Positions 1-64,000 of a stretch of DNA of 64,000 nt are shown here, in pieces. The stretch's first letter is position 1, and the number at the start of each line of letters is the position of its first letter. A program made the translations under genes and the position numbers. This DNA is from Candidatus Saccharimonadota bacterium (GTDB taxonomy: Bacteria; Patescibacteriota; Saccharimonadia; Saccharimonadales; Saccharimonadaceae). Below the pieces are notes generated by a model. The model saw only the letters and a list, made by a program, of their open reading frames with translations, ran no database searches and was not told the DNA's origin. The stretch covers positions 62,001 to 126,000 of the forward strand of contig JAFWNB010000002.1 in the NCBI GenBank assembly GCA_017545505.1. Reading direction: 5' to 3'.

Positions 1-78
1 GATGCATAATAGCCGCTATACGATACCCGCGACTTTTCCATTATAACATACCCCTTAGAATTATGTTATAATTAACTC

Positions 79-1728
79 ATGCAAGAAATCAAGGAAAACT
101 TAAAGCAAGCCATTAAAGAATTATATAATCTTGATTTTGATCCAGAAATTTCTCCTTCGCCAGAGAATATAGATGCCGACTATTCCTCCAACGCCTCTCT
201 AAAACTCGCCAAAGAAATCCACAAATCTCCAATGCAAATAGCCGAAGAATTAAAACAAAACATTAAACAAGAAGCATCGGTGACTCCACCCGGCTTTCTA
301 AACTTTGTTTTATCAAACAATTATTTAAAAGAAAGTATTAATAGTTTAAATCAGGATTTCAATACTGTTGTTTCGTCAAACTCTTTTAAAGACAAAACCA
401 TTATTTGTGAATTTAGTGACCCCAATCCTTTTAAAGTACTACACGTCGGCCATCTATACACCAGCATTGTTGGTGATTCTATTGCTCGCCTTTTTGAATA
501 TGCCGGCGCCAAAGTTATCCGTGCTAATTTCGGAGGTGATGTTGGCTTGCATGTTGCTAAAACCATGTACGCTTTACGAAAAAAAGACATTAATGAAATA
601 ACTATCGAAGATATTGCTAAGTGCTACGTCGATGGCACTGCTCTCTATGAGGATGACGAAGAAGCAAAAAATGAAATCACCAAACTAAACAAAGAAATCT
701 ATCAAATTAATACTAATGATTTGCATGATTCTAAGTTAGCCAAATTATACTGGCGAGGTAGAGAATTATCTTATAAATATTTTAACGAGTTTTATAATTC
801 TATAGGCGTGAAATTTGATAAATATTATCCCGAATCTACCGTCGCAAATCTCGGCCTAGAAAAAGTTAAAGAGCAATTAAAAAATGGCGTGTATGAATTA
901 TCCGATGGTGCAGTTATATTTAATGGTGATAAATATGGTCTTCATACTCGGGTATTCATTAATAAAGAAGGCGTGCCAACTTATGAGACCAAAGATGTTG
1001 GGTTGATCTTTACTAAGTGGCGAGACTATCATTTTGATAAATCTGTTGTGATTACTGGCTCCGAGCAGTTAGATTATATGAAAGTTGTCCTAAAGTCCGT
1101 AGAGCAATACGCTCCAGAACTAGTAGAAAAAACCACTCACTTAATTCATGGTCTTGTTAAGCTTCCGGGCAATGTTAAGATGTCATCTCGAAAAGGAAAC
1201 TTTCTAAAAGCAGTCGATGTTATTGAAATGGTAAAAAAAGAACTAAAAGACGAATATAATTCTACAGACGAAAAAGTCTCATTAGCATCGATAAAGTATG
1301 CTTTTCTTAAATATAAAATGGGTGGCGATATAATATTTGATCCGAAAGAATCCGTTAAAATGACCGGCAACTCTGGACCTTATCTCCTCTATTCCGCTGT
1401 TCGCGCTAAAAAAATTATTCAAAAATCATCCAATAATTATCAAGATAATAAATTGAGCGAGCATGTCTTAAGCCCGTCAGAACGTAGCTTAATGAAGAAA
1501 CTAATTGAGTATAAAGACGTGCTACTTGAATCCGTCAATGAAATGGCGCCTTATAAAATTGCTAATTATTTGTTCGAATTAGCTCAATCATTTAGTCGTT
1601 TTTATGAAAACTGTGAAGTTATTGGCAGTGAGCAGGAAAAAGAACGTATTCAAATGGTCGAAGTATATTTGGAGGTTATGACTCATGGTCTAAATCTCTT
1701 AGGTATTAAAATCCCGGAGGAAATGTAA
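79..1728 (+). CDS. argS: Arginyl-tRNA synthetase
   Basis: This class I synthetase charges tRNA-Arg with arginine using ATP in the cytoplasm. The HIGH-type signature appears as HVGH near residues 122-125 and the KMSKS-type signature as KMSSRKGN near 367-374. The C-terminal third has the helical anticodon-binding (DALR) domain expected for ArgRS. The length of 549 residues is normal for the family. A TATAAT box lies about 8 bases before the ATG and no Shine-Dalgarno is visible, so the mRNA is probably leaderless. The orn gene follows after one base, suggesting cotranscription. Confidence 0.97.
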   Translation: MQEIKENLKQAIKELYNLDFDPEISPSPENIDADYSSNASLKLAKEIHKSPMQIAEELKQNIKQEASVTPPGFLNFVLSNNYLKESINSLNQDFNTVVSSNSFKDKTIICEFSDPNPFKVLHVGHLYTSIVGDSIARLFEYAGAKVIRANFGGDVGLHVAKTMYALRKKDINEITIEDIAKCYVDGTALYEDDEEAKNEITKLNKEIYQINTNDLHDSKLAKLYWRGRELSYKYFNEFYNSIGVKFDKYYPESTVANLGLEKVKEQLKNGVYELSDGAVIFNGDKYGLHTRVFINKEGVPTYETKDVGLIFTKWRDYHFDKSVVITGSEQLDYMKVVLKSVEQYAPELVEKTTHLIHGLVKLPGNVKMSSRKGNFLKAVDVIEMVKKELKDEYNSTDEKVSLASIKYAFLKYKMGGDIIFDPKESVKMTGNSGPYLLYSAVRAKKIIQKSSNNYQDNKLSEHVLSPSERSLMKKLIEYKDVLLESVNEMAPYKIANYLFELAQSFSRFYENCEVIGSEQEKERIQMVEVYLEVMTHGLNLLGIKIPEEM

Positions 1729-1729
1729 T

Positions 1730-2260
1730 ATGAAAAAAGCAAAACTATTATGGATTGACCTAGAAATGACAGGGTTGGATCCCAAAGAAGACAGAATTCT
1801 TGAAGTTGCTGCAATTGCTACCGATATGGATTTAAACCAAATTGCAACTTTTCAGGCAATAATTAGGGTTGACGATGAATTAATCAAGACTCGTATGGTT
1901 GGTAAATTTTGGGAAGAAAACCATGAATCACGCGACGCGTTAATCGCTCAAAATTCAACTGGTCAACCAGTAGAAATTGTCGAAAAACAACTATTAGATT
2001 TTATTAAACAACATTTTAATTCCAAAGAACCGGTATATTTAGCTGGTAATTCCATTCATCAAGATCGTAAATTCATCGAAAGGGAAATGCCAGATCTAAA
2101 CAAAAAACTTCATTACCGCATGCTCGACGTCTCCGCCTGGAAAATATATTTTGAAAATGCTCTCAATAAATCATTTAAAAAGCCAGAAAATCATCGCGCT
2201 CTAGACGATATTAACGGCAGCATAGAGGAACTGAAATGGTACTTGACGTTTCTAAAATAA
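1730..2260 (+). CDS. orn: Oligoribonuclease (DEDDh 3'-5' exonuclease)
   Basis: It degrades very short RNA oligonucleotides to mononucleotides, the last step of mRNA turnover. The DEDD exonuclease pattern is visible: DLEMTGL near residues 10-16 gives the first acidic pair, and HRALDDI near 155-161 gives the catalytic His and Asp of the DEDDh subgroup. At 176 residues it matches the usual length of about 180. The start lies one base after argS and is preceded by GGAGG inside the argS end, so translation is probably coupled. The next gene starts inside its 3' end. Confidence 0.93.
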   Translation: MKKAKLLWIDLEMTGLDPKEDRILEVAAIATDMDLNQIATFQAIIRVDDELIKTRMVGKFWEENHESRDALIAQNSTGQPVEIVEKQLLDFIKQHFNSKEPVYLAGNSIHQDRKFIEREMPDLNKKLHYRMLDVSAWKIYFENALNKSFKKPENHRALDDINGSIEELKWYLTFLK

Positions 2261-2523
2261 GCGGCATCGGAGAATATACCGTCAAAAACGAAAAAGATCG
2301 AGATCTCTATTATCGTGGGCAATCAGTTTTTCTCGTCTTAAGACGAAACACTATTGAGGTTCGTTGCGATCCTCGTCTTAGCGAAAATCTCAAAGCAAAA
2401 TATGAATCTGTTATGGAATCTCGCTATTATGGCAAAGGCGGTATAGAAATAGTTCTTACCAATCAATTTAGTGAATCAGAAATCCACGACCTAATTCGCT
2501 TGAGCTATAATTTAAGCGTTTAG
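2236..2523 (+). CDS. YjbR/MmcQ-like small protein
   Basis: A 95-residue protein whose C-terminal end, a DLIRLSYNLSV-type helix, resembles the last helix of the YjbR/MmcQ fold. The preceding basic segment (VLRRNTIEVRCDPRLS) fits the beta-sheet of that family. The family has a double-wing, CyaY-like fold and an uncertain role, sometimes called DNA-binding. The ATG overlaps orn by 25 bases, so it belongs to the argS-orn transcript. It converges on mscL with only three bases between stop codons. The family call rests on motif resemblance only. Confidence 0.6.
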   Translation: MVLDVSKISGIGEYTVKNEKDRDLYYRGQSVFLVLRRNTIEVRCDPRLSENLKAKYESVMESRYYGKGGIEIVLTNQFSESEIHDLIRLSYNLSV

Positions 2524-2526
2524 TTA

Positions 2527-2928
2527 TTACTTTGCGTTCTTCTTTTCGATTTTTGCCGCTCTTCTGGCATCGCGACGTTCGTTTAAGCGGTTCATGCCTT
2601 TAATAATCATAAAGATTACCCATGCAATAATCAAAAATTGAATTACATTCTGAATAAAATTGCCATAAGCGATTACTGCTTCGTCGCCAGTACCAAAAAA
2701 ATTTGGTATGCGAATTGCAAGGCCTGTAAAGTCGACACCGCCAGCAATTAGGCCGACAATTGGCATAATAATATCATTAACTAGAGAGTTAACTATCGCC
2801 GTAAAGGCTCCACCTACGGCGACACCTACGGCAAGATCTACTACCGAACCACGATTGATGAATTCGATAAATTCTTCTTTAAAGCTTTTCTTTTCCACCT
2901 TTTCTAATTTTTCTTCGGATTTTGTCAT
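2527..2928 (-). CDS. mscL: Large-conductance mechanosensitive channel MscL
   Basis: This membrane channel opens under high membrane tension and releases solutes during hypo-osmotic shock. The N-terminal segment [18 protein letters not shown] is the classic MscL amphipathic helix plus the start of TM1. A second hydrophobic helix, [17 protein letters not shown], follows a short periplasmic loop, and the C-terminus is a basic cytoplasmic helix. At 133 residues it matches family length. It lies downstream of a membrane protein gene on the same strand with 14 bases between them. An MscS-type channel is encoded near 22.7 kb, so two osmotic valves are present. Confidence 0.96.
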
Positions 2929-2942
2929 TTGATTCCTTTCTT

Positions 2943-3557
2943 TTAATTAGTTTCCGAATAGTTATTAAACTTATCATATATAGTAGATAAACTACTGTAC
3001 GAGGTAGACATAATTTCTTGCAAGGTTTCATCCTTAGTAGAATTCTGAATTTTTGCTTCTTCCGTCATAAGCATTGATATTTCATATGAAATCTTATGGG
3101 TAAAAATTCGGTCCAAAACACCATTTATCTTCGCCTCAAATAAATCCGATTCCAGCCCGTCTTTTTCTAAAGTTGCCTGCTCTTTGATTTTTTGGTCAAC
3201 ATCATTAGGTTTGTAATTATATTTCTCTGATAAGTAATTAGTAAGCTTCCCACTTGTATCGGCTAAAACCCCGCTCAAAGAAGCAGCGCTTGATCTTAAA
3301 TTAGACGATTTCAAATCGCTTTGGTACTCCTTAATTATCGTGGCTGTATTATCTATGTGCAGTGCTAAGGCATACGAAAGATTCTTTTCGCTATTTTTCC
3401 CACCACTAAGGACTGAACCGATAATTATTATCACTATCAAACAAGCTAATCCGATTGCGCCAACCAAAAAGAATTTGGAGGACAAAAAACTACTCCTTTT
3501 CTTTTTTATTGGTCGGTTAGAAGCGGATATTTGGTCTAAATAGTCTTGTCCATCCAT
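2943..3557 (-). CDS. Single-pass membrane protein of unknown function
   Basis: I do not recognise this 204-residue protein. A basic stretch (PIKKKRSS) precedes one strong transmembrane helix near residues 28-50. About 150 mostly helical, charged residues follow, predicted outside the membrane, with no cysteine pairs or catalytic motif. Its ATG is 18 bases from the divergent dnaG ATG, with overlapping -10 boxes between them, so its mRNA should be leaderless. mscL lies downstream on the same strand and may be cotranscribed. Confidence 0.75.
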
Positions 3558-3575
3558 ATGCTATAATTATACCAT
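3558..3575. promoter_or_regulatory. 18-bp bidirectional promoter between divergent start codons
   Basis: Only 18 bases separate the ATG of dnaG from the ATG of the divergent membrane protein. They contain TATAATTATA, which gives a -10 box on each strand. Any -35 contacts must lie inside the opposite gene. Both transcripts would start at or within a few bases of the ATG. The sequence is directly visible; promoter activity is inferred. Confidence 0.7.
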
Positions 3576-5210
3576 ATGAACGACGCGAAGGAGGAAATCA
3601 AATCTCGCCTCGCGGTTGAAGACGTGGTGGGGCAATATATTGAGCTCAAACGTGCAGGCAGAAACCTAAAAGGTCACTCGCCCTGGGGAGTAGATAAAAC
3701 TCCAAGTTTTATGGTTTCTCCAGAAAAGGGCATTTGGCACGATTTTTCCGCTGGCAAAGGTGGTGACATTTTTTCTTTCGTTATGGAAGTAGAAGGGATT
3801 AGTTTTAAAGAAGCTATCGAAAAACTAGCCAATCAGGCTGGCGTAGATTTAACAAAATACACCGGTGGTGATAAACATGTTGCTAGAAAAAAAGCACGCG
3901 CCCGCGAAGCTCTCGCTCTCGCAACAAAGTATTATCAAGCTTGTTTAACTCATAGCAAACCAGTTTGCGAGTATGTTTTTTATAAGAGAAATCTCAATCG
4001 TAAAACAGTGGCAGAATTTAAAATTGGCTACGCTCCGCCAAATGGCAAAGCTCTAGTTAATGTCCTTAAAAAGCATCAATTCACCGAAGCGGAATTAGAT
4101 GACGCCGGTCTCCTAAATCGCTTCAAATCTGATTTATTCCGCGATCGCATGACAGTTCCGTTTATTGACACTACCGGCAACATAATAGGTTTCACCGCTC
4201 GAATTCTAAAAAAAGGTGAACCAAAGTATCTCAATACTCCTGAAACTATTCTTTTTAATAAATCGAAGTTTATTTTTGGTTTGTATCAAGCCAAGGAATC
4301 CATCCGCCACAGCGGTTTTGTAGTTATCGTAGAAGGCAACATGGATGTGATATCTTCTCATCAAGCTGGTGTTAAAGAAGCTGTTGCAACCTCCGGTACC
4401 GCCATGACCGAACAGCATTTAAAAGCATTATCCAATTTAACCACCGACATTCGCCTCGCCTATGATGGCGACGAAGCCGGCGTTAAAGCAACAGAGCGTG
4501 CAATCATGATGGCCGGAGATTTAGGTATTGATTTGACGGTAATATCTGACTACCACGGCGCTAAAGACCCCGACGAATTAATTCAAAAGGACCCAAAGCT
4601 TTGGCAAAAAGCCGTAGAGAAACGCATCCCAGCCGTAGATTGGCTATTAAAAAAATATGAAGAAAACCTTAATTTAAACTCCGCACCAGATAAACGTAAG
4701 TATTCAGACATTGCCTTAAAACTTCTCAGTTACATTAAAGATGAAGTAGAAAAATCCAGCTACGAAAAAAAGATCGCTCAAAAATTAGGCGTAGAAGTAG
4801 AAATCCTACGTGAAAAAGGAGAGAGGCTAGATAAAAAACTCTCAAGTTCTACTAAAAAATACTACAAAGAAGTAAAAACTAAATCAGAGAACAATAAAAT
4901 CAAAAAACTCGAAGACAGCCTCCTTGCTCTCAAACTATTTGGCGGCATAAGCAAAACTAATATTCCTCTAGAAATGCCAGAAGACGATGTTCGTATTGCG
5001 GAGCTTGAATTGGTCTTTAATAACGAGCACAGTAAACTTAAAAACTTAGACTTAGAATCCGAAGCAAAAGAATTAATCACTCGCTATAATCGAGAAGTTA
5101 AACAACAAAAAATAACAGAGTTAAAAACCAAACTAAAAAACATAGATGAAGATAATGAGAAATACGAAAAAATTTTGCAACAAATTGTTGAGTTGCAAAA
5201 CTCTAAGTAA
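3576..5210 (+). CDS. dnaG: DNA primase DnaG, zinc finger without cysteines
   Basis: It makes RNA primers at the replication fork. The order is an N-terminal CHC2-like domain (about residues 1-100), the DnaG catalytic core, the Toprim domain (VEGNMDVISSHQAG near 252 and AYDGDEAG near 294) and a helical C-terminus. In normal DnaG the first domain binds zinc through C-P-x-H and C-x-x-C. Here the equivalents read HSPWGVDKTPSF and WHDFSAGKGGD, so all expected ligands are missing although the surrounding fold signature is intact. At 544 residues it is slightly short. A TATAAT box sits immediately upstream with no Shine-Dalgarno. Confidence 0.95.
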   Translation: MNDAKEEIKSRLAVEDVVGQYIELKRAGRNLKGHSPWGVDKTPSFMVSPEKGIWHDFSAGKGGDIFSFVMEVEGISFKEAIEKLANQAGVDLTKYTGGDKHVARKKARAREALALATKYYQACLTHSKPVCEYVFYKRNLNRKTVAEFKIGYAPPNGKALVNVLKKHQFTEAELDDAGLLNRFKSDLFRDRMTVPFIDTTGNIIGFTARILKKGEPKYLNTPETILFNKSKFIFGLYQAKESIRHSGFVVIVEGNMDVISSHQAGVKEAVATSGTAMTEQHLKALSNLTTDIRLAYDGDEAGVKATERAIMMAGDLGIDLTVISDYHGAKDPDELIQKDPKLWQKAVEKRIPAVDWLLKKYEENLNLNSAPDKRKYSDIALKLLSYIKDEVEKSSYEKKIAQKLGVEVEILREKGERLDKKLSSSTKKYYKEVKTKSENNKIKKLEDSLLALKLFGGISKTNIPLEMPEDDVRIAELELVFNNEHSKLKNLDLESEAKELITRYNREVKQQKITELKTKLKNIDEDNEKYEKILQQIVELQNSK

Positions 5211-5258
5211 AGCATGAAGTCTTGTAAAAATAATTTAATTAGATTATAATATAACACA

Positions 5259-6233
5259 ATGAGCGCTAAAAAAGATGATATTTTGAACGCGAAAGATTTG
5301 GCTCTTGAAATTGACGAACCAGAATCTGGTGATTTAGAAAACGAGGAAGAGTTATCTGATGAAGAGCTTGCTATCACGGATGAAAACGTAGATGCTTTTG
5401 CTGATGACTCAGTGAGATTATATCTTCGCGAAATTGGTAAAATTCCTCTTCTTACCCCAGAAGAAGAAGCAGATCTTGCTAAACGTATAGTTAAGGGTGA
5501 TAAAAAAGCCAAAGATAAAATGGTCGAGTCGAACATGCGTCTTGTAGTTTCTATTGCCAAGCGTTATGGCGGGCGAGGTCTTGATTTTCTAGATTTAATT
5601 CAAGAGGGAAATACCGGCCTTCTCCGAGCTGTCGAAAAATTTGACCCAGATAAAGGTTTTAAATTCTCCACCTATGCTACTTGGTGGGTGCGCCAAGCTA
5701 TCACTCGTGCCATAGCAGACCAAGCACGCACTATTCGTATTCCGGTTCATATGGTAGAAACTATCAATAAGGTTTTAAGGACTTCTCGCAAGCTTACTTC
5801 TGAATTAAACCGCGAACCAACCAATGAAGAAATTGCTAAAGAACTTGGTTTAGAGCCAGAAAAAATTGATTATGTCATGCGGATTAAACAAGACATTGCA
5901 TCACTAGATGCATCAATTGGTCGCGAAGGTGACGATGAAGATTCTGTACTCGGTGATTTTGTTGAAGATGAAGAACGTGATTCTCCAGAAGAATCTGCTG
6001 CTAATCAAATATTAAAAGAGCAACTATCAGAAATAATTGCCACATTAACGGATCGTGAACAAAAAATTATTCGTCTTCGTTTTGGTATTGGCGGTGGTCG
6101 CCCGCACACACTAGAAGAAGTCGGTGCCGAATTTGATGTTACTCGCGAACGTATTCGCCAGATTGAAGCTAAGGCCTTATCTAAATTACGAAAAAATAAA
6201 GACACTAAAAAGTTGCACGAATATTTAAGATAG
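5259..6233 (+). CDS. rpoD: Primary sigma factor (sigma-70 family)
   Basis: It directs RNA polymerase to -35/-10 promoters. Region 1.2 ([20 protein letters not shown]) is followed by region 2 ([20 protein letters not shown], then [18 protein letters not shown]), region 3 and the region 4 helix-turn-helix ([18 protein letters not shown]). Only about 45 acidic residues precede region 1.2, so region 1.1 is reduced, as in compact genomes. The 324-residue length fits a minimal housekeeping sigma. It has its own TATAAT box close to the ATG and follows dnaG, the dnaG-rpoD order common in bacteria. Confidence 0.97.
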
Positions 6234-6241
6234 GAGGAAAT

Positions 6242-6601
6242 ATGAAAAAAATAGCTTTAATAATTGCAACTATTATCGCATTAGGCACAGCATCTTTCAG
6301 TACTCCAGTTATGGCAGAAAATGAGTATAATCCAATTATTTTTACAGATTGCGGCAGCGGTAGCGATGAATCAATTCGATGCATCCTCAATTATGTCGTA
6401 GATGTCTTATCTATCGGCGTAGGAATTCTGGGCGTGATAGGTATTTCAATTGTTGGTATTCAATACCTTACCGCTGGCGGTAGTGAGGAAAAAACCAGAA
6501 AGGCTAAACAACGCATGTTTGAAATTATTCTCGGTCTTGCCATCTACGCTGTTATTGCCGTTTTATTGAAATGGTTAAATATTCCTTCACCAGGCAATTA
6601 G
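6242..6601 (+). CDS. VirB2/TrbC-like pilin-type membrane protein
   Basis: A 119-residue protein with an N-terminal signal peptide ending near PVMAEN. A short Cys-containing segment (DCGSGSDESIRC) and two hydrophobic helices follow, separated by the polar loop TAGGSEEKTRKAKQR. That layout is typical of VirB2/TrbC pilin-like proteins, which are common in Patescibacteria. It starts eight bases after rpoD with GGAGG upstream, so it is translated from the same transcript. No other type IV secretion genes lie nearby. The two cysteines could form a disulphide outside the membrane. Its exact role is unknown. Confidence 0.7.
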   Translation: MKKIALIIATIIALGTASFSTPVMAENEYNPIIFTDCGSGSDESIRCILNYVVDVLSIGVGILGVIGISIVGIQYLTAGGSEEKTRKAKQRMFEIILGLAIYAVIAVLLKWLNIPSPGN

Positions 6602-6605
6602 CTCT

Positions 6606-7508
6606 ATGCAACGTCTTCTTGTAGTTTACAACCCTCGTTCTTCTCGTTATTCTAATCTTAAAAATGAAGTTTTGAACAGGTTACCAGAATTAAAAGGTTT
6701 TATTATCGGTAAATATGAAGTTATAAAAACCGATGTAGATCAAAATGCCAATCAGCTTTCAAAAATTATTAAAGACGGGGATTTAGTCTTAGCGGTCGGC
6801 GGTGACGCTACTGGCGTTATTGCAGTTAATGCAATCCTAAAGTCCAATAAAGATGCTACGCTAGCCGTATTACCATATGGCAATTTTAATGATCTCGCTC
6901 GCACTCTTGGTACCAAATCTCTAGACGAAATATTAAAAAACAACCCCAAAAAACTATATCCATTAGAAATACTTATAGACGGTAAACACTTCCGATATGC
7001 CACATGTTATGTCACAATCGGAATGATGGGAGAAGCAGTCAAGCTCTACGATACTCCAAAACTACGTCGTAAACTAAAAACAAAATTTGGCCGCAAAATC
7101 AGTTCTTACACGCAACTCGCTAGCTGGTATTTTAAAAATCGTCACAAAAAACAATTTTTACCAGAGTTTAAATTAAATGGTGAGTTACAGCCCAAAAAAA
7201 CATCTGATTATGCAGCTGTTAATGGGAAGTTTATGGCTCGTGTCATGAAGGGTGGTAATGATTATGAAAAACCACACGTTTTTCGTTCAGAAACTGACCA
7301 GCTAACAAATTTTTGGCGACTATTCAAATTAATGGCAAAAAGCATTTTTAAGCAAATTCCAGGTTCCAAAACAAGCGGCGATGTTTTAGAATTTATCGAA
7401 CCGTCTTCATTTGAACTTCAAGCGGAAGGAGAATATCGCACATTTAATGGTATTAATAAAATTGAAATAAGAAAGAGCGAAAAATGTCTGAAGGCAATAA
7501 TGAAATAA
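6606..7508 (+). CDS. Diacylglycerol kinase-like lipid kinase
   Basis: The N-terminal half matches the DAGK catalytic fold. VVYNPRSS opens the domain, the nucleotide-binding glycine-rich motif appears as VGGDATG (usual GGDGT), and LPYGNFNDLARTLG replaces the usual P-x-GTxNDxAR. The C-terminal domain has the expected beta-rich layout and ends with EYRTFNGINKIEI, like the usual DGE segment. It probably phosphorylates a lipid or polyprenol substrate. Substitutions in both signature loops leave activity uncertain. It overlaps the next gene by 25 bases. Confidence 0.8.
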   Translation: MQRLLVVYNPRSSRYSNLKNEVLNRLPELKGFIIGKYEVIKTDVDQNANQLSKIIKDGDLVLAVGGDATGVIAVNAILKSNKDATLAVLPYGNFNDLARTLGTKSLDEILKNNPKKLYPLEILIDGKHFRYATCYVTIGMMGEAVKLYDTPKLRRKLKTKFGRKISSYTQLASWYFKNRHKKQFLPEFKLNGELQPKKTSDYAAVNGKFMARVMKGGNDYEKPHVFRSETDQLTNFWRLFKLMAKSIFKQIPGSKTSGDVLEFIEPSSFELQAEGEYRTFNGINKIEIRKSEKCLKAIMK

Positions 7509-8305
7509 GAAAAATTATAGATTATATGAAGGCTCACTGGCCATCTAAAGTTAAACCAGAATGGCAAGTTAACTTAAATGAATACCCCGAAATACTAAAA
7601 AAGGTATTAGAAGATATTACTCCAGCCGCCACCAAGAATCGTAATTTAATTCGCATCGCCGGGATATCTGGCTCTGGTAAAACTACTCAAATACTTCCTG
7701 CCGTCGAAGCATATTCTCGCGAAAATAATTTTGAGCCTATCTTAATGGCTGCCAGAAAATTTGTCGAATACCATCCTCATTTTCAAGAAATAAAAGAATA
7801 TTATGGCGAAGAAAATCTTCGCAGAAATACAGATGAATTCTGTACCATTATGTTATTTTTAAGCTTATCGGCTTTAATCAAGAATGGGTACGATGTTGTA
7901 TTAGATGTTACGCTCTTAGATCCAGAAATGGAGAATATCTTATTAAAAATGCTACAAGAAGGGGAATACCGCACGTTGTTTTTAATGATTGCTGTTTCAC
8001 CGACCGTAACAGAAAAATATTTAAGTGGCCGGGCATGGAGACATAGCAAAGAAACAGAACAGGAGTTTATTCGTGCGACTTCAAAAGCCCTCAATTTTTA
8101 TGCTCAGAATGCACCAGATTACCGTGTAATCATTTGGAGTGTTTATGATAAATCGCCAGTTTATGATGGGCCAATCAAAAACTGTTTAGATATTTTTAAC
8201 GATTATTCAAACCGATCACAACTTCCAAAAAATGACGACGACGCCAGACGCGACGCCAAAATTGAATATTTAAAAAATCTTAATAAAAAAGATTCAATTA
8301 ATTAA
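7484..8305 (+). CDS. Zeta-toxin-like P-loop kinase
   Basis: The protein has a Walker A motif (AGISGSGKTT near residues 65-74), the segment ARKFVEYHPHF, then NLRRNTDEF and NGYDVVLDVTL. This is the order found in the zeta-toxin / UDP-GlcNAc kinase family. Zeta toxins phosphorylate UDP-N-acetylglucosamine and block wall synthesis, while chromosomal relatives have other roles. No epsilon-type antitoxin gene is adjacent. It overlaps the DAGK-like gene by 25 bases and is likely cotranscribed with it. The family call is fairly sure; the substrate is not. Confidence 0.72.
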   Translation: MSEGNNEIRKIIDYMKAHWPSKVKPEWQVNLNEYPEILKKVLEDITPAATKNRNLIRIAGISGSGKTTQILPAVEAYSRENNFEPILMAARKFVEYHPHFQEIKEYYGEENLRRNTDEFCTIMLFLSLSALIKNGYDVVLDVTLLDPEMENILLKMLQEGEYRTLFLMIAVSPTVTEKYLSGRAWRHSKETEQEFIRATSKALNFYAQNAPDYRVIIWSVYDKSPVYDGPIKNCLDIFNDYSNRSQLPKNDDDARRDAKIEYLKNLNKKDSIN

Positions 8306-8309
8306 TAAT

Positions 8310-9122
8310 CTAAAGCTGGTTGAGGTTTATTTCGGGGAACTTTGCCCGGATATGTTCTGCGTATCCATTATCAATATGCTTCCAGGCCAATTTCATTCGT
8401 TCGATTTCATTATTGTCATCAAAATAACTCAAAAATTCCTTTTCAAATTCCTCTGGTGCTGGCCGAGAAATCATTCTTGCCACATCCATGTTTGGATTGC
8501 CAGTCCCGGCAAAACAAAAATCTATTACCCCAACAACTTTATCATTTTCGTCTAATAGAATATTGCCAAGGTTAAGATCTCCATGCACAAGATTACTTAG
8601 TTCGGTCTCTTTAATATATTTATGATCTTCGTCAATATGTTTATCGTAATGCTTATAATCTAGTTCGTGTAGAAAATCTGACAAAGGATATTTTACGTTG
8701 GCTGGGGCGTCTTTTAAATCTATGCTCGAGAGCTCTTTAATAAATTTTGCTACATCATATGCCACACCGGTTAATGCAGTGTGAGAAAGATGATAAATTC
8801 TATCCCCTAAAGTATAACCCTCGATTTTTTTATGAACTGAAAAAGGACGTTTTTTAGAGTCATAACATAATTTCATTTGTGGCGTATAATAACTTGTTTT
8901 TCCGTCCACAAAATTACAAACCGCTGCATCTTTTACAATCATTTTTGACCAAAATGGATTTCTCGGAAATCTAAAGAAAAAAGCGCCGGTATCGGTCGTA
9001 ACTTCAATCACGATATTCGTCCACCCAGTTAATACATGTTCAGTCTTGAGAATTTGTTTCTCAGGCATTGTCTCCGCAATAATCTCATCCAATGGATCAC
9101 TCGGTGTAAAAAACCTATTCAT
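8310..9122 (-). CDS. Aminoglycoside/choline phosphotransferase-like kinase
   Basis: It has the protein-kinase-like fold of the APH family. The Brenner catalytic loop reads LVHGDLNLGNILLD and the metal-binding motif reads VIDFCFAGTGNPNMD, both near the C-terminal half. The N-terminal lobe has the strand pattern around FFFRFPRN. Substrates in this family include aminoglycosides, choline, thiamine and homoserine, and nothing here identifies one. It converges with the zeta-like kinase gene five bases away. Its promoter includes the left end of a long palindrome. Confidence 0.8.
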   Translation of the reverse strand: MNRFFTPSDPLDEIIAETMPEKQILKTEHVLTGWTNIVIEVTTDTGAFFFRFPRNPFWSKMIVKDAAVCNFVDGKTSYYTPQMKLCYDSKKRPFSVHKKIEGYTLGDRIYHLSHTALTGVAYDVAKFIKELSSIDLKDAPANVKYPLSDFLHELDYKHYDKHIDEDHKYIKETELSNLVHGDLNLGNILLDENDKVVGVIDFCFAGTGNPNMDVARMISRPAPEEFEKEFLSYFDDNNEIERMKLAWKHIDNGYAEHIRAKFPEINLNQL

Positions 9123-9128
9123 TCATCA

Positions 9129-9213
9129 ATTATAACACGAAATACCCTTTTAAGGACCTTAAGCTTGAGGGCTGCCCTTGAGCATGTCCGAAAAGGGTAT
9201 TTAGTGTTATAAT
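9129..9213 (+). repeat. Long hairpin, family copy 1, between divergent promoters
   Basis: A near-perfect inverted repeat whose outer arms are ATTATAACAC and GTGTTATAAT, so each end carries a -10 box reading outward to the flanking genes. The inner part shares GGACC-TTAAGCTTG and CCTTGAGC-TGTCC with copies at 17.9, 19.4 and 47.2 kb, while the arms between differ from copy to copy. The pairing and the shared core are seen directly; the function is unknown. Confidence 0.8.
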
Positions 9214-9220
9214 AAATATT

Positions 9221-9787
9221 ATGGATAATGTTAAGATTCTAGCCATCGTTGGTATGAGTGGCAGCGGAAAGTCCGTAGCCGTAGATTATTTAACCGACCA
9301 AGGTTATCCTAAAGTATATTTCGGTGGCATGATTTACAAAGAAATGGAAAAACGCGGTATTGAACGTACTGAAGATGGCGAATCCGAAAAAAAGTTTCGC
9401 GAACAAATTCGCGAAGAAGAGGGAAAAGATTGGGTAGTTAATCAAGTTATTGCCGAAACTAAAGATTTAATAGGTGCCGGTCAAAAACGTATTATATTAG
9501 ATGGCGTTTATTCTTGGACCGAATATAAGACACTAAAACACGAGTTTCCTAAATCTCTTACTTTTATAGCAATTGTTGTAGATAAACATCTTCGTTATGA
9601 ACGTGTTGCAAAGCGAAGCACGCGCGCCTTTGACGCAAAAGCTATCCGCGAGCGCGATCGAAGCGAAATAGAAAATTTAGAAAAAGGCGGCCCGATTGCA
9701 GCTGCAGACTATTATATTTTAAACAATGGCACAATTTCAGAAATGCAAGAATCACTTAGTAAAGTTTTAAAGGAAATTGAGTTTTGA
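9221..9787 (+). CDS. P-loop nucleotide/dephospho-CoA kinase-like protein
   Basis: A 188-residue kinase with Walker A VGMSGSGKSVAV near residues 9-20 and an internal IILDGVYSWTE segment. A C-terminal basic lid (RSTRAFDAKAIRERDRSE) and YYILNNGT before the last helix follow. The layout resembles archaeal-type dephospho-CoA kinase-like or UPF0200 proteins rather than bacterial CoaE. The start codon is about eight bases after the TATAAT box that closes the upstream hairpin, so the mRNA appears leaderless. Substrate identity is open. Confidence 0.7.
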   Translation: MDNVKILAIVGMSGSGKSVAVDYLTDQGYPKVYFGGMIYKEMEKRGIERTEDGESEKKFREQIREEEGKDWVVNQVIAETKDLIGAGQKRIILDGVYSWTEYKTLKHEFPKSLTFIAIVVDKHLRYERVAKRSTRAFDAKAIRERDRSEIENLEKGGPIAAADYYILNNGTISEMQESLSKVLKEIEF

Positions 9788-9834
9788 CGGATATAGCTAA
9801 GATTTCAAGTATAGCCTATAAAAAGGGGAATTGG

Positions 9835-10227
9835 ATGCGCTATACTTTATGGGCTTTGGGGCTAATTTGTATCATTATTCTTTTTTTAATTTTTTTCAAT
9901 ATCATGACTAGTGAAAATATCTCGGCTACAGTCCCGCAAGGATATCGTTTTTCAGTTAGCGATAATTACAACAGTAGTGGCAAAATTCGTACTACTTATT
10001 ATGTTTATGACAATAAAATAATAGTCGAAGATGAAGGCTTCACAGACAATCGGGTCAATCGTTCCGTGTTAATATATGACGGGATTAATACAGCTTCGCT
10101 TGAATATGTAGGATCCGATACAATGGAGTTATGTGAACTAGGTTCCTGTAGTGAAAAGCCAAAAATACTCGCAACTATTAAAAGTTTAATATCGCGCAAA
10201 ATTGGACGCGAATACATAGGATTGTAA
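9835..10227 (+). CDS. Single-pass membrane protein of unknown function
   Basis: A 130-residue protein with one N-terminal transmembrane helix (WALGLICIIILFLIFFNI). A small extracytoplasmic domain rich in beta-forming residues follows, with two cysteines close together (CELGSC). I chose the ATG at 9835 because AAGGGGA lies seven bases upstream. An alternative TTG at 9784 would overlap the preceding stop and add 17 residues. It lies between the kinase gene and polA, one base before the polA start, so it probably shares their transcript. Confidence 0.65.
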   Translation: MRYTLWALGLICIIILFLIFFNIMTSENISATVPQGYRFSVSDNYNSSGKIRTTYYVYDNKIIVEDEGFTDNRVNRSVLIYDGINTASLEYVGSDTMELCELGSCSEKPKILATIKSLISRKIGREYIGL

Positions 10228-10228
10228 A

Positions 10229-12652
10229 ATGAAAAAGCTAGTTATAATTGACGGAAAATCGGTATTCTACCGTGGCTATTATGCTATGGGAGCATTAAGT
10301 TTGCCCGACGGGACGCCAACTGGTGGAGTATATGGTTTTGCTGCAATAGCCATGGAAATTGTTAAAAAACTCAACCCCACTAAAGTAGTTGTTGCTTGGG
10401 ACTCTAAATCATCCACATCTAAACGTCGAGCTATTTTTTCAGAATACAAAGCTGGTCGCGTTAAACCTGGCGAAGATTTTTATGCTCAAATTCCTTTACT
10501 TGAATCATTAATTCGCGATTTAGGTTGGTGTTTTGTAGAGATTGACAACTACGAAGCGGATGATATCATTGGGACTCTGAGTCGCAAAGCGGACGAGGCT
10601 GGCGATTGGGAAACCTACATCATTTCTTCTGATTTAGACATGCTCCAAATCGTCGACGATAACACCTTCATGTGGCGCATTCTTAAAGGTTTTTCTAACA
10701 TAGAAAAGATTAATGTATCTGAGATTGAGACAAAGTATAATATTAAAAAATCACAATTCTTAGATCTAAAGGCATTAAAGGGCGATTCTTCGGATAACAT
10801 TCCAGGAGTACCAGGTATCGGCGAAAAAACTGCCGTAAAGCTTTTAAATGAATATGGCGATCTAGATAATATATATAATAATATAGAAAAAATCACTGGT
10901 TCCACAAAGGCAAAACTAATAGCAGGTCGCGATTCCGCATATATGTCAAAACAGCTTGCCGAGATCATGTTTGATGCTCCGGTTGATTTGAAAGACATTC
11001 CTGATTTTAGTTTTAATAAGGATAAAGTCATTTCCGGCCTTAAAAAACTTGCATTCAACTCCCTCATCCGCAAAGTAGAACGGGAGGAGCCCGGAAATAG
11101 TACTACTCGAGGGCTTTCGGAGGTTACGACCGAGAATGAGGACGCGAGCCCCGCGACGGCGGGCGTGAGCGATCCGTCCCGAGAGAGCACTAATCCGGAT
11201 CCCGGCCGAAAAAGTATTATCTCGGATTCTTCTAAAGACCTCCTTATCGGCTGGGATATTAAATCTCTCATGCATAGCGATAAATTTTCCGCTAAAACGA
11301 TTTTGTCAGGTAAACCATTTTGGGATCTCGGACAAGCTGCATTTCTACTAAACCCCTTGGCTAGAGAAATAGTATCAGAATTGTCACCCGAAGAGGAATA
11401 TCAAAAACAAATTAAAGAGTTTCAGAATTATCCAGAACTATATAATATATATACCAATTTTGATTTACCTTTAATTCCTGTTCTTTACAAAATGGAAGTA
11501 AAAGGTATGTTAATTGATCGGGAGTATTTCAGCTCATTAAAAGAGGAATACGCGAAAGAAGTTGCAAGACTTGAAAAAGAAATTCAGGATTTAGCCGGCA
11601 CAGAATTTAATGTTAATTCACCTATTCAATTATCAGAAGTTTTGTTTTTTAAATTACAGCTTCCGGTAAAGGGCATTAAAAAAACCACCAGGGGCTATTC
11701 CACTGGCGCCAAGGAATTAGACAAGCTTAAAGGCCTTCACCCGATTATTGCAAAAATAATAGAATATCGTGAAGCTGCTAAATTGTTAAGCACATATATT
11801 ATACCTATGCCAGAGCTCGCTGATTCAGAAAACCGTATACATACTACTTTTACTCAAAACATCACAGCGACTGGTCGTTTATCGAGTCAAAATCCTAATT
11901 TGCAAAATATCCCAGTTCGCACCGAAGAAGGGAAAAGAATAAGAACGGGCTTTATTGCGCCAGAAGGAAAAGTATTAGTTTCTGCTGATTATTCGCAATT
12001 TGAACTCCGACTTGCCGCTGTTTTGGCGGGAGATCAAGGCTTGATTAATGATTTTAACAACGGAGTAGATATTCATACTAAAACCGCTTCAGAAGCATTT
12101 AAAGTACCACTCGAAAAGGTGACTAAAAATCAACGTCGTGCCGCCAAAGTTATTAATTTCGGTATTTTATATGGTATGAGCGTTAAGGGCTTAGCCGATG
12201 CTGCCAAAATGCCAATTTATGAAGCAAAACAATTCATTGATAATTATTTTCAACTCCGAGCACCTATTAAACAATATTTAGAAAAAATTCTAAAGGACGC
12301 CAAAGAAAAAGGTGTTGTAAAAACATTTTACGGTCGTCGTCGTCCTACTCCAGATGTAAAATCTAGCAATTTTATCATTCGCCAAGCCGCGATACGTGCT
12401 GCCGAAAATATGCCTATTCAAGGCACCGAAGCCGATCTAATGAAGCGCGCGATGATAAGAGTTGATGAAAATCTACCAAATGGCGCTGAGCTTGTTATGC
12501 AAGTTCATGATTCGTTAATTGTAGAATGCGACAAAGAACTAGCTGAAAAAGTTTCAAAAATATTAAAATCCGAAATGGAAACAGTTGCTCCAGAACTCAA
12601 AATAAAATTGGCCGTTGAAATATCAATCGGCCAAAATTGGGGTGAATTATAA
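10229..12652 (+). CDS. polA: DNA polymerase I
   Basis: It has a 5'-nuclease domain (residues 1 to about 285, with NYEADDIIGTL and LKGDSSDNIPGVPGIGEKTA). A reduced middle domain without the usual 3'-5' exonuclease acidic motifs follows, then an intact family A polymerase domain. Motif A is DYSQFELRLAA, motif B RRAAKVINFGILYGM and motif C QVHDSLIVE. The protein fills Okazaki gaps and acts in repair. Residues about 285-335 are a Ser/Thr/Pro-rich linker encoded by an imperfect palindrome unlike the rest of the gene. Confidence 0.97.
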   Translation: MKKLVIIDGKSVFYRGYYAMGALSLPDGTPTGGVYGFAAIAMEIVKKLNPTKVVVAWDSKSSTSKRRAIFSEYKAGRVKPGEDFYAQIPLLESLIRDLGWCFVEIDNYEADDIIGTLSRKADEAGDWETYIISSDLDMLQIVDDNTFMWRILKGFSNIEKINVSEIETKYNIKKSQFLDLKALKGDSSDNIPGVPGIGEKTAVKLLNEYGDLDNIYNNIEKITGSTKAKLIAGRDSAYMSKQLAEIMFDAPVDLKDIPDFSFNKDKVISGLKKLAFNSLIRKVEREEPGNSTTRGLSEVTTENEDASPATAGVSDPSRESTNPDPGRKSIISDSSKDLLIGWDIKSLMHSDKFSAKTILSGKPFWDLGQAAFLLNPLAREIVSELSPEEEYQKQIKEFQNYPELYNIYTNFDLPLIPVLYKMEVKGMLIDREYFSSLKEEYAKEVARLEKEIQDLAGTEFNVNSPIQLSEVLFFKLQLPVKGIKKTTRGYSTGAKELDKLKGLHPIIAKIIEYREAAKLLSTYIIPMPELADSENRIHTTFTQNITATGRLSSQNPNLQNIPVRTEEGKRIRTGFIAPEGKVLVSADYSQFELRLAAVLAGDQGLINDFNNGVDIHTKTASEAFKVPLEKVTKNQRRAAKVINFGILYGMSVKGLADAAKMPIYEAKQFIDNYFQLRAPIKQYLEKILKDAKEKGVVKTFYGRRRPTPDVKSSNFIIRQAAIRAAENMPIQGTEADLMKRAMIRVDENLPNGAELVMQVHDSLIVECDKELAEKVSKILKSEMETVAPELKIKLAVEISIGQNWGEL
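11091..11225 (+). repeat. Imperfect palindrome inserted in the polA linker
   Basis: A GC-richer stretch inside polA whose ends are inverted copies: CCGGAAATAGTACT at 11091 faces AGTATTATCTCGG at 11213. Weaker pairing continues inward. It stays in frame and encodes a low-complexity linker between the 5'-nuclease and polymerase parts. It resembles palindromic elements that invade reading frames, such as those known in Rickettsia. The composition shift and outer pairing are seen; the insertion history is inferred. Confidence 0.55.
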
Positions 12653-12653
12653 A

Positions 12654-13091
12654 TTATCTTGCGTAAGCTATATTATGTTCCATCGCCTGGGTTTCTAAGG
12701 CTGCCAATCTTTCAGCATCATCAACTGCCGAATTTACACTATGCTTTACGCGTGCAGCTTCTTCAGCCTTTTTTGCATCATTCCAGCGGTCTAGGGTCCC
12801 GACTAAATATCCAGTAATTCGGCGCAATCTTTCAAATTTACCCTCTTCGAACCATTCGGCGTGATCATTAAAATATTCTTTCATAGCCTTATCGCCAGCT
12901 TTTTTGCCAATCAGTTTCATCCCGGCCTCAACTAAGCAAGATACATGCATGTCTTCATATTGATCGTATTCCGCTAACACCTCTTTCGCTTCTTTTTCGG
13001 ATACTTTAGCATATTTTGATAAGGATTTTACAAATCTTTTAATATCGAAATTTTCAATTTCATTCGGATTCTTATATATTATTTTCTTCAT
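12654..13091 (-). CDS. Small protein with NrdD C-terminal-like (glycyl radical type) motif
   Basis: A 145-residue protein. Its segment near residues 90-118 (RRITGYLVGTLDRWNDAKK then ARVKH) lines up with the extreme C-terminus of class III anaerobic ribonucleotide reductase. There R-V-x-G-Y-L carries the radical glycine and is followed by N-x-GK, E and RVKH. The zinc-binding cysteines that normally precede this tail are absent and the rest of the enzyme is missing. The N-terminal 85 residues are helical with no recognised motif. The promoter contains two NrdR-like boxes, supporting a link to ribonucleotide reduction. It could be a spare radical domain, an inactive remnant or an unrelated protein. 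Confidence 0.6.
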   Translation of the reverse strand: MKKIIYKNPNEIENFDIKRFVKSLSKYAKVSEKEAKEVLAEYDQYEDMHVSCLVEAGMKLIGKKAGDKAMKEYFNDHAEWFEEGKFERLRRITGYLVGTLDRWNDAKKAEEAARVKHSVNSAVDDAERLAALETQAMEHNIAYAR

Positions 13092-13173
13092 GGTTTCCTT
13101 TCTCTGAAGCGTTCAAAATAAATCTGAAAACAGCTTCTTTTGTTTATTTAAGCATTACCTAAACTCATTATAA

Positions 13174-13222
13174 ACCCTATATATAGTGGCTGTCAACACT
13201 TTTTTAACACTAAATGTGGTGT
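13174..13222 (-). promoter_or_regulatory. Paired NrdR-like boxes over a promoter
   Basis: Read on the minus strand, ACACCACATTTAGTGT and CCACTATATATAGGGT are two 16-base imperfect palindromes close to the NrdR box consensus. Their starts are 33 bp apart, about three helical turns. They surround TTGACA, and a TATAAT-like box lies just beyond the second box. This places the operator over the promoter of the NrdD-tail-like gene. An nrdR gene is present at 21.9 kb. Confidence 0.65.
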
Positions 13223-13267
13223 TTTCCACAATCTTATCAATTTATGATAAAATATAGATAATTAATT

Positions 13268-13897
13268 ATGCCGAGTTGGAATATTCATTTAGAAGCCGGA
13301 AAGCGGCTGCAGAAAAAACTAAAATTTTCTGGCATGAAGCAGAAAGAGTTTTTGTTAGGTTGCTTACTTCCAGACATTAATAATGGGTATATTAATAAAG
13401 TAAAGAAAAAAAAGGAACATAGCGAAACGCACTATGCATATGACCAAAAAAGCTCATTAAATTTTTATGCCGAGAATCGAGTAAAAATCAGGCAAAAGGA
13501 TCCAATTTTTTTAGGATATCTTTTTCATCTTTATACAGACGGTTACTTTAATTACGATTTTTATCGTAATATAAAACATCACAAATTGGGCGAAGGTCTA
13601 ACGCATGAAGAAAAACGCAAAATTAAACATCACGATTATTGGATTTATGATACTAATTTTCATCATCATTTAGATTTTAAAAAAGCAGATTTAGATCATT
13701 TAGCAAAACGCGCAAATGAGATTAATATCCCGGAGATAACGCCGGAAGATATTAATGATGTGCAAGAAATTATTAACAGCGAAATGCTATCTCAACAAAT
13801 CAAAGACACCAAATATTTATTTTATACTAAGAAAAAACTTGATAATATCATGGATGATATGATCGAGAGTTTTACGAATGATTATCTAAGGGATTAA
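13268..13897 (+). CDS. Zinc-dependent phospholipase C-like / HD-type hydrolase family protein
   Basis: A 209-residue protein starting MPSWNIHLEAGKRL and containing GCLLPDIN, then GYLFHLYTDGYFN. These are hallmarks of the zinc-dependent phospholipase C-like family found in many bacteria. Clustered histidines (KHHDYW, FHHHLDF) could bind metal. There is no signal peptide, so it is probably cytoplasmic, and its substrate is unknown. The start is preceded by an AT-rich promoter-like segment. mutM begins one base after its stop. Confidence 0.6.
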   Translation: MPSWNIHLEAGKRLQKKLKFSGMKQKEFLLGCLLPDINNGYINKVKKKKEHSETHYAYDQKSSLNFYAENRVKIRQKDPIFLGYLFHLYTDGYFNYDFYRNIKHHKLGEGLTHEEKRKIKHHDYWIYDTNFHHHLDFKKADLDHLAKRANEINIPEITPEDINDVQEIINSEMLSQQIKDTKYLFYTKKKLDNIMDDMIESFTNDYLRD

Positions 13898-13898
13898 T

Positions 13899-14747
13899 AT
13901 GCCGGAACTTCCAGAAGTAGAAACTATAAGAAGAGGACTAAATCAATTTATTTTGAATAAAAAAATAAAAAAGATTACAACTCTTTGTGAAAAATCTTTT
14001 GTTGGTACGCCATCTATCGGAAAAGTCAAAGCTATTAGGCGTTTTGGTAAAGCTCTAGTTTTAGATTTGGATAATCAAAAATCTCTTATGATTCATCTGC
14101 GTATGACTGGTCAATTAATATACGATGGAAAAGAACGCTATGCGGCAGGACATCCCAGCGATAATTTTATTGCTATCCTTCCTAATAAGCAAACGAGAGT
14201 TATTATTGAATTTGAGGATGGAAGACTATTCTTTAACGACCAGAGAAAATTTGGTTTTATTAAAGTAATAAAAACCAACGATGTTGCAGAGGAGTCTTTT
14301 ATTAAAAAACTCGCCCACGAGCCTTGGGAAATGACTGTAACGGAGCTGTATGAAAAGTTTCAACGTCATCGCAATTCATTGATAAAAGCGACCATTTTAG
14401 ACCAATCTATTATTTGTGGACTTGGTAATATTTATGCCGACGAGGCGCTTTTTGCCTCCAAAATACATCCAGAAAGAAAAGCCGGCAGCTTGTCAAAACA
14501 AGAAACCGAAGCCTTACTTACTGCTGCGTGCGAGGTAATGCAAAAATCTATCGATTCGGGCGGTTCCACTATGGCAACCTATGTTAAAGCGGACGGGTCA
14601 AAGGGCGATTATCTTGAAAAATTTGCCCAAGTTTTTCGCCGGGAGGGAAAACCATGTCCAAGATGCGGTGAACAAATAATCAAAATTAGAGTCGCCGGCC
14701 GTGGTACTCATATTTGTCCGCGATGTCAAAAGAAGGGAACAAAATGA
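13899..14747 (+). CDS. mutM: Formamidopyrimidine-DNA glycosylase (Fpg/MutM)
   Basis: A bifunctional glycosylase/AP lyase that removes 8-oxoguanine and related lesions. The N-terminus MPELPEVETIRRGL supplies the catalytic proline. HLRMTGQL and the helix-two-turn-helix (SIICGLGNIYADEALF) follow, and the C-terminal zinc finger has four cysteines in CPRCG and CPRCQ. Length is 282, normal for Fpg. The intact zinc finger contrasts with the cysteine-less DnaG and NrdR in the same window. The stop overlaps the start of the holA-like gene by four bases (ATGA). Confidence 0.97.
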   Translation: MPELPEVETIRRGLNQFILNKKIKKITTLCEKSFVGTPSIGKVKAIRRFGKALVLDLDNQKSLMIHLRMTGQLIYDGKERYAAGHPSDNFIAILPNKQTRVIIEFEDGRLFFNDQRKFGFIKVIKTNDVAEESFIKKLAHEPWEMTVTELYEKFQRHRNSLIKATILDQSIICGLGNIYADEALFASKIHPERKAGSLSKQETEALLTAACEVMQKSIDSGGSTMATYVKADGSKGDYLEKFAQVFRREGKPCPRCGEQIIKIRVAGRGTHICPRCQKKGTK

Positions 14748-15349
14748 TAAAGATATATTATGGCGACGATCGAGTTAAGGCGAAACAGGAAATAATCAAA
14801 AATCTTGGAGACGATTATGAAGTTATAGAAGGTTCCGAAATTGAGCCCAGTCTGATGCCGAGCATTTTTTTAGGTCAATCTCTTTTTGAGGTTGAACGTA
14901 AAATTTTAATTCGAGATTTTAGCGCCAATAAAAATGTTTTCGAAAAATTACCAGAATTTTTAAATACTCCGCATAAAATTATCCTTTTAGAGTCTAAATT
15001 GGATAAACGTTCCGCTACATTTAAGGCACTGAAAGATAAAATTGAAATCAAGGAATTTTCTTTACCACCCGACCGTAATATGGGCCAAGTTTTCGATATT
15101 TATAAAATTGCAAAAAAAGATGGAAAAAGGGCTATAGAAATGCTAGAAAAAATTAAAAATCAAGAAGAGCCCATGATGTTCTTCGGGCTCTTAGTATCTC
15201 AAGCAATTAAAGATTATAATTACAATCCAGGCAAAAAAGAAAAGAAAGCTCTAAAAGAGCTTTCTAAACTAGATGTCAAACTAAAATCTTCTAAGCTGTC
15301 TTCTTGGCTTTTGATTGAGTCTTTTTTGCTGGAGTTTTCTTCGCTGTAA
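14744..15349 (+). CDS. DNA polymerase III delta subunit-like protein (short)
   Basis: The opening MIKIYYGDDRVKAKQEI, the later KIILLESKLDKRSATFKALK and the helical DIYKIAKKDGKRAIEMLEKI correspond to the HolA order: AAA+-like domain, then lid helices. At about 201 residues it is much shorter than typical HolA (about 330-340), and the Walker region is not recognisable. The chosen ATG overlaps the mutM stop as ATGA, giving coupled translation. Its last 59 bases overlap the convergent rpsT gene. If it is the only delta subunit, it would be a minimal clamp-loader component. Confidence 0.6.
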   Translation: MIKIYYGDDRVKAKQEIIKNLGDDYEVIEGSEIEPSLMPSIFLGQSLFEVERKILIRDFSANKNVFEKLPEFLNTPHKIILLESKLDKRSATFKALKDKIEIKEFSLPPDRNMGQVFDIYKIAKKDGKRAIEMLEKIKNQEEPMMFFGLLVSQAIKDYNYNPGKKEKKALKELSKLDVKLKSSKLSSWLLIESFLLEFSSL

Positions 15350-15662
15350 CAGTTTTTGCTGCTGGCTTTTTGGTAGCTGCAGGTTTTGCGGCTGCAATCT
15401 TAGTAGACTTTTCTAACTTTACGCCATGAGCTTTAGCAAACTCATATAATTTAGCTTTACGACGAGAAGCAGTGTTTTTCTTTAATAAATCCTTTTTAGC
15501 AGCTTTGTCGTATTCTGATTGAGCCTTAGCTAAGGTTATTGCACTTGGCTTGGCCTTAAAAGCCTTAACAGCAGCTTTAATATCTTTTTTAATTCCTTTG
15601 TTTAGCTCGGTGCGCTTTTCCGCTTGGCGAGCAGCCTTCTTGGCAGATTTGATAATCGGCAT
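15291..15662 (-). CDS. rpsT: 30S ribosomal protein S20 with Lys/Ala-rich tail
   Basis: The first 85 residues match bS20 (MPIIKSAKKAARQAEKRTEL, then KKNTASRRKAKLYEFAKAHG), a 16S rRNA-binding protein of the small subunit. About 35 further residues are a repetitive Lys/Ala/Pro/Thr tail resembling histone H1 tails and not usual for S20. A TATAAT box and GGAAG precede the ATG. The gene converges on and overlaps the holA-like gene by 59 bases. Confidence 0.94.
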   Translation of the reverse strand: MPIIKSAKKAARQAEKRTELNKGIKKDIKAAVKAFKAKPSAITLAKAQSEYDKAAKKDLLKKNTASRRKAKLYEFAKAHGVKLEKSTKIAAAKPAATKKPAAKTVTAKKTPAKKTQSKAKKTA

Positions 15663-15786
15663 TTTCTTCCTATATAGTTAATAATTAATTATTTTTGTAA
15701 TTATAACTCTTTTTTAGCAAAATGTAAAGTGTAAACTCTTGAAAATAGTAAAAGCTTATGGTAACATATAAAAAAGGATCAAAAAT

Positions 15787-17442
15787 ATGCCAGACGAAAA
15801 CAGCAATACTACAACGCCAACAACTCCAATTGATGATACGACACAAGTCGCGGCATCGAACGTTCCGAGCGATTCAAGCCCGGTAGTAGTTGATCCAGTA
15901 GTTTCAGAAACCCCTTCTGGCCAATCACCTGAAGACCTAAATTCAAATGATATCATTTCAAATGTAATTAATAAAATTAATAATTCGCAAAATATTCTGA
16001 TAGCATTATCAAGCGATCCTTCCGTAGATGAATTATCCGCCGCTATTGGCCTCTCACTTTTTCTAGATAAACTTGGCAAAAGAGCCACCGCAATTTATTC
16101 TGGCACAACTCCAAATGCTCTTGAATTCTTAAAGCCCGAAGAAACTTTTGAGCCTACGGTAGATACACTCCAAGATTTTGTGATTGCCCTAAATAAAGAG
16201 AAAGCCGATCATCTTCGTTATAAACTCGATGGCGACTATGTCAAAATATTCATCACGCCATATCATGCTCGTATTTCTGAAGAAGATTTAGAATACTCAT
16301 ATGGTGATTTCAACGTTGATTTAGTTTTGGCGCTCGATGTAGCTAATGGTGTAGATTTAGACTCGGCTTTGCGTGAGCATGGTCGCATCATGCACGACGC
16401 ATCAATTGTCAATATAACTACCGGTAACCCCGGCAAGCTCGGTGAAATTGAATGGAGTGATAAAACCGCAAGCTCAGTTTCGGAGATGATTGCCAAGCTT
16501 CTATACAGCGTAAATGGCAAAGCCAAAATCGAAAAAGAAGAAGCTACGGCTTTCCTTACCGGTATTGTTGCGGCAACGGATAGGTTTTCTAGTGCCAATA
16601 CTACTCCGGAAACTATGAAGATTTCTTCGCGTCTGATGGAATCTGGCGCTAACCAACAACTCGTTTCAAAAAATATTACCCCAGATTTAGAGAATGAAAT
16701 GTTTACCTTAACAGATACTTCCGAAGCTTTGAAGAAAAAAGACAATGATCCTACCAAACTTGAAGTTGAACATTCAGAAGAAAAGATTAAAGAACCCGAA
16801 AAGCCTTCAGAACCTGTTTCGAAAGAAACTCCTCCAGCTAAAACCGTACCCGAGCCCAAGGAAGTATCTACTACAATTACAGAGAAAGAGAGCACTTTAC
16901 TAGATGATCTGAAAGCTGCAGAAGCTAGCTTATCACAAGCTGGCGCCGAAACTACGCCAGAAGAAACCGAAGCTCCGCTTAAGATTGATACTCTTGACGA
17001 ATCAACTGGTACTTCCACAAAGCCAGATATTTCTTCTTCGGTCTCTGATGCTTTAGCCCAAATCGAATCAAATCCAGCAGCTTTGAACACTCCATCGGCT
17101 CCTACTACTCCAGAGATTAACGGTGTTCCAGAGATTAATTATGGCATGCCAATGCCAGGCGAAGAAGTCTTGCCACCTCCACCGACTCCACCTGTAGATT
17201 TTAGCGCTCCAATGCCAAATGCAGAAGCAACAGATTTTAGTGTTGCTCCTAGCACTCAACCTTTTAGTTCATCTCAACCAGCTGAACCATCCCAACCTAT
17301 TATCCAAACCACACCAATCGAGCCGGCTACCCCACCACTAGAACCTACGCCAGAACCATTAGGTTCACAACCATCCATGCAAGATCAAGTTTATAATCCT
17401 CAAGCCTCTGACCCAGGCGCTTTCAAGATTCCTGGCATGTAG
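15787..17442 (+). CDS. Degenerate DHH-family protein with long Pro/Thr-rich tail
   Basis: Residues about 55-300 follow the DHH phosphoesterase order. SSDPSVDELSAAIGLSLFL sits where family members have the first metal-binding motif, DLVLALDVAN follows, and FLTGIVAATDRFSSANTTPE corresponds to the family's later helix. The DHH signature itself is replaced (VNITTGN), so hydrolase activity is doubtful. The first 50 residues are acidic and low complexity, and the last 250 are rich in Pro, Glu, Ser and Thr. There is no signal peptide or membrane helix. A promoter-like region and AAAAGGATC precede the start. It may act as a nucleotide-binding or scaffold protein. Confidence 0.6.
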   Translation: MPDENSNTTTPTTPIDDTTQVAASNVPSDSSPVVVDPVVSETPSGQSPEDLNSNDIISNVINKINNSQNILIALSSDPSVDELSAAIGLSLFLDKLGKRATAIYSGTTPNALEFLKPEETFEPTVDTLQDFVIALNKEKADHLRYKLDGDYVKIFITPYHARISEEDLEYSYGDFNVDLVLALDVANGVDLDSALREHGRIMHDASIVNITTGNPGKLGEIEWSDKTASSVSEMIAKLLYSVNGKAKIEKEEATAFLTGIVAATDRFSSANTTPETMKISSRLMESGANQQLVSKNITPDLENEMFTLTDTSEALKKKDNDPTKLEVEHSEEKIKEPEKPSEPVSKETPPAKTVPEPKEVSTTITEKESTLLDDLKAAEASLSQAGAETTPEETEAPLKIDTLDESTGTSTKPDISSSVSDALAQIESNPAALNTPSAPTTPEINGVPEINYGMPMPGEEVLPPPPTPPVDFSAPMPNAEATDFSVAPSTQPFSSSQPAEPSQPIIQTTPIEPATPPLEPTPEPLGSQPSMQDQVYNPQASDPGAFKIPGM

Positions 17443-17482
17443 TCTTGATTTTATCTAGAAATGCGCTATAATAATATATAGT

Positions 17483-17559
17483 GGAATCGTAGCTCAGTTG
17501 GTTAGAGCGCTGCCCTGTCACGGCAGAGGTCGCGAGTTCGAGTCTCGTCGGTTCCGCCA
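17483..17559 (+). tRNA. tRNA-Asp (GTC)
   Basis: A 77-base cloverleaf with a complete acceptor stem (GGAATCG with CGGTTCC), D arm, anticodon loop CTGTCAC giving GTC, T loop TTCGAGT and encoded CCA. A TATAAT-type box lies about 10-15 bases upstream. It stands between the DHH-like gene and rpsU. Confidence 0.96.
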
Positions 17560-17623
17560 TTTTTGTTATTAAATTGTCTAGACCTTGTCATTTTCTCTTC
17601 TCTGTGATATAATACACCTTAGT

Positions 17624-17842
17624 ATGTCAATAAAAGTTACAAGAAAAGATCAGGGCGAGGCAAACGAAAATATCATTCGTCGTTTTAATCGCAAAGTTTT
17701 ACAGAGCGGCATGATGCCATTAAAAAAATCACAGATGCGTTTTTCTAAGCCAATTTCTAAACGCGAACGCCGTCTTAAGGCTATTATCCGTGAAGCTCGT
17801 AAAGCCGAAAAAACCGAACGCATTAAACTCGGTCTCAAATAG
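17624..17842 (+). CDS. rpsU: 30S ribosomal protein S21
   Basis: A 72-residue basic protein beginning MSIKVTRKDQGEANENIIRR, with the RRFNRKVLQSGMM core and a basic C-terminal helix typical of bS21, which sits near the 3' end of 16S rRNA. A TATAAT box lies about 15 bases before the ATG. An upstream in-frame start at 17585 would run through that promoter and is rejected. The second copy of the hairpin family begins 24 bases after the stop. Confidence 0.9.
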   Translation: MSIKVTRKDQGEANENIIRRFNRKVLQSGMMPLKKSQMRFSKPISKRERRLKAIIREARKAEKTERIKLGLK

Positions 17843-17865
17843 TCTGGCTTTATATCTAGAGTTAG

Positions 17866-17981
17866 GTAATCGCAATATACCCCTCTAGGACCGTAAGCTC
17901 GGGCAGACCGCCCCTTGGGACGCGGACGACCTGAAAGGTCGAGCGCCCTTGAGCGTGTCCTAGAGGGGTATATTCGATTAC
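17866..17981 (+). repeat. Long hairpin, family copy 2, with extra apical domain
   Basis: The outer arms pair over about 25 bp (ending CTAGGAC and GTCCTAG). The core shares GGACCGTAAGCT and CCCTTGAGCGTGTCC with the other copies. This copy has about 35 more bases at the tip, containing a small hairpin (GACCTGAAAGGTC). A TATAAT box for adk starts eight bases after the right arm. Confidence 0.8.
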
Positions 17982-18011
17982 AATGTGCTATAATTAATAA
18001 AAGGAGTTTTT

Positions 18012-18605
18012 ATGATTATACTATTTGGCTTAGCTGGTTCCGGTAAGGGCACTCAAGGCAAAAATTTATCCGAGATTTTTGGTTGGCGTTGGCTTTCTGT
18101 AGGCGAAGCTATTCGCCAAACTGGCGGCTACGAAGACATAATTAATAATGGTGGCCTTATTCCTGACGAAGATGTTATTAAAATCATGGATAAACAAATC
18201 AAAAAAGCCGAAGACGAAGGTTTTGATGTTATTCTAGATGGTTACCCACGCGACAAAGATCAAGCTGACTATATTGCAGAAACAATGGCTGACAAAATTG
18301 ACGGTGCAATTATTCTTGAAGTTCCAAAGGAAGAGTTATTTGAGCGCCTTGCTCTTCGCGGCCGCGATGACGATAAAGAACGTGCTAGTATTGAACGCCG
18401 TTTTGAAATCTTTGAAACCAATATAGATTTAATTCTACCAATTTTAGCTTCCAAAAATATTCCAGTTGAACATGTAAATGGTGTAGGTAAAATTGAAGAA
18501 GTTACCGATAGATTGGTCGAGGTGGTAAAAAGGTTAAATCCTGAAGCTACCGAGCAAGAAAATGATGTAAACGGTGGAGAAATTGAAAAAAGCTATGGTG
18601 AATAA
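18012..18605 (+). CDS. adk: Adenylate kinase
   Basis: It interconverts AMP, ADP and ATP. The P-loop reads GLAGSGKGTQG at the N-terminus, VILDGYPRDKDQA matches the conserved adenylate kinase segment, and LRGRDDDKERASIERRFEIF follows as the lid/Arg region. The long zinc-type LID insert is absent. Length is 197 residues. AAAGGAG precedes the ATG. map begins within its last codons, so the two are coupled. A second adenylate-kinase-like gene lies at 54.7 kb. Confidence 0.93.
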   Translation: MIILFGLAGSGKGTQGKNLSEIFGWRWLSVGEAIRQTGGYEDIINNGGLIPDEDVIKIMDKQIKKAEDEGFDVILDGYPRDKDQADYIAETMADKIDGAIILEVPKEELFERLALRGRDDDKERASIERRFEIFETNIDLILPILASKNIPVEHVNGVGKIEEVTDRLVEVVKRLNPEATEQENDVNGGEIEKSYGE

Positions 18606-19371
18606 AGAAACCGCCGATGCTAAAACATTACAAGAAAAAATCACCGCCATGCGCGAAGGTGGTAAAATTCTCGGCAATTTGTTGAGAGATCTTAAAAACT
18701 ATGTTCAGCCTGGCATGACAGGTAAAGAAATAGATGCTTGGGTCCGCAAAGAAATCGAAGCCCGTGGCGCTAAAGTTGCCTACGATATGTTAGAAGAAGA
18801 ATTCCCGGGCGCAATTTGTATTTCGATCAACGATCAATTAGTTCATGGTGCTCCCTCAGATGAAGTCCTAACAGCTGGCGATAAAGTCTCTTTCGATCTT
18901 GTCATTTATTACAAAAAATATTTTACAGACGCCGCATTTACTATGTTAGTAGGAGACACTGGTTCTCCGGCTGTCAAAAAGATGATTTCCGTTACCGAAT
19001 CTGCATTATGGGAGGGAATTGAGCAAGTTAGGCCTGGCGCCCATATCGGTGATATCGGTCATGCCGTAGAAACAGTTTTACGTCGAGGCCACTTAGGCGT
19101 GATAGAAAACTATATCGGTCATGGTATTGACCAAAAAATGCACCAAGCTCCCGAAGTTCCTAACTATGGTAAAAAAGGCCACGGCTATCAGTTAGTTGAG
19201 GGTGATACTATTTGTATTGAACCAATGTCCTGTCTTGGCAAAGCAGCTAATTATGTAGATAAAGATGACAACTGGAGTGTTAAAATGAAAGATGGCTCTA
19301 TCGGCTGCCACTGCGAACACACTATTCTTGTCACTAAAGACGGCTACGAAGTGTTAACTCTGGCAGATTGA
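18595..19371 (+). CDS. map: Methionine aminopeptidase
   Basis: It removes the initiator methionine from new proteins. Metal-ligand regions are visible: DLVIYYKKYFTDAAF (two Asp), GHGIDQKMHQAPEVPNYG (His) and EPMS plus CEHTILVT (two Glu). The length of 258 residues is typical of type I MAP. I chose ATG 18595, overlapping adk by 11 bases. An in-frame GTG at 18574 is an alternative that would add seven residues. The third hairpin copy follows the stop. Confidence 0.95.
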   Translation: MVNKETADAKTLQEKITAMREGGKILGNLLRDLKNYVQPGMTGKEIDAWVRKEIEARGAKVAYDMLEEEFPGAICISINDQLVHGAPSDEVLTAGDKVSFDLVIYYKKYFTDAAFTMLVGDTGSPAVKKMISVTESALWEGIEQVRPGAHIGDIGHAVETVLRRGHLGVIENYIGHGIDQKMHQAPEVPNYGKKGHGYQLVEGDTICIEPMSCLGKAANYVDKDDNWSVKMKDGSIGCHCEHTILVTKDGYEVLTLAD

Positions 19372-19379
19372 ATAATTAT

Positions 19380-19446
19380 AATAATACCTACTTGGGACCG
19401 TAAGCTTGGGCGAGCGCCCTTGAGCGTGTCCCAAGTAGGTATTATT
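19380..19446 (+). repeat. Long hairpin, family copy 3, upstream of ftsA
   Basis: A 19-bp perfect outer stem (AATAATACCTACTTGGGAC with its complement) encloses the shared core CCGTAAGCTTGGGCGAGC, then GCCCTTGAGCGTG. It is the simplest copy and defines the core best. The ftsA TATAAT box lies about 20 bases downstream. A TATAAT also overlaps the left edge. Confidence 0.82.
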
Positions 19447-19480
19447 AGAATTACTAACACACATGTGTTATAATAAGCTT

Positions 19481-20716
19481 ATGGATGAGAGCAATCGTTT
19501 TGTTACAGGTCTTGATGTCGGCACTGAAAACGTTCGTGCCGTTATCGCTACAGTATCAAAAAATGGCGAAGTAGCCATAGTTGGCTACAATGAAGGCAAA
19601 TCGTCGGGCATGCGCAAAGGCATCCCCGCTAATTTAACCGGCCCCGCCGAAGCTATTGATCGCATGCTTGGTGACGCCGAACGTATGGGAGGATATGATG
19701 TACGTAGCGCTTATGTTTCTATTAATGGCTCAACTGTTATTTCTACTCATACCGAAGGTATGATAGCAGTTGGCTCTGTCGAGCACGAAATAGACGGCGT
19801 AGATTTAGATCGTGTAGAAGACGTAGCAGTATCTGGCCGCATCCCAGCCAATCGTGACGTCCTAGACGTTATACCTCTAGAATATGCTTTAGATGGTCAA
19901 GGAGGCATTAAAGATCCCCTAGGTATGGCTGGAGCAAGATTAGAAATTCGCGCCAACGTCATTTCTGCTCTCACTCCAAATTGTGAGAACCTAAAACGTG
20001 CTACTATGACTGCTGATGTTAAGGCTGAAAGATTAGTTCCTAGCGTAGTAGCCGCTGCAAAAGCAGTATTAACAGAGCGTCAAAAAGAAAACGGTGTCGC
20101 CGTAATAGATATGGGCGGTGCTACGACTTCTGTCGCCGTCTACGAAGAAGGAGATTTACAATATATCGGCGTAGTTCCAGCCGGTTCTAATAATATTACA
20201 AATGATCTGGCAATTGTTCTTGCTATCGAGCCAGAACTTGCCGAAGAAATTAAGACACGTTTCGTCACCGGTAATTTTCACTCAGACAAAAGCATTGCAA
20301 TTAAAGTGGGCAAAAATAACGAACATGCTTTTGAACGCAAGGAAGTCGAAGAAGTTGTAGAAGCCAGACTAGAGGAAATATTTAGTGAAATTCGCAAAAA
20401 GCTTAAAGCCGCCAAATATGACCAGCGTTTACCAGAGGGAATTATACTAACTGGTGGTGGCGCGAAAATGCGTGATATTGAAATATTTGCCAAAAAAGCA
20501 TTAGAAGCATCGGTTAAAATTGGAATTCCGGCCGGTGCTGGTGGTGTTTCTGAGTCAGTCAAAAAACCAGAGTTTGCCGCTGCGGTCGGGTTAGCTCTCA
20601 TGGCTGCTGAAAGTAGCGAGTATACTTCTACTCTAAGCAAACCTTCTAAAAAACCTAAAAAATCATCTAGCGCTAAACCATTTGGATTTATTAAAAAAAT
20701 TTTTTCAAAATTCTAA
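19481..20716 (+). CDS. ftsA: Cell division protein FtsA
   Basis: An actin-like ATPase that tethers FtsZ to the membrane. TGLDVGTENVRAVIA is phosphate-1, VAVIDMGGATTSVAVYEEG phosphate-2 and IILTGGGAKMRDIE the adenosine motif. The C-terminus FGFIKKIFSKF is an amphipathic membrane-targeting helix. I chose ATG 19481 because the upstream in-frame ATG at 19463 encloses the TATAAT box. ftsZ follows, the usual order. Confidence 0.95.
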   Translation: MDESNRFVTGLDVGTENVRAVIATVSKNGEVAIVGYNEGKSSGMRKGIPANLTGPAEAIDRMLGDAERMGGYDVRSAYVSINGSTVISTHTEGMIAVGSVEHEIDGVDLDRVEDVAVSGRIPANRDVLDVIPLEYALDGQGGIKDPLGMAGARLEIRANVISALTPNCENLKRATMTADVKAERLVPSVVAAAKAVLTERQKENGVAVIDMGGATTSVAVYEEGDLQYIGVVPAGSNNITNDLAIVLAIEPELAEEIKTRFVTGNFHSDKSIAIKVGKNNEHAFERKEVEEVVEARLEEIFSEIRKKLKAAKYDQRLPEGIILTGGGAKMRDIEIFAKKALEASVKIGIPAGAGGVSESVKKPEFAAAVGLALMAAESSEYTSTLSKPSKKPKKSSSAKPFGFIKKIFSKF

Positions 20717-20776
20717 CCCTCTTGATTTTAAGGGGAAAAAGGTATATACTAATATCAAATTTAAAGCGAGGTTATT

Positions 20777-21928
20777 ATGCCAGAAGTTAAACCAACAGAG
20801 GTGGAAAGTAAAGCAAGTATTAAAGTCGTAGGCGTAGGTGGCGCCGGTGGTTCTGCAGTAGAGCGCATGAAAGAAGTGGGTCTTTCTGGCGTAGAATTTG
20901 TAGCAATTAATACCGATGCCCAAGCTCTTCATCATTCACCAGCCGATGTCAAAGTACATATCGGTAAAGGTCTTGGTGCTGGCGGCGATCCAGAAAAGGG
21001 CCGCGAAGCCGCCGAAGAAGGTCGTGAAGCCATCGACAAAGCCCTAGACGGCGCTGACATGGTGTTTATTACATTAGGAGCCGGCGGTGGCACTGGTTCG
21101 GGCGCAGGTCCTATCGTCGCAGAAGAAGCTCGCAAAAAAGATATTTTAACTGTAGGTGTTGCCACCAAACCATTTACCTTTGAAGGTGCTCGTCGTAAAG
21201 CTAACGCAGATGTCGCAATAGAAAAACTTGCTCGTCAAGTAGATGCTTTAATTACTATTCCAAACGATCGTCTTCTTCAAACTATAGATCCTCGTACCCC
21301 ACTTCTTGAGACTTTCAAAATTGCTGACGATGTACTCCGCCAGGGTGTCCAAGGTATTTCCGAATTAATCACCGAACATTCTTTGATTAATCTAGACTTT
21401 GCCGATGTTAAAGCTATCATGAAAAACGCCGGCTCAGCTCTTATGGGCATTGGCCGTGCTAGTGGTGAAAACCGCGCTGTTATTGCTGCTCAACAAGCTG
21501 TAGAATCCCCACTTATCGAAGTAAAAATTGAAGGAGCACGCGGTGTACTCTTTAGCGTTGCTGGTGGCTATGACATGTCAATGAGCGAGGTTCAAGAAGC
21601 TGCTGAAGTTATCACAGGCGCCGTTTCACCAGATGCTAATATCATCTTCGGTGCTTCTATCCGCCCAGATTTAGAAGATGAAATAATTGTTACAGTTGTG
21701 GCTACGGGTTTTGACTCAGATTATTATAACGAAGAACCAAACCTCAAGCCAGAATTAGATTTTAAAGACGAAAAACCAGAAGCTGAAGCTAAAGATTTTG
21801 CTGCTGAAAGCAAATCCAATATGTGGGATTCCATTAAAAACGATCCAGAACCAGAGCCAGAACCGGATGATGACGAGATGGATGTACCACCTTCCTTAAG
21901 AGAAAGGTTTAAGAAAAAGAAAAAATAA
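20777..21928 (+). CDS. ftsZ: Cell division protein FtsZ
   Basis: A tubulin-like GTPase that forms the division ring. The GTP-binding tubulin signature is GAGGGTGSGAGP and the early glycine loop is GVGGAGGSAVERM. The T7 catalytic loop region reads NLDFADVKAIMKNAG. The acidic linker ends in the conserved tail DVPPSLRERFKKKKK, which would bind FtsA. Length is 383. A promoter-like TATACT lies upstream and AGCGAGG precedes the ATG. Confidence 0.98.
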   Translation: MPEVKPTEVESKASIKVVGVGGAGGSAVERMKEVGLSGVEFVAINTDAQALHHSPADVKVHIGKGLGAGGDPEKGREAAEEGREAIDKALDGADMVFITLGAGGGTGSGAGPIVAEEARKKDILTVGVATKPFTFEGARRKANADVAIEKLARQVDALITIPNDRLLQTIDPRTPLLETFKIADDVLRQGVQGISELITEHSLINLDFADVKAIMKNAGSALMGIGRASGENRAVIAAQQAVESPLIEVKIEGARGVLFSVAGGYDMSMSEVQEAAEVITGAVSPDANIIFGASIRPDLEDEIIVTVVATGFDSDYYNEEPNLKPELDFKDEKPEAEAKDFAAESKSNMWDSIKNDPEPEPEPDDDEMDVPPSLRERFKKKKK

Positions 21929-21943
21929 ACGGAGGCTACGCGG

Positions 21944-22393
21944 ATGGAGAGAAAGTTTAGAATTGGCGACAGCAAAGTTCTAGAAAGCCGCGAGACCGTT
22001 GATGGCACTATGATTCGTCGCCGGCGTGAATCCAGCGACGGTCACCGTTTTACTACTTATGAACGCATCGAAATGCCACCTCTCACTGTATTAAAACGCA
22101 GTGGCAACAAAGAAATATTTGATCGCGACAAACTACTTCTTGCTGTTCGCCGTAGTGTAGGTAAGTTTTTCAATTCTGAACTAGAGGTTGAAGAAGTAGT
22201 CAATAAAGCATCCGATATTTTATATAGCTATGGCACGGATGAAATTACTTCCAAACAAATTGGTGAGGCGGTATTAGACGTTTTGGCAGAAGTGAACGAA
22301 GTAGCATACGTTCGTTTTGCTAGCGTGTTTCGTGAATTCAAAACCCTGGAGGATTTTGAAAACATTCTAAAGGAACAAAAAAGGAAAAGATAA
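21944..22393 (+). CDS. nrdR: Transcriptional repressor NrdR with cysteine-less N-terminal domain
   Basis: NrdR represses ribonucleotide reductase genes and senses dATP/ATP through an ATP-cone. The ATP-cone is clear (PPLTVLKRSGNKEIFDRDKL, later VNEVAYVRFASVFREF). The N-terminal part keeps VLESRETVDGTMIRRRRES and RFTTYE, which match NrdR. The four zinc cysteines of the usual CPxC and CxxC are replaced: MERKFRIGD and SSDGHR. Length is 149 residues. It follows ftsZ by 15 bases, so it probably shares that transcript. Confidence 0.92.
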   Translation: MERKFRIGDSKVLESRETVDGTMIRRRRESSDGHRFTTYERIEMPPLTVLKRSGNKEIFDRDKLLLAVRRSVGKFFNSELEVEEVVNKASDILYSYGTDEITSKQIGEAVLDVLAEVNEVAYVRFASVFREFKTLEDFENILKEQKRKR

Positions 22394-22396
22394 TCC

Positions 22397-22651
22397 ATGC
22401 GGGTGGTGTGTATTTTTAGGGACAATCAAGATTATTCAAGAACCGTTACTGAATGGCTTGAAAATTTTCGCCGTCAGACCGGCCGAGAAATAGAAATCAT
22501 GAATCCAGACGAAAACTCTAGTTTTTGTGAAACATATGATATAGTGGAATATCCCACCATTTTGGCTCTCGGTAACAATGGCGAAGTACGCGCCTCCTGG
22601 CGTGGCCGCGACCTCCCATTGATAAACGAAGTTTTGTATTATACAATTTAA
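22397..22651 (+). CDS. Thioredoxin-fold small protein without CxxC
   Basis: An 84-residue protein whose layout (MRVVCIFRDNQDYSRTV, then YDIVEYPTILAL, then GEVRASWRG) fits a thioredoxin fold. The cis-proline YPT is present. Where CxxC should be there is RDNQDY, so it cannot act as a dithiol reductase. It starts three bases after nrdR and ends two bases before mscS. A non-redox or partner-binding role is likely. Confidence 0.6.
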   Translation: MRVVCIFRDNQDYSRTVTEWLENFRRQTGREIEIMNPDENSSFCETYDIVEYPTILALGNNGEVRASWRGRDLPLINEVLYYTI

Positions 22652-22653
22652 AC

Positions 22654-23454
22654 ATGAACGTTTTTTATAATATTATTAGCAATAAATGGGTCCAACGGGC
22701 TTTCTGGTCTGTCTTGGTTGTTCTTTTAGGCCTGTTAATTTATCGCCTCACTACAGGTTTTCTAAATTCTAAAGAAAAGAAGGATTCTAAAATTCTCTCG
22801 AGTAAAAAGAATAAAACTTTCATTCGTATGTTAAAAAGTGTTATCGGCACTACACTTGCAATTCTTGTCGTGCTAACTGTTTTGCAAATATTTGGCGTCA
22901 ATGTTACGTCTATGCTCGCCGGTGTTGGTATTGCATCAATTGTAATTGGCTTTGCCCTGCAGGATGCCCTAAAAGATATCATACGTGGTTTTGAAATTGT
23001 TTCCGACAGCTATTATGAAATTGGCGATGTAATAAAATATGGCAACAACGTAGGCCAAGTTTTATCCATTACTCTCCGCACTACAAAAATCCAAGATATT
23101 AACACTATGAATATTGTTTCGATTGCTAATCGCAATATTGACCAAGTCGAAATTGTTTCTGGCTATGTTTACATTCCTGTCACTTTACCTTACGATGTTA
23201 AAATTGATAAAGCCGATTCGGTTATGAAAGAAATCGTTAAAAAATTAGAAAAACATGAAAACGTCACCTCTGCAATATATCAGGGAATTTCAGATCTAAC
23301 TAATTCCTCGCGCAATCATCAGATTTACATCACCTGCGACCCCATAAATCAACTTCAGATCCGCCGCGATGCCCTCCGCATTATTATCGAAACCCTCGAG
23401 AAGAACCACATCTCCATCGCCCACACCCAACTCGACATCCATACAAGTAAATGA
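22654..23454 (+). CDS. mscS: Small-conductance mechanosensitive channel (MscS family)
   Basis: A compact MscS-like channel of 266 residues. Two N-terminal hydrophobic helices are followed by the pore-lining TM3 region GVGIASIVIGFALQDALKDI. The beta domain contains YYEIGDVIKYGNNVGQV, and an alpha/beta C-terminus follows. It should release solutes under moderate membrane tension. It lies in a tight run ftsZ-nrdR-trx-like-mscS and ends 13 bases before ileS. Confidence 0.93.
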   Translation: MNVFYNIISNKWVQRAFWSVLVVLLGLLIYRLTTGFLNSKEKKDSKILSSKKNKTFIRMLKSVIGTTLAILVVLTVLQIFGVNVTSMLAGVGIASIVIGFALQDALKDIIRGFEIVSDSYYEIGDVIKYGNNVGQVLSITLRTTKIQDINTMNIVSIANRNIDQVEIVSGYVYIPVTLPYDVKIDKADSVMKEIVKKLEKHENVTSAIYQGISDLTNSSRNHQIYITCDPINQLQIRRDALRIIIETLEKNHISIAHTQLDIHTSK

Positions 23455-23467
23455 TATAATATACTCT

Positions 23468-26428
23468 ATGAAATATAGAGCTGGAGAACGGCGTAGAGCC
23501 GTAGAATACGAAAAGGCCCTCACAGAGTGGTGGAAAAAAGACAAAACATTTGAAAAATCGGTAGAGAATCGCCCGATTGACAAATCTTATGTTTTTTATG
23601 ATGGCCCGCCATTTATTACTGGTAATCCTCATCATGGCACTCTCCTCTCTTCTATTGTCAAAGATGCCGTTCCGCGTTATTGGACCATGAATGGCTACCG
23701 TGTAGAGCGTCGTTGGGGCTGGGATTGTCACGGTCTCCCTGCCGAAAACTTTGTGGAAAAACAACTCGGCATCACCGATCGTCGCGACATTGGTACTAAA
23801 TGGTCGCTAGAGGATTACATCATTAAAGCTCGCGAATCTATGGTCGCGAATTCCGAAACATGGCGTTCTACTATTGATCGCGTTGGTCGCTGGGTAGATT
23901 TTGATAATTGTTACCGTACTATGAATAAGGATTTCATGGAATCCGTTTGGTGGGCTTTTAAAGAACTCTACGAAGCCGGTAAAATCTATGAAGGTCGCAA
24001 AGTTTTAATGTACGATACTAAATTTGCCACTCCAGTTTCCAAGGCTGAAGTTACTATGGATAACGACGCCTACCAGGTCGTCACCGACCCATCGGCGTAT
24101 GTTAAGTTTAGATTAAAAGATTTCGAAAATACCATTTCAAAATCTTATTATCTCTTAGCATGGACCACAACACCCTGGACCCTCCCAGCAAATATGGCTC
24201 TTGCCGTTAATCCCAGTTTAGACTACGGCGTTTATGATATCAATGGAGAAAAACTAATTGTAGCCTTAGAGCGAGCAAAAGCTTTATTTGAAGGACAAAA
24301 ACCTGAAAAGGCTTTTAAAGGCTCGGCTTTAATTGGTAAAAAATATGAACCAATTATCGAAGTCGCCGATGACCTCTATGACCTTGGCCTTCGTGGCGAC
24401 AAGGGAACAGTGGCTCGCAAAGATACCTACACTGTCCTCCCGGGCGATTTTGTTTCTGCCGAAGATGGCACTGGAGTTGTTCATATTGCACCTGCCTATG
24501 GTGAAGATGATTATGCTCTCGCGCAAAAATTCGAAGTAGATTTTGTTGATTGTCTTGATGAAAACGGCTACTATCTCCCCGAAATGGCTACAGAGCTCCA
24601 CCGCCTCGGCGTACGTGATACTGACGATAATGGTATTCAGGTTTGGGCCGGCAATAAATTCATTGCTAAAGTTCTTGAAGAAAAGGGAATTATTTATAAG
24701 ATTGAATATATTCAACACGAATATCCATTCAACCCTCGTTCCAAAGAGCGTATCATTTATCGCGCTTTCCCATCCTGGTTCTTTGATATAGAAGGCCAAA
24801 AACAGCTGATGTTAGAAGAGAACGAAAACATCAATTGGTTCCCTGCTTACCTAAAACACGGCCGCTTTGCTAAAAACATTGAAGCTGCCCCAGATTGGAA
24901 TTTATCCCGTGATCGTTTTTGGGCTACCGCTATGCCAGTTTGGAAGGGCGACAAAGGCACAGTCAAAGTCATAGGTTCTTACGCTGAACTCAAAGAGCTT
25001 TCCGGTAAGGAACTAGATGATTATCATCGCCCTTGGGTTGATGAAATAGAGTTTGATATAGACGGCGAGCATTTTACTCGTATCGAAAAAGTCCTAGATT
25101 GCTGGTTTGAATCTGGCTCTATGCCTTTTGCGCAGCTTCATTATCCATTCGAAAACAAAGAAAAGTTTGAAAAAAACTACCCAGCCGACTTTATTGTCGA
25201 ATATGTTGGTCAGGTCCGTGCCTGGTTTTATTATGTTCATGCTGTAAACACCGCTCTAGCTAGTATTGGTGCTTTTGGCGAAAAAGCTAAAAATGGCCCT
25301 AAAAACGCTTATAAAAATGTTATCACTACTGGCACCCTCGCTGGTAATGACGGCCGTAAGATGAGTAAATCTCTTGGTAATTTCACTGATCCTAACGAAC
25401 TAATGGACCAGTATTCTGCCGATGCTCTCCGTTTCTTATTGCTCAGTTCTCCTGTTCTTTCAGGTGAAGATTTTGCTCTTTTGGACAAGGATGTCTCTGA
25501 TGTTAATCGCAAACTTGCTATGATTTGGAATGTCTACGATTTCTTCACTACCTATGCAGAAGTGGAAGGTATAGATAGTGAAGGATTTGAAAAAGCACAT
25601 ACCTCAAATCCATTAGATGTATGGATTATCTCTCGTATTTATCAACTTCGCGATGAAATCACAGAGGGAATGTCAGAATATAATATCCCGAAAGCCCTTG
25701 ATGGCGTTCTATTATTTATAGATGATATGAGCAACTGGTTCGTTCGCCGCTCTCGTCGTCGCTTCAGCAAAAGTGATAACCAAAACGATAAAAATCAAGC
25801 TTTTGCTACCTTATATTATATACTAGTGTATCTTTCAAAGCTTCTCGCTCCATTTACGCCATTTTTGGCCGAAGAATTATATCAAAAAATCACTGGCGAG
25901 GGCGCGTCTGTTCATCTCTTGGATTGGCCAGAAGCCGGCATAATAGACGCCGATGTTCTAGAAAAAATGTCTCGCACTCGTCAAATTATCACCGATGCTC
26001 TAGCTCTTCGTATGCAAAAGTCTGACACCGAAGACCAAATCAAAATTCGCCAGCCACTTAGTAGCCTCACTTATGATGGCGAAGAACTAGATGATTTTTA
26101 TGAGCAAATAATTGTTGAAGAAGTCAACGTAAAGACAGTAAAAAATGGCGACAAGCTTTTACTTGATAAAACCCTCACCCCAGAGCTTATCCAAGAAGGT
26201 CTTGCTCGCGAGCTTATTCGTGCCGTTCAGTCTGCGCGTAAACACGCCGGGCTTCGCCAAGATGATCAAATCAAATTGTCACTCTCGTGTGATATTCCAA
26301 AAGAGCACGAAGACTTTATTAAGTCAGAAGTTGGCGCCACAGAGATTAGCCAGAATGGCAATTATTCTCACGATGAAATTGCCAAACTAAATGGCGAAAG
26401 CGTTACTATTAGCTTAGAAAAAATCTAA
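23468..26428 (+). CDS. ileS: Isoleucyl-tRNA synthetase (eukaryote-like type)
   Basis: A class Ia synthetase that charges tRNA-Ile. FYDGPPFITGNPHHGTLL carries the HIGH-type motif in the form typical of eukaryotic/archaeal-like IleRS2, WGWDCHGLPAE follows, and the KMSKS loop is KMSKSLGNF. The CP1 editing domain lies between. The 986-residue chain starts at ATG 23468, directly after a TATAAT-like box; a 33-residue extension into mscS is rejected. It must also recognise the unusual tRNA-Ile(UAU) at 47.25 kb. Confidence 0.97.
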   Translation: MKYRAGERRRAVEYEKALTEWWKKDKTFEKSVENRPIDKSYVFYDGPPFITGNPHHGTLLSSIVKDAVPRYWTMNGYRVERRWGWDCHGLPAENFVEKQLGITDRRDIGTKWSLEDYIIKARESMVANSETWRSTIDRVGRWVDFDNCYRTMNKDFMESVWWAFKELYEAGKIYEGRKVLMYDTKFATPVSKAEVTMDNDAYQVVTDPSAYVKFRLKDFENTISKSYYLLAWTTTPWTLPANMALAVNPSLDYGVYDINGEKLIVALERAKALFEGQKPEKAFKGSALIGKKYEPIIEVADDLYDLGLRGDKGTVARKDTYTVLPGDFVSAEDGTGVVHIAPAYGEDDYALAQKFEVDFVDCLDENGYYLPEMATELHRLGVRDTDDNGIQVWAGNKFIAKVLEEKGIIYKIEYIQHEYPFNPRSKERIIYRAFPSWFFDIEGQKQLMLEENENINWFPAYLKHGRFAKNIEAAPDWNLSRDRFWATAMPVWKGDKGTVKVIGSYAELKELSGKELDDYHRPWVDEIEFDIDGEHFTRIEKVLDCWFESGSMPFAQLHYPFENKEKFEKNYPADFIVEYVGQVRAWFYYVHAVNTALASIGAFGEKAKNGPKNAYKNVITTGTLAGNDGRKMSKSLGNFTDPNELMDQYSADALRFLLLSSPVLSGEDFALLDKDVSDVNRKLAMIWNVYDFFTTYAEVEGIDSEGFEKAHTSNPLDVWIISRIYQLRDEITEGMSEYNIPKALDGVLLFIDDMSNWFVRRSRRRFSKSDNQNDKNQAFATLYYILVYLSKLLAPFTPFLAEELYQKITGEGASVHLLDWPEAGIIDADVLEKMSRTRQIITDALALRMQKSDTEDQIKIRQPLSSLTYDGEELDDFYEQIIVEEVNVKTVKNGDKLLLDKTLTPELIQEGLARELIRAVQSARKHAGLRQDDQIKLSLSCDIPKEHEDFIKSEVGATEISQNGNYSHDEIAKLNGESVTISLEKI

Positions 26429-26521
26429 ATTGTAAAAAATACACATTAGCTTAATAGGTTTATTTTTGGTTTTTAATCTCTGTTAATTTGACAAAACTAT
26501 GATTTTAAAGCATAAACACTA

Positions 26522-26550
26522 TTGACAAAATTGCAAAAGTGTGCTACACT
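26522..26550 (+). promoter_or_regulatory. Strong sigma-70 promoter (TTGACA-17-TACACT)
   Basis: TTGACA at 26522-26527 and TACACT at 26545-26550 are separated by 17 bp. The spacer end CAAAAGTGTG is nearly the same as in the promoter at 62189. It should drive the small gene at 26621 with about 65 bases of AT-rich leader. Most other genes in the window lack a recognisable -35 box. Confidence 0.75.
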
Positions 26551-26620
26551 AAAAACAAGTTAGAAAATAAAACAAAAATTCTAACAAATAAAACAAAAAC
26601 AAAAAAAAGGAAAACAGAAA

Positions 26621-26785
26621 ATGGCAAAAATAACAACCTTAAAACTACCAAAAGAAGTAATTGATTTCAAAGCAGACTACGAAACCTATGGCGATAATAA
26701 AGAAGAGATGGAATATGTTTCACCACAAAAAGTTTCAAAAGAAAGCATAGAAAAAATCAAAGAAATAAAATTAAAAAATCAATAA
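26621..26785 (+). CDS. Small lysine-rich protein, 54 residues
   Basis: An unrecognised short open frame beginning MAKITTLKLPKEVIDFKADY and ending in a lysine-rich helix. AAAAGGAAAA lies about 10 bases upstream of the ATG and a consensus promoter precedes it, so expression is likely. Codon use matches neighbours. No membrane helix or cysteine is present. It stands alone between ileS and a surface-protein cluster. Confidence 0.6.
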   Translation: MAKITTLKLPKEVIDFKADYETYGDNKEEMEYVSPQKVSKESIEKIKEIKLKNQ

Positions 26786-26961
26786 CGTGGTCATAAACTA
26801 TTTATGATCTTCAACAAAAACGAAAAATTAGCTGCCTAATAATATATTTAAATATTTATTATTTAGTTTTCCAGAAAGGATACCAATGTAAAACAAAAAC
26901 CTAATCATATCATTTAAACAGGAGACGTGCCTATAAGATAGACTAACCATAAATTACAAGA
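26786..26961. other. AT-rich non-coding stretch
   Basis: No open frame of useful size is seen. It holds an AT-only palindrome (AATAATATATTTAAATATTT) near 26838 and several AGAAAGGA or CAGGAGA stretches. The words GCTGCCTAATAA and GATAGACTAACCAT faintly recall tmRNA, but no tRNA-like ends are present. It may be the 3' untranslated region of the small gene. Confidence 0.4.
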
Positions 26962-26993
26962 AAAACCGAACACCATGTTCGGTTTTCCTTTTG
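26962..26993 (+). terminator. Rho-independent terminator
   Basis: AAAACCGAAC and GTTCGGTTTT form a 10-bp stem with loop ACCAT, followed by CCTTTTG. It would end the transcript of the 54-residue gene, leaving about 14 bases before the next start codon. Confidence 0.8.
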
Positions 26994-27007
26994 TTTAAAA
27001 TTTGACC

Positions 27008-27400
27008 ATGATTACAGCTTATGCTAAACTCTTATCAGAAAGGTCTAACAATATCACAAAAAAATCTATCATGGACGATTACCTAGTAGATCGAGAAACT
27101 CTTTCGCAGTTTGTCGATGAATTAATCAAGAAAAAAGCTCTCGTTGTAGATAATGTCGAAGAGTTAAATCAAATCAGAGAAAATAGCATAAAGGCTCTCG
27201 ACGACCAAATCAGCACAGCCGTTTTCAGTAGCCTTACTCAGGCGCAAATTGACGAATTAAACATCCTCCTCGACCAAGATGAATCGGCAGATTATGAAGA
27301 ATTCTTTACAAAATACAACATCAATATTCACGAAATAGTCAAAAATGCCATGCAAGATTTTGCAAATAATTTTTTAGGAGGTCAAAATGAAGAATCCTAA
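27008..27400 (+). CDS. Small helical protein, possibly DUF5663-like
   Basis: A 130-residue acidic, mainly helical protein ending LTQAQIDELNILLDQ, then AMQDFANNFLGG. That ending resembles short CPR proteins I associate with DUF5663, of unknown function. The ATG at 27008 is preferred over TTG 27002. There is no clear Shine-Dalgarno and a TTAAAAT stretch lies just upstream. Its last 14 bases overlap the next gene, whose ATG is preceded by AGGAGG within this gene, so the two are translated together. Confidence 0.6.
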   Translation: MITAYAKLLSERSNNITKKSIMDDYLVDRETLSQFVDELIKKKALVVDNVEELNQIRENSIKALDDQISTAVFSSLTQAQIDELNILLDQDESADYEEFFTKYNINIHEIVKNAMQDFANNFLGGQNEES

Positions 27401-28973
27401 TGCATTTCCAGGCTCAGACTTCGGCTTTGATTTTTCATCAGAAAGCGAAGACGAACAAGCGAAAAGACAAGATGAAGAGGCCTATGGCGCAATGCGTAAT
27501 CTGGAAGCTAGAATATCTCAACGTAGGATACTAAAAGCTGAAGCAGAAGAAAAAGCTAGAATGGAAGCAGAAGCTGAAGGAAAAAGCGAACTTGAAGATG
27601 GAGCTAAAGTAGAGCCAGAAACTATCGTCGCAGAAAAGCCCGAACCAACGCCGGCTAATAGTCCAGAATCTTCTCCTTCAAAAGAGCAAATCGAAGAAAC
27701 CAAGCAAAAAGCTAAAAAATCTAGTAAGTTTAAACGAGCTATTATGACGGCTATTCTTGTTGGCGGTACAGCAGCAGCTGCTATTGCGGCCATTTTTACC
27801 GGCAAAGGTGGAGGAAATACCGGTAATCAAAATGTAGTCGAAGATGTTGTAGATGACACGGAATCGATTTCGAATCCAGAATCTGAAGCTCGGGGTATTA
27901 GAGATGGCTACAACGAAACAGGTATGTTTGCCTCTACTGAAAAATCTGGCCCTTACGATTTTGCTTCAGCAGTAGAAGTCGCAGAAGTATGTAATGACGA
28001 CGAAGTAGAGATGATAAAATACACTGCCGGCAATCAAGTAGAAAGCTTTGCTGATTATCTTGCCAATCTGCCTGAACAACTACAGCCCGAAGGCTTTAGA
28101 GGTCTAAGCATTCTAGAAACAGAACAGAGACTAGAAAGCCTCAGCCCAGAAGAATACGACAATGTCTTAGAACAATTCAACGATACGATGGACCGAGCTT
28201 TTACGAGACGCACTAATTTGAATGGCAATTATGATAATGCATTTATGCGGGAACTTGATGCAAATGGAGGCTTAGTGCATGGCAATGTGGAATCGGTCGC
28301 ATGTACTACTAACGAACAAGGAATTACGGTAAACGAATTCTTCTGGTTAGATCAGGAAGGCAACGAATACGGTTCTATGATAGTTAAAATAATTTATGGC
28401 GAAGATGGCGAAATTACCGGAGGGTGTTTGCAGGTAGTTAACCCAGAAGGTTCACGGCCAGATATTTACGAAGGACTTCCAGATATTACGCCAGATGCCC
28501 CATCCACTCCATCTACACCAGAAACTCCAGTGGTTCCACCGGTAACCCCACCAGAAACCCCACCAGAAACCATTGCGCCAAAAGATGAAGAAAACATGAC
28601 AAGAATTGACAATAATGTATTAGGAGATATTGCCGAAGATGTAGGCACCGGCGAAGTGACGGTCTCTCAAACTCCGACCAGCGAGGTAGAGTCGCAAGCC
28701 CCAACTTCAGCTCCCGCCCCAGAGGCATATGAAGGTACGTCGGCAACTACGGTACCAAATGCAGCGTCAACTCAAGCCGAGACGGTAGCACCGACCAGCC
28801 CCGCAAATGACTATAGTCAAAATCGTGGCGGAGCAAATGCCGATGAGTATGCCCCGGTTCAAGCCAATGAAGCAGCTCAGCAGGCAGCTGATCAGGCAGA
28901 GATACCAGTCGAACAGGCTCCGACTGGAGGTCAAGCCCTAGATGATATTCTAGGCGATTTAGGTATAAACTAA
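27387..28973 (+). CDS. Large acidic membrane-anchored surface protein
   Basis: A 528-residue protein. About 110 acidic coiled-coil residues (EAEEKARMEAEAEGKSELE) are followed by a basic flank and one transmembrane helix near 120-140 (AIMTAILVGGTAAAAIAAIF). An extracytoplasmic region of about 380 residues with a small folded part comes next, then a Pro/Thr-rich segment (PETPVVPPVTPPETPPET). The N-terminus lies in the cytoplasm. I do not recognise a family. Its place between the DUF5663-like and LPxTG genes suggests an envelope complex. Confidence 0.65.
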   Translation: MKNPNAFPGSDFGFDFSSESEDEQAKRQDEEAYGAMRNLEARISQRRILKAEAEEKARMEAEAEGKSELEDGAKVEPETIVAEKPEPTPANSPESSPSKEQIEETKQKAKKSSKFKRAIMTAILVGGTAAAAIAAIFTGKGGGNTGNQNVVEDVVDDTESISNPESEARGIRDGYNETGMFASTEKSGPYDFASAVEVAEVCNDDEVEMIKYTAGNQVESFADYLANLPEQLQPEGFRGLSILETEQRLESLSPEEYDNVLEQFNDTMDRAFTRRTNLNGNYDNAFMRELDANGGLVHGNVESVACTTNEQGITVNEFFWLDQEGNEYGSMIVKIIYGEDGEITGGCLQVVNPEGSRPDIYEGLPDITPDAPSTPSTPETPVVPPVTPPETPPETIAPKDEENMTRIDNNVLGDIAEDVGTGEVTVSQTPTSEVESQAPTSAPAPEAYEGTSATTVPNAASTQAETVAPTSPANDYSQNRGGANADEYAPVQANEAAQQAADQAEIPVEQAPTGGQALDDILGDLGIN

Positions 28974-28994
28974 TGGTGGGAAGAAAGGGAACAA

Positions 28995-30431
28995 ATGAAA
29001 ATCAACCATAAAAAAAGCAAAACCATAATATCGGTTTTAGCAACGCTAGGACTAAGTTTTACTGCTATAACTTCAGTATCGGCGTGGGGGCCAGAACGTG
29101 CAACATTCACGATGGAGAACCCTGCCACTTATCCAACTTTCAACTCCATTACTAATAACCCGACCATCGGTGATGAACGTGATTTCGTGAGAGTTGGTGA
29201 GATAGATGCCAAGGTTACAGACCTGAAAAATGAAGTTGAAGTAGTGCCAGGCAGACAATATTTAGTTTACGTGTATTTTCACAATAATGCCTCATCAACC
29301 TTTAATGACTCTGCCCACAACAACTCTGGCGTGGCATTGAGAACTCGTATGGCGACTTCCTTCTCTACGGTCCTTACCCCGGCAGAAAAAGGAACTATTA
29401 CTGCTACTATTACCGCAGACAATAGCAATCCTCTCTCAGTTTGGGATGAAGCTTACATGACTACAAAAACTGAAAAAATATTAATGCATTATGTACCTGG
29501 TTCTGCCAAGATATATAATGACTGGAAAGCCAACGGCTCGGTGATGCCATCCAGTTTATTTACGAGCGAGGGGACACTAGTTGGTCTTAACGCCTTGAAT
29601 GGTGTTATCCCAGGTTGTGAAGAATACCATGGTGTAGTCAGCTACGTACTTCAAGCTGAAGAACTCGGTGGCTCAATCGATAAAGCCGTCTCAAAAGATG
29701 GTATAAAATTCCGCGAAAGTGCCATTCTTCAACCTGGTGAAGAAGCAACTTATCAGCTTACTATTGTTAATACCGGCGACGTAGCCCTAACTAACGCTAC
29801 AGTCAAAGATGTTTTACCAGAAGGTTTAACACTGGTTCCTGGTAGTGTCACGCTTCGCGCTAACGATTCCACTACCGAAGATCCGCTCTCAGATAATATT
29901 TTCGGAGCAGGATACAATCTTGGCACTATTGGTACCGGCAATACAGTATATATTACCTATAAGGTTAAAGCCGGTGACAATTTTGATTGCAATGGTCAAG
30001 AGCTGAAAAATGATGCAACATTGACATACGATAGTAATTTAGAAAGTGGTGAAATCAAAGAAGATTCCACAACTATTACCGTTAGAAAAGAGGACGGCTG
30101 CGAAGAACCAGAACCACCACTAGACAACTGCGAAACCAATCCTAGCCTCCCAGAGTGTCAAGAAAAAAATTGTAAAACTAACCCCGAAATGGAAGGTTGC
30201 CAAGAGCTCCCCAATACTGGGCCGCTTGAAATTGTTATGGCAATTATCGTAATTCTCGGTATTGGTGGCGGCGGCTACTATCTCTATCGTACTCGCAAGA
30301 CTCTAAACAAAGTAGAAAAAACTGCTAAGGGCGAAAAACCAGCTGAAAAAGCTGAAGATAAGCCAGAAGTTAAAGAATCAGAGCAAATCACAAAAGACTC
30401 TTCCCAAAAACCAGATAATATGGTAAAATAA
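28995..30431 (+). CDS. LPxTG surface protein with DUF11-like repeat domain
   Basis: It has an N-terminal signal peptide (through TSVSAWG) and a beta-rich domain of about 200 residues. A DUF11-type module (VNTGDVALTNATVKDVLPEG) and a Cys/Pro-rich spacer follow, then LPNTG with a hydrophobic helix and basic tail YRTRKTLNK. That ending is a sortase sorting signal, although the long charged tail after the helix is unusual. It is probably displayed on the cell surface. GAAAGGGA precedes the ATG. No sortase gene is in this window. Confidence 0.82.
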   Translation: MKINHKKSKTIISVLATLGLSFTAITSVSAWGPERATFTMENPATYPTFNSITNNPTIGDERDFVRVGEIDAKVTDLKNEVEVVPGRQYLVYVYFHNNASSTFNDSAHNNSGVALRTRMATSFSTVLTPAEKGTITATITADNSNPLSVWDEAYMTTKTEKILMHYVPGSAKIYNDWKANGSVMPSSLFTSEGTLVGLNALNGVIPGCEEYHGVVSYVLQAEELGGSIDKAVSKDGIKFRESAILQPGEEATYQLTIVNTGDVALTNATVKDVLPEGLTLVPGSVTLRANDSTTEDPLSDNIFGAGYNLGTIGTGNTVYITYKVKAGDNFDCNGQELKNDATLTYDSNLESGEIKEDSTTITVRKEDGCEEPEPPLDNCETNPSLPECQEKNCKTNPEMEGCQELPNTGPLEIVMAIIVILGIGGGGYYLYRTRKTLNKVEKTAKGEKPAEKAEDKPEVKESEQITKDSSQKPDNMVK

Positions 30432-30453
30432 CAAGAGTTAATAAAGGATTATT

Positions 30454-30762
30454 ATGAAAAAAGCAGTCATTTTGGTTGGCGGTAAGCAATATATCGTCAC
30501 CGAAAAAGAGACCCTACGGGTGGACCTCCTCCCGGCAGGCACTAAAGAGCTCGAACTTGACGCTTTACTCGTAACTGACGGCGATAAAACCACCGTTGGC
30601 ACTCCTACGGTAAAGGGCGTAAAAGTTTCAGCTAAAGTTAAAACGCCCGAAGTAAAAGGCGATAAAATCCGCGTTATCCGCTATAAAGCCAAAAAGCGCG
30701 TTCATAAAGAAACTGGCCATCGCCAAAAATTCACCGAAATCGAAATCACCAAAATCGGTTAA
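30454..30762 (+). CDS. rplU: 50S ribosomal protein L21
   Basis: A 102-residue protein matching bL21: AVILVGGKQYIVTEKETLRV at the start and KIRVIRYKAKKRVHKETGHR near the end, the 23S rRNA-binding basic segment. It binds 23S rRNA together with L20. AAAGGATT precedes the ATG. rpmA (L27), its usual partner, does not follow; instead a long palindrome lies between it and parA. Confidence 0.95.
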   Translation: MKKAVILVGGKQYIVTEKETLRVDLLPAGTKELELDALLVTDGDKTTVGTPTVKGVKVSAKVKTPEVKGDKIRVIRYKAKKRVHKETGHRQKFTEIEITKIG

Positions 30763-30763
30763 T

Positions 30764-30915
30764 AAAATAAACTCAATCGAGTAAATATCGAGCGAACCCG
30801 ATAAAATAAGATTTTCACAGGTCGAGTACGGAACTGTAATTCCGGCGCAGACCTGCCTGAAAATCTTATTTTTGTCGGACGTGAAGCGAGGCATGAACGA
30901 GAATGAGTTTATTTT
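30764..30915 (+). repeat. Large nested palindrome between rplU and parA
   Basis: The outer arms AAAATAAACTCA (30764) and TGAGTTTATTTT (30904) are exact complements. Inside, about 19 bp pair around ATAAAATAAGATTTTCA and TGAAAATCTTATTTTT, then CAGGTC pairs with GACCTG over a 26-base tip that itself can fold (GGAA with TTCC). It is not the same family as the four hairpins. The parA TATAAT box lies 20 bases to its right. Confidence 0.75.
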
Positions 30916-30952
30916 GTTTTTAATCAGTTTTTATGATATAATCGTAAGTATT

Positions 30953-31729
30953 ATGAGTGCGAAGGTAATTTGTGTCACAAATCAAAAAGGCGGCGTCGGT
31001 AAAACTACTACCGCCGTCAATCTCGCCTATTACCTCGCAAAAGATAAGTTTAAAACCTTATTGATAGATTTTGACCCACAGGGAAACGCCACTTCCGGTC
31101 TTGGTATCGAAAAAAACGACACCGAAAACCTTGGTCTTACTATGGTTGAGGCTATTACTGGCACTGCTACATTGGCTTCTGTCATCCACCAAACCAAATA
31201 TAAGAATTTTTATTTAGCTCCTACTACTCCAGCCTTAGCTAACACCGAAGTAGAAATGACCAACATGCCACGCAAATTTGTCAGGCTTCGTGATGCAATT
31301 CGTACGGTTGCTGATGATTATGATTATATTATTATTGATTCGCCACCGTCTTTATCACTTTTAACTGTCAATGGTATGATTGCTGCAAATTATTTGCTTC
31401 TTCCAGTGCAAACAGAGTTTTATGCCCTAGAAGGTGTTGCACAGCTTTTGGAAAGCATGAAACTAGTTATGAAGCAAGCCAATCCTAATTTGCATCTACT
31501 TGGTGTTCTCGCAACGATGTATGACAAACGTACTAGTTTGTCGGCTCAAGTTTATGAAGAAATCAAAAAGTATTTCAAGCAACTTACCTTTAAAACTAAA
31601 ATTCCTAGAAACGTCCGCGTAGCCGAAGCTCCTTCGCATGGTGTGCCAGTAGGCGCCTATGACAAATTTAGTAAAGGTGCTAAAGCTTACAAAGAATTCG
31701 CAAAGGAAGTAGAGGAGAGAACCAAATGA
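30953..31729 (+). CDS. parA: Chromosome partitioning ATPase ParA/Soj
   Basis: A deviant Walker A ATPase that, with ParB, segregates the chromosome origin. The N-terminus AKVICVTNQKGGVGKTTTAV contains the deviant P-loop and DFDPQGNATSGLG follows. DYIIIDSPPSLSLLTVNG is Walker B and its surroundings. The 258-residue form starting at ATG 30953 fits Soj; an upstream extension would run through the promoter TATAAT. parB overlaps its stop by four bases. Confidence 0.96.
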   Translation: MSAKVICVTNQKGGVGKTTTAVNLAYYLAKDKFKTLLIDFDPQGNATSGLGIEKNDTENLGLTMVEAITGTATLASVIHQTKYKNFYLAPTTPALANTEVEMTNMPRKFVRLRDAIRTVADDYDYIIIDSPPSLSLLTVNGMIAANYLLLPVQTEFYALEGVAQLLESMKLVMKQANPNLHLLGVLATMYDKRTSLSAQVYEEIKKYFKQLTFKTKIPRNVRVAEAPSHGVPVGAYDKFSKGAKAYKEFAKEVEERTK

Positions 31730-32568
31730 AAGGACTAGGACGCGGTTTTGAAAGTTTAATTCCTACCGAATTGATCGATGATGAATTTGACCCCACCGCC
31801 GAAGAAGACAAAAAAGAAAGCCAGCTTAAAGAGTTAAAGCTAGAAGATATTGTCCGTGATGAGGAGCAACCACGCCGCGAATTCAACAAAGAAGCACTCG
31901 AGGCTCTTGCTACGTCAATCAAAGAACACGGAGTTTTACAGCCAATTGTAGTTACCAAAGAAGAAGGGAAATATAAAATTGTCGCCGGTGAACGCCGTTG
32001 GCGAGCCGCTAAAATAGCGGGGTTGAATAAAATCCCAGCCATTATTCGTACTCTAGATTCTCAAAATCGTCTTGAATTATCCATTATCGAAAACGCTCAA
32101 CGTGAAGATTTGAACGCCATTGAGCTCGCGACTGCATATGTCAAACTTCAAAACCAATTTAACTTAAGTACGGAAGATATTGCCGCCAAAGTTGGCAAAT
32201 CTGAACAAACCGTCCAAAACACCATTAGATTGTTAAACCTCCCAGACGAAGCCAAAAAAATAATGGTCAAAGAGAAACTTACTGAGGGTGTCATGCGTCC
32301 ATTGGTTTCACGCGACGAAGCTACCATTAAAAAAGTTCTTCCAAAAATCGTTAAAGAAGGATGGACCGCACGTAAAGTTGAGCGTTATTTTGCCGAAACC
32401 AAGAAAAAATCTAGTGCCACCGCCATTAAACGTGATGCCTATCGTAAATCTGAAGACGCATTATCGGCTAAGTATAATGTTGTTACTAAGATTACCGGTC
32501 GTAGTCTCACTTTCAAGTGTAAAAATGATTCCGAACTACATAAGCTAATTAATATTTTAAACAAGTAA
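31726..32568 (+). CDS. parB: Chromosome partitioning protein ParB
   Basis: A centromere-binding CTP hydrolase. The N-terminal MKGLGRGFESLIP is typical. DEEQPRREFNKEALEALA and GERRWRAAKIAGLNKIPAI form the ParB/Srx nuclease-like fold. LSTEDIAAKVGKSEQTVQNT is the helix-turn-helix that binds parS. The 280-residue length is normal. I saw no exact parS site in the window. It shares a coupled start with parA. Confidence 0.96.
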   Translation: MKGLGRGFESLIPTELIDDEFDPTAEEDKKESQLKELKLEDIVRDEEQPRREFNKEALEALATSIKEHGVLQPIVVTKEEGKYKIVAGERRWRAAKIAGLNKIPAIIRTLDSQNRLELSIIENAQREDLNAIELATAYVKLQNQFNLSTEDIAAKVGKSEQTVQNTIRLLNLPDEAKKIMVKEKLTEGVMRPLVSRDEATIKKVLPKIVKEGWTARKVERYFAETKKKSSATAIKRDAYRKSEDALSAKYNVVTKITGRSLTFKCKNDSELHKLINILNK

Positions 32569-32585
32569 ATAGTATTATTTTCTTA

Positions 32586-33257
32586 CTAAAACACTCTTAT
32601 CTTATCAAGCGGGAATAATCTTAACATTACCGGCCCAATTACTCTACATAGTGGAATAGTTCCAAGACCATTTCTAGAATCCCATGAGTTAGAACCTTCC
32701 CTATTATCGCCAGAAACAAATAATTCACCCTCTGGTACTATTGTATCTACTTCGCCAGATGTATGCTCCTTTGGCCCATCAGTCTCTGAAGTACGCCATT
32801 CAGAATCATAAATTATTCCTTCTGTAGATTCTGCGTCAGTATAAACTTTCATCACCCCATCCTTAACTGTAACTCGTTCACCAGGAAAGGCAATTACGCG
32901 TTTAATTATATATTGATCACTGACATTACTAGGTACATTACAAGTCATCGGATTTTGGACGCCAGCTGCTTTGTATTCTTTGACTCGTTCCTCGTCTTCA
33001 TTTAGAAATACAATTATTTGCCCACGCTCCGGCATATATTCTTCACCTAGAAAATGCGCCCAAGAAACTGCAGCACGATTAACTATAACGCGGTCATCAC
33101 CGTGGAGGGTGTTTTCCATACTACTCCCAACCACATTATAAGAACGATAAATAAAAGTGTTCAAAAACACAGTCCCAAGCACAATTGCCACGATAAATGA
33201 AGCAAGACTAAGTAAGTCTTTAAACAATGGATGTTTTTGAAAAAACTTTGGTTCCAT
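32586..33257 (-). CDS. lepB: Signal peptidase I
   Basis: A membrane-bound serine protease that removes signal peptides. One N-terminal transmembrane helix precedes the catalytic serine in VVGSSMENTLHGDDRVIVNR. The catalytic lysine lies in YIIKRVIAFPGERV, and box E is GDNREGSNSWDSRNGLG. Length is 223 residues. The gene is divergent from the next membrane-protein gene, with TATAAT boxes close to both start codons and no Shine-Dalgarno. It would process the secreted proteins encoded here. Confidence 0.96.
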   Translation of the reverse strand: MEPKFFQKHPLFKDLLSLASFIVAIVLGTVFLNTFIYRSYNVVGSSMENTLHGDDRVIVNRAAVSWAHFLGEEYMPERGQIIVFLNEDEERVKEYKAAGVQNPMTCNVPSNVSDQYIIKRVIAFPGERVTVKDGVMKVYTDAESTEGIIYDSEWRTSETDGPKEHTSGEVDTIVPEGELFVSGDNREGSNSWDSRNGLGTIPLCRVIGPVMLRLFPLDKIRVF

Positions 33258-33317
33258 ATCAGATATTATATCATTTATTTTAAGATTATTTTAAATAATT
33301 TGGTATAATATAAGCAT

Positions 33318-34100
33318 ATGGCAGATTATATATTAGCGCGAAAATCTCGCAATATCGCGAGCAATATGGTTCACGTCTTTCTAAATTTGCTTTTAGGTAT
33401 TGGTGCAGTCTTAGTTACCGTATTGACTAGCAGCCCAGCTCTTGGGATTGTTTTAGTATTGATATCTAAATGGCGTGTTTTTGCCGTCAGAGCGCGATAT
33501 TTTACTTTAAATCTTAAAGCTAACCTAGTAGATCTTATAGTAGGCATCAGCGTAGTTTTATTATCATACTTTGCAGGTACATCATTTTTAGTAGTTCATT
33601 TCTTGCTAATGATTTTTTATTCTGTATGGTTACTATTTATAAAGCCATTATCATCAGAAAATGCCACATTGGCTCAATCGCTTATAGCGGTATTCCTTGG
33701 CATGTCTGCCGCTACTATTATGTCTTCTAGTCTTAATCCAATCGTTATTATTCTTTTAGCATTTTTAATCGGCTACTCTGCCAGCCGTCACGTGTTGTTC
33801 CAGAGTGATGATAAAGATTTCACGCTTACCACTTTGGTGTGTGGTCTGGTGTTTTCAGAAGTGGCTTGGCTTTGCCACAGCTGGGCGATTATTTATACAT
33901 TTGGCGCCACCGGAATTCGTATTCCTCAGTCTGCTATTATCTTAACTATTTTTGCTTTTGTTTATAATTATGCTCGTCAAGCCATGATAAAATATCAAGA
34001 TGATTTCAGATTTAAGCATATCATTGGCCCTGTAGTATTTGGTACAGTTTTAATAGCAATAATCGTGTTAGCGTTTAGTAACCCAATATTTAATATCTAA
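33318..34100 (+). CDS. Polytopic membrane protein of unknown function
   Basis: A 260-residue protein with about eight hydrophobic helices and short loops. The N-terminus has a basic stretch (ILARKSRNIASN). I do not recognise the family, though such proteins recur in Saccharibacteria. A TATAAT box lies about eight bases before the ATG. htrA begins nine bases after the stop with AAGGAGG between them, so the two are likely cotranscribed. Confidence 0.7.
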   Translation: MADYILARKSRNIASNMVHVFLNLLLGIGAVLVTVLTSSPALGIVLVLISKWRVFAVRARYFTLNLKANLVDLIVGISVVLLSYFAGTSFLVVHFLLMIFYSVWLLFIKPLSSENATLAQSLIAVFLGMSAATIMSSSLNPIVIILLAFLIGYSASRHVLFQSDDKDFTLTTLVCGLVFSEVAWLCHSWAIIYTFGATGIRIPQSAIILTIFAFVYNYARQAMIKYQDDFRFKHIIGPVVFGTVLIAIIVLAFSNPIFNI

Positions 34101-34109
34101 GGAGGTAAA

Positions 34110-35309
34110 ATGGAAAGCAAAACGGGCGAAGTTGTTGATGTAAAAGAAAAAAATCAAGAAGACATCATCAAACCAACAAAAACTAATCAACCAAGTAGTA
34201 AAAACGGTTTAATAATAGCTTTATCGATCTTAGCATTACTGTTTGGCTGTGGCGGGCTAGTGTTAGGATGGCTTGGCTATGAAAAATCATCCACGCCAAT
34301 CACTTTTTTGAACGGGGGGGCAGATGGTAATTCAGCTAATTTTGTCGAAGGTTCTATTGCTGATATTGCTGATAAGGTTTCTAAAAGCGTAGTTTCAATT
34401 GTTACTTCAACCAAAATCACAAACTATTTTGGTCAAAGTTATGATTCTGCAGCAGCCGGCACCGGTATTATCGTCACGAGCGATGGCTATATCTTAACAA
34501 ACAAGCACGTAATTAATGGTGCTACTAAAGTTACCGTCGTCTTGGATGATGGCACAACTTACGAAGATGTAGAAGTAGTCGCTACCGACCCACTAAATGA
34601 TGTTGCATTCTTAAAAATCAAAGACGTCTCCGATTTGACTGCAGCTACCTTAGGCGACTCTAAGACTATTAAAGTAGGTCAACAAGTAATTGCGATTGGC
34701 AACGCTTTAGGCCAATATCAAAATACCGTTACATCTGGCATTGTTTCTGGCACTGGACGTTCTGTCACCGCATCGGATGGTAATGGTGGTAATACCGAAA
34801 CATTAACGGATATGATTCAGACAGATGCTGCAATTAATTCCGGAAATTCTGGCGGCCCACTTGTTAATGCTGCGGGCGAGGTTATTGGCATCAATACCGC
34901 TACTAGCTCTACTGCTGAAAATGTTGGTTTTGCAATTCCTATCTCTAGTGTTAAAGGTATGCTAGCACAACTTAAAGAAACCGGCAAAGCAGAGCGCACA
35001 TACCTTGGTGTTTATAGTCTAGAAATAACACCAGAAGTCGCTAAAGCATACAACTTACCAGTTAGCTCTGGAGTTTATCTTTACAGCTCATCAAGCTATT
35101 CGGCTATTGTAAAAAATAGTCCAGCCAGCAAAGCCGGCCTAAAAGATAAAGATATTGTCACTGCAGTTAATGAAACCAAGGTTGGTGAAGCCGGTTCTTT
35201 GGCAGATCTAATTGGCGAATACAAACCAGGCGACGTAGTTCAGCTTACTGTTATTCGCGAAGGAAAAGAAATGGCAGTCAAAGTAACCCTTGAAAGTTAC
35301 CCAGAATAA
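34110..35309 (+). CDS. htrA: HtrA/DegP-type serine protease with PDZ domain
   Basis: An envelope quality-control protease. A cytoplasmic N-terminus, one transmembrane helix (LIIALSILALLFGCGGLVLG) and a chymotrypsin-like domain are followed by one PDZ domain near residues 300-395. The catalytic triad is His in LTNKHVING, Asp in DPLNDVAFLKI and Ser in NSGNSGGPLVN. Length is 399. AAGGAGG precedes the ATG. A strong terminator follows. Confidence 0.96.
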   Translation: MESKTGEVVDVKEKNQEDIIKPTKTNQPSSKNGLIIALSILALLFGCGGLVLGWLGYEKSSTPITFLNGGADGNSANFVEGSIADIADKVSKSVVSIVTSTKITNYFGQSYDSAAAGTGIIVTSDGYILTNKHVINGATKVTVVLDDGTTYEDVEVVATDPLNDVAFLKIKDVSDLTAATLGDSKTIKVGQQVIAIGNALGQYQNTVTSGIVSGTGRSVTASDGNGGNTETLTDMIQTDAAINSGNSGGPLVNAAGEVIGINTATSSTAENVGFAIPISSVKGMLAQLKETGKAERTYLGVYSLEITPEVAKAYNLPVSSGVYLYSSSSYSAIVKNSPASKAGLKDKDIVTAVNETKVGEAGSLADLIGEYKPGDVVQLTVIREGKEMAVKVTLESYPE

Positions 35310-35336
35310 AAATAAGCCCTTCGGGGCTTATTTTTT
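35309..35336 (+). terminator. Rho-independent terminator of htrA
   Basis: AAATAAGCCC pairs with GGGCTTATT over a CTTCG loop and is followed by a T-run. Its right end overlaps the stop codon of a small minus-strand gene. Confidence 0.9.
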
Positions 35337-35439
35337 AACGACCATTCTTTAATCTTGGGTGCTTGCGCTTGTCGCTATGCTTGTGATTATTATTACGGTT
35401 TTGTTTTGAAACCGGTTTCAATTTGATTTGTCTTGCCAT
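35335..35439 (-). CDS. Small very basic protein, 34 residues
   Basis: The frame reads MARQIKLKPVSKQNRNNNHK and ends KHPRLKNGR, with more than a third Lys, Arg or His. That composition suggests an RNA-binding or ribosome-associated peptide. A TATAAT box lies about 10 bases before the ATG and there is no Shine-Dalgarno, like many neighbours. Its short length makes it uncertain. Confidence 0.5.
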   Translation of the reverse strand: MARQIKLKPVSKQNRNNNHKHSDKRKHPRLKNGR

Positions 35440-35479
35440 AATATGACAATTATATCATATTTGTGGTATAATTAAAAGT

Positions 35480-35565
35480 GGAAAGGTGGCCGAGTGGTTG
35501 AAGGCACTGGTCTTGAAAACCAGAGATGGAAACATCCGCAGGTTCGAATCCTGTCCTTTCCGCCA
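35480..35565 (+). tRNA. tRNA-Ser (TGA)
   Basis: An 86-base tRNA with a long variable arm (GATGGAAACATC), acceptor GGAAAGG paired with CCTTTCC, anticodon loop CTTGAAA giving TGA, T loop TTCGAAT and encoded CCA. Its last 18 bases plus AAGAT recur as a direct repeat at 35725. Confidence 0.97.
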
Positions 35566-35575
35566 AGATAGAAGA

Positions 35576-35687
35576 GAGCGACAGAAAGGCGTAGCCTTTC
35601 TAGCGGCTTGAAGGAAATAAAAATTGAGAGCTTGCTCTCATATTTTTATTGACTGAAAGATGTGTAGAAGCGTAGCTTCTGTCGCTC
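35576..35687 (+). ncRNA. Multi-hairpin structured element downstream of tRNA-Ser
   Basis: GAGCGACAGAA and TTCTGTCGCTC form an outer 11-bp stem. Inside are AGAAAGGC-GTA-GCCTTTCT, a long AT-rich stem capped by GAGAGC-TTG-CTCTC, and AGAAGC-GTA-GCTTCT. The last hairpin competes with the outer stem for TTCT. It may be cotranscribed with the tRNA. The pairing is visible; being a functional RNA is inferred. Confidence 0.5.
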
Positions 35688-35724
35688 GTTGATATTTCGA
35701 CGGCTCTAAAGGCCTAGGATCCCC

Positions 35725-35746
35725 ATCCTGTCCTTTCCGCCAAGAT
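35725..35746 (+). repeat. Direct repeat of the tRNA-Ser 3' end
   Basis: ATCCTGTCCTTTCCGCCAAG plus AT is an exact 22-base copy of 35548-35569, the tRNA-Ser 3' end with its CCA. The 155 bases between the copies hold the multi-hairpin element. This is the layout left by tRNA-targeted integration (attL/attR), but no integrase is present. Confidence 0.75.
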
Positions 35747-35749
35747 TGT

Positions 35750-37213
35750 TTATTTCGTATCAATTTCCGTGCCACAAGTAGCATTGACGCCAAGATTACT
35801 TAGGATAATCATTTCATCATCAGGAATCATGTGTGTTGCGTGAAATTCTGCCCCATTCAACTCTTCAATATTTTCCAGAGCTTTTTTAGCAGTAGGGTTA
35901 GTAGTAGAACAAATTGAAAGAGCAATTAAAACCTCACCAAGCCTCAGGTGGTTTTCTTTGAAGTTTGCAGTTTTATTTTTAATTTTTAATATTGGTTCCA
36001 AAACTGCTGGTGCCAATAAATCAACCTCATCCGGGATTTTACTTAGTATTTTTAAAGCATTTAAAATTGTACTCGATATTGGCGACAGCTGTTCGGTTTT
36101 ACGCCCGACAATATGTTTTTTACCGATTTCTATACAGGCACTTGGCAAGTCACCAGATTTTATGCGTTTTTCCTCAGCTTTTTTTGTGACTAAGCGTTCT
36201 TCTTCGGATATTTTAAGCTCGTTCATTAGTAGTTTGATTCGCTCTGGCACGTCCGGCGTCACGATTCCTTTTTTTAGATCCGTTAATGCACGATAATATC
36301 GCCTTACTATTTCCGCTTTAGCTGCATCTTTTGCGGCTTTATCATCTATAATGCATTCGCCGATAACGTTCACGCCCATATCCGTCGGTGAATAATAAAC
36401 TGTTTTGCCAGTAATTCGTTTCAATATTTCCTTTAACACCGGGAATGTTTCTAAATCGCGGTTGTAGTTTACGACTGTTTTTCCATATTTCTCCAAGTGA
36501 AAATAATCAATCATATTCTTATCGGCTAAATCGGCCGTTGCTGCTTCATAGGCAATATTCACCGGATGCTTAAGCGGCAAAGACCAAACAGGAAATGTTT
36601 CAAATTTTGCATACCCAGCATTTACCCCGCGCTTAAATTCGTGGTATAGTTGAGAAAGGGAAGTTGCTAATTTACCAGAACATGGTCCAGGTGCCGACAC
36701 TATCACTAATGATTTTGTGGTTTTAATATATGGATTTGCTCCATATCCTTCATCGGAAACAATCGTATCAACATCTGTAGGATAACCTTTTGTAAAAGTA
36801 TGAAAATAAGTTTTAACCTTGTAATCTTTCAGTTTCTCCGCAAAATCTTTAGCTTTCTTTTGTCCATTGAATAGAGTTATCACTACAGAACTTACCAAAA
36901 GACCTTTTTCGCGCAGAAACTCAATTAATCTCAACACTTCTGTTTCGTAAGAAATCATTCGGTCGGCGCGTATTTTTGATTTTTCTATAGCATTTGCGTT
37001 TATACAAAGAATTATTTCCGCTTCATCTTTAAACTCTTGCAAGAGTTTGATTTTTAAATCAGGTAAAAATCCCGGCAAAGTACGGGCAGCATGTTGATCG
37101 TCAATTAATTTACCGCCAAATTCAAGGTATAATTTATCAAACATTTTGATGCGTTTTTTAATCTTTTGTTTTTGGACTTTCAGATACTTTTCTGCATCAA
37201 AACATTTTTTCAT
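35750..37213 (-). CDS. DUF1846 family protein
   Basis: A 487-residue protein matching the DUF1846 family in length and in its opening (MKKCFDAEKYLKVQKQKI, then YLEFGGKLIDDQHAARTLPG). It also has KTYFHTFTKGYPTDVDTIVS and VSAPGPCSGKLATSLSQLYH. The last segment has a P-loop-like glycine pattern. The family is widespread and conserved, but its biochemical role is not established. GGAGG lies upstream of the ATG. The stop is next to the tRNA-Ser 3' repeat. Confidence 0.85.
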   Translation of the reverse strand: MKKCFDAEKYLKVQKQKIKKRIKMFDKLYLEFGGKLIDDQHAARTLPGFLPDLKIKLLQEFKDEAEIILCINANAIEKSKIRADRMISYETEVLRLIEFLREKGLLVSSVVITLFNGQKKAKDFAEKLKDYKVKTYFHTFTKGYPTDVDTIVSDEGYGANPYIKTTKSLVIVSAPGPCSGKLATSLSQLYHEFKRGVNAGYAKFETFPVWSLPLKHPVNIAYEAATADLADKNMIDYFHLEKYGKTVVNYNRDLETFPVLKEILKRITGKTVYYSPTDMGVNVIGECIIDDKAAKDAAKAEIVRRYYRALTDLKKGIVTPDVPERIKLLMNELKISEEERLVTKKAEEKRIKSGDLPSACIEIGKKHIVGRKTEQLSPISSTILNALKILSKIPDEVDLLAPAVLEPILKIKNKTANFKENHLRLGEVLIALSICSTTNPTAKKALENIEELNGAEFHATHMIPDDEMIILSNLGVNATCGTEIDTK

Positions 37214-37261
37214 GAATACCTCCTTAATTCCAATATCTATTATTATAACATCTAAAAAGAA

Positions 37262-39646
37262 TTAATTAATATTTATTTCACTTGCTGAAATAGTAAGCAC
37301 GTTCCCCGGTTGGGCAGCACCAGACAATATTGCTCCCGCTACAATGTTTTCAACCGTCTTCTGTATCATTCGGCGCATTGGTCTAGCCCCCATTTTTGGA
37401 TTATAACCTTTTTCAATTAATATTTCTTTCGCATCAGGAGTCAACTTTACGGCAATATTTTGAGATTCTAATGTTCTGTTGGTGGAGGCGATCATTAAAT
37501 CAAGTATTTCAATCAAATCCTCTTTACTTAGAGGCTTGAATAAACATATTTCATCAAAACGATTCAAGAATTCAGGTTTGAATTCTCCATTAGAAATCAT
37601 TTTATCAATTAGCTCATCTTTGAATTCATAAATATTTTCGCCAGCTACAATTCTTTCGCGGATTTCGTTAGCACCTGCATTTGAAGTCGCGATAATAATA
37701 GTATCGCGAAAACTCACTTCACGATTTTTTTCGTCACGCAATATTCCTTCGTCCAAAACTTGCAGTAGCGTAGTCAACACTGAGGGATGAGCTTTTTCAA
37801 TCTCATCCAAAAGTACAACTGAAAATGGCTGCTTCATTACTTGTGCCGTTAAACTCAGTGCATCTTTTGCGCCATCACGAATTAATCTCGCCACATCTTC
37901 AGCGGTTACATACTCATTCATATCGAGTCTTACAATGTTTTCTTCACCATTGAAATAAACCGCAGATAAAGTTTTAGCCAGCTCGGTTTTACCTACGCCA
38001 GTTGGACCTAAGAATAAAAATGTTCCAATCGGCCGATTCTTATTTTTAACTCCAGCTCCAGCTCTTCGCAGAGCGTTTGCGACTGCCGATACGGCCTCCT
38101 TCTGGTCAATCATCCGCTCGTGAATTAAGAGCTCGAGATTTAATAATTTTTCTCGCTCTTCGTCATCTTCGGCGACCTTGACTTTTACACCATAGATTTT
38201 TTCAACTGCCGTCTCAACTGACCGTTCAGTCACTACGCCCCCTTCGGCATAACTTGCCGCCGATTCCAAGAGCAATTTAGCCCTACCCGGCATCTCGACG
38301 TCATGTACATATTGCTTACTTAATTGGTAAGCTTCAGTCAGAGATTTATAAGTATATACCACATTTTTTTGATATTCAAAGAATGGTACTTGATCCATCA
38401 GTATTTTTATCGTTTCTTTTTCATCTGTTGGATTTACCGTAATTCTATTTAAAAGGTTAGCTAGCGTCGGGTTTTTTGATGAAATTTCTAGAAACTTCTG
38501 ATCATCCATGATTAGGATCAGCCTAATATTCCCAGCTTCTAAAACTGGTACTAATAGGTTTGTGATATCTATCGAACCGGGCCCCTCTTCAAAAAACAAA
38601 TGTGCATTATCGAGACATAAAATAATATTTTTTGCAGAATAAATTTCGTTTAAGATTTTAATCATTAAGTATTCTAATTCGCCCGGACTCTTGACTGCCG
38701 ATATCAAACTTGGCGCATCCAAGGAATATATTTGACGGTATTTTAAAGAATTTGGGATTTTAGAATCTGCATTCATTAAAGTTTCCGCCAATGAGCTTAC
38801 CAATGTAGAACGCCCAGAGCCATATGCTCCTACCAGGGCAACGTTTTGCCTACCACTGTGCGTAAAAATATTGATTATTTTATCAAATATTTCTGCATTT
38901 TCGGCTTGTTGAATTTTTTCACTAGCGCCAGTATATCTACTGGAAAGATTAATAGCGAAACGTTCTAAGGTCGGCGTAAAACCAAATGCAAAATCGCGCG
39001 CAATACCACCGGTTCTAACGGATTTTTTATGGTTTTTAACTAATCCATTTAGATAGTTGAACCAATTAATGCCTTGGTATAAATCATTAATACTCAGTTT
39101 TAATCGGTTTAAAACTTGTTCGTAGTTTTGCAAATTTTCTATCATTGCTACGGCCAATATTGCTCCAGTTATTTCCTCGGAATCTGTTTTTTCGCGTATT
39201 GCTTTTGCGGCTTCATATATTGGTTCTATTGACGCAGGTAAAACAGCGGCCACTTGCTCAAAGAACTGTATTCCTAATTGAAATCTAACCATCAAAAATA
39301 CTCCACTTCGAGTTTTTGGTAAGATTTTGGTTAATTCAACGGGAGTAAGGTTTTTAGATAAATAAATAAGCAAATCTTCTGAAACTAAGTCAGTGAAATT
39401 ATCAGTATTATTAATTGGTACTTTTGATAAGGCATTTTTAATCCAAAACAGCAGCATTATAAATGGTGCAGAAAAGCCAATTATAGTCCAACCAATCGGC
39501 TCTTTAAAATACAGCAAAACTCCGCCGCCAATGATTAACGCCACAAATACCACAAAACAAAAAGTTTTTACAGCCGGGATATTTAAAGACCTTTTTTGAT
39601 AAGCCAATTTTACTCGTGGGTTTTTAGGATCGAACTCATTTTTCAT
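37262..39646 (-). CDS. Membrane-anchored Clp-type AAA+ ATPase with degenerate D1
   Basis: Two N-terminal transmembrane helices (near residues 25-70) are followed by a helical region and two AAA+ modules in ClpA/ClpC order. D2 is intact: FLGPTGVGKTELAKTLS and VVLLDEIEKAHP, with the C-terminal Clp domain (GYNPKMGARPMRRMIQ). D1 is altered: the P-loop is GAYGSGRST, with Arg for Lys, and Walker B reads LCLDNAH. The start at 39646 overlaps the upstream gene stop as ATGA. It probably remodels or extracts envelope proteins. No ClpP gene is adjacent. Confidence 0.87.
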   Translation of the reverse strand: MKNEFDPKNPRVKLAYQKRSLNIPAVKTFCFVVFVALIIGGGVLLYFKEPIGWTIIGFSAPFIMLLFWIKNALSKVPINNTDNFTDLVSEDLLIYLSKNLTPVELTKILPKTRSGVFLMVRFQLGIQFFEQVAAVLPASIEPIYEAAKAIREKTDSEEITGAILAVAMIENLQNYEQVLNRLKLSINDLYQGINWFNYLNGLVKNHKKSVRTGGIARDFAFGFTPTLERFAINLSSRYTGASEKIQQAENAEIFDKIINIFTHSGRQNVALVGAYGSGRSTLVSSLAETLMNADSKIPNSLKYRQIYSLDAPSLISAVKSPGELEYLMIKILNEIYSAKNIILCLDNAHLFFEEGPGSIDITNLLVPVLEAGNIRLILIMDDQKFLEISSKNPTLANLLNRITVNPTDEKETIKILMDQVPFFEYQKNVVYTYKSLTEAYQLSKQYVHDVEMPGRAKLLLESAASYAEGGVVTERSVETAVEKIYGVKVKVAEDDEEREKLLNLELLIHERMIDQKEAVSAVANALRRAGAGVKNKNRPIGTFLFLGPTGVGKTELAKTLSAVYFNGEENIVRLDMNEYVTAEDVARLIRDGAKDALSLTAQVMKQPFSVVLLDEIEKAHPSVLTTLLQVLDEGILRDEKNREVSFRDTIIIATSNAGANEIRERIVAGENIYEFKDELIDKMISNGEFKPEFLNRFDEICLFKPLSKEDLIEILDLMIASTNRTLESQNIAVKLTPDAKEILIEKGYNPKMGARPMRRMIQKTVENIVAGAILSGAAQPGNVLTISASEININ

Positions 39647-40023
39647 AATATGACTCCTAAAATAGTCAATAAGATTCCGCCTATAGGTAGTAAGGGAATT
39701 ATTGGCCAAAGGACTATCAGAACGAGTCCAAGTACTCCACCGCAAATCATCAGAATCACTCCAACTAAAATCAATATTAATCTAGAAAAGAATCCTACCG
39801 TCCTAGATATTAAACGATCTAAAAACATTTGAAATTTTAAATCAATCGAAGAATTGGCGCTAGCTGATTCTGCTGAAATTTGTCTAAAAGGCTTAAAAAG
39901 GGTTCTAAAAAGCGAATCCATTGAAAAAAAATCAACAATACTGGCAAAATAGTTTTTCAATTGGTCAACAAAAACACCCCAGCCACGAGAATACCACCAC
40001 AAAAACATTTCTGTGATTGCCAT
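39643..40023 (-). CDS. Small membrane protein coupled to the Clp-like ATPase
   Basis: A 126-residue protein with an amphipathic N-terminus (FLWWYSRGWGVFVDQLK) and two close hydrophobic helices at the C-terminus. Its stop overlaps the start of the ATPase gene by four bases, so the two are coupled and may form a membrane complex. TATAAT lies about seven bases before the ATG. The family is unknown. Confidence 0.72.
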   Translation of the reverse strand: MAITEMFLWWYSRGWGVFVDQLKNYFASIVDFFSMDSLFRTLFKPFRQISAESASANSSIDLKFQMFLDRLISRTVGFFSRLILILVGVILMICGGVLGLVLIVLWPIIPLLPIGGILLTILGVIL

Positions 40024-40066
40024 AAATATATTATATCACTTATAACACTTATGCTATAATAAAAAC

Positions 40067-41689
40067 ATGGATGAAAATGATATTCAGTTAAAACGTCGCC
40101 AAAATGAAGAAGACGCCACTAGAAGGCGTGCCTATATTTTGAATCTTCCATATTTAGACACCCGTGATTTTGAAAATGATATTCCACTAACACCAGATTT
40201 ACTCACTAAAGAACAAATGCATAGGGATTATATTATTCCTCTACAAAAAGGTGGTGGCGAAACTCACTATCAATTTATGGTAACTAGTCAAACTCCACGC
40301 ACTGTTATCATGAAAATGCGCCAGAGCTATATTGATGAAGGGGAAAGAGCTGACTTCTTCCTTATTTCAAATGCCGCCTATAAAGTTTTTATGCTTCGTT
40401 ATGATCCGCCCCGCGAAGTCCACTACGATGACATTAAGATTGCTGGTGAGGGCGACTCAGAAACTATCACGTCAGTATCGCAAACACTAGCCACTGTTTC
40501 CACCGAAAAAGTTTTTGATTTTCTAATAGATCAAGCCGACAAGCTTGGCGCTTCTGATATTCATATTGAGAATTTACGCGAAGAAATACGTATCCGTATG
40601 CGTGTCGATGGTATTTTGCACCCAGTAGCAAATATCGACAAAGATCGTTATCGTATTTTTATGGGCGAACTATCATCTCGTGCTAATGTTTCTACCGCTT
40701 CTAACAAACCTCAATCTGGCCACATGCAGAAAGAAATCCATCGTGATGGAGCTTCTCACATGTTAAATATTCGCGTAGAAACTATTCCTACTATGTATGG
40801 CCAAGACGCAGTTTTGCGTCTGTTTAATTTTGACGAATCACTCCTAAATCTTGATTTACTTGGGCTATCTAAAGATGAACGTGCAGAAATCGATGAAATA
40901 ATATCACATCCGCGCGGGCTAGTATTAATGGTCGGACCAACTGGTTCTGGTAAATCCACAACATTATATTCTATGTTAAATGCTCTAAATACTAGCGATC
41001 GCAAAATTATTACTTTAGAAGATCCGATTGAGTATGGCATAACAGGGATTTCCCAAATCCCAGTCAATACCAGCAAAGGTGATTCATTCGCCGATGGTTT
41101 ACGTAGTGTGCTCCGTCTTGATCCAGATGTCGTTATGGTTGGCGAGATTCGTGATGCCGATACTGCTAAAACCGCCATTCAAGCCTCTATCACGGGTCAC
41201 TTAGTCTTAAGTACTTTCCACGCAAATTCTACTTCCGCCGCTTTTTCTAGGATGATAGATTTAATTGGTGTAAATCCAATCTTTTCTAGCTCCATTCGCC
41301 TAATCATTGCTCAGCGCTTAATCCGTAAATTAGCTGACTCAAAAGTTCCTAGAAGAGCAACCGAAGCTGAAGCAAAGTATATCCGTGAAGTCTTAAAAGA
41401 CGTTTCACAAGAAAAATTAGCAGGGTTAGATTTAGAAAACATTACACTTTATGACCCTGTACCAAACGAAAAGTATCCATTCGGTTATAATGGTCGCACT
41501 GTCATAATGGAGCAATTAATAGTATCAGACGATATTCAGGCTTTTATTCGTGGCGATATCGACGAAGTTAATACTAAAGATATTGAAAAAACCGCCAAAC
41601 AAAACGGTATGCTTACTTTGGAGCAAAAAGGCGTTCTTGCCGCCTTAAGAGGTGAAACTACTTTAGAAGAAATCTCTCGTGTGATATAA
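40067..41689 (+). CDS. pilB: Type IV pilus assembly ATPase PilB/GspE
   Basis: A hexameric ATPase driving pilus extension. An N-terminal MshEN-like part is followed by the catalytic core: Walker A LMVGPTGSGKSTTLYSM, Asp box ITLEDPIEYGI, Walker B LRLDPDVVMVGEIRD and His box GHLVLSTFHANST. The four-cysteine zinc motif usual before the C-terminus is absent. Length is 540. It is separated from the pilin genes at 47.8-50.8 kb. A TATAAT box is close to the ATG. Confidence 0.93.
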   Translation: MDENDIQLKRRQNEEDATRRRAYILNLPYLDTRDFENDIPLTPDLLTKEQMHRDYIIPLQKGGGETHYQFMVTSQTPRTVIMKMRQSYIDEGERADFFLISNAAYKVFMLRYDPPREVHYDDIKIAGEGDSETITSVSQTLATVSTEKVFDFLIDQADKLGASDIHIENLREEIRIRMRVDGILHPVANIDKDRYRIFMGELSSRANVSTASNKPQSGHMQKEIHRDGASHMLNIRVETIPTMYGQDAVLRLFNFDESLLNLDLLGLSKDERAEIDEIISHPRGLVLMVGPTGSGKSTTLYSMLNALNTSDRKIITLEDPIEYGITGISQIPVNTSKGDSFADGLRSVLRLDPDVVMVGEIRDADTAKTAIQASITGHLVLSTFHANSTSAAFSRMIDLIGVNPIFSSSIRLIIAQRLIRKLADSKVPRRATEAEAKYIREVLKDVSQEKLAGLDLENITLYDPVPNEKYPFGYNGRTVIMEQLIVSDDIQAFIRGDIDEVNTKDIEKTAKQNGMLTLEQKGVLAALRGETTLEEISRVI

Positions 41690-41697
41690 TATATACT

Positions 41698-42447
41698 ATG
41701 AGTAAAAAAGTTATTTCTGACTATAACGGCTATGATTACAAAAAAGATTTTTGGGAGAACACTGGCCGCGAATACGAAGACCAAGCCGATCGTATGGCTA
41801 TTCGCAAATTACTCCCTAAGCGCATGGAAAAATTTGCCGATATTGGTGGTGGCTATGGTCGCCTCGCAAACGAATACTTAAAGCGTGCCCACAAAGTATT
41901 TATTTTTGATTATTCCAAAACTGAACTTGAACAAGCCAAAGAAATCTATGGTGACAAAATCGAAACTCGCGCTGGTGATATTTATGAACTACCATTCAAA
42001 GATAATGAATTGGATGGTCTTATGATGGTACGAGTTACTCATCATCTTAAGAATTTAGATAAAGCAGTTGCCGAACTTTACCGCGTTTTAAAACCTGGCG
42101 GTGTAGCCGTCATAGAGGTTGCCAATAAGCGCACCCTCCCAAAAATGGCCCGTTTTATTACAGGCCGCTCCAAGGTCAACCCATTTGATAAAAAAGTTGC
42201 AAATTATAAAAACATTTCGAAAGACGGTTTTTATAATTATCATCCAAAATTTGTTGAAGATATTTTTGATCAAACCGGCTTTAAGACCGAAAAAGTGCTG
42301 TCAGTTTCAAATTTTCGTAGCAAAGGCCTAAAAAAAATCTTCGGCGCCGAAAACCTTGTCAAAATGGAAGAGTCTGCCCAACAAATTCTAGCGCCAGTTC
42401 GCTTTGCTCCATCTATTTATTATAAATTGCGAAAACCCGAAGAATAA
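41698..42447 (+). CDS. SAM-dependent methyltransferase (class I)
   Basis: The SAM-binding motif I is FADIGGGYGRLANEY, motif II ends IFDYSK, and RAGDIYELPFKDNELDGLMM plus YRVLKPGGVAVIEV are the Methyltransf_11 hallmarks. The N- and C-terminal extensions do not identify a substrate; small molecules, lipids or quinone-like compounds are possible. TATAAT lies about 10 bases before the ATG. It starts after pilB and ends just before tRNA-Arg. Confidence 0.85.
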   Translation: MSKKVISDYNGYDYKKDFWENTGREYEDQADRMAIRKLLPKRMEKFADIGGGYGRLANEYLKRAHKVFIFDYSKTELEQAKEIYGDKIETRAGDIYELPFKDNELDGLMMVRVTHHLKNLDKAVAELYRVLKPGGVAVIEVANKRTLPKMARFITGRSKVNPFDKKVANYKNISKDGFYNYHPKFVEDIFDQTGFKTEKVLSVSNFRSKGLKKIFGAENLVKMEESAQQILAPVRFAPSIYYKLRKPEE

Positions 42448-42464
42448 GGTATAATAACTACCAC

Positions 42465-42539
42465 GGAGCCGTCGTTCAACGGATAGGACCCAGACCCTCT
42501 AAGTCTGCGATGCTGGTTCGATTCCAGCCGGCTCTACCA
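42465..42539 (+). tRNA. tRNA-Arg (TCT)
   Basis: A 75-base cloverleaf with anticodon loop CCTCTAA giving TCT, T loop TTCGATT and encoded CCA. The acceptor GGAGCCG pairs with CGGCTCT, with a G-U first pair. Its 3' half is copied in the repeats that follow directly. Confidence 0.94.
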
Positions 42540-42704
42540 TGATGCTGGTTCGCATCCCACGCTGCAAGCGTGGGATTCCTGATTCCAGCCGGCTCTACCA
42601 TGATGCTGGTTCGCATCCCACGCTGCAAGCGTGGGATTCCTGATTCCAGCCGGCTCTACCATGATGCCGGTTCGCATCCCACGCGGTAAGCGTGGTTTAT
42701 TTTT
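42540..42704 (+). repeat. Tandem 61-bp repeats made from the tRNA-Arg 3' half plus a hairpin
   Basis: Two exact 61-base units (42540-42600, 42601-42661) and a diverged partial third (42662-42704) each start as the tRNA 3' half (GATGCTGGTTCG). They carry a 29-base insert folding as CCCACGC-TGCAA-GCGTGGG inside the T loop, then resume ATTCCAGCCGGCTCTACCA. The third unit ends in CCACGCGGTAAGCGTGG and a T-run, which serves as a terminator. Confidence 0.85.
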
Positions 42705-44496
42705 CTTCTTCTATAATTGCTAAATGTGATTCATCTAACTGTTCGGTATCTACATTAGATGGTGAACCCATCATCAAGTCCACGCCAGAACCATTCTTTG
42801 GAAATGCCACGATATCACGAATATTTTCTGCGTCTTCTAACACCATAAAGATTCTATCTAGCCCAGGAGCACAGCCAGCGTGTGGTGGCGCCCCAAATTT
42901 AAAGGCATTAAGCATCCCACCAAATCTAGCTTCTACATATTCATTGTTGTATCCAAGTATATTAAATACCTTATACATAATTTCCGGATTATAATTTCTT
43001 ACTGCACCAGAGCAAACCTCGAAACCGTTCATTACCATATCATACTGGTCAGCTAGCAAAGCTAATTTTTCTTCGTCGGTTTTAGCAGCTTCTAATGCTT
43101 CTAGGCCACCTTTTGGCATACTAAATGGATTGTGCCCAAAATCTAGTTTGCGATTTTTTTCATCCCATTCATAAAATGGAAAATCTACCACCCAGGTATA
43201 TGCTACCTCGCTATTATTTTTTAGCCCAAAATGATCCGCGAAGGTAATGCGTAGTTGTCCAAGCACTTTGTTAACTTTAGTTAGCTCATCCGCACCAAAG
43301 AATACACCGTCACCTTCTTTCGCTCCAGTAAGCTTTGCAACATTTTTAATTTCATCTTCAGACATAAATTTAAGAATGGGTGATTTTGGTCCTTCTGCTG
43401 TATATAATATATAAGCTAGTCCACCGGCACCGAGCTTACGCGCTTTTTCAGTAAACTCGTCTATTTCGCGGCGGGTTAACCCTGCAGCGCCTTTTACGCA
43501 TAACGCCTTAACGCATGGTTGTTTAAATACTTTGAATTCAGTATCTTTAAATACTTCGGTCAAATCAATTAATTCCATCCCATAGCGCAAATCTGGTTTA
43601 TCTACACCGTAGGTATTCATCGCAAAATCATAAGGCAAGCGGGGAACAATGCCGCCTTTTGGTATATAATTCTTAGCCGGCTCAGAATTTATTACTAACT
43701 TTTTCTTACTGAACTCAGTCGCGAGTTTAATAAATAACGGTTCAATGGTCTCTCTTACTACTTCACCATCATTTATAAATGCCATTTCCATATCTAACTG
43801 ATAAAAATCGCCATACAATCTATCTGCACGTGGGTCTTCATCACGAAAACACGGCGCAATTTGGAAATACTTGTCAACACCACCCACCATTAAAAGCTGC
43901 TTAAATTGTTGTGGTGCTTGCGGCAGAGCATAAAACTTACCAGGATGCAACCTAGATGGCACCAAGAAATCTCGCGCACCCTCGGGTGAAGAGTTTGCCA
44001 AAATTGGCGTGGTGATTTCGGTGAAATCTTGGTTATACATAAATTCGCGAATGAATCTGTAATAATCTGAACGACGTTTTAAAATTTTCTGCATGCTTGG
44101 GCGGCGTAAATCCAAATAGCGATATTTAAGACGCATTTCCTCCGAAGATTTTTCGCCATCGTCGTGCGTGTTAACTGGTGGAGTAGCGGATTTGTTTAGA
44201 AGTACTAATTCGTCAACAACTAATTCAATCCTTCCAGTCGGAATATTAGGATTAATAAGCTCTGGCTCACGCTCACGAATTTTTCCAGTAGCTGATAATA
44301 CAAATTCATCTCGTACGCTTTCAGCCAGCGTAAATGATTCTTTATTTTCCGGAGTAATTACCAACTGGATAATATTAGTATGATCGCGTAAATCAATAAA
44401 AATCAATCCGCCATGGTCGCGCCTCGAATTTACCCACCCCTCAACATTTACAGTTTTTCCTAGATAGTTTTCTAAATCATTGGCTAAAATTCTCAT
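42697..44496 (-). CDS. aspS: Aspartyl-tRNA synthetase
   Basis: A bacterial-type class II synthetase of 599 residues with an OB-fold anticodon domain at the N-terminus (TVNVEGWVNSRRDHGGLIFI). Class II motif 2 is FRDEDPRADRLYGDFYQLD, a GAD insert domain follows, and motif 3 is GGAPPHAGCAPGLDRI near the C-terminus (printed as FGAPPHAGCAPGLDRIFMV). It charges tRNA-Asp, which is encoded at 17.48 kb. TATAAT lies about 10 bases before the ATG. Its 3' end overlaps the last tRNA-Arg repeat. Confidence 0.96.
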   Translation of the reverse strand: MRILANDLENYLGKTVNVEGWVNSRRDHGGLIFIDLRDHTNIIQLVITPENKESFTLAESVRDEFVLSATGKIREREPELINPNIPTGRIELVVDELVLLNKSATPPVNTHDDGEKSSEEMRLKYRYLDLRRPSMQKILKRRSDYYRFIREFMYNQDFTEITTPILANSSPEGARDFLVPSRLHPGKFYALPQAPQQFKQLLMVGGVDKYFQIAPCFRDEDPRADRLYGDFYQLDMEMAFINDGEVVRETIEPLFIKLATEFSKKKLVINSEPAKNYIPKGGIVPRLPYDFAMNTYGVDKPDLRYGMELIDLTEVFKDTEFKVFKQPCVKALCVKGAAGLTRREIDEFTEKARKLGAGGLAYILYTAEGPKSPILKFMSEDEIKNVAKLTGAKEGDGVFFGADELTKVNKVLGQLRITFADHFGLKNNSEVAYTWVVDFPFYEWDEKNRKLDFGHNPFSMPKGGLEALEAAKTDEEKLALLADQYDMVMNGFEVCSGAVRNYNPEIMYKVFNILGYNNEYVEARFGGMLNAFKFGAPPHAGCAPGLDRIFMVLEDAENIRDIVAFPKNGSGVDLMMGSPSNVDTEQLDESHLAIIEEEK

Positions 44497-44512
44497 AAAA
44501 TATATTATACCA

Positions 44513-45079
44513 TCATCCCAACAGATAATCTAGTAGCAATTGGATTGTGAAAAAACCAGCCAAAGATCCGGATTTATCAATTACCAAAAAATAATAACTA
44601 TTCGTACGTTCAATTTCCGAAATAACAAAGTCCAGTGAATCATCAATATATAAATAATTTACGTCTTTGTCCATATATTTTTCGGCACGATCTGTCTTTT
44701 TAATCTCTAATGCGTTTAAGGCCTCAGTATGAATAATGCCTTTTACCTTTTCGAAATTATCAACCACCGGGAAATTCGTGAATCCAGACTTGTAAAGTTT
44801 ATCTAGAGTTAGAGGTCCTAAAACATCCTTATAATTCACAAAAACCATTTTGTCTTTAGTTATCATCAAATCTGCTACTTTGCGTTCGTCAAAATTCATA
44901 ACGGCCGCAATCCGTGCACGATCTTTGGTGCTCAGAATAGCTTTTGGTGTTCGCTGTAAAACGCCAATAAATTCTTCTAGGGATTTTGGTGTATATTTCT
45001 GAACTGGCTTTTTTTCGCGGTATTTTTCTAACCGTGGATCAAGGAATTTCACAATTTTACATAAAAACTCATGCCACAT
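44513..45079 (-). CDS. CBS-domain pair protein
   Basis: A 188-residue protein resembling the CBS part of CorC/HlyC-type proteins. VADLMITKDKMVFVNYKD starts the first CBS motif, FTNFPVVDNFEKVKGIIH closes it, and a second CBS follows (KYMDKDVNYLYIDDSLDF). The membrane DUF21 and CorC_HlyC domains are absent. CBS pairs bind adenosyl nucleotides and act as sensors. It is divergent from dsbA with 30 bases between start codons. Confidence 0.75.
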   Translation of the reverse strand: MWHEFLCKIVKFLDPRLEKYREKKPVQKYTPKSLEEFIGVLQRTPKAILSTKDRARIAAVMNFDERKVADLMITKDKMVFVNYKDVLGPLTLDKLYKSGFTNFPVVDNFEKVKGIIHTEALNALEIKKTDRAEKYMDKDVNYLYIDDSLDFVISEIERTNSYYFLVIDKSGSLAGFFTIQLLLDYLLG

Positions 45080-45109
45080 GTTATAATAATTATAACATAA
45101 AGGAGTTAT

Positions 45110-45868
45110 ATGAAGAAGTTAAAAGGTTTTTCAGTCATTGGTTTAATTGTTGGCATTGCCGTAGTAGCTCTGATTATAATTGGCGCCTATGCGGTTATCG
45201 ATGGCAATAATAAGGCCACAAATTACGACAACTACGATTTTTATTCCGTTATAGAGCCCACTAAAGATAATGGCGAAATCGGTGATCATGTTAAAGGCAA
45301 TCCGGAAGCTCCAGTTTTAATATTTGAATATGCTGATTATCAATGCCCTGGTTGCGCCTCAATTAATACTCGTGTCAATCGTGTAGTGGAGCAATTAGAT
45401 GGCAAGCTCGCCATCGTTTATCGAAGTTTCTTACTCTCGTATCATCAAAATGGTACTGCTGCTGCCTCCGCTGCTGAAGCTGCTGGCCTGCAAGGTTATT
45501 GGAAAGAATATGCCGATAAACTATTTGAGGAGCAGTCCGAATGGGAGTATGCCGATACTTCTGAAAGAACCGAACTATTTAATAAATATTTTAAAGAAGT
45601 CACCAACAATAAAGGCGACCTGGACAAGTTCAATCAAGACATTGCCTCTGAAGCTGTTTCTAAAAAAATTAGCTTTGACATGGGAATTGGCAAAAGAGTA
45701 GATGTTTCTGGCACTCCAGCATTCTACGTAGATGGTCAGCTTATCAATTGGGGCAGCGAAGGCAGCGTCACAGTAAATGGCCAAACTATTTCATGGGATT
45801 CTGCTCGCTCTGGCGACGATTTTATTAAGCTTATTAAAGATATCGTAGCAGCAAAAACAGCCGAGTAA
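45110..45868 (+). CDS. DsbA-like thiol-disulphide oxidoreductase
   Basis: A membrane-anchored thioredoxin-fold protein. An N-terminal transmembrane helix is followed by YADYQCPGCASINTRV with the CxxC active site. A helical insert and the cis-proline segment VDVSGTPAFYVDGQ follow. It resembles BdbD-type oxidases that make disulphides in secreted proteins. AAAGGAG precedes the ATG. The Cys-containing surface proteins encoded at 6.2, 29 and 53.4 kb are plausible clients. Confidence 0.9.
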   Translation: MKKLKGFSVIGLIVGIAVVALIIIGAYAVIDGNNKATNYDNYDFYSVIEPTKDNGEIGDHVKGNPEAPVLIFEYADYQCPGCASINTRVNRVVEQLDGKLAIVYRSFLLSYHQNGTAAASAAEAAGLQGYWKEYADKLFEEQSEWEYADTSERTELFNKYFKEVTNNKGDLDKFNQDIASEAVSKKISFDMGIGKRVDVSGTPAFYVDGQLINWGSEGSVTVNGQTISWDSARSGDDFIKLIKDIVAAKTAE

Positions 45869-45880
45869 ATCGGCTGTCTT
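45857..45880 (+). terminator. Rho-independent terminator of the dsbA-like gene
   Basis: ACAGCCGA pairs with TCGGCTGT across a five-base loop that contains the stop codon region, followed by CTTTG. The stem overlaps the end of the coding sequence. Confidence 0.75.
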
Positions 45881-45882
45881 TG

Positions 45883-46110
45883 CTATATTTCGATAAACTC
45901 TTGCCAAGCGGCTGGAGCTATCTTTGACTTTTTGCTCTCTACCGAGCGGTGAAGTCGTTTGATACGCATGTATCGAATTTTCTCCTTAATGTTTTTCGCT
46001 CTTCCGACCTGCCCACCTCGCGAAAGACTCTTAGCCACCAGTCTATTGGGAAATAAATGAGCGATAAAAAGTATTCTACCAAACGTTTTTGAATAATGCA
46101 AGCTTAACAA
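45883..46110 (-). pseudogene. Possible small or decayed basic ORF
   Basis: A minus-strand frame of 75 codons that can only start at TTG 46110; the first ATG is 48 codons in. The translation is basic (GRAKNIKEKIRYMRIKRLHR) and not clearly low complexity, so it may be a real or decayed gene. No Shine-Dalgarno or good promoter is visible. I do not recognise it. Confidence 0.25.
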
Positions 46111-46126
46111 TGATATAATTAATAAT

Positions 46127-46801
46127 ATGAAAAAACGTGGGCGTCTTAAATTCCACCGGATTAAGACTTGGCAGCTATTAATTATTTTAGTGCCACTTTT
46201 GTTTTTGGATGCAACTTTCTTGAGGTTAGATCATATTAAAATGTCTGAACTTCGTGAGGCAGTTCTAGCAGCTGACCAATCAGACAATGACGAAGAAGTC
46301 TCGCGCACTCTAGAAGAATTAAAAGCTTTTGTATTTTCAAACATAGTTATTAATATAGTGGATGATAATGGGGAACAGAAAATTACCTTTGGTACTGGCC
46401 CTTTCTATCTTGAACATCAATATATTAGGGCTGCCAATGCTGCACTAGAAAAAGCAGAGCAAAATATTGCGTCAGACAGTAATCCTAACGGAAATATTTA
46501 TCAATTAGCATCTAATGTTTGCCGAGCCGCCGCCGTTTCAAATGGTTGGACTTGGGATAACCCTAACTATATTAATTGTATGGTTGGCGAAATAAATAAA
46601 TATCCAGCCGCCGATGAAATCCAGGATCAGATTATCGCCAGTCTTCCTTCTACCGAACTTTATCGCAAAAATTATGCATCTCCACTTTGGGCGCCAACCG
46701 TTAGCGGTTTTCTGATTCTTATAACAATCATTATCATCGTTGTAATTTTTATTAGAGCAATTATATGGGTTATATTGCGCTTATCTCTATTATTTATTTA
46801 A
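46127..46801 (+). CDS. Two-helix membrane protein of unknown function
   Basis: A 224-residue protein with one transmembrane helix near the N-terminus (TWQLLIILVPLLFLDATFL) and one at the C-terminus (FLILITIIIIVVIFIRAII). An extracytoplasmic domain of about 140 residues lies between, with two cysteines (NVCRAAA and NCMVGE). A TATAATT box lies about 10 bases before the ATG. The family is unrecognised; a wall- or pilus-related role is possible. Confidence 0.7.
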   Translation: MKKRGRLKFHRIKTWQLLIILVPLLFLDATFLRLDHIKMSELREAVLAADQSDNDEEVSRTLEELKAFVFSNIVINIVDDNGEQKITFGTGPFYLEHQYIRAANAALEKAEQNIASDSNPNGNIYQLASNVCRAAAVSNGWTWDNPNYINCMVGEINKYPAADEIQDQIIASLPSTELYRKNYASPLWAPTVSGFLILITIIIIVVIFIRAIIWVILRLSLLFI

Positions 46802-46889
46802 ATCCCTAAAAAACACCTAAAAATCCCCTTGACTTTTTTAATTTGCGGTCATAAGATAGGAATATAATAACTTAAAGGAGGAAAGCTCA

Positions 46890-47093
46890 ATGGCTTACGA
46901 ACATACCAACGGCAAAGGTGTGAAATACTATCTACACAAATCAGAAGTTACTCTTCGTGGTGGCAAGCCTCAAACAATTTATTTCTTCACTAAAGACGAA
47001 AAAGGCGGCAAAGGTACTCCATGTGACCTTCCTGCAGACCGCGTAGTTTGCGAAAACCCACGCAATGGTTTCTTGACTCTCAAGAAAAAATAA
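46890..47093 (+). CDS. Conserved small CPR-type protein, 67 residues
   Basis: The sequence pattern KYYLHKSEVTLRGGKPQTIY, then CDLPADRVVCENPRNGFLTL, matches a short protein I remember as recurring in Patescibacteria, of unknown function. TTGACT and a TATAAT box lie upstream, AAAGGAGG precedes the ATG, and a strong terminator follows, so it is a well-expressed single-gene unit. Confidence 0.75.
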   Translation: MAYEHTNGKGVKYYLHKSEVTLRGGKPQTIYFFTKDEKGGKGTPCDLPADRVVCENPRNGFLTLKKK

Positions 47094-47107
47094 TTGTATT
47101 AATAAAC

Positions 47108-47145
47108 AAAGATGCCGCTCGTTCGACGTGCGGCATCTTTTATAT
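47108..47145 (+). terminator. Rho-independent terminator
   Basis: AAAGATGCCGC pairs perfectly with GCGGCATCTTT and is followed by TTATATTTC. It ends the 67-residue gene transcript just before the fourth hairpin copy. Confidence 0.92.
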
Positions 47146-47156
47146 TTCATGCTATA

Positions 47157-47237
47157 ATATCACTAAATACTACTCTGAGGGCTATAAGCTTGGTCAAACG
47201 GCCTCGAGTGTGCCCTCAGAGTAGTGTTTGGTGATAT
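47157..47237 (+). repeat. Long hairpin, family copy 4, upstream of tRNA-Ile
   Basis: The arms CACTAAATACTACTCTGAGG and the facing GTAGTGTTTGGTG pair throughout with a few G-U pairs that work only in plus-strand RNA. The core is GGGCTATAAGCTTGGTC, then GGCCTCGAGTGTGCCC. The inner pair GGGC/GCCC replaces GGAC/GTCC of the other copies. The right end overlaps the TATAAT box of the tRNA. Confidence 0.8.
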
Positions 47238-47249
47238 AATATATTATAT

Positions 47250-47326
47250 GGGGATGTAGCTCAGTTGGTTAGAGCATGCGTCTTATACACGCAGTGTCCC
47301 AGGTTCGAGTCCTGGCATCCCTACCA
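47250..47326 (+). tRNA. tRNA-Ile with anticodon UAU (TAT)
   Basis: A perfect cloverleaf: GGGGATG with CATCCCT, D arm GCTC/GAGC, anticodon stem TGCGT/ACGCA with loop CTTATAC giving TAT, T arm CCAGG/CCTGG and encoded CCA. It reads AUA directly. Most bacteria instead use a CAU tRNA modified to lysidine by TilS. Confidence 0.93.
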
Positions 47327-47338
47327 AAAGGGTGACAT

Positions 47339-47764
47339 ATGGATATTAAAACTAAACTTCGTCGTTTCAAATTTAAATTGAGCCACGACTTTTTTTCAGT
47401 TGAAAATGTAGTTTTGATACTAGCAATTATTTTATGTTTAACTTGGACATATCAATCTATTCTTGCAATGTCTAGAAACTGGGAACTGTCCGAACGACTT
47501 ACGGCCGAGCGCAAAAACCTCGAACTATTAAATATCGAAGTGGAAACTATTGAATTAGAAAACGAGTATTATGCCTCTGACGAATATCAAGAATTGCTAG
47601 CTCGCAAAACTCTGGATAAAAAACTCCCAGGCGAAAACATGGTGGTAATGCCAGAAAACTCTGGTAGTGCCAAAAGCAAGCATCAAGTTATCGCTATAGA
47701 AACTGCCGAAAAATCCTATTCAAATTTTGAAAAATGGCTTCAATACTTATTCCCGAGTTTTTAG
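47339..47764 (+). CDS. ftsB: FtsB/DivIC-like septum formation protein
   Basis: A 141-residue bitopic protein. A basic cytoplasmic start and one transmembrane helix (VVLILAIILCLTWTY) lead into a coiled coil (LTAERKNLELLNIEVETIEL). The DivIC-type end EYQELLARKTLDKKLPGENM follows. It would join FtsL and FtsQ at the divisome. It begins 12 bases after tRNA-Ile with GGGTGACAT upstream, so it may be cotranscribed with the tRNA. Confidence 0.82.
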   Translation: MDIKTKLRRFKFKLSHDFFSVENVVLILAIILCLTWTYQSILAMSRNWELSERLTAERKNLELLNIEVETIELENEYYASDEYQELLARKTLDKKLPGENMVVMPENSGSAKSKHQVIAIETAEKSYSNFEKWLQYLFPSF

Positions 47765-47799
47765 TTAAATAATAAAAAGCTTATGTTATAATATAAGAT

Positions 47800-48612
47800 A
47801 TGAGTAGGAAAAAAGGTTTTACACTAATAGAAGTAGCAATTTTCTTAGTGATAACCGGCGCGCTTTTTGTTGCCGTAACGGTCGGCGTTCAAAATTCTAT
47901 TTCTCAACAACGATTCAACGATTCTGTACAAAGCTTTGTTGATTTTTTAAGAAATGTCTATTCAGAAGTTACCAATGTAGAAAACAATGAATCTGCTGGG
48001 CGCAGCGAAAAAGCTATTTATGGTAAGCTTATTACTTTCGGCGAAACAAGTAAACCGTCAGAAGTTGAATCTAGCGATGCCAGAATGAACTCCATCTATG
48101 TTTATACTGTTATAGGCGATATTAAGGATATTTCTAATGGTAACACGCTCGATTTGCTAAATGCTCTCAACGCTGATGTAGTCGTAGAGACAAAAGACGA
48201 AAACAGTTCATCATTTAAGCCAGCCGGCCTAATCGAAAGCTATGTACCTCGCTGGTCTGCTCAAATTGAGAACACTAATAACTTCGAGCCATTTATCGGT
48301 GCAATTCTTATCGTTCGCCATCCAAAATCTGGCACAGTTTATACTTACGTCAAAAAAGGCTCAACTATTGAAGTCAACGACGCGATTAATAAAAGCAAAA
48401 ACGGAAATGGATACAGCAATGTATTAATAGATCATCTTAAAAAGGAATCATTTAAAATTGAAACAGTAGATTTTTGCGTTAACCCAGAAGGAGATCAGCC
48501 ATTTTATAATAGACGCGACGTCAGAATTAAATTGGGTGCTAGAAATGCCTCCGCTGTTAATATTGTAAGCGACGAAGACAGCGCTTGTAGAGAAGGGGAA
48601 GAAGGTGCTTAG
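47800..48612 (+). CDS. Type IV pilin-like protein (prepilin motif)
   Basis: The N-terminus RKKGFTLIEVAIFLVITGA is a textbook prepilin cleavage site (G before FTLIE) with a hydrophobic helix. The remaining 235 residues form a globular domain of unknown type with few cysteines. It is the first of three tightly linked pilin-like genes and probably a minor pilin. A TATAAT box lies about 10 bases before the ATG. Confidence 0.88.
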   Translation: MSRKKGFTLIEVAIFLVITGALFVAVTVGVQNSISQQRFNDSVQSFVDFLRNVYSEVTNVENNESAGRSEKAIYGKLITFGETSKPSEVESSDARMNSIYVYTVIGDIKDISNGNTLDLLNALNADVVVETKDENSSSFKPAGLIESYVPRWSAQIENTNNFEPFIGAILIVRHPKSGTVYTYVKKGSTIEVNDAINKSKNGNGYSNVLIDHLKKESFKIETVDFCVNPEGDQPFYNRRDVRIKLGARNASAVNIVSDEDSACREGEEGA

Positions 48613-49477
48613 AAATAAAAAACACTATGGTTTTACATTAGTGGAACTTTCTCTTTCGATTGCTTTTATTGCAATTCTTTCAATATCTATAGTGTTAATT
48701 ATCACCAACACTATCTCTTCATATCACCGTGGTCTTACTTTAAGCCAATTAAACACGATCGGCATGGATTTAGTTGACGATATGCGATCCTCAATCCAAA
48801 GTGCTACCGCGCGCTCGGTGGTTGCAGAATGCTCTAGCATATACAATGATAATAAACTCACAGATAAAGATAATTGCGAAAAAAACAATGGCGAAAGATT
48901 TGTTTCAGTTACCCGCAAAGGAGAAATATCGGGGTTAGGAGATAATTATCCATTATATGGCGCATTCTGCACTGGTAATTATTCTTATATTTGGAATTCT
49001 GGGTATTCGTTTAGTAGCGATTATGGGACGAATTCAGCCCCTCGTGCTACATTTACTTATCGTCTTGCTGGTTCAAACGATGAAACAAGTACCACAGATT
49101 TTAAACTATTAAAAGTCAAAGATGAATCGAGATCAGTCTGTATTTCCGCCGTGACCGATGGATATAATAAAGAAGATATAAGTTTTGATATTTCAGCAGA
49201 GAACTATCCTTCCTTAAGTGAAGAGCCTATAGATCTCTTAGATGCTGACAGCAGTATGGCAATTTATGATATTTACTCAAGCTCCCCAGCTGATAATCCT
49301 TTCGGTAACGAGTTATTCTATTCTGTTTCATTTATTCTTGGTACCGTAAATGGTGGTATTAATGTCAAGAGTTCGGGCAATTATTGCGCTGCACCATCGA
49401 GTTATAACAACGCAGAAAATTTTGATTATTGCGCAATCAATAAATTTAATTTTGCCGCACAGGCGGTTGGAGGATAG
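48605..49477 (+). CDS. Second type IV pilin-like protein
   Basis: It has the prepilin motif YGFTLVELSLSIAFIAI and a long cysteine-containing globular domain (290 residues). The start is GTG 48605, overlapping the previous stop, with GGGGAAGAAG upstream. It is probably a minor pilin assembled with its neighbours by PilB. It ends with TAG one base before the next ATG. Confidence 0.85.
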   Translation: MLRNKKHYGFTLVELSLSIAFIAILSISIVLIITNTISSYHRGLTLSQLNTIGMDLVDDMRSSIQSATARSVVAECSSIYNDNKLTDKDNCEKNNGERFVSVTRKGEISGLGDNYPLYGAFCTGNYSYIWNSGYSFSSDYGTNSAPRATFTYRLAGSNDETSTTDFKLLKVKDESRSVCISAVTDGYNKEDISFDISAENYPSLSEEPIDLLDADSSMAIYDIYSSSPADNPFGNELFYSVSFILGTVNGGINVKSSGNYCAAPSSYNNAENFDYCAINKFNFAAQAVGG

Positions 49478-49478
49478 G

Positions 49479-50834
49479 ATGATTAAGAAATATGGTTTTA
49501 AAAAAGGTGCCGCGTCATTTTATATTGTTGCTTTCTCAACGCTAATTCTATTAATTGTTGCTACAAGCTTTGCCGCAATTATTATTTCTGAAGTTACTCG
49601 TACTTCAAACGATGATCTATCACAATCAGCCTATGACTCGGCTTTAGCAGGCGTAGAAGATGCTAAATTAGCTTTTTATAATTATCAATCTTGTATCGCT
49701 CAAGGAGCAACCGCCGTAGAGCCAAATAAAGAAGATGGCAATATTACGTGCGGAGAAATAGTCTACTACATGGAAAACGAAGATTGCGATATGGTGGCGC
49801 ATGCATTAGGGCGTATCAATGAGAGCGAAGAAAGTGAGGTTTTTATTAAGGAATCTTCGTCTTCTGAAAACAACATGATGCAGGCCTACACATGCAATAA
49901 AGTTAAGCGTAACACGTCTGATTATCGTTCGTCTTTGTCTAGCTCAAATCAAATCAAAGTTATTCAACCTAAATTTGCCAACGGTGTAAAAGCTAAAGAT
50001 ATTGAATATGTTAGGATCAATTGGTTCGCTGTTGGTGATGGCGATTATTTCAATTATGCTAATTTTGATTCCAATTCTGGCAATGTAGCTTTTAAGCCAT
50101 ACTCTGCAGAAGTAGCAACACCTCCAACGCTTTCTGTTGCTATGCTTCAGACTGCTAGTAATTTTACACTCGCAGATTTTGAAAGTAGTAGAAGCGATCA
50201 AACGAATCGCGGAATGGTTTATCTAGTTCCATTTGGTAAAAAAGATAAAGAAAGAATTAAGAGTAACGGATCTTTCGAATTAGCATATAATGCCGAAAAT
50301 AATCGTAATTTTATTGGCACAGAAGGTTTTGTCACTTCAAATAATAAGTTAGGAGGAGAAAACAAAAATCTACCATATGCCGTTTACTGTCCAGAGCGTA
50401 ATGCGGATGACAACAATGGCGAATTTGCTTGCTCAGTTACTATTGCTCTTCCAAAACCAATAAATGGTGAAAATGAAAGAAATGACGAGACTTTCTTCTT
50501 TATTGTTTCACTTCCATACGGCTCACCTAAGACGGATTTTTCGTTAGAGCTCTTTTGTAGTGATGATAAAATATGCTCATCTGAATCTCCGGCAAGCATT
50601 GATCCATCTTCTGAAGAATCATCTGGGACTAGTCAAGCTATTCTATCGGGAGTTCAAATAGAAATTGACTCAACCGGTCGCGCTAATAATCTATATCGTC
50701 GCGTAGTGGCTAGACTAGAACCAGGCGCCGATGATTTTCCATTATCAATCATGGGCCCGCTTGAGTTGCTTGGGGAATCAAATAGTGATGGCCTAAATAA
50801 GAATTACTCCGTAATTAGAGAATGGGACTTCTAA
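49479..50834 (+). CDS. PilX-like large pilus-associated protein
   Basis: A 451-residue protein beginning IKKYGFKKGAASFYIVAFST with a long hydrophobic helix but no FTLIE motif, then YDSALAGVEDAKLAFYNYQ. That resembles the PilX N-terminal segment of type IV pilus accessory proteins. A large extracellular domain follows. I chose ATG 49479, with GGAGG upstream; an earlier in-frame ATG at 49350 lies inside the previous gene. It is the last gene of the pilin-like operon. Confidence 0.75.
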   Translation: MIKKYGFKKGAASFYIVAFSTLILLIVATSFAAIIISEVTRTSNDDLSQSAYDSALAGVEDAKLAFYNYQSCIAQGATAVEPNKEDGNITCGEIVYYMENEDCDMVAHALGRINESEESEVFIKESSSSENNMMQAYTCNKVKRNTSDYRSSLSSSNQIKVIQPKFANGVKAKDIEYVRINWFAVGDGDYFNYANFDSNSGNVAFKPYSAEVATPPTLSVAMLQTASNFTLADFESSRSDQTNRGMVYLVPFGKKDKERIKSNGSFELAYNAENNRNFIGTEGFVTSNNKLGGENKNLPYAVYCPERNADDNNGEFACSVTIALPKPINGENERNDETFFFIVSLPYGSPKTDFSLELFCSDDKICSSESPASIDPSSEESSGTSQAILSGVQIEIDSTGRANNLYRRVVARLEPGADDFPLSIMGPLELLGESNSDGLNKNYSVIREWDF

Positions 50835-50870
50835 GCCTATAAAAAATAGCTCAATCTGAGCCTATAAACT

Positions 50871-50947
50871 TGGTTGCGGGGGTTGGATTTGAACCAACGA
50901 CCTTTTGGTTATGAGCCAAACGAGCTACCAGGCTGCTCTACCCCGCG
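50871..50947 (-). tRNA. Initiator tRNA-Met (CAT)
   Basis: The mismatch between C1 and A72, the D arm GAGCAGCCTGGTAGCTC and the overall likeness to known fMet tRNAs identify an initiator. Anticodon loop CTCATAA gives CAT, and CCA is encoded. The anticodon stem is TTTGG/CCAAA, so one of the three conserved G-C pairs (29-41) is U-A. Confidence 0.93.
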
Positions 50948-50982
50948 ATGTACCATATATTATACTAAATTTTGATAAAAAG

Positions 50983-52350
50983 TCAACGCTTTTTCAGTAA
51001 TGCTTTTGCGGCAAGTTTAATAGCATAATTATAGTCGTTCATAATATGCGGAGTACTTGCAAGCTCAATCGCTGTATGGTTATGGCGAATAGCTAATGCT
51101 AATTCTCCTATCATCGAGCTAGCATTTGGCGCTACAATTGTAGCTCCCAGTATGTGGTCATTTTTATCAGCCAACAATTTAACAAACCCAAATTCGTTAT
51201 TATAAATTTTGCTTGCTGTGATTTCATTCAGACGAACTAAAGCTTTTTTAAACTTACGATCTCGTTTTATCAAATCTTCTTCATTAAAACCTACTGTGGC
51301 AACCTCCGGCATCGTCCTGGTCACCCTAGTAAAACCGTTGTAATTAACTGCAGTTTTGGCTTTACTGGTTAGATTATTGGCCAGAGTCAACCCTTCTTGG
51401 TAAGCGCGTTCCGTAGATGATTCTTTTCCTAAACAATCTCCCACTGCGTAAATATTTTTAGCGGAAGTTGCAAAATACTTATCAACTACAATACCGGAAT
51501 TCTTATATTTTACACCAGCATTTTCTAGACCGCAGTCCATAATTGGTTGAATCCCGGTAGCGAGGATAATTTCTTCCACTCGTACCATTTTTTCGGTATT
51601 ATCCTGCATAAATATTACGCGTTTGCTGAATTCGTCTTGTTCTAAAGATATTACTTTGGCATTTATCAGAGGAGTGATGTTCATTCTTTGCATAAAGTAA
51701 TCAAGCATCACCTCGCCAACCTCGGCGTCCTCACGTGGTAGTAGCCTATCGGCGGATTCAAAAATAAATGTTTTTACTCCTAATTCGCTATAATATTCGG
51801 CTATTTCGCAGCCAGTTGAACCAGCCCCTACTACAGCTAAAACTTTTGGCAAACGTTTTATTCTGATTGCAGTTTCGGGCGTATGGTACTTTACGATATT
51901 TGTCCCCGCAATCTCAATTGCCTTAAGTTCCGAACCGGTCGCTAAAATAAAGTTTGATGCTGTATATTTTTTGTCACCCACCGCAACGGTATGGCTATCA
52001 ATAAAATTAGCAAATCCCTTAATACAAGTAATTCCTGCATCCTCGTATATTTTTTTATCATTTCCGCCTGCAGCAATAACGGTTTTTAGTTTACGTGCAT
52101 TTATAGTTGGCAGGTTAAAATTAAGATCTTGGTTCTTAATCTCGGGAAAATCACGTATCCTGTCGTAGGTATGAGAAAAATCTAAGGCAGCCATAAAGGG
52201 TACATCTAGCGTGTTTAGATTTGAGCCGCCAAAGAAGCGTCCTTCAATTAAACAAATTCGTCGTTTGCCACCAACCAAATTCAGCGCCGCTGCAGTACCT
52301 GCCGGACCACTACCAATCACTATATAATCAAAGTCGTATTTTTTTCCCAT
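50983..52350 (-). CDS. Flavoprotein of the disulphide reductase family lacking redox cysteines
   Basis: A 455-residue protein with FAD-binding DFDYIVIGSGPAGTAAALNL, NAD(P)-binding VLAVVGAGSTGCEIAEYYSE, the second FAD motif NIYAVGDCLG and a dimerisation domain. In lipoamide or glutathione reductases the first helix carries GGTCLNVGCIPSK. Here it reads GGSNLNTLDVPFMA, with no cysteines. The C-terminal HPT(xx)E pair is also altered (STPHIMND). It may be a transhydrogenase-like or NAD(P)H oxidase-like enzyme. Two small genes follow on the upstream side of the same strand. Confidence 0.85.
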   Translation of the reverse strand: MGKKYDFDYIVIGSGPAGTAAALNLVGGKRRICLIEGRFFGGSNLNTLDVPFMAALDFSHTYDRIRDFPEIKNQDLNFNLPTINARKLKTVIAAGGNDKKIYEDAGITCIKGFANFIDSHTVAVGDKKYTASNFILATGSELKAIEIAGTNIVKYHTPETAIRIKRLPKVLAVVGAGSTGCEIAEYYSELGVKTFIFESADRLLPREDAEVGEVMLDYFMQRMNITPLINAKVISLEQDEFSKRVIFMQDNTEKMVRVEEIILATGIQPIMDCGLENAGVKYKNSGIVVDKYFATSAKNIYAVGDCLGKESSTERAYQEGLTLANNLTSKAKTAVNYNGFTRVTRTMPEVATVGFNEEDLIKRDRKFKKALVRLNEITASKIYNNEFGFVKLLADKNDHILGATIVAPNASSMIGELALAIRHNHTAIELASTPHIMNDYNYAIKLAAKALLKKR

Positions 52351-52352
52351 CT

Positions 52353-52598
52353 TTATATTATTTTATCACGATTATTAAAAACATAAGCTAAATCTGCATT
52401 ATATTTTTTCAATTCTCGTAAAACTGCCCTTTCTAAATCATTCTGGGTAATGATTTTTTTGCTTTTTAAAGTCTTTTTTGTATCTTCAATAGTTTTTGTG
52501 ATAAAAATATCAGCGGCACCAATGGGGATTCCAACTGCCTTTGCATCAATCTTTAATTGTTTTTTTAATAATGATTCATCAAAGTCGACTGTGGCCAT
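52353..52598 (-). CDS. Small protein, possibly half of an ATP-cone-like fold
   Basis: An 81-residue protein whose end (KIITQNDLERAVLRELKKYN, then YVFNNRDKII) resembles the last helices of ATP-cone domains. The nucleotide-binding N-terminal motif is not visible. It lies two bases before the flavoprotein gene and one base after the membrane protein, so the three form an operon. Its role is unknown. Confidence 0.55.
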   Translation of the reverse strand: MATVDFDESLLKKQLKIDAKAVGIPIGAADIFITKTIEDTKKTLKSKKIITQNDLERAVLRELKKYNADLAYVFNNRDKII

Positions 52599-52599
52599 A

Positions 52600-53298
52600 T
52601 CATTTTACCCTCATTATTAATAAAGTTGCTAATATTAAGAATAATATACTTACGGTAATTCTAATAAACAATTTGTTTTTTACTCGGACTCTTTGGATAT
52701 TCGCCATATTATGACCAGAGCCAAATAGAATATGCATAACTAGTAAAGGAATTATTGATACTAAAACAATTAGGATGATTAATCCTCCGCGCGCCAAAGC
52801 ATTATCTTCGATTTTCATAATCTCTAGGATTACTACTAAATAAATCGGTAAAGTAAAAATTAATTCAGGTATTAATGATATCAAACCCAGCAGAAAAGCA
52901 TCAGAACGTTTTTTAGCTGAATTAATCACGTGTTGAAAATTGTTTGCGCATTTTCGTGAGATGTAAAGATTTGTTCCGTCGCCTTTTCGATAATAAAACA
53001 CCAAAAATATGATACCGAGAATTATAAAAATTACGCCAAAAATCCAGAAAATCATTCTTTCATCGATCCTTATAAATGCAAAAATCGCATTAAGGGTTAA
53101 GTAAAGAATTATAAGTATTAACGCCAGCATCAGCTCGACACCTAGAATAAAAAACAACGAAAGATCAGATGCCTTTATTTTCGAGTATTTACCGTAAACG
53201 TGATGCGAAAAAAGCAAAAATACGCCTGGTACGAGTTGCATAAAAAACATGATAAGCATAGCAACAATCAAAATTCCCAAAGAGGTCAAAACACTCAT
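52600..53298 (-). CDS. Polytopic membrane protein of unknown function
   Basis: About 232 residues with six hydrophobic helices. The start at 53298 is preferred because the longer form would begin within the TATAAT box seven bases upstream. FMQLVPGVFLLFSHHVYGKY and the middle loop YRKGDGTNLYISRKC are distinctive, but I do not recognise the family. It heads the operon with the ATP-cone-like and flavoprotein genes, so electron transfer or transport at the membrane is possible. Confidence 0.65.
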   Translation of the reverse strand: MSVLTSLGILIVAMLIMFFMQLVPGVFLLFSHHVYGKYSKIKASDLSLFFILGVELMLALILIILYLTLNAIFAFIRIDERMIFWIFGVIFIILGIIFLVFYYRKGDGTNLYISRKCANNFQHVINSAKKRSDAFLLGLISLIPELIFTLPIYLVVILEIMKIEDNALARGGLIILIVLVSIIPLLVMHILFGSGHNMANIQRVRVKNKLFIRITVSILFLILATLLIMRVK

Positions 53299-53357
53299 GC
53301 TAAAATTATACCACAAAAAGGGTTGCTTTTATAATTAATCCATGGTAGCTTCGCGCC

Positions 53358-54734
53358 ATGAAAAAAATAATCCGAATCATTTGTCTATTTATACTAATTG
53401 CCTTTGCGACATTTTTATTTCTTCAGAAAGTTCACGCAGTTACAATTAACGAAAAAATACCAGAAATCTATATTAAAGCCGTCAACCCTGGATACACAGA
53501 AGACGGTAAAAGTAATGTCGGGGAAATGATTGAAATTGCCCGAAAGAACCCCGACGCATTGCCTATTTCGCTCGCTGGGGCCACTGTCGGCTATACTAAT
53601 TCAAGCGGGAATTCCGTAGTGCTATATGAGTTTCCCGAGAACAGCTGGATGTCCGGCGAGAGTATCCTCCTTCGCTTGGCTAGCTCACCAGAAAGTGAGC
53701 TAGCCAATATCTCTTATTCAAAAACAATTGCTTTTAAAGCGTCGATAAGTTTGATGCGAAATGAAGAAATCATAGATTCTTTGTGCTGGACTAGCAAAGA
53801 CGGCTGTTATAAAGAGTTTAAATCTGCCAATCCTACATCTCTCGTTCGCAATTTAGAAACGAATGAATTTGAACATTTAATCAATTATGAACCAATCTAT
53901 CATGAAGCTAATTATTATGTTGAGGAAAAAGAAGAAGACGGCTACGGAAAAACTAGTCAATGTAAAGGATTAGTTTTTACGGAAGTTTTAAGTTATTATG
54001 AAACTTTAAAATCGGAACAATTTATCGAACTACACAATACTAATTCAGAACAATTATTAATGAATGGTTGCAAAATAAAATATAAGAATAAAACTTATGA
54101 TTTAAACGGGATTATTAAACCGGACGGATATTTCGCTTATTATCCAATCGATTTTAGCCTTACAAAAAATCCCAATAATTCAAATACAATAGAAATTATT
54201 GACGCCAATGGTGACGTGATAGATAAAATGTCTTACCCAAACGGTCAAAGAAAAGCAACTTCCTATGCCCTTATCGGGTATGATGGCGATGGTAAAGAGA
54301 TTTGGAAAACTACTTATGCCCCTACGCCAGGTGAGCCGAATAACTATCAAGAGTACAAAACCTGTGAATCTGGTAAGGTGATTAATAAGGAGACAGGGAA
54401 TTGTGTAAAAGTTACAAGCGTTTCCGAGAGAATTTGTAAAGAAGGACAATATCTTAATCTTTTAACAGGCAGGTGTAAAAAAATTGAAACTTCAAAAGCT
54501 AAAACCTGCAAAGAAGGTTATTACTACAATCCAAACACTAATCGTTGTCGCAAAATTAAAGAAAACAACGGTGCAAACTATGATTTAAAACCAGAAACTT
54601 TTGAAGAAAAATCGTCCTTCATTGCTATATATGCAATTCTAGGGGTTATATTAGTTGGTGCTATATATATAATATATGAATTTAGGCATCAGATTGCGAA
54701 GCTTTTTCGAAAAGTTTTTCGACGATCTCATTAA
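53358..54734 (+). CDS. Lamin-tail-domain surface protein with Cys repeats
   Basis: Signal peptide, then two lamin-tail-like (LTD) modules (NVGEMIEIARKNPDALPISL and SEQFIELHNTNSEQLLMNGC). Three short Cys repeats follow (CESGKVINKETGNC, CKEGQYLNLLTGRC, CKEGYYYNPNTNRC), and a C-terminal transmembrane helix with a basic tail ends the chain. Extracellular LTD proteins occur in bacteria as adhesins or nuclease partners. The Cys pairs suit disulphides made by the DsbA-like protein. The gene overlaps the convergent kinase gene by 53 bases. Confidence 0.82.
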   Translation: MKKIIRIICLFILIAFATFLFLQKVHAVTINEKIPEIYIKAVNPGYTEDGKSNVGEMIEIARKNPDALPISLAGATVGYTNSSGNSVVLYEFPENSWMSGESILLRLASSPESELANISYSKTIAFKASISLMRNEEIIDSLCWTSKDGCYKEFKSANPTSLVRNLETNEFEHLINYEPIYHEANYYVEEKEEDGYGKTSQCKGLVFTEVLSYYETLKSEQFIELHNTNSEQLLMNGCKIKYKNKTYDLNGIIKPDGYFAYYPIDFSLTKNPNNSNTIEIIDANGDVIDKMSYPNGQRKATSYALIGYDGDGKEIWKTTYAPTPGEPNNYQEYKTCESGKVINKETGNCVKVTSVSERICKEGQYLNLLTGRCKKIETSKAKTCKEGYYYNPNTNRCRKIKENNGANYDLKPETFEEKSSFIAIYAILGVILVGAIYIIYEFRHQIAKLFRKVFRRSH

Positions 54735-55305
54735 AAACCTCTTCGCGTGTTTGGCTTCCATTTACTTCAATTAATAATCCCAGAGCCTTGTAATACTGTA
54801 AGACGGGCAAAGTTTTTTCACGGTATTCTTTTAGTCTTGTTTCAAAAACATCTAAGTCTTTATCATCATCCCGATCGCCTCGATCATTTAATACTTTGGC
54901 CTCATTGAATCTGTTTTTCGCTTCGTTTTCGGAAATACTAAGTGCCACGACGGCCTTTATATCATGTCCAGCACCGGTCGCTACTGACATTACTTGTTTT
55001 TCTTCGCCATGCCATCGTCCAATTGAAGACAAGATTAGAGAGTATTTAAACAGATCTGCACGTTCGAAATATGGTAAAACCCACTCGTAAAAAACATTTG
55101 TTGGAATTAATTCGCCGGTTTTTGAGTAGTTTTTTTGACCTTCCTTTTCCATCGCCCGGATAATCATGCCGGATGACAAAAACTTAGCTCCAACCGCCTC
55201 AGCTAGTTTAACACCCTGAGTATCTTTGCCGGACATTGGTAAGCCGAAAATATTTATAGAGCCGGTACCTAGCCATTTTTTGATTTTTGCTATTTTCTCT
55301 TCCAT
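54682..55305 (-). CDS. Adenylate-kinase-like nucleotide kinase
   Basis: A 207-residue P-loop kinase. INIFGLPMSGKDTQGVKLAE is the P-loop, with Asp where adenylate kinase has Gly. GAKFLSSGMIIRAMEKE matches the nucleotide-monophosphate segment, and NDRGDRDDDKDLDVFETRL the lid region. It is a diverged paralogue of adk at 18 kb, and its substrate may be another nucleotide. Its 3' end overlaps the surface-protein gene. The CIRCE site lies between it and hrcA. Confidence 0.78.
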   Translation of the reverse strand: MEEKIAKIKKWLGTGSINIFGLPMSGKDTQGVKLAEAVGAKFLSSGMIIRAMEKEGQKNYSKTGELIPTNVFYEWVLPYFERADLFKYSLILSSIGRWHGEEKQVMSVATGAGHDIKAVVALSISENEAKNRFNEAKVLNDRGDRDDDKDLDVFETRLKEYREKTLPVLQYYKALGLLIEVNGSQTREEVFNEIVEKLFEKASQSDA

Positions 55306-55323
55306 AAACTAATTATAACACAA

Positions 55324-55350
55324 TTAGCACTCTTTACATTTCAGTGCTAA
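55324..55350. promoter_or_regulatory. CIRCE operator
   Basis: TTAGCACTC, nine bases, then CAGTGCTAA matches the CIRCE consensus TTAGCACTC-N9-GAGTGCTAA with one change. It sits just before the hrcA TATAAT box and after the divergent kinase start. HrcA bound here would repress its own operon and perhaps the kinase. Confidence 0.93.
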
Positions 55351-55367
55351 TTATATATAATATAAGC

Positions 55368-56120
55368 ATGGAAATTACCGAGAGGCAAAAAAATATTCTA
55401 TATCAAATTATTGAAGAATATGCCGAAACCGCTTCGCCAGTTGGTAGTGTAACTTTGGCAAAGCTTTTTGGCGTTTCGCCTGCTACTATTCGTGCTGAAA
55501 TGGCAAGATTAGAAAATCTCGGTTTAATTGCACAACCACACACTTCAGCGGGGCGTGTTCCTACCGACGCCGGATATCGTTTTTATGTCAATAATCTAGA
55601 TAATAGCCAGCAATTTCCCGAAAATCAATATCGTGATCATCCTGAAATTATACCTACCGAAAGAAATAACTTATCGCGCGGTTTCCATGCTTTAGAGGTT
55701 CGCGTAAGTTCACAATCTCGCACTGACGCCGCCATTAAAGGCGCTGTAGATGCTTTAGTAGATTTAACTGGTAATCTAGGACTTGCTACTATCGGTGGAC
55801 AATTATATCTTTCCGGGATTTCAAGATTATTCACTCAACCAGAATTCGTCGACACGCGTCGCGTACAGGCTGTAGCTAAACTACTTGATAATCTTGAACC
55901 ATGGTTAAGGGAAGCCGCTCCTGGCGAAGCCCTCAATATTTTTATCGGCCAAGAAAATCCTATTGGCAAAAATTCCGAAGTATCATTAATAATTTCTAAA
56001 TTCCGCTCACCATTTTCCGATCGTAGTTATATTGGTGTGCTCGGCCCCACTCGCCAGAATTATTCTAGAGTCATGGCTTTGGTCCGCCATGCAGGTAATA
56101 TGTTAGAGGATATTTTATAA
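55368..56120 (+). CDS. hrcA: Heat-inducible transcription repressor HrcA
   Basis: The N-terminal winged helix is clear: TERQKNILYQIIEEYAETAS, FGVSPATIRAEMARLENLGL and HTSAGRVPTDAGYRFYV. The GAF-like C-terminal domain is present but the protein is only about 250 residues, shorter than the usual 340, so part of the inserted domain is missing. It represses chaperone genes through CIRCE, found just upstream. The start at 55368 follows a TATAAT box. grpE follows. Confidence 0.94.
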   Translation: MEITERQKNILYQIIEEYAETASPVGSVTLAKLFGVSPATIRAEMARLENLGLIAQPHTSAGRVPTDAGYRFYVNNLDNSQQFPENQYRDHPEIIPTERNNLSRGFHALEVRVSSQSRTDAAIKGAVDALVDLTGNLGLATIGGQLYLSGISRLFTQPEFVDTRRVQAVAKLLDNLEPWLREAAPGEALNIFIGQENPIGKNSEVSLIISKFRSPFSDRSYIGVLGPTRQNYSRVMALVRHAGNMLEDIL

Positions 56121-56129
56121 AGGAGAAAA

Positions 56130-56549
56130 ATGAAAAAAACAGACGAAAACCAAGCAAAAATTACTGAATTAACCAACGATCTACAACGCACTCGTGCTGA
56201 TTTTGAAAACTTCCGCAAACAAGTCGAAATTCAAAAAGAGAATGAGAAAGCAACTACTCGTCTAGCTACTGTTTATAAGGTTCTCCCATTATTAGACGAT
56301 ATAGATCGAGCTTTGTCTACTTATCAAGAATTAGCTCCACTCCAAAAATCTCTCGAAAAAACACTCAAAGATTTGAATCTTGCAAAAATAGATTCTCATG
56401 AAGGAACAGAGTTTAACCCTGACCTATTTGAAGCCGTATTAGTAGAAGGAGACGGCGAAAAGGAAACTATTGCCGAAACTCTCCGCCCAGGCTACTATTA
56501 CGAAGGCGAAGTCTTGCGCCCTGCTATGGTAAAAGTTAAAAAAATATGA
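56130..56549 (+). CDS. grpE: Nucleotide exchange factor GrpE
   Basis: A DnaK cochaperone of 139 residues. The N-terminal coiled coil (LQRTRADFENFRKQVEIQKE) is followed by the helical bundle (VLPLLDDIDRAL) and the beta domain (EGTEFNPDLFEAV, then EVLRPAMVKV). AAAGGAG precedes the ATG. dnaK and dnaJ, which usually follow, are not in this window; rplY comes next. Confidence 0.95.
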   Translation: MKKTDENQAKITELTNDLQRTRADFENFRKQVEIQKENEKATTRLATVYKVLPLLDDIDRALSTYQELAPLQKSLEKTLKDLNLAKIDSHEGTEFNPDLFEAVLVEGDGEKETIAETLRPGYYYEGEVLRPAMVKVKKI

Positions 56550-56579
56550 TATAATTTAAACAATTAGAAAGGATTATTT

Positions 56580-57266
56580 ATGGCTGAATATAAATTAGCG
56601 CTGAAAAAGCGTGAACTCGTAGGCAAAAAAACTGCATTACTCAGAAAAGAAGGTTTAATTCCATCTGTAGTTTATGGTGGCAAGGAGCCAGTACTTTTAA
56701 GCTCAGAATATGTTCCTACCGAAAAGGTTTTAGAAAAAGCAGGCTATCACTCTCCAATTGACTTAGATATGGATGGCAAAAAACAAATGGCAATTGTCAA
56801 GGATGTCCATCTCGATCCAGTTTCTCGCAAAATCACTAACATCGAATTTCAGGCAATTTCCGCCAGAGAAGTAGTTGAAGCTACCACGCCGATTATTATC
56901 GCAAATTATGAAGAATCAGAAGCTTCTAAAACTTATCATTTTGCTATGACTCAATCCATTGAAGAAATAGATGTTAAGGCTAAACCATCTGATTTGCCAA
57001 ATGAGCTCACTATTGATGCTTCACACCTAAAAGATGTCGAAGAAAAAATCACCATTGCTGATATTAAACTTCCAGAAGGTGTTACTTTGGCAGATAAAGA
57101 GCTTAGCCCAGAACAAGTGGTCGCTTCTCTTTATGATCCAGCAGCCGAAGCCGAAAAACGTGAAGCTGCTGATAAAGCTGCAGCCGAAGCTGAGCCAGTT
57201 GAAGCTGCCGATGTGCCAGCTGATCATGGTCAAAAACCGGAAGAAACCTCATCCGAAGAAAAGTAA
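56580..57266 (+). CDS. rplY: 50S ribosomal protein L25 (CTC family)
   Basis: A 5S rRNA-binding protein. The N-terminal L25 fold reads YKLALKKRELVGKKTALLRK and LIPSVVYGG. The CTC C-terminal domain continues to PEGVTLADKELSPEQVVASL, followed by an acidic Ala/Glu-rich tail typical of long L25 forms. Length is 228. A TATAAT box lies between grpE and this gene, and AGAAAGGA precedes the ATG. Confidence 0.94.
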   Translation: MAEYKLALKKRELVGKKTALLRKEGLIPSVVYGGKEPVLLSSEYVPTEKVLEKAGYHSPIDLDMDGKKQMAIVKDVHLDPVSRKITNIEFQAISAREVVEATTPIIIANYEESEASKTYHFAMTQSIEEIDVKAKPSDLPNELTIDASHLKDVEEKITIADIKLPEGVTLADKELSPEQVVASLYDPAAEAEKREAADKAAAEAEPVEAADVPADHGQKPEETSSEEK

Positions 57267-57269
57267 AAA

Positions 57270-59087
57270 CTATTTTAAAATATCTGTGTTTTGGATTAAT
57301 CTATCCAAAAATGCTTTACGGGCGATGTCAATATTTGTGGCATCGCCTTTCCAATTGAACAGTGCAGGGTCTTGTAGGGCGCGTGCAAACGAAAATGTTA
57401 CCGGCCAAGGATAAGGACCATTTTTTATGATGGCAGCAAGATTTTCGGTGGCCTGTTCTGGAGTTTGTCCACCAGAAAGAAAAACCACTCCTGCCAGATT
57501 TTTTGGAACATGTTCTTTTAAGACTTTTGCCGTAGCTTTACCAACTTCCTTAGAAGGGGACTGTTTTTCAAATTCTTTACCCGCTATTATCATATTAACT
57601 TTTAGGACGCAGGCGTTTAGTTTAACGTCGAGCACCGCGAGTTCCTTAAACAGACGGTCTAAAATTTTGCCGGTTACTTCTGCTGATTGCGTAATTGTAT
57701 AGTCCCCATCATAGATTAATTCAGGCTCTACTATCGGCACCAATCCAGCTAGTTGACATTCTTTTGCATATTTGCCAAGTATCTGGCAATTCTCCTCGAT
57801 CGCAAAATCAGACGGGACCATTTCGAAAGCCGCCCGCCATTTAGCGAATCGCAGCCCCATGCGATAGTATTCTTTTAATCTTTCCGCTAACCCATCCAAA
57901 CCTTTAGTGTATGTTTCTTCAGAATTTTCAAATTTTTCTAATCCCTGGTCAACTTTTATTCCCGGAATAATACGTTTCGAAATTAAATAATCTACCACGT
58001 TTTGTCCGCTATCGGTAGCCTGGCGCGCAGTTTCGTCAAATAAAATCACTCCGTTTACATATTTTTCTAATCCTGGCGTCTCAATTAATAAATTACGATA
58101 ATCGCGCCTATTTTCGTACGAATCTTCGATACCTAATCTTTCAAATTTTTTATGGATAGAACCACCCGATTCATCTGCCGCTAAAATACCTTTCGGTCTT
58201 AATACCATATTAGCGGCAATTAATTCCAAATTATCCGAATAATCAGTATTTTGTTTAATCTCTTCCAACTCTTTTATATCTAATACAGTATTTAGGCGCG
58301 AGTTCTCAACGTTAATTTTAGCTAATTTAAGACTGTCTTCAACCGTTTTTCCAAGAATAAAACCACCAAGAATTGTGGCTGCCGCAATTGAATACACAGA
58401 AAGATGTGTTAACATGTCAACGCGTTCAACTGAAGTTTTTTCACTCAAATCTAAATAAGAAAAATGCTTCTCGGTAAGATAGACAATTTTATCATTTCCA
58501 ATTTTATTCAATTCTGGCGCGTTTAAAAAATCCGATTCATCCCTGTTTCGTTCTATAAAAACCAAATTTGCTCTCGGAATTAACTTTCTTAGAAAAATAT
58601 TACTATAATCTTTTATATAGAGCACAAGTTTGGTATTTGGAGAAATATCTAAATATGCGTTGATTTTATTCGCCGCTTTTTGGTCTAATTCGGCCGATCG
58701 ATCGATAAAAAGATAATCATAAAACTCTGTGAGCGCTACAAAATCAGTAGTTTTATAATTGCTCGGCACGAAATAGCTCACTTTGCTGTCGGCAATCATA
58801 ATATAGCGATATGTTTCTGCGGGGGTAGATTTAACAATTAAGCCGTTTTCATCGATAGACAAATCAGATCCATTAATGGTGGTTTTAAGCCCCATTTTTT
58901 CTAACACTTCAAGTGTTATTGCAGCTCCACCGAGACTACTCTCGCGGTTAAAAAAGCGATGTTCGCTAGCGTCAAAACTAACATCCAGCCATTTTATGTT
59001 TCTACTATCAGTCTCTAAATTCTCTTTCCTAGTGTCGATATTCAAGTAAACATCTTTTAAAATGTTGCCCACTACCAAAATATTCAT
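57270..59087 (-). CDS. PfkB-like domain fused to class I fructose-bisphosphate aldolase
   Basis: Residues 1-285 follow the PfkB/ribokinase fold (MNILVVGNILKDVYLNI, then ESSLGGAAITLEVLEKMG). The catalytic GAGD motif near the end is missing (DMLTHLSVYSIAAATILGG). Residues 290-605 are a class I aldolase: GILAADESGGSIHKKF, GIKVDQGL, FAKWRAAFEM, VPIVEPELI, the Schiff-base lysine segment CVLKVNMIIAGK and VVFLSGGQT. It would split fructose-1,6-bisphosphate in glycolysis. tpiA lies 0.8 kb away. The kinase half is probably inactive or regulatory. Confidence 0.9.
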   Translation of the reverse strand: MNILVVGNILKDVYLNIDTRKENLETDSRNIKWLDVSFDASEHRFFNRESSLGGAAITLEVLEKMGLKTTINGSDLSIDENGLIVKSTPAETYRYIMIADSKVSYFVPSNYKTTDFVALTEFYDYLFIDRSAELDQKAANKINAYLDISPNTKLVLYIKDYSNIFLRKLIPRANLVFIERNRDESDFLNAPELNKIGNDKIVYLTEKHFSYLDLSEKTSVERVDMLTHLSVYSIAAATILGGFILGKTVEDSLKLAKINVENSRLNTVLDIKELEEIKQNTDYSDNLELIAANMVLRPKGILAADESGGSIHKKFERLGIEDSYENRRDYRNLLIETPGLEKYVNGVILFDETARQATDSGQNVVDYLISKRIIPGIKVDQGLEKFENSEETYTKGLDGLAERLKEYYRMGLRFAKWRAAFEMVPSDFAIEENCQILGKYAKECQLAGLVPIVEPELIYDGDYTITQSAEVTGKILDRLFKELAVLDVKLNACVLKVNMIIAGKEFEKQSPSKEVGKATAKVLKEHVPKNLAGVVFLSGGQTPEQATENLAAIIKNGPYPWPVTFSFARALQDPALFNWKGDATNIDIARKAFLDRLIQNTDILK

Positions 59088-59094
59088 AAGAATA

Positions 59095-59862
59095 TTATAT
59101 CACACCTAGGATTCCACGTAGAGCAAAGCCCGTATCCTCGTGATTTCGCACGGTAATAGTTTCGATCCCCATTTGCACCACCGGATAATCATTTCCACCG
59201 GGCTGAGTCATATCGCCAAAATACAAAATGTCTGATTTTTCTACATTTAGTTCTTCTAAGAGATGAGTCATCCCAAATACTTTATTCATGCCTGGAGTAA
59301 TAGCATTTATAGAAGTGGTGCCGCCGATCTCGTAATCAAATTCTGGAGCTAATTCCTTACATCTCGCAACGATTTTTTCTCGTTTCTTATGGTCCGGATC
59401 CCAAGCATATTTTTCTTCTGTGCCGGCTTTTTGTCCTAAAGCAGAAAACGTTACTTGTGACAAGCGGTTTTCAATTATTTCATCACCTGCTTGTAGTTTG
59501 TCTTCTTCCCAGAAGCCAAGTTCGCGCGCGGCCTTTTCAATTGTGTCAGAAATCTTCTTTACTTGTTCATCTGTGAGTGGGTAATTATAAACTTGCTTCC
59601 AATCATTTTTGGACTTATCAAAACGATAATATTGCGTTCCTTGTGCTACGAATAGATGTAAATGCGATAATTGTTCTGGCGTTGGATTTGGCAACTGATT
59701 TACAATTTGTATTAAAAACTGGTCAAATTTTTGTCCAGAAATCGGGCAAATCTCAAAATGATCAAGACATCGTACTAGTAATTCGGCGATGTCTTTTGTG
59801 ATTGGCGTTTTTGCTACATTTAATGTTTGGTCTATATCAAATGCTAATACTTTTTTCATCAT
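59095..59862 (-). CDS. HAD-family phosphatase / phosphomannomutase-like protein
   Basis: HAD motif I is LAFDIDQTLN and the late metal motif is YFGDMTQPGGNDYPV, with GGTTSINAITPGMNKVFGM between them. This cap layout matches HAD-IIB enzymes such as eukaryotic-type phosphomannomutase or sugar phosphatases. Start 59862 follows TATAAT by six bases; a longer frame would extend into divergent tpiA. It shares a 30-bp bidirectional promoter with tpiA and ends seven bases before the aldolase gene start, so all three genes may be controlled together. Confidence 0.78.
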   Translation of the reverse strand: MMKKVLAFDIDQTLNVAKTPITKDIAELLVRCLDHFEICPISGQKFDQFLIQIVNQLPNPTPEQLSHLHLFVAQGTQYYRFDKSKNDWKQVYNYPLTDEQVKKISDTIEKAARELGFWEEDKLQAGDEIIENRLSQVTFSALGQKAGTEEKYAWDPDHKKREKIVARCKELAPEFDYEIGGTTSINAITPGMNKVFGMTHLLEELNVEKSDILYFGDMTQPGGNDYPVVQMGIETITVRNHEDTGFALRGILGVI

Positions 59863-59892
59863 GTTTTGATTATAGCATGTTATAATCGGTTT

Positions 59893-60663
59893 ATGAGAAC
59901 ATATATCGTGGGCAACTGGAAGCTGAATTTTACTGTCGGCGAAGCTTCCATCTATCTTCATAAACTACTCAAAAAAATGCCAAACTATCGAGACATAGAA
60001 GTTGTCGTAGCACCTTCTACGATTGCCCTGCAACCATTGTCTCTCCAAATAGATAGGCACAAAATGAAACTGTCTGCCCAAAATGCTTTTTATCGTGATT
60101 ATGGAGCTTTTACGGGTGAAACATCTTTTACTCAACTTCGTGGAATTGTTGATTATTGTATTATCGGTCACTCTGAACGTCGCTATATTTTTAGTGAGTC
60201 AGATAAGGTTGTTTCCAAAAAAGTTGCGGCTGCTATCCGCAACAAGATTACCCCGATTCTCTGCATAGGCGAGACCGAATCAGAGCGCGCCTTTGGCGAA
60301 ACCAAGGACGTCATTAAGGATCAATTAATCGGCGGACTTTCCGAAATTGGTGATGACGATATAGATAAAATCATCGTCGCTTATGAACCAGTTTGGGCCA
60401 TTTCTTCAACTAAATCATCTAAGCTTGCCGCTCCCGACGAAATCGCCGACGCAGTAAAACTAATTCGCGAAATCCTCTCTGAAGTATATGGTAAAAAAGT
60501 TGCCGAATCTGTACCGGTGCTATTTGGCGGTAGCGTCAATCCATCAAACGCCGGCGCATACCTTACCGTTCCAGGCGTAAATGGCCTTCTTATCGGTGGC
60601 TCCAGTTTGATTCTTAGCGAATTTACTGATATAATTGAGATAGCAAAAAGAGTGCACGCATGA
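59893..60663 (+). CDS. tpiA: Triose-phosphate isomerase
   Basis: A glycolytic enzyme interconverting dihydroxyacetone phosphate and glyceraldehyde-3-phosphate. VGNWKLN carries the substrate lysine, IIGHSERR the electrophile histidine, VAYEPVWAIS the catalytic glutamate, and VPVLFGGSVNPSNAG and GLLIGGSSL the phosphate loops. It has 256 residues from ATG 59893. The start follows a TATAAT box directly. The next gene overlaps its stop by four bases. Confidence 0.97.
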   Translation: MRTYIVGNWKLNFTVGEASIYLHKLLKKMPNYRDIEVVVAPSTIALQPLSLQIDRHKMKLSAQNAFYRDYGAFTGETSFTQLRGIVDYCIIGHSERRYIFSESDKVVSKKVAAAIRNKITPILCIGETESERAFGETKDVIKDQLIGGLSEIGDDDIDKIIVAYEPVWAISSTKSSKLAAPDEIADAVKLIREILSEVYGKKVAESVPVLFGGSVNPSNAGAYLTVPGVNGLLIGGSSLILSEFTDIIEIAKRVHA

Positions 60664-61283
60664 GTAAAAGATACATGGATTTTGCGCCAGCAAGGCCAGT
60701 AAAAGTTGTAAAAAAACCAATTACAACTGTTAAAATGGCCACGAAGCCTGCCCCTGTGAAGCCGAGCAGAGCTACTGTTTCTGTGCCAAAACCAAAGCCG
60801 GTAATCTCTCCTGCTCCAAAGCCTCAGCCAGCTAAAACCGCCCCAGCATTAGGAGTGATAGAAGAAGTCAACTCATTCAATTCGCCAAATTCCGTGCCAA
60901 AAAGACCCCTGGGCACTCCTGCTCATTTTAATACTACAAAGTCGACTGTGGCCGCAGCCAAATCCCAGAAAATAGGGAACCAACAAAAACCTGCAGCTAT
61001 CTCTACTAAACCTGTGGAAAAACCTGTGGAAAAAGCTAAACCAGACACTTACAAAACACCTAAGACTCCATTTATTAATACCGACAAAGTAAAAAAACGC
61101 CCTCTATCAAAAAATGTCTACAGAAAAGAGGTTAGTATACCAGCCGAAGAGCCAAAAGGCCCTGTTACTATCATAACCAAACCCGAAAAAGATAGCCGTA
61201 TTAGCCTGGTTATTACTATTATAATTACCATTATTTTAGGCGCAGTTGCTGGCACCATCGCTTTCCTTCTTCTCCCTAAGTGA
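60660..61283 (+). CDS. Pro/Lys-rich protein with C-terminal membrane anchor
   Basis: A 207-residue protein, mostly low-complexity Lys/Pro/Ala/Thr (PKPVISPAPKPQPAKTAPAL). It ends in a single hydrophobic helix (LVITIIITIILGAVAGTIAF), so it is tail-anchored with the basic part in the cytoplasm. It overlaps tpiA by four bases. No family is recognised; binding to nucleic acid or to acidic partners at the membrane is possible. Confidence 0.65.
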   Translation: MSKRYMDFAPARPVKVVKKPITTVKMATKPAPVKPSRATVSVPKPKPVISPAPKPQPAKTAPALGVIEEVNSFNSPNSVPKRPLGTPAHFNTTKSTVAAAKSQKIGNQQKPAAISTKPVEKPVEKAKPDTYKTPKTPFINTDKVKKRPLSKNVYRKEVSIPAEEPKGPVTIITKPEKDSRISLVITIIITIILGAVAGTIAFLLLPK

Positions 61284-61309
61284 TTTTTATGATATAATGA
61301 CATTGTATG

Positions 61310-61386
61310 GTGGGATTAGCTCAGATGGTTAGAGCGTCTGATTGTGGTCCAGAAGGTCGTCGGTTCGATCCCGATATCCCACCCCA
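61310..61386 (+). tRNA. tRNA-His (GTG)
   Basis: Acceptor GTGGGAT pairs with ATCCCAC. A G at 61309 can be the -1 guanosine facing discriminator C73, as required for tRNA-His. Anticodon loop TTGTGGT gives GTG and CCA is encoded. The anticodon stem has an A-C mismatch next to the loop. Confidence 0.94.
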
Positions 61387-61392
61387 GATTGT

Positions 61393-61467
61393 GCGGGTAT
61401 AGTACAACGGTTAGTATATCAGTTTTCCAAACTGAGGATGCCAGTTCGATTCTGACTACCCGCACCA
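61393..61467 (+). tRNA. tRNA-Gly (TCC)
   Basis: A 75-base tRNA with acceptor GCGGGTA/TACCCGC, anticodon loop TTTCCAA giving TCC, T loop TTCGATT and encoded CCA. It lies six bases after tRNA-His and is the last feature before the GC-richer segment. Confidence 0.95.
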
Positions 61468-61485
61468 TTTTTTATGTTATAAATA

Positions 61486-61514
61486 TTGACAATTTGTAAA
61501 ATCCGTGCTATAAT
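61486..61514 (+). promoter_or_regulatory. Consensus sigma-70 promoter (TTGACA-17-TATAAT)
   Basis: Both hexamers match the consensus with a 17-bp spacer. It precedes the Ala-rich protein gene with about 45 bases of leader. Most chromosomal genes here show only a -10 box. Confidence 0.85.
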
Positions 61515-61563
61515 ACAAAGTAGTAACTTGTTTTTTATGTACATTAAAAAAAGGAGAACTAGT

Positions 61564-62091
61564 ATGTCCAAGAGCACTTACCGAGCAACTGACAATGTTA
61601 ATAACGACAGCATCCCCGTCCCTACCTCCACGTCGGCGACCCCCTGCAACTGCAATGGGGAAAATATGACTATCGAGGAGATGAAGGAATGTGTTAGAAA
61701 GCTCAATACCCAGATTGAGCTTAGGGAGCGCGAGGCCGAACGCGCCGCCGCCAAGAAGGCTGCCGCCGAAAAGGCTGCCGCTGAAAAAGCCGCCGCCAAG
61801 AAGGCTGCCGAAGAAGCTGCCGCTGCCAAGAAGGCTGCCGAAGAGGCTGCCGCTGCCGAAGCCGCCGCCAAGGCCAAGGCCACCAAGGCAAACTACGCCG
61901 AAGGCTTTAATGGCCCCGGGATGGCATACAGGTATCTGAACCGCAAACTTGCGGTTTATTCGCTTACTGCGGATATCTGGAAGGCCAAGAGAATCTCGAA
62001 CGGGACCTACGACCCCATTTGGGTGTGGTACTCCGACGGGAAGATCGACCATATCCTCTCCGATGAGGAGTTGGAGGAGTACATCTCCTAA
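61564..62091 (+). CDS. Ala/Glu/Lys-rich coiled-coil protein of unknown function
   Basis: A 175-residue protein. A polar start with a CNCNGE patch leads into a long Ala/Lys/Glu helix of short imperfect repeats (EKAAAEKAAAKKAAEEAAAA), then a compact C-terminal domain (YAEGFNGPGMAYRYLNRKLA, YDPIWVWYSDGKIDHILS). ATG 61564 is chosen for AAAGGAG seven bases upstream; a frame from 61486 would run through the promoter. Codons are GC-richer than in the rest of the window (GCC, AAG), suggesting transfer. Confidence 0.75.
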   Translation: MSKSTYRATDNVNNDSIPVPTSTSATPCNCNGENMTIEEMKECVRKLNTQIELREREAERAAAKKAAAEKAAAEKAAAKKAAEEAAAAKKAAEEAAAAEAAAKAKATKANYAEGFNGPGMAYRYLNRKLAVYSLTADIWKAKRISNGTYDPIWVWYSDGKIDHILSDEELEEYIS

Positions 62092-62117
62092 AACTTCCCT
62101 GTAACAGTTACTATTTT

Positions 62118-62145
62118 ACCCAGCTGTTTTTATGGCTGGGTTTTT
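62118..62145 (+). terminator. Rho-independent terminator
   Basis: ACCCAGC pairs with GCTGGGT over a loop of about ten bases and is followed by five T. It ends the coiled-coil gene. Confidence 0.85.
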
Positions 62146-62188
62146 CATATCATAAAATAGACATAAGCGCCATAACCTGTTATATATA

Positions 62189-62217
62189 TTGACAAAAAAC
62201 CAAAAGTGTGATACAAT
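62189..62217 (+). promoter_or_regulatory. Sigma-70 promoter (TTGACA-17-TACAAT)
   Basis: TTGACA at 62189 and TACAAT at 62212 with a 17-bp spacer. The spacer word CAAAAGTGTG is shared with the promoter at 26522. It drives the large membrane-protein gene through a leader of about 155 bases. Confidence 0.8.
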
Positions 62218-62343
62218 GTAAGCAGTCTGAGTTTTAGTGTGTTTAAGACAACGATGACCATTAACAACCAAATCATCCCAGATTTCAATTAGAAATCTGT
62301 TTTACATAAAGTTATCTGTCAACTCCCCGTAACCGGGGGCGTT

Positions 62344-62371
62344 GGCCTCCGGACTCAAAAGAAAGGAGGCC
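62344..62371 (+). promoter_or_regulatory. Hairpin that can hide the ribosome-binding site
   Basis: GGCCTCC at 62344-62350 is fully complementary to GGAGGCC at 62365-62371, which contains the AGGAGG Shine-Dalgarno of the gene starting at 62377. A second hairpin, CCCCG-TAA-CCGGGG, lies just upstream. In RNA the site would be paired unless the stem is opened. Confidence 0.7.
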
Positions 62372-62376
62372 ACGAC

Positions 62377-64000
62377 ATGGTCATGGCTATTATCGTTTTT
62401 TTGATCATGATGTTTTGCATCGTGATCGCGGAAGAGCTGTTAAACACAAGCTACCTGCCGCGCATCAAAGAAGAAGGAATTTTTGACCGAGTGAGTAAAA
62501 CCGCTTGGCGAAACGCCATTCTTGTTGCCGCTGTTGTGGCTATCACCAACTATATAGTAGGGAAGTTAAATTCCCATTATTGGATCGGCATCATCCTGAT
62601 GGCCGTAATTGCGGCAGTATTTGTCTGGGTGATCAGTTGGTGGTGTGAAGAAGGATCTAACCTGAAAGAAATGATCCCATTCTTAGTAATGGCGGTTATT
62701 CTTTTTTTGGTTATGTTGGGTGCCGCGTATTTAGTAGCGGCATTCTGTGGTAATCATCTGTTTATCAGATCGATTATCATCGCCATCCCGACAGCATTCC
62801 TAGTTGTGGCAATATTCAGCTATTTTATTAGCTGGATTTACTGGTTAAAGGAGGTAAAGCCTACGAGAAAAGGCATTTTCCGGACAATCGGCAGAGTGCT
62901 CATTATTGTAGCATGTCTGCTGCTCTTGTTACTCGCTGTTAAAGGTCTCGCCTGGCGTGTGCTTGGCAACGACTTAAATGTTTTGGCTCGAGAAGGCCAG
63001 GAAGATCAGCAGGATGACCAGGATGACGAAGAGGATGACGAAGAGGAGGACGAATGGTATAGTTTTTTTAACCATGTCCTCTTAGAGGACGAAGACGAGA
63101 GCAACGACTTTAATTTCGGCCCGAACCCTTACGTAGAGGGAGAAGATGCCGAGTATTATGATCAGGTTTTCCGCGATCGCATCAAGGAGGACCCTGCTCT
63201 CGCTGCGGCGGACCTTGCATGGTTCGATGCAAACCTCGGTACTCGATATCTCGGAACGTTCTATGAGTCCTGCGAAGAAGATTGGGCCGAGACTATAAAC
63301 TTGACTAAAAACACGTTTATGCATGATCAGAGTGTTTACTACGGCACTATCAGGGCATTTTTAATGTATCTGGATCATGCAGAGGTCTCATTGGAACGCG
63401 GAGCCGATCTTGATGATCAGATGTACATGAACCCCTATACCGTGGATGGCATTCCTGACATCATAGTCATGGAAACCAATGATCACGAAGGGTTGTTCCT
63501 TGTGTATACCTTTAACGTCAAAGGCGAAGAAGTAAGCGTTGCTTACCGCATTGAGTGTGGGTTCCAGCCCACCAATGTGGAAGAAGTAATGCATATTACT
63601 CCGACCCCGGCTCCCACACCGCAGCCCACTCCGACCCCGGCTCCCACACCGACGCCTACGCCGACGCCGGTTCCTGAAACTGATCCCACCCCACCCCCGG
63701 AAACTGAACCTGAGACCGAGCCGTCGACGCGCCCGCCTAAGGACCCTACCCAGGGTACTCATGGCGATATTGTCGCGCCGAACGATGACACCGGTCCTGG
63801 TCCGGACACCAATTCCGGGGTAGGTAGCACGACCTCAGCCGCAGATAGAAACGATACCTCAACTTCCTACGGATCGTATGAAGAATACGAAACCGCCATG
63901 GAGGATCTTGAGAGTATTAACAATTCTCAGCGGCAGGGCGGGGATTCTAACTCCCCGTCCACGAGGCCTGTGCCTATCATCCCTTCCGCGCCCACTACGG
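62377..64000 (+). CDS. Large membrane/surface protein, cut by the window end
   Basis: An open frame of at least 541 codons running off the window. About six hydrophobic helices (first 200 residues) are followed by an acidic run (EDQQDDQDDEEDDEEEDEW), a folded domain of about 180 residues, a Pro/Thr repeat (TPTPAPTPTPTPTPVPETD) and a polar tail (KDPTQGTHGDI, GPGPDTNSGVG, QRQGGDSNSPS). That tail resembles, from memory, tails of large surface proteins in gut Bacillota. Codon use is GC-richer than in the main genome. ATG 62377 is chosen for the AGGAGG eight bases upstream. The function is unknown. Confidence 0.8.
   Translation, partial: MVMAIIVFLIMMFCIVIAEELLNTSYLPRIKEEGIFDRVSKTAWRNAILVAAVVAITNYIVGKLNSHYWIGIILMAVIAAVFVWVISWWCEEGSNLKEMIPFLVMAVILFLVMLGAAYLVAAFCGNHLFIRSIIIAIPTAFLVVAIFSYFISWIYWLKEVKPTRKGIFRTIGRVLIIVACLLLLLLAVKGLAWRVLGNDLNVLAREGQEDQQDDQDDEEDDEEEDEWYSFFNHVLLEDEDESNDFNFGPNPYVEGEDAEYYDQVFRDRIKEDPALAAADLAWFDANLGTRYLGTFYESCEEDWAETINLTKNTFMHDQSVYYGTIRAFLMYLDHAEVSLERGADLDDQMYMNPYTVDGIPDIIVMETNDHEGLFLVYTFNVKGEEVSVAYRIECGFQPTNVEEVMHITPTPAPTPQPTPTPAPTPTPTPTPVPETDPTPPPETEPETEPSTRPPKDPTQGTHGDIVAPNDDTGPGPDTNSGVGSTTSAADRNDTSTSYGSYEEYETAMEDLESINNSQRQGGDSNSPSTRPVPIIPSAPTT

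Follow-up and report, generated by a model that had tools for sequence, protein, structure and literature searches.

The nrdR locus and its product

The window analysed here is a stretch of 64,000 nucleotides from the genome (707 kb, 94% complete) of a Nanosyncoccus-like member of Saccharibacteria that carries a single NrdR. The gene occupies positions 21944..22393 of the plus strand and begins 15 bp downstream of ftsZ (20777..21928, plus strand). Its translation is a protein of 149 amino acids that starts with MERKFRIGDSKVLESRETVDGTMIRRRRESSDGHRFTTYE and contains no cysteine at any position. The Zn_ribbon_NrdR family of Pfam matches this open reading frame with 39.4 bits (cutoff 27.2), and an ATP-cone domain (PF03477; 58.4 bits, cutoff 25.8, E 1e-15) covers residues 48-134 (22085..22345, plus strand). 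Against the NCBIfam equivalog TIGR00244 the protein scores 121.8 bits and misses the cutoff of 124.65 by about 3 bits; this cutoff is passed by its congeners G011, G016 and G032. The protein can be aligned to the solved NrdRs of S. coelicolor (7p37/7p3f) and E. coli (9fvr/9fxk), with which it shares the domain order, the RRRR strand, the other contact arginines and the ATP-cone.

In the tree, the protein stands inside the NrdRs of its family. The ftsZ-nrdR gene order is also found in cysteine-containing relatives, where the class II gene nrdJ follows nrdR, and this ftsZ-linked position is that of the orthologous NrdRs. On sequence grounds the protein is an NrdR by orthology, domains and operators, and its missing zinc site departs from a defining feature of the family. 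In the place that nrdJ takes in the cysteine-containing relatives, directly 3' of nrdR, there is an 84-aa thioredoxin-like open reading frame (22397-22651, plus strand) with a weak Pfam match (E 0.05).

Loss and replacement of the zinc ligands

The ribbon domain (residues 1-42; 21944..22069, plus strand) lacks the two CxxC motifs that make up the one-zinc site of NrdR, and these are missing across a whole clade. The N-terminal start of the cysteine-less NrdR reads MERKFRIGDSKVLESRETVDGTMIRRRRESSDGHRFTTYERIE. In the window protein C3 is replaced by Glu2, C6 by Phe5, C31 by Ser30 and C34 by Gly33. Among the 42 aligned cysteine-less sequences the C3 position is variable, that of C6 is mostly Tyr, Phe, Ile or Leu, that of C31 (residue 30) is Ser or Thr in 39, and that of C34 is Gly in all. 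Ile7 (41/42) and Asp32 (40/42) are novel in the clade. Where known NrdRs have their four zinc cysteines, the cysteine-less form carries a replacement specific to its clade, consisting of IGDS and a [ST]xDG turn, and it has glutamate at the position of D15. This specificity residue is Glu14 in the window NrdR. Glutamate is found here throughout the sampled order, including cysteine-containing members that have NrdR boxes, so that the D15 substitution is not part of the zinc-site change.

DNA-contact residues were assigned after two structural papers (PMC12176259, PMC9110341); those of E. coli NrdR are R17, R26, R28 and R37 (PMC12176259). Arg16, Arg25-28 (the RRRR strand) and Arg35 are invariant in the 42 cysteine-less sequences. 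A sequence-only reading of this DNA, which was right about the open reading frame, its coordinates and the complete absence of cysteine, had held that the Arg-rich strand and the ATP-cone were retained, and the invariance of Arg25-28 and the strong PF03477 match bear this out.

It could be argued that the metal is still held, by Asp9, Asp32, Ser/Thr30 and His34, and the near invariance of Asp9 and Asp32 in the clade agrees with such substitute ligands. However, Asp or Glu is already common at the position of Asp9 in cysteine-containing relatives, residue 34 may be Lys, Arg or His, the C3 position varies and that of C6 is hydrophobic, so that the clade has no conserved set of four ligands. We regard this explanation as very improbable. 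From the absent ligands we infer that the metal has been lost.

Within the family, one clade supplied 124 NrdRs, and every one of them lacks the zinc cysteines (one has a stray cysteine elsewhere). A further 55 of the sequences read have all four, and CxxC...CxxC is kept in 11 genera of the same family and in those other families of the order from which NrdRs were read. Outside the family no zinc-free NrdR was found among 66 NrdRs, mostly from other Patescibacteria families; all 66 have the four cysteines, and this sample gives no sign that zinc-free NrdRs are widespread in Patescibacteria. The sequence-only reading had proposed that an alignment across Patescibacteria would date the loss. The loss could indeed be placed on one branch; in the genomes sampled it is not a trait of Patescibacteria at large but belongs to one clade in a single Saccharimonadales family.

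The same reading had warned that intact cysteines in close relatives would suggest an error of sequencing or assembly. Such relatives were looked for, and none appeared: all congeners read lack the zinc cysteines, as do the 80 most closely related loci of other assemblies, and intact cysteines occur only in more distant genera of the family and outside it. The genome is a draft of several contigs, as are those of most of its relatives, which are metagenome-assembled; under these circumstances one might suspect faulty sequencing or assembly, or a pseudogene in decay. However, about 124 sequences drawn from many assemblies show the same change; their frames are open and they have a single conserved replacement motif, and the change is shared by the named genome of Candidatus Nanosyncoccus alces (L069). 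The many cysteine-less loci, the open frames and the single-branch tree rule out both error and pseudogene, to which we attach a negligible probability. Genome-wide avoidance of zinc was also considered; it is unsupported because other cysteine motifs are kept in the genome, namely the CxxC...CxxC finger of a formamidopyrimidine-DNA glycosylase-like protein (window 13899-14747, identified by eye) and the C-terminal cysteine motifs of NrdD.

When a tree was built from ATP-cone plus FtsZ, with the ribbon columns left out, the 42 cysteine-less sequences formed one clade and required one change (SH-aLRT 95); the tree came from a quick search, and several of its inner branches are unresolved. The sequence comparisons support a single, old loss of the zinc site, ancestral to a large clade of Saccharimonadales. 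In that clade the mean pairwise identity of the ribbon (residues 8-41) is 0.78 versus 0.60 for the cone; the corresponding values in cysteine-containing groups are 0.71-0.74 and 0.63-0.65. As judged from these identities, the cysteine-less ribbon has not decayed and is under purifying selection, being more conserved than the ATP-cone.

An AlphaFold2 model built from an alignment of cysteine-less sequences only has a mean pLDDT of 89.5, and its three ribbon strands (11-17, 23-29 and 35-41) are predicted at about 90-92. A cysteine-containing control model shows the same ribbon strands, and the best solved structural matches of the predicted model are NrdR chains (7p37, Z 15.3). In modelling terms, the cysteine-less sequence is compatible with the NrdR fold; a model built on an alignment of homologues is no proof of stability without zinc. 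The claim of the sequence-only reading that the metal was lost with the fold kept, and not by truncation, fits the single old loss, the conserved replacement motif and the higher conservation of the ribbon over the cone, and also the confident three-stranded ribbon of the model and the operators kept at ribonucleotide reductase (RNR) genes.

NrdR boxes and the genes that they precede

The matrix used for NrdR boxes was trained on the loci of cysteine-containing relatives alone. In these, paired 16-bp boxes (consensus ACGCTATATATAGCGT) lie upstream of nrdR-nrdJ with centres mostly 32-33 bp apart. In the cysteine-less clade nrdJ is gone from the nrdR locus, and the RNR genes present elsewhere are nrdA with nrdB (class I) or nrdD with nrdG (class III). 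With this matrix, box pairs appear upstream of every such nrdA or nrdD gene tested (33/33), and each pair scores above all 200 dinucleotide shuffles. Their spacers of 16-17 bp fall inside the range of 14-17 bp described for the boxes bound by the NrdRs of four studied species (PMC12051234). Operator sequence and spacing, as well as the RNR gene targets, are like those of known NrdR.

The genome of the window has exactly two box pairs, even with one mismatch allowed, and a reversed control pattern had no occurrence in any genome searched. One pair is just upstream of nrdD. The other precedes a small gene on the minus strand of the window (12654..13091), a predicted NrdR target encoding a 145-aa protein with the glycyl-radical tail of NrdD (RRITGYLVGTLDRWNDAKK; PF13597 positions 532-562, E 2.9e-7; P. 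copri NrdD tail, E 4.4e-5). Its promoter-proximal box (13174..13189, minus strand) lies inside the -35/-10 spacer of a sigma-70-like promoter sequence, TTGACA-N18-TATAAT (13167..13196, minus strand), and the distal box (13207..13222, minus strand) has its centre 33 bp away, which corresponds to a 17-bp spacer. A box pair precedes the small gene in 11/11 copies from this and related genomes. One relative (G003, L258; G003:C2:283114-283156) has a third perfect pair, with no recognisable nucleotide or RNR gene beside it. A single genome, G362 (98% complete), has nrdD, lacks nrdR and yielded no boxes. G372, G386 and G295 were scored without nrdR yet have boxes, and they probably miss the gene through incomplete assembly.

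The boxes might be read by another protein, the ribbon having lost its capacity to bind DNA and NrdR surviving as an ATP/dATP-sensing partner, for instance bound to RNR. The loss of the family-defining ligands is in line with such a role, as is a zinc-bearing NrdR-like paralogue (VWRRRxC..C; L181-L189) present in many Saccharimonadales, including some cysteine-less genera. This paralogue has the same ribbon and cone layout and keeps its cysteines in 7/8 aligned sequences; it differs from the cysteine-less NrdR in being a separate gene with mostly kept cysteines and in being missing from the genus of the window, where its profile has just one full-length match, the cysteine-less NrdR itself. 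In a genus that has box pairs and no zinc-bearing paralogue, the cysteine-less NrdR is thus the only known candidate reader. The greater conservation of the ribbon and its DNA-contact arginines relative to the cone also argues against a ribbon that no longer binds DNA, and we consider this alternative unlikely. As a separate observation, the paralogue (L181-L189, VWRRR motif) has as its neighbour in Saccharimonadales a large, conserved gene of opposite orientation, and in a separate loss three of the four zinc cysteines have gone from the G276 copy (L186:998-1441; MICINSPNEP...GLKSGV).

The genus members searched yielded class III RNR only and no large subunit of class I or class II, so that dNTP synthesis looks strictly anaerobic. 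An orphan NrdR left behind after the loss of all RNRs was considered at this point and dropped once nrdD was found. A change of RNR class is not sufficient as the cause of the cysteine loss, because class III is likewise the sole RNR class of the cysteine-containing G239, G286 and G356. The NrdD of the window's genome (nrdD at L234:3461-5659) stops short, at position 529 of the 562 in the profile, and lacks the glycyl-radical tail; tail-less nrdD is also present in G001, G003, G009 and G020. Some relatives have a complete NrdD together with the small glycyl-radical gene, and the gene content suggests that this gene may have begun as a spare and come to be needed only later. Compared with the ATP-cone, the N-terminal part of the small protein gives an hhalign value of 17.6%. 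We favour, with some reservation, a reading in which the metal-independent NrdR controls a class III RNR of two polypeptides, a tail-less catalytic NrdD and a small protein that would provide the glycyl radical in trans, with their genes lying under the genome's only two NrdR operators.

A probable metal-free NrdR and its implications

With considerable confidence, the sequence evidence can be read as an NrdR orthologue whose ribbon was converted once to a metal-free form and which would still act on NrdR boxes as an ATP/dATP-controlled repressor of RNR genes. Tight turns would have taken the place of both zinc knuckles, along with a small hydrophobic core built with an aromatic or aliphatic residue at C6, Ile7, Ser or Thr at C31 and Asp-Gly at the C34 knuckle, and the three-stranded sheet, the RRRR strand and the ATP-cone would have been retained through the conversion. 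A tetramer would sit over the promoters on two NrdR boxes separated by about three helical turns, and its targets in this genome would be class III nrdD(-nrdG) and the separate glycyl-radical tail gene. Since the control sites by the RNR genes are still in place, the cysteine-less NrdR very probably works without metal; DNA binding, repression and tetramer assembly by this protein are presumed.

A precedent is offered by domains D8/D9 of E. coli topoisomerase I (Topo_Zn_Ribbon, PF08272), which are zinc-ribbon-like, have lost their cysteines and keep DNA binding (PMC9369019). In both cases a zinc ribbon seems to have turned metal-free, nucleic acid binding being preserved in the topoisomerase and predicted for NrdR. 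However, D8/D9 belong to another protein, bind single-stranded DNA, form a tandem repeat beside intact zinc ribbons and are not a sequence-specific repressor. Recent structural papers describe NrdR as a zinc-ribbon repressor (PMC9110341, PMC12176259). In the open literature searched, no report of a zinc-free NrdR or of a Saccharibacteria NrdR was found.

NrdR is the standard regulator of the supply of DNA building blocks, and the Saccharibacteria clade consists of tiny host-dependent bacteria. If binding without metal is true, the clade would be a natural experiment on the residues that replace a structural zinc while the operator stays unchanged, and a sequence-specific DNA-binding domain would be a setting in which structural zinc can be replaced. 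The two operators also mark out, in the reduced genomes of host-dependent bacteria, a regulon open to testing, and they single out an apparently split class III RNR.
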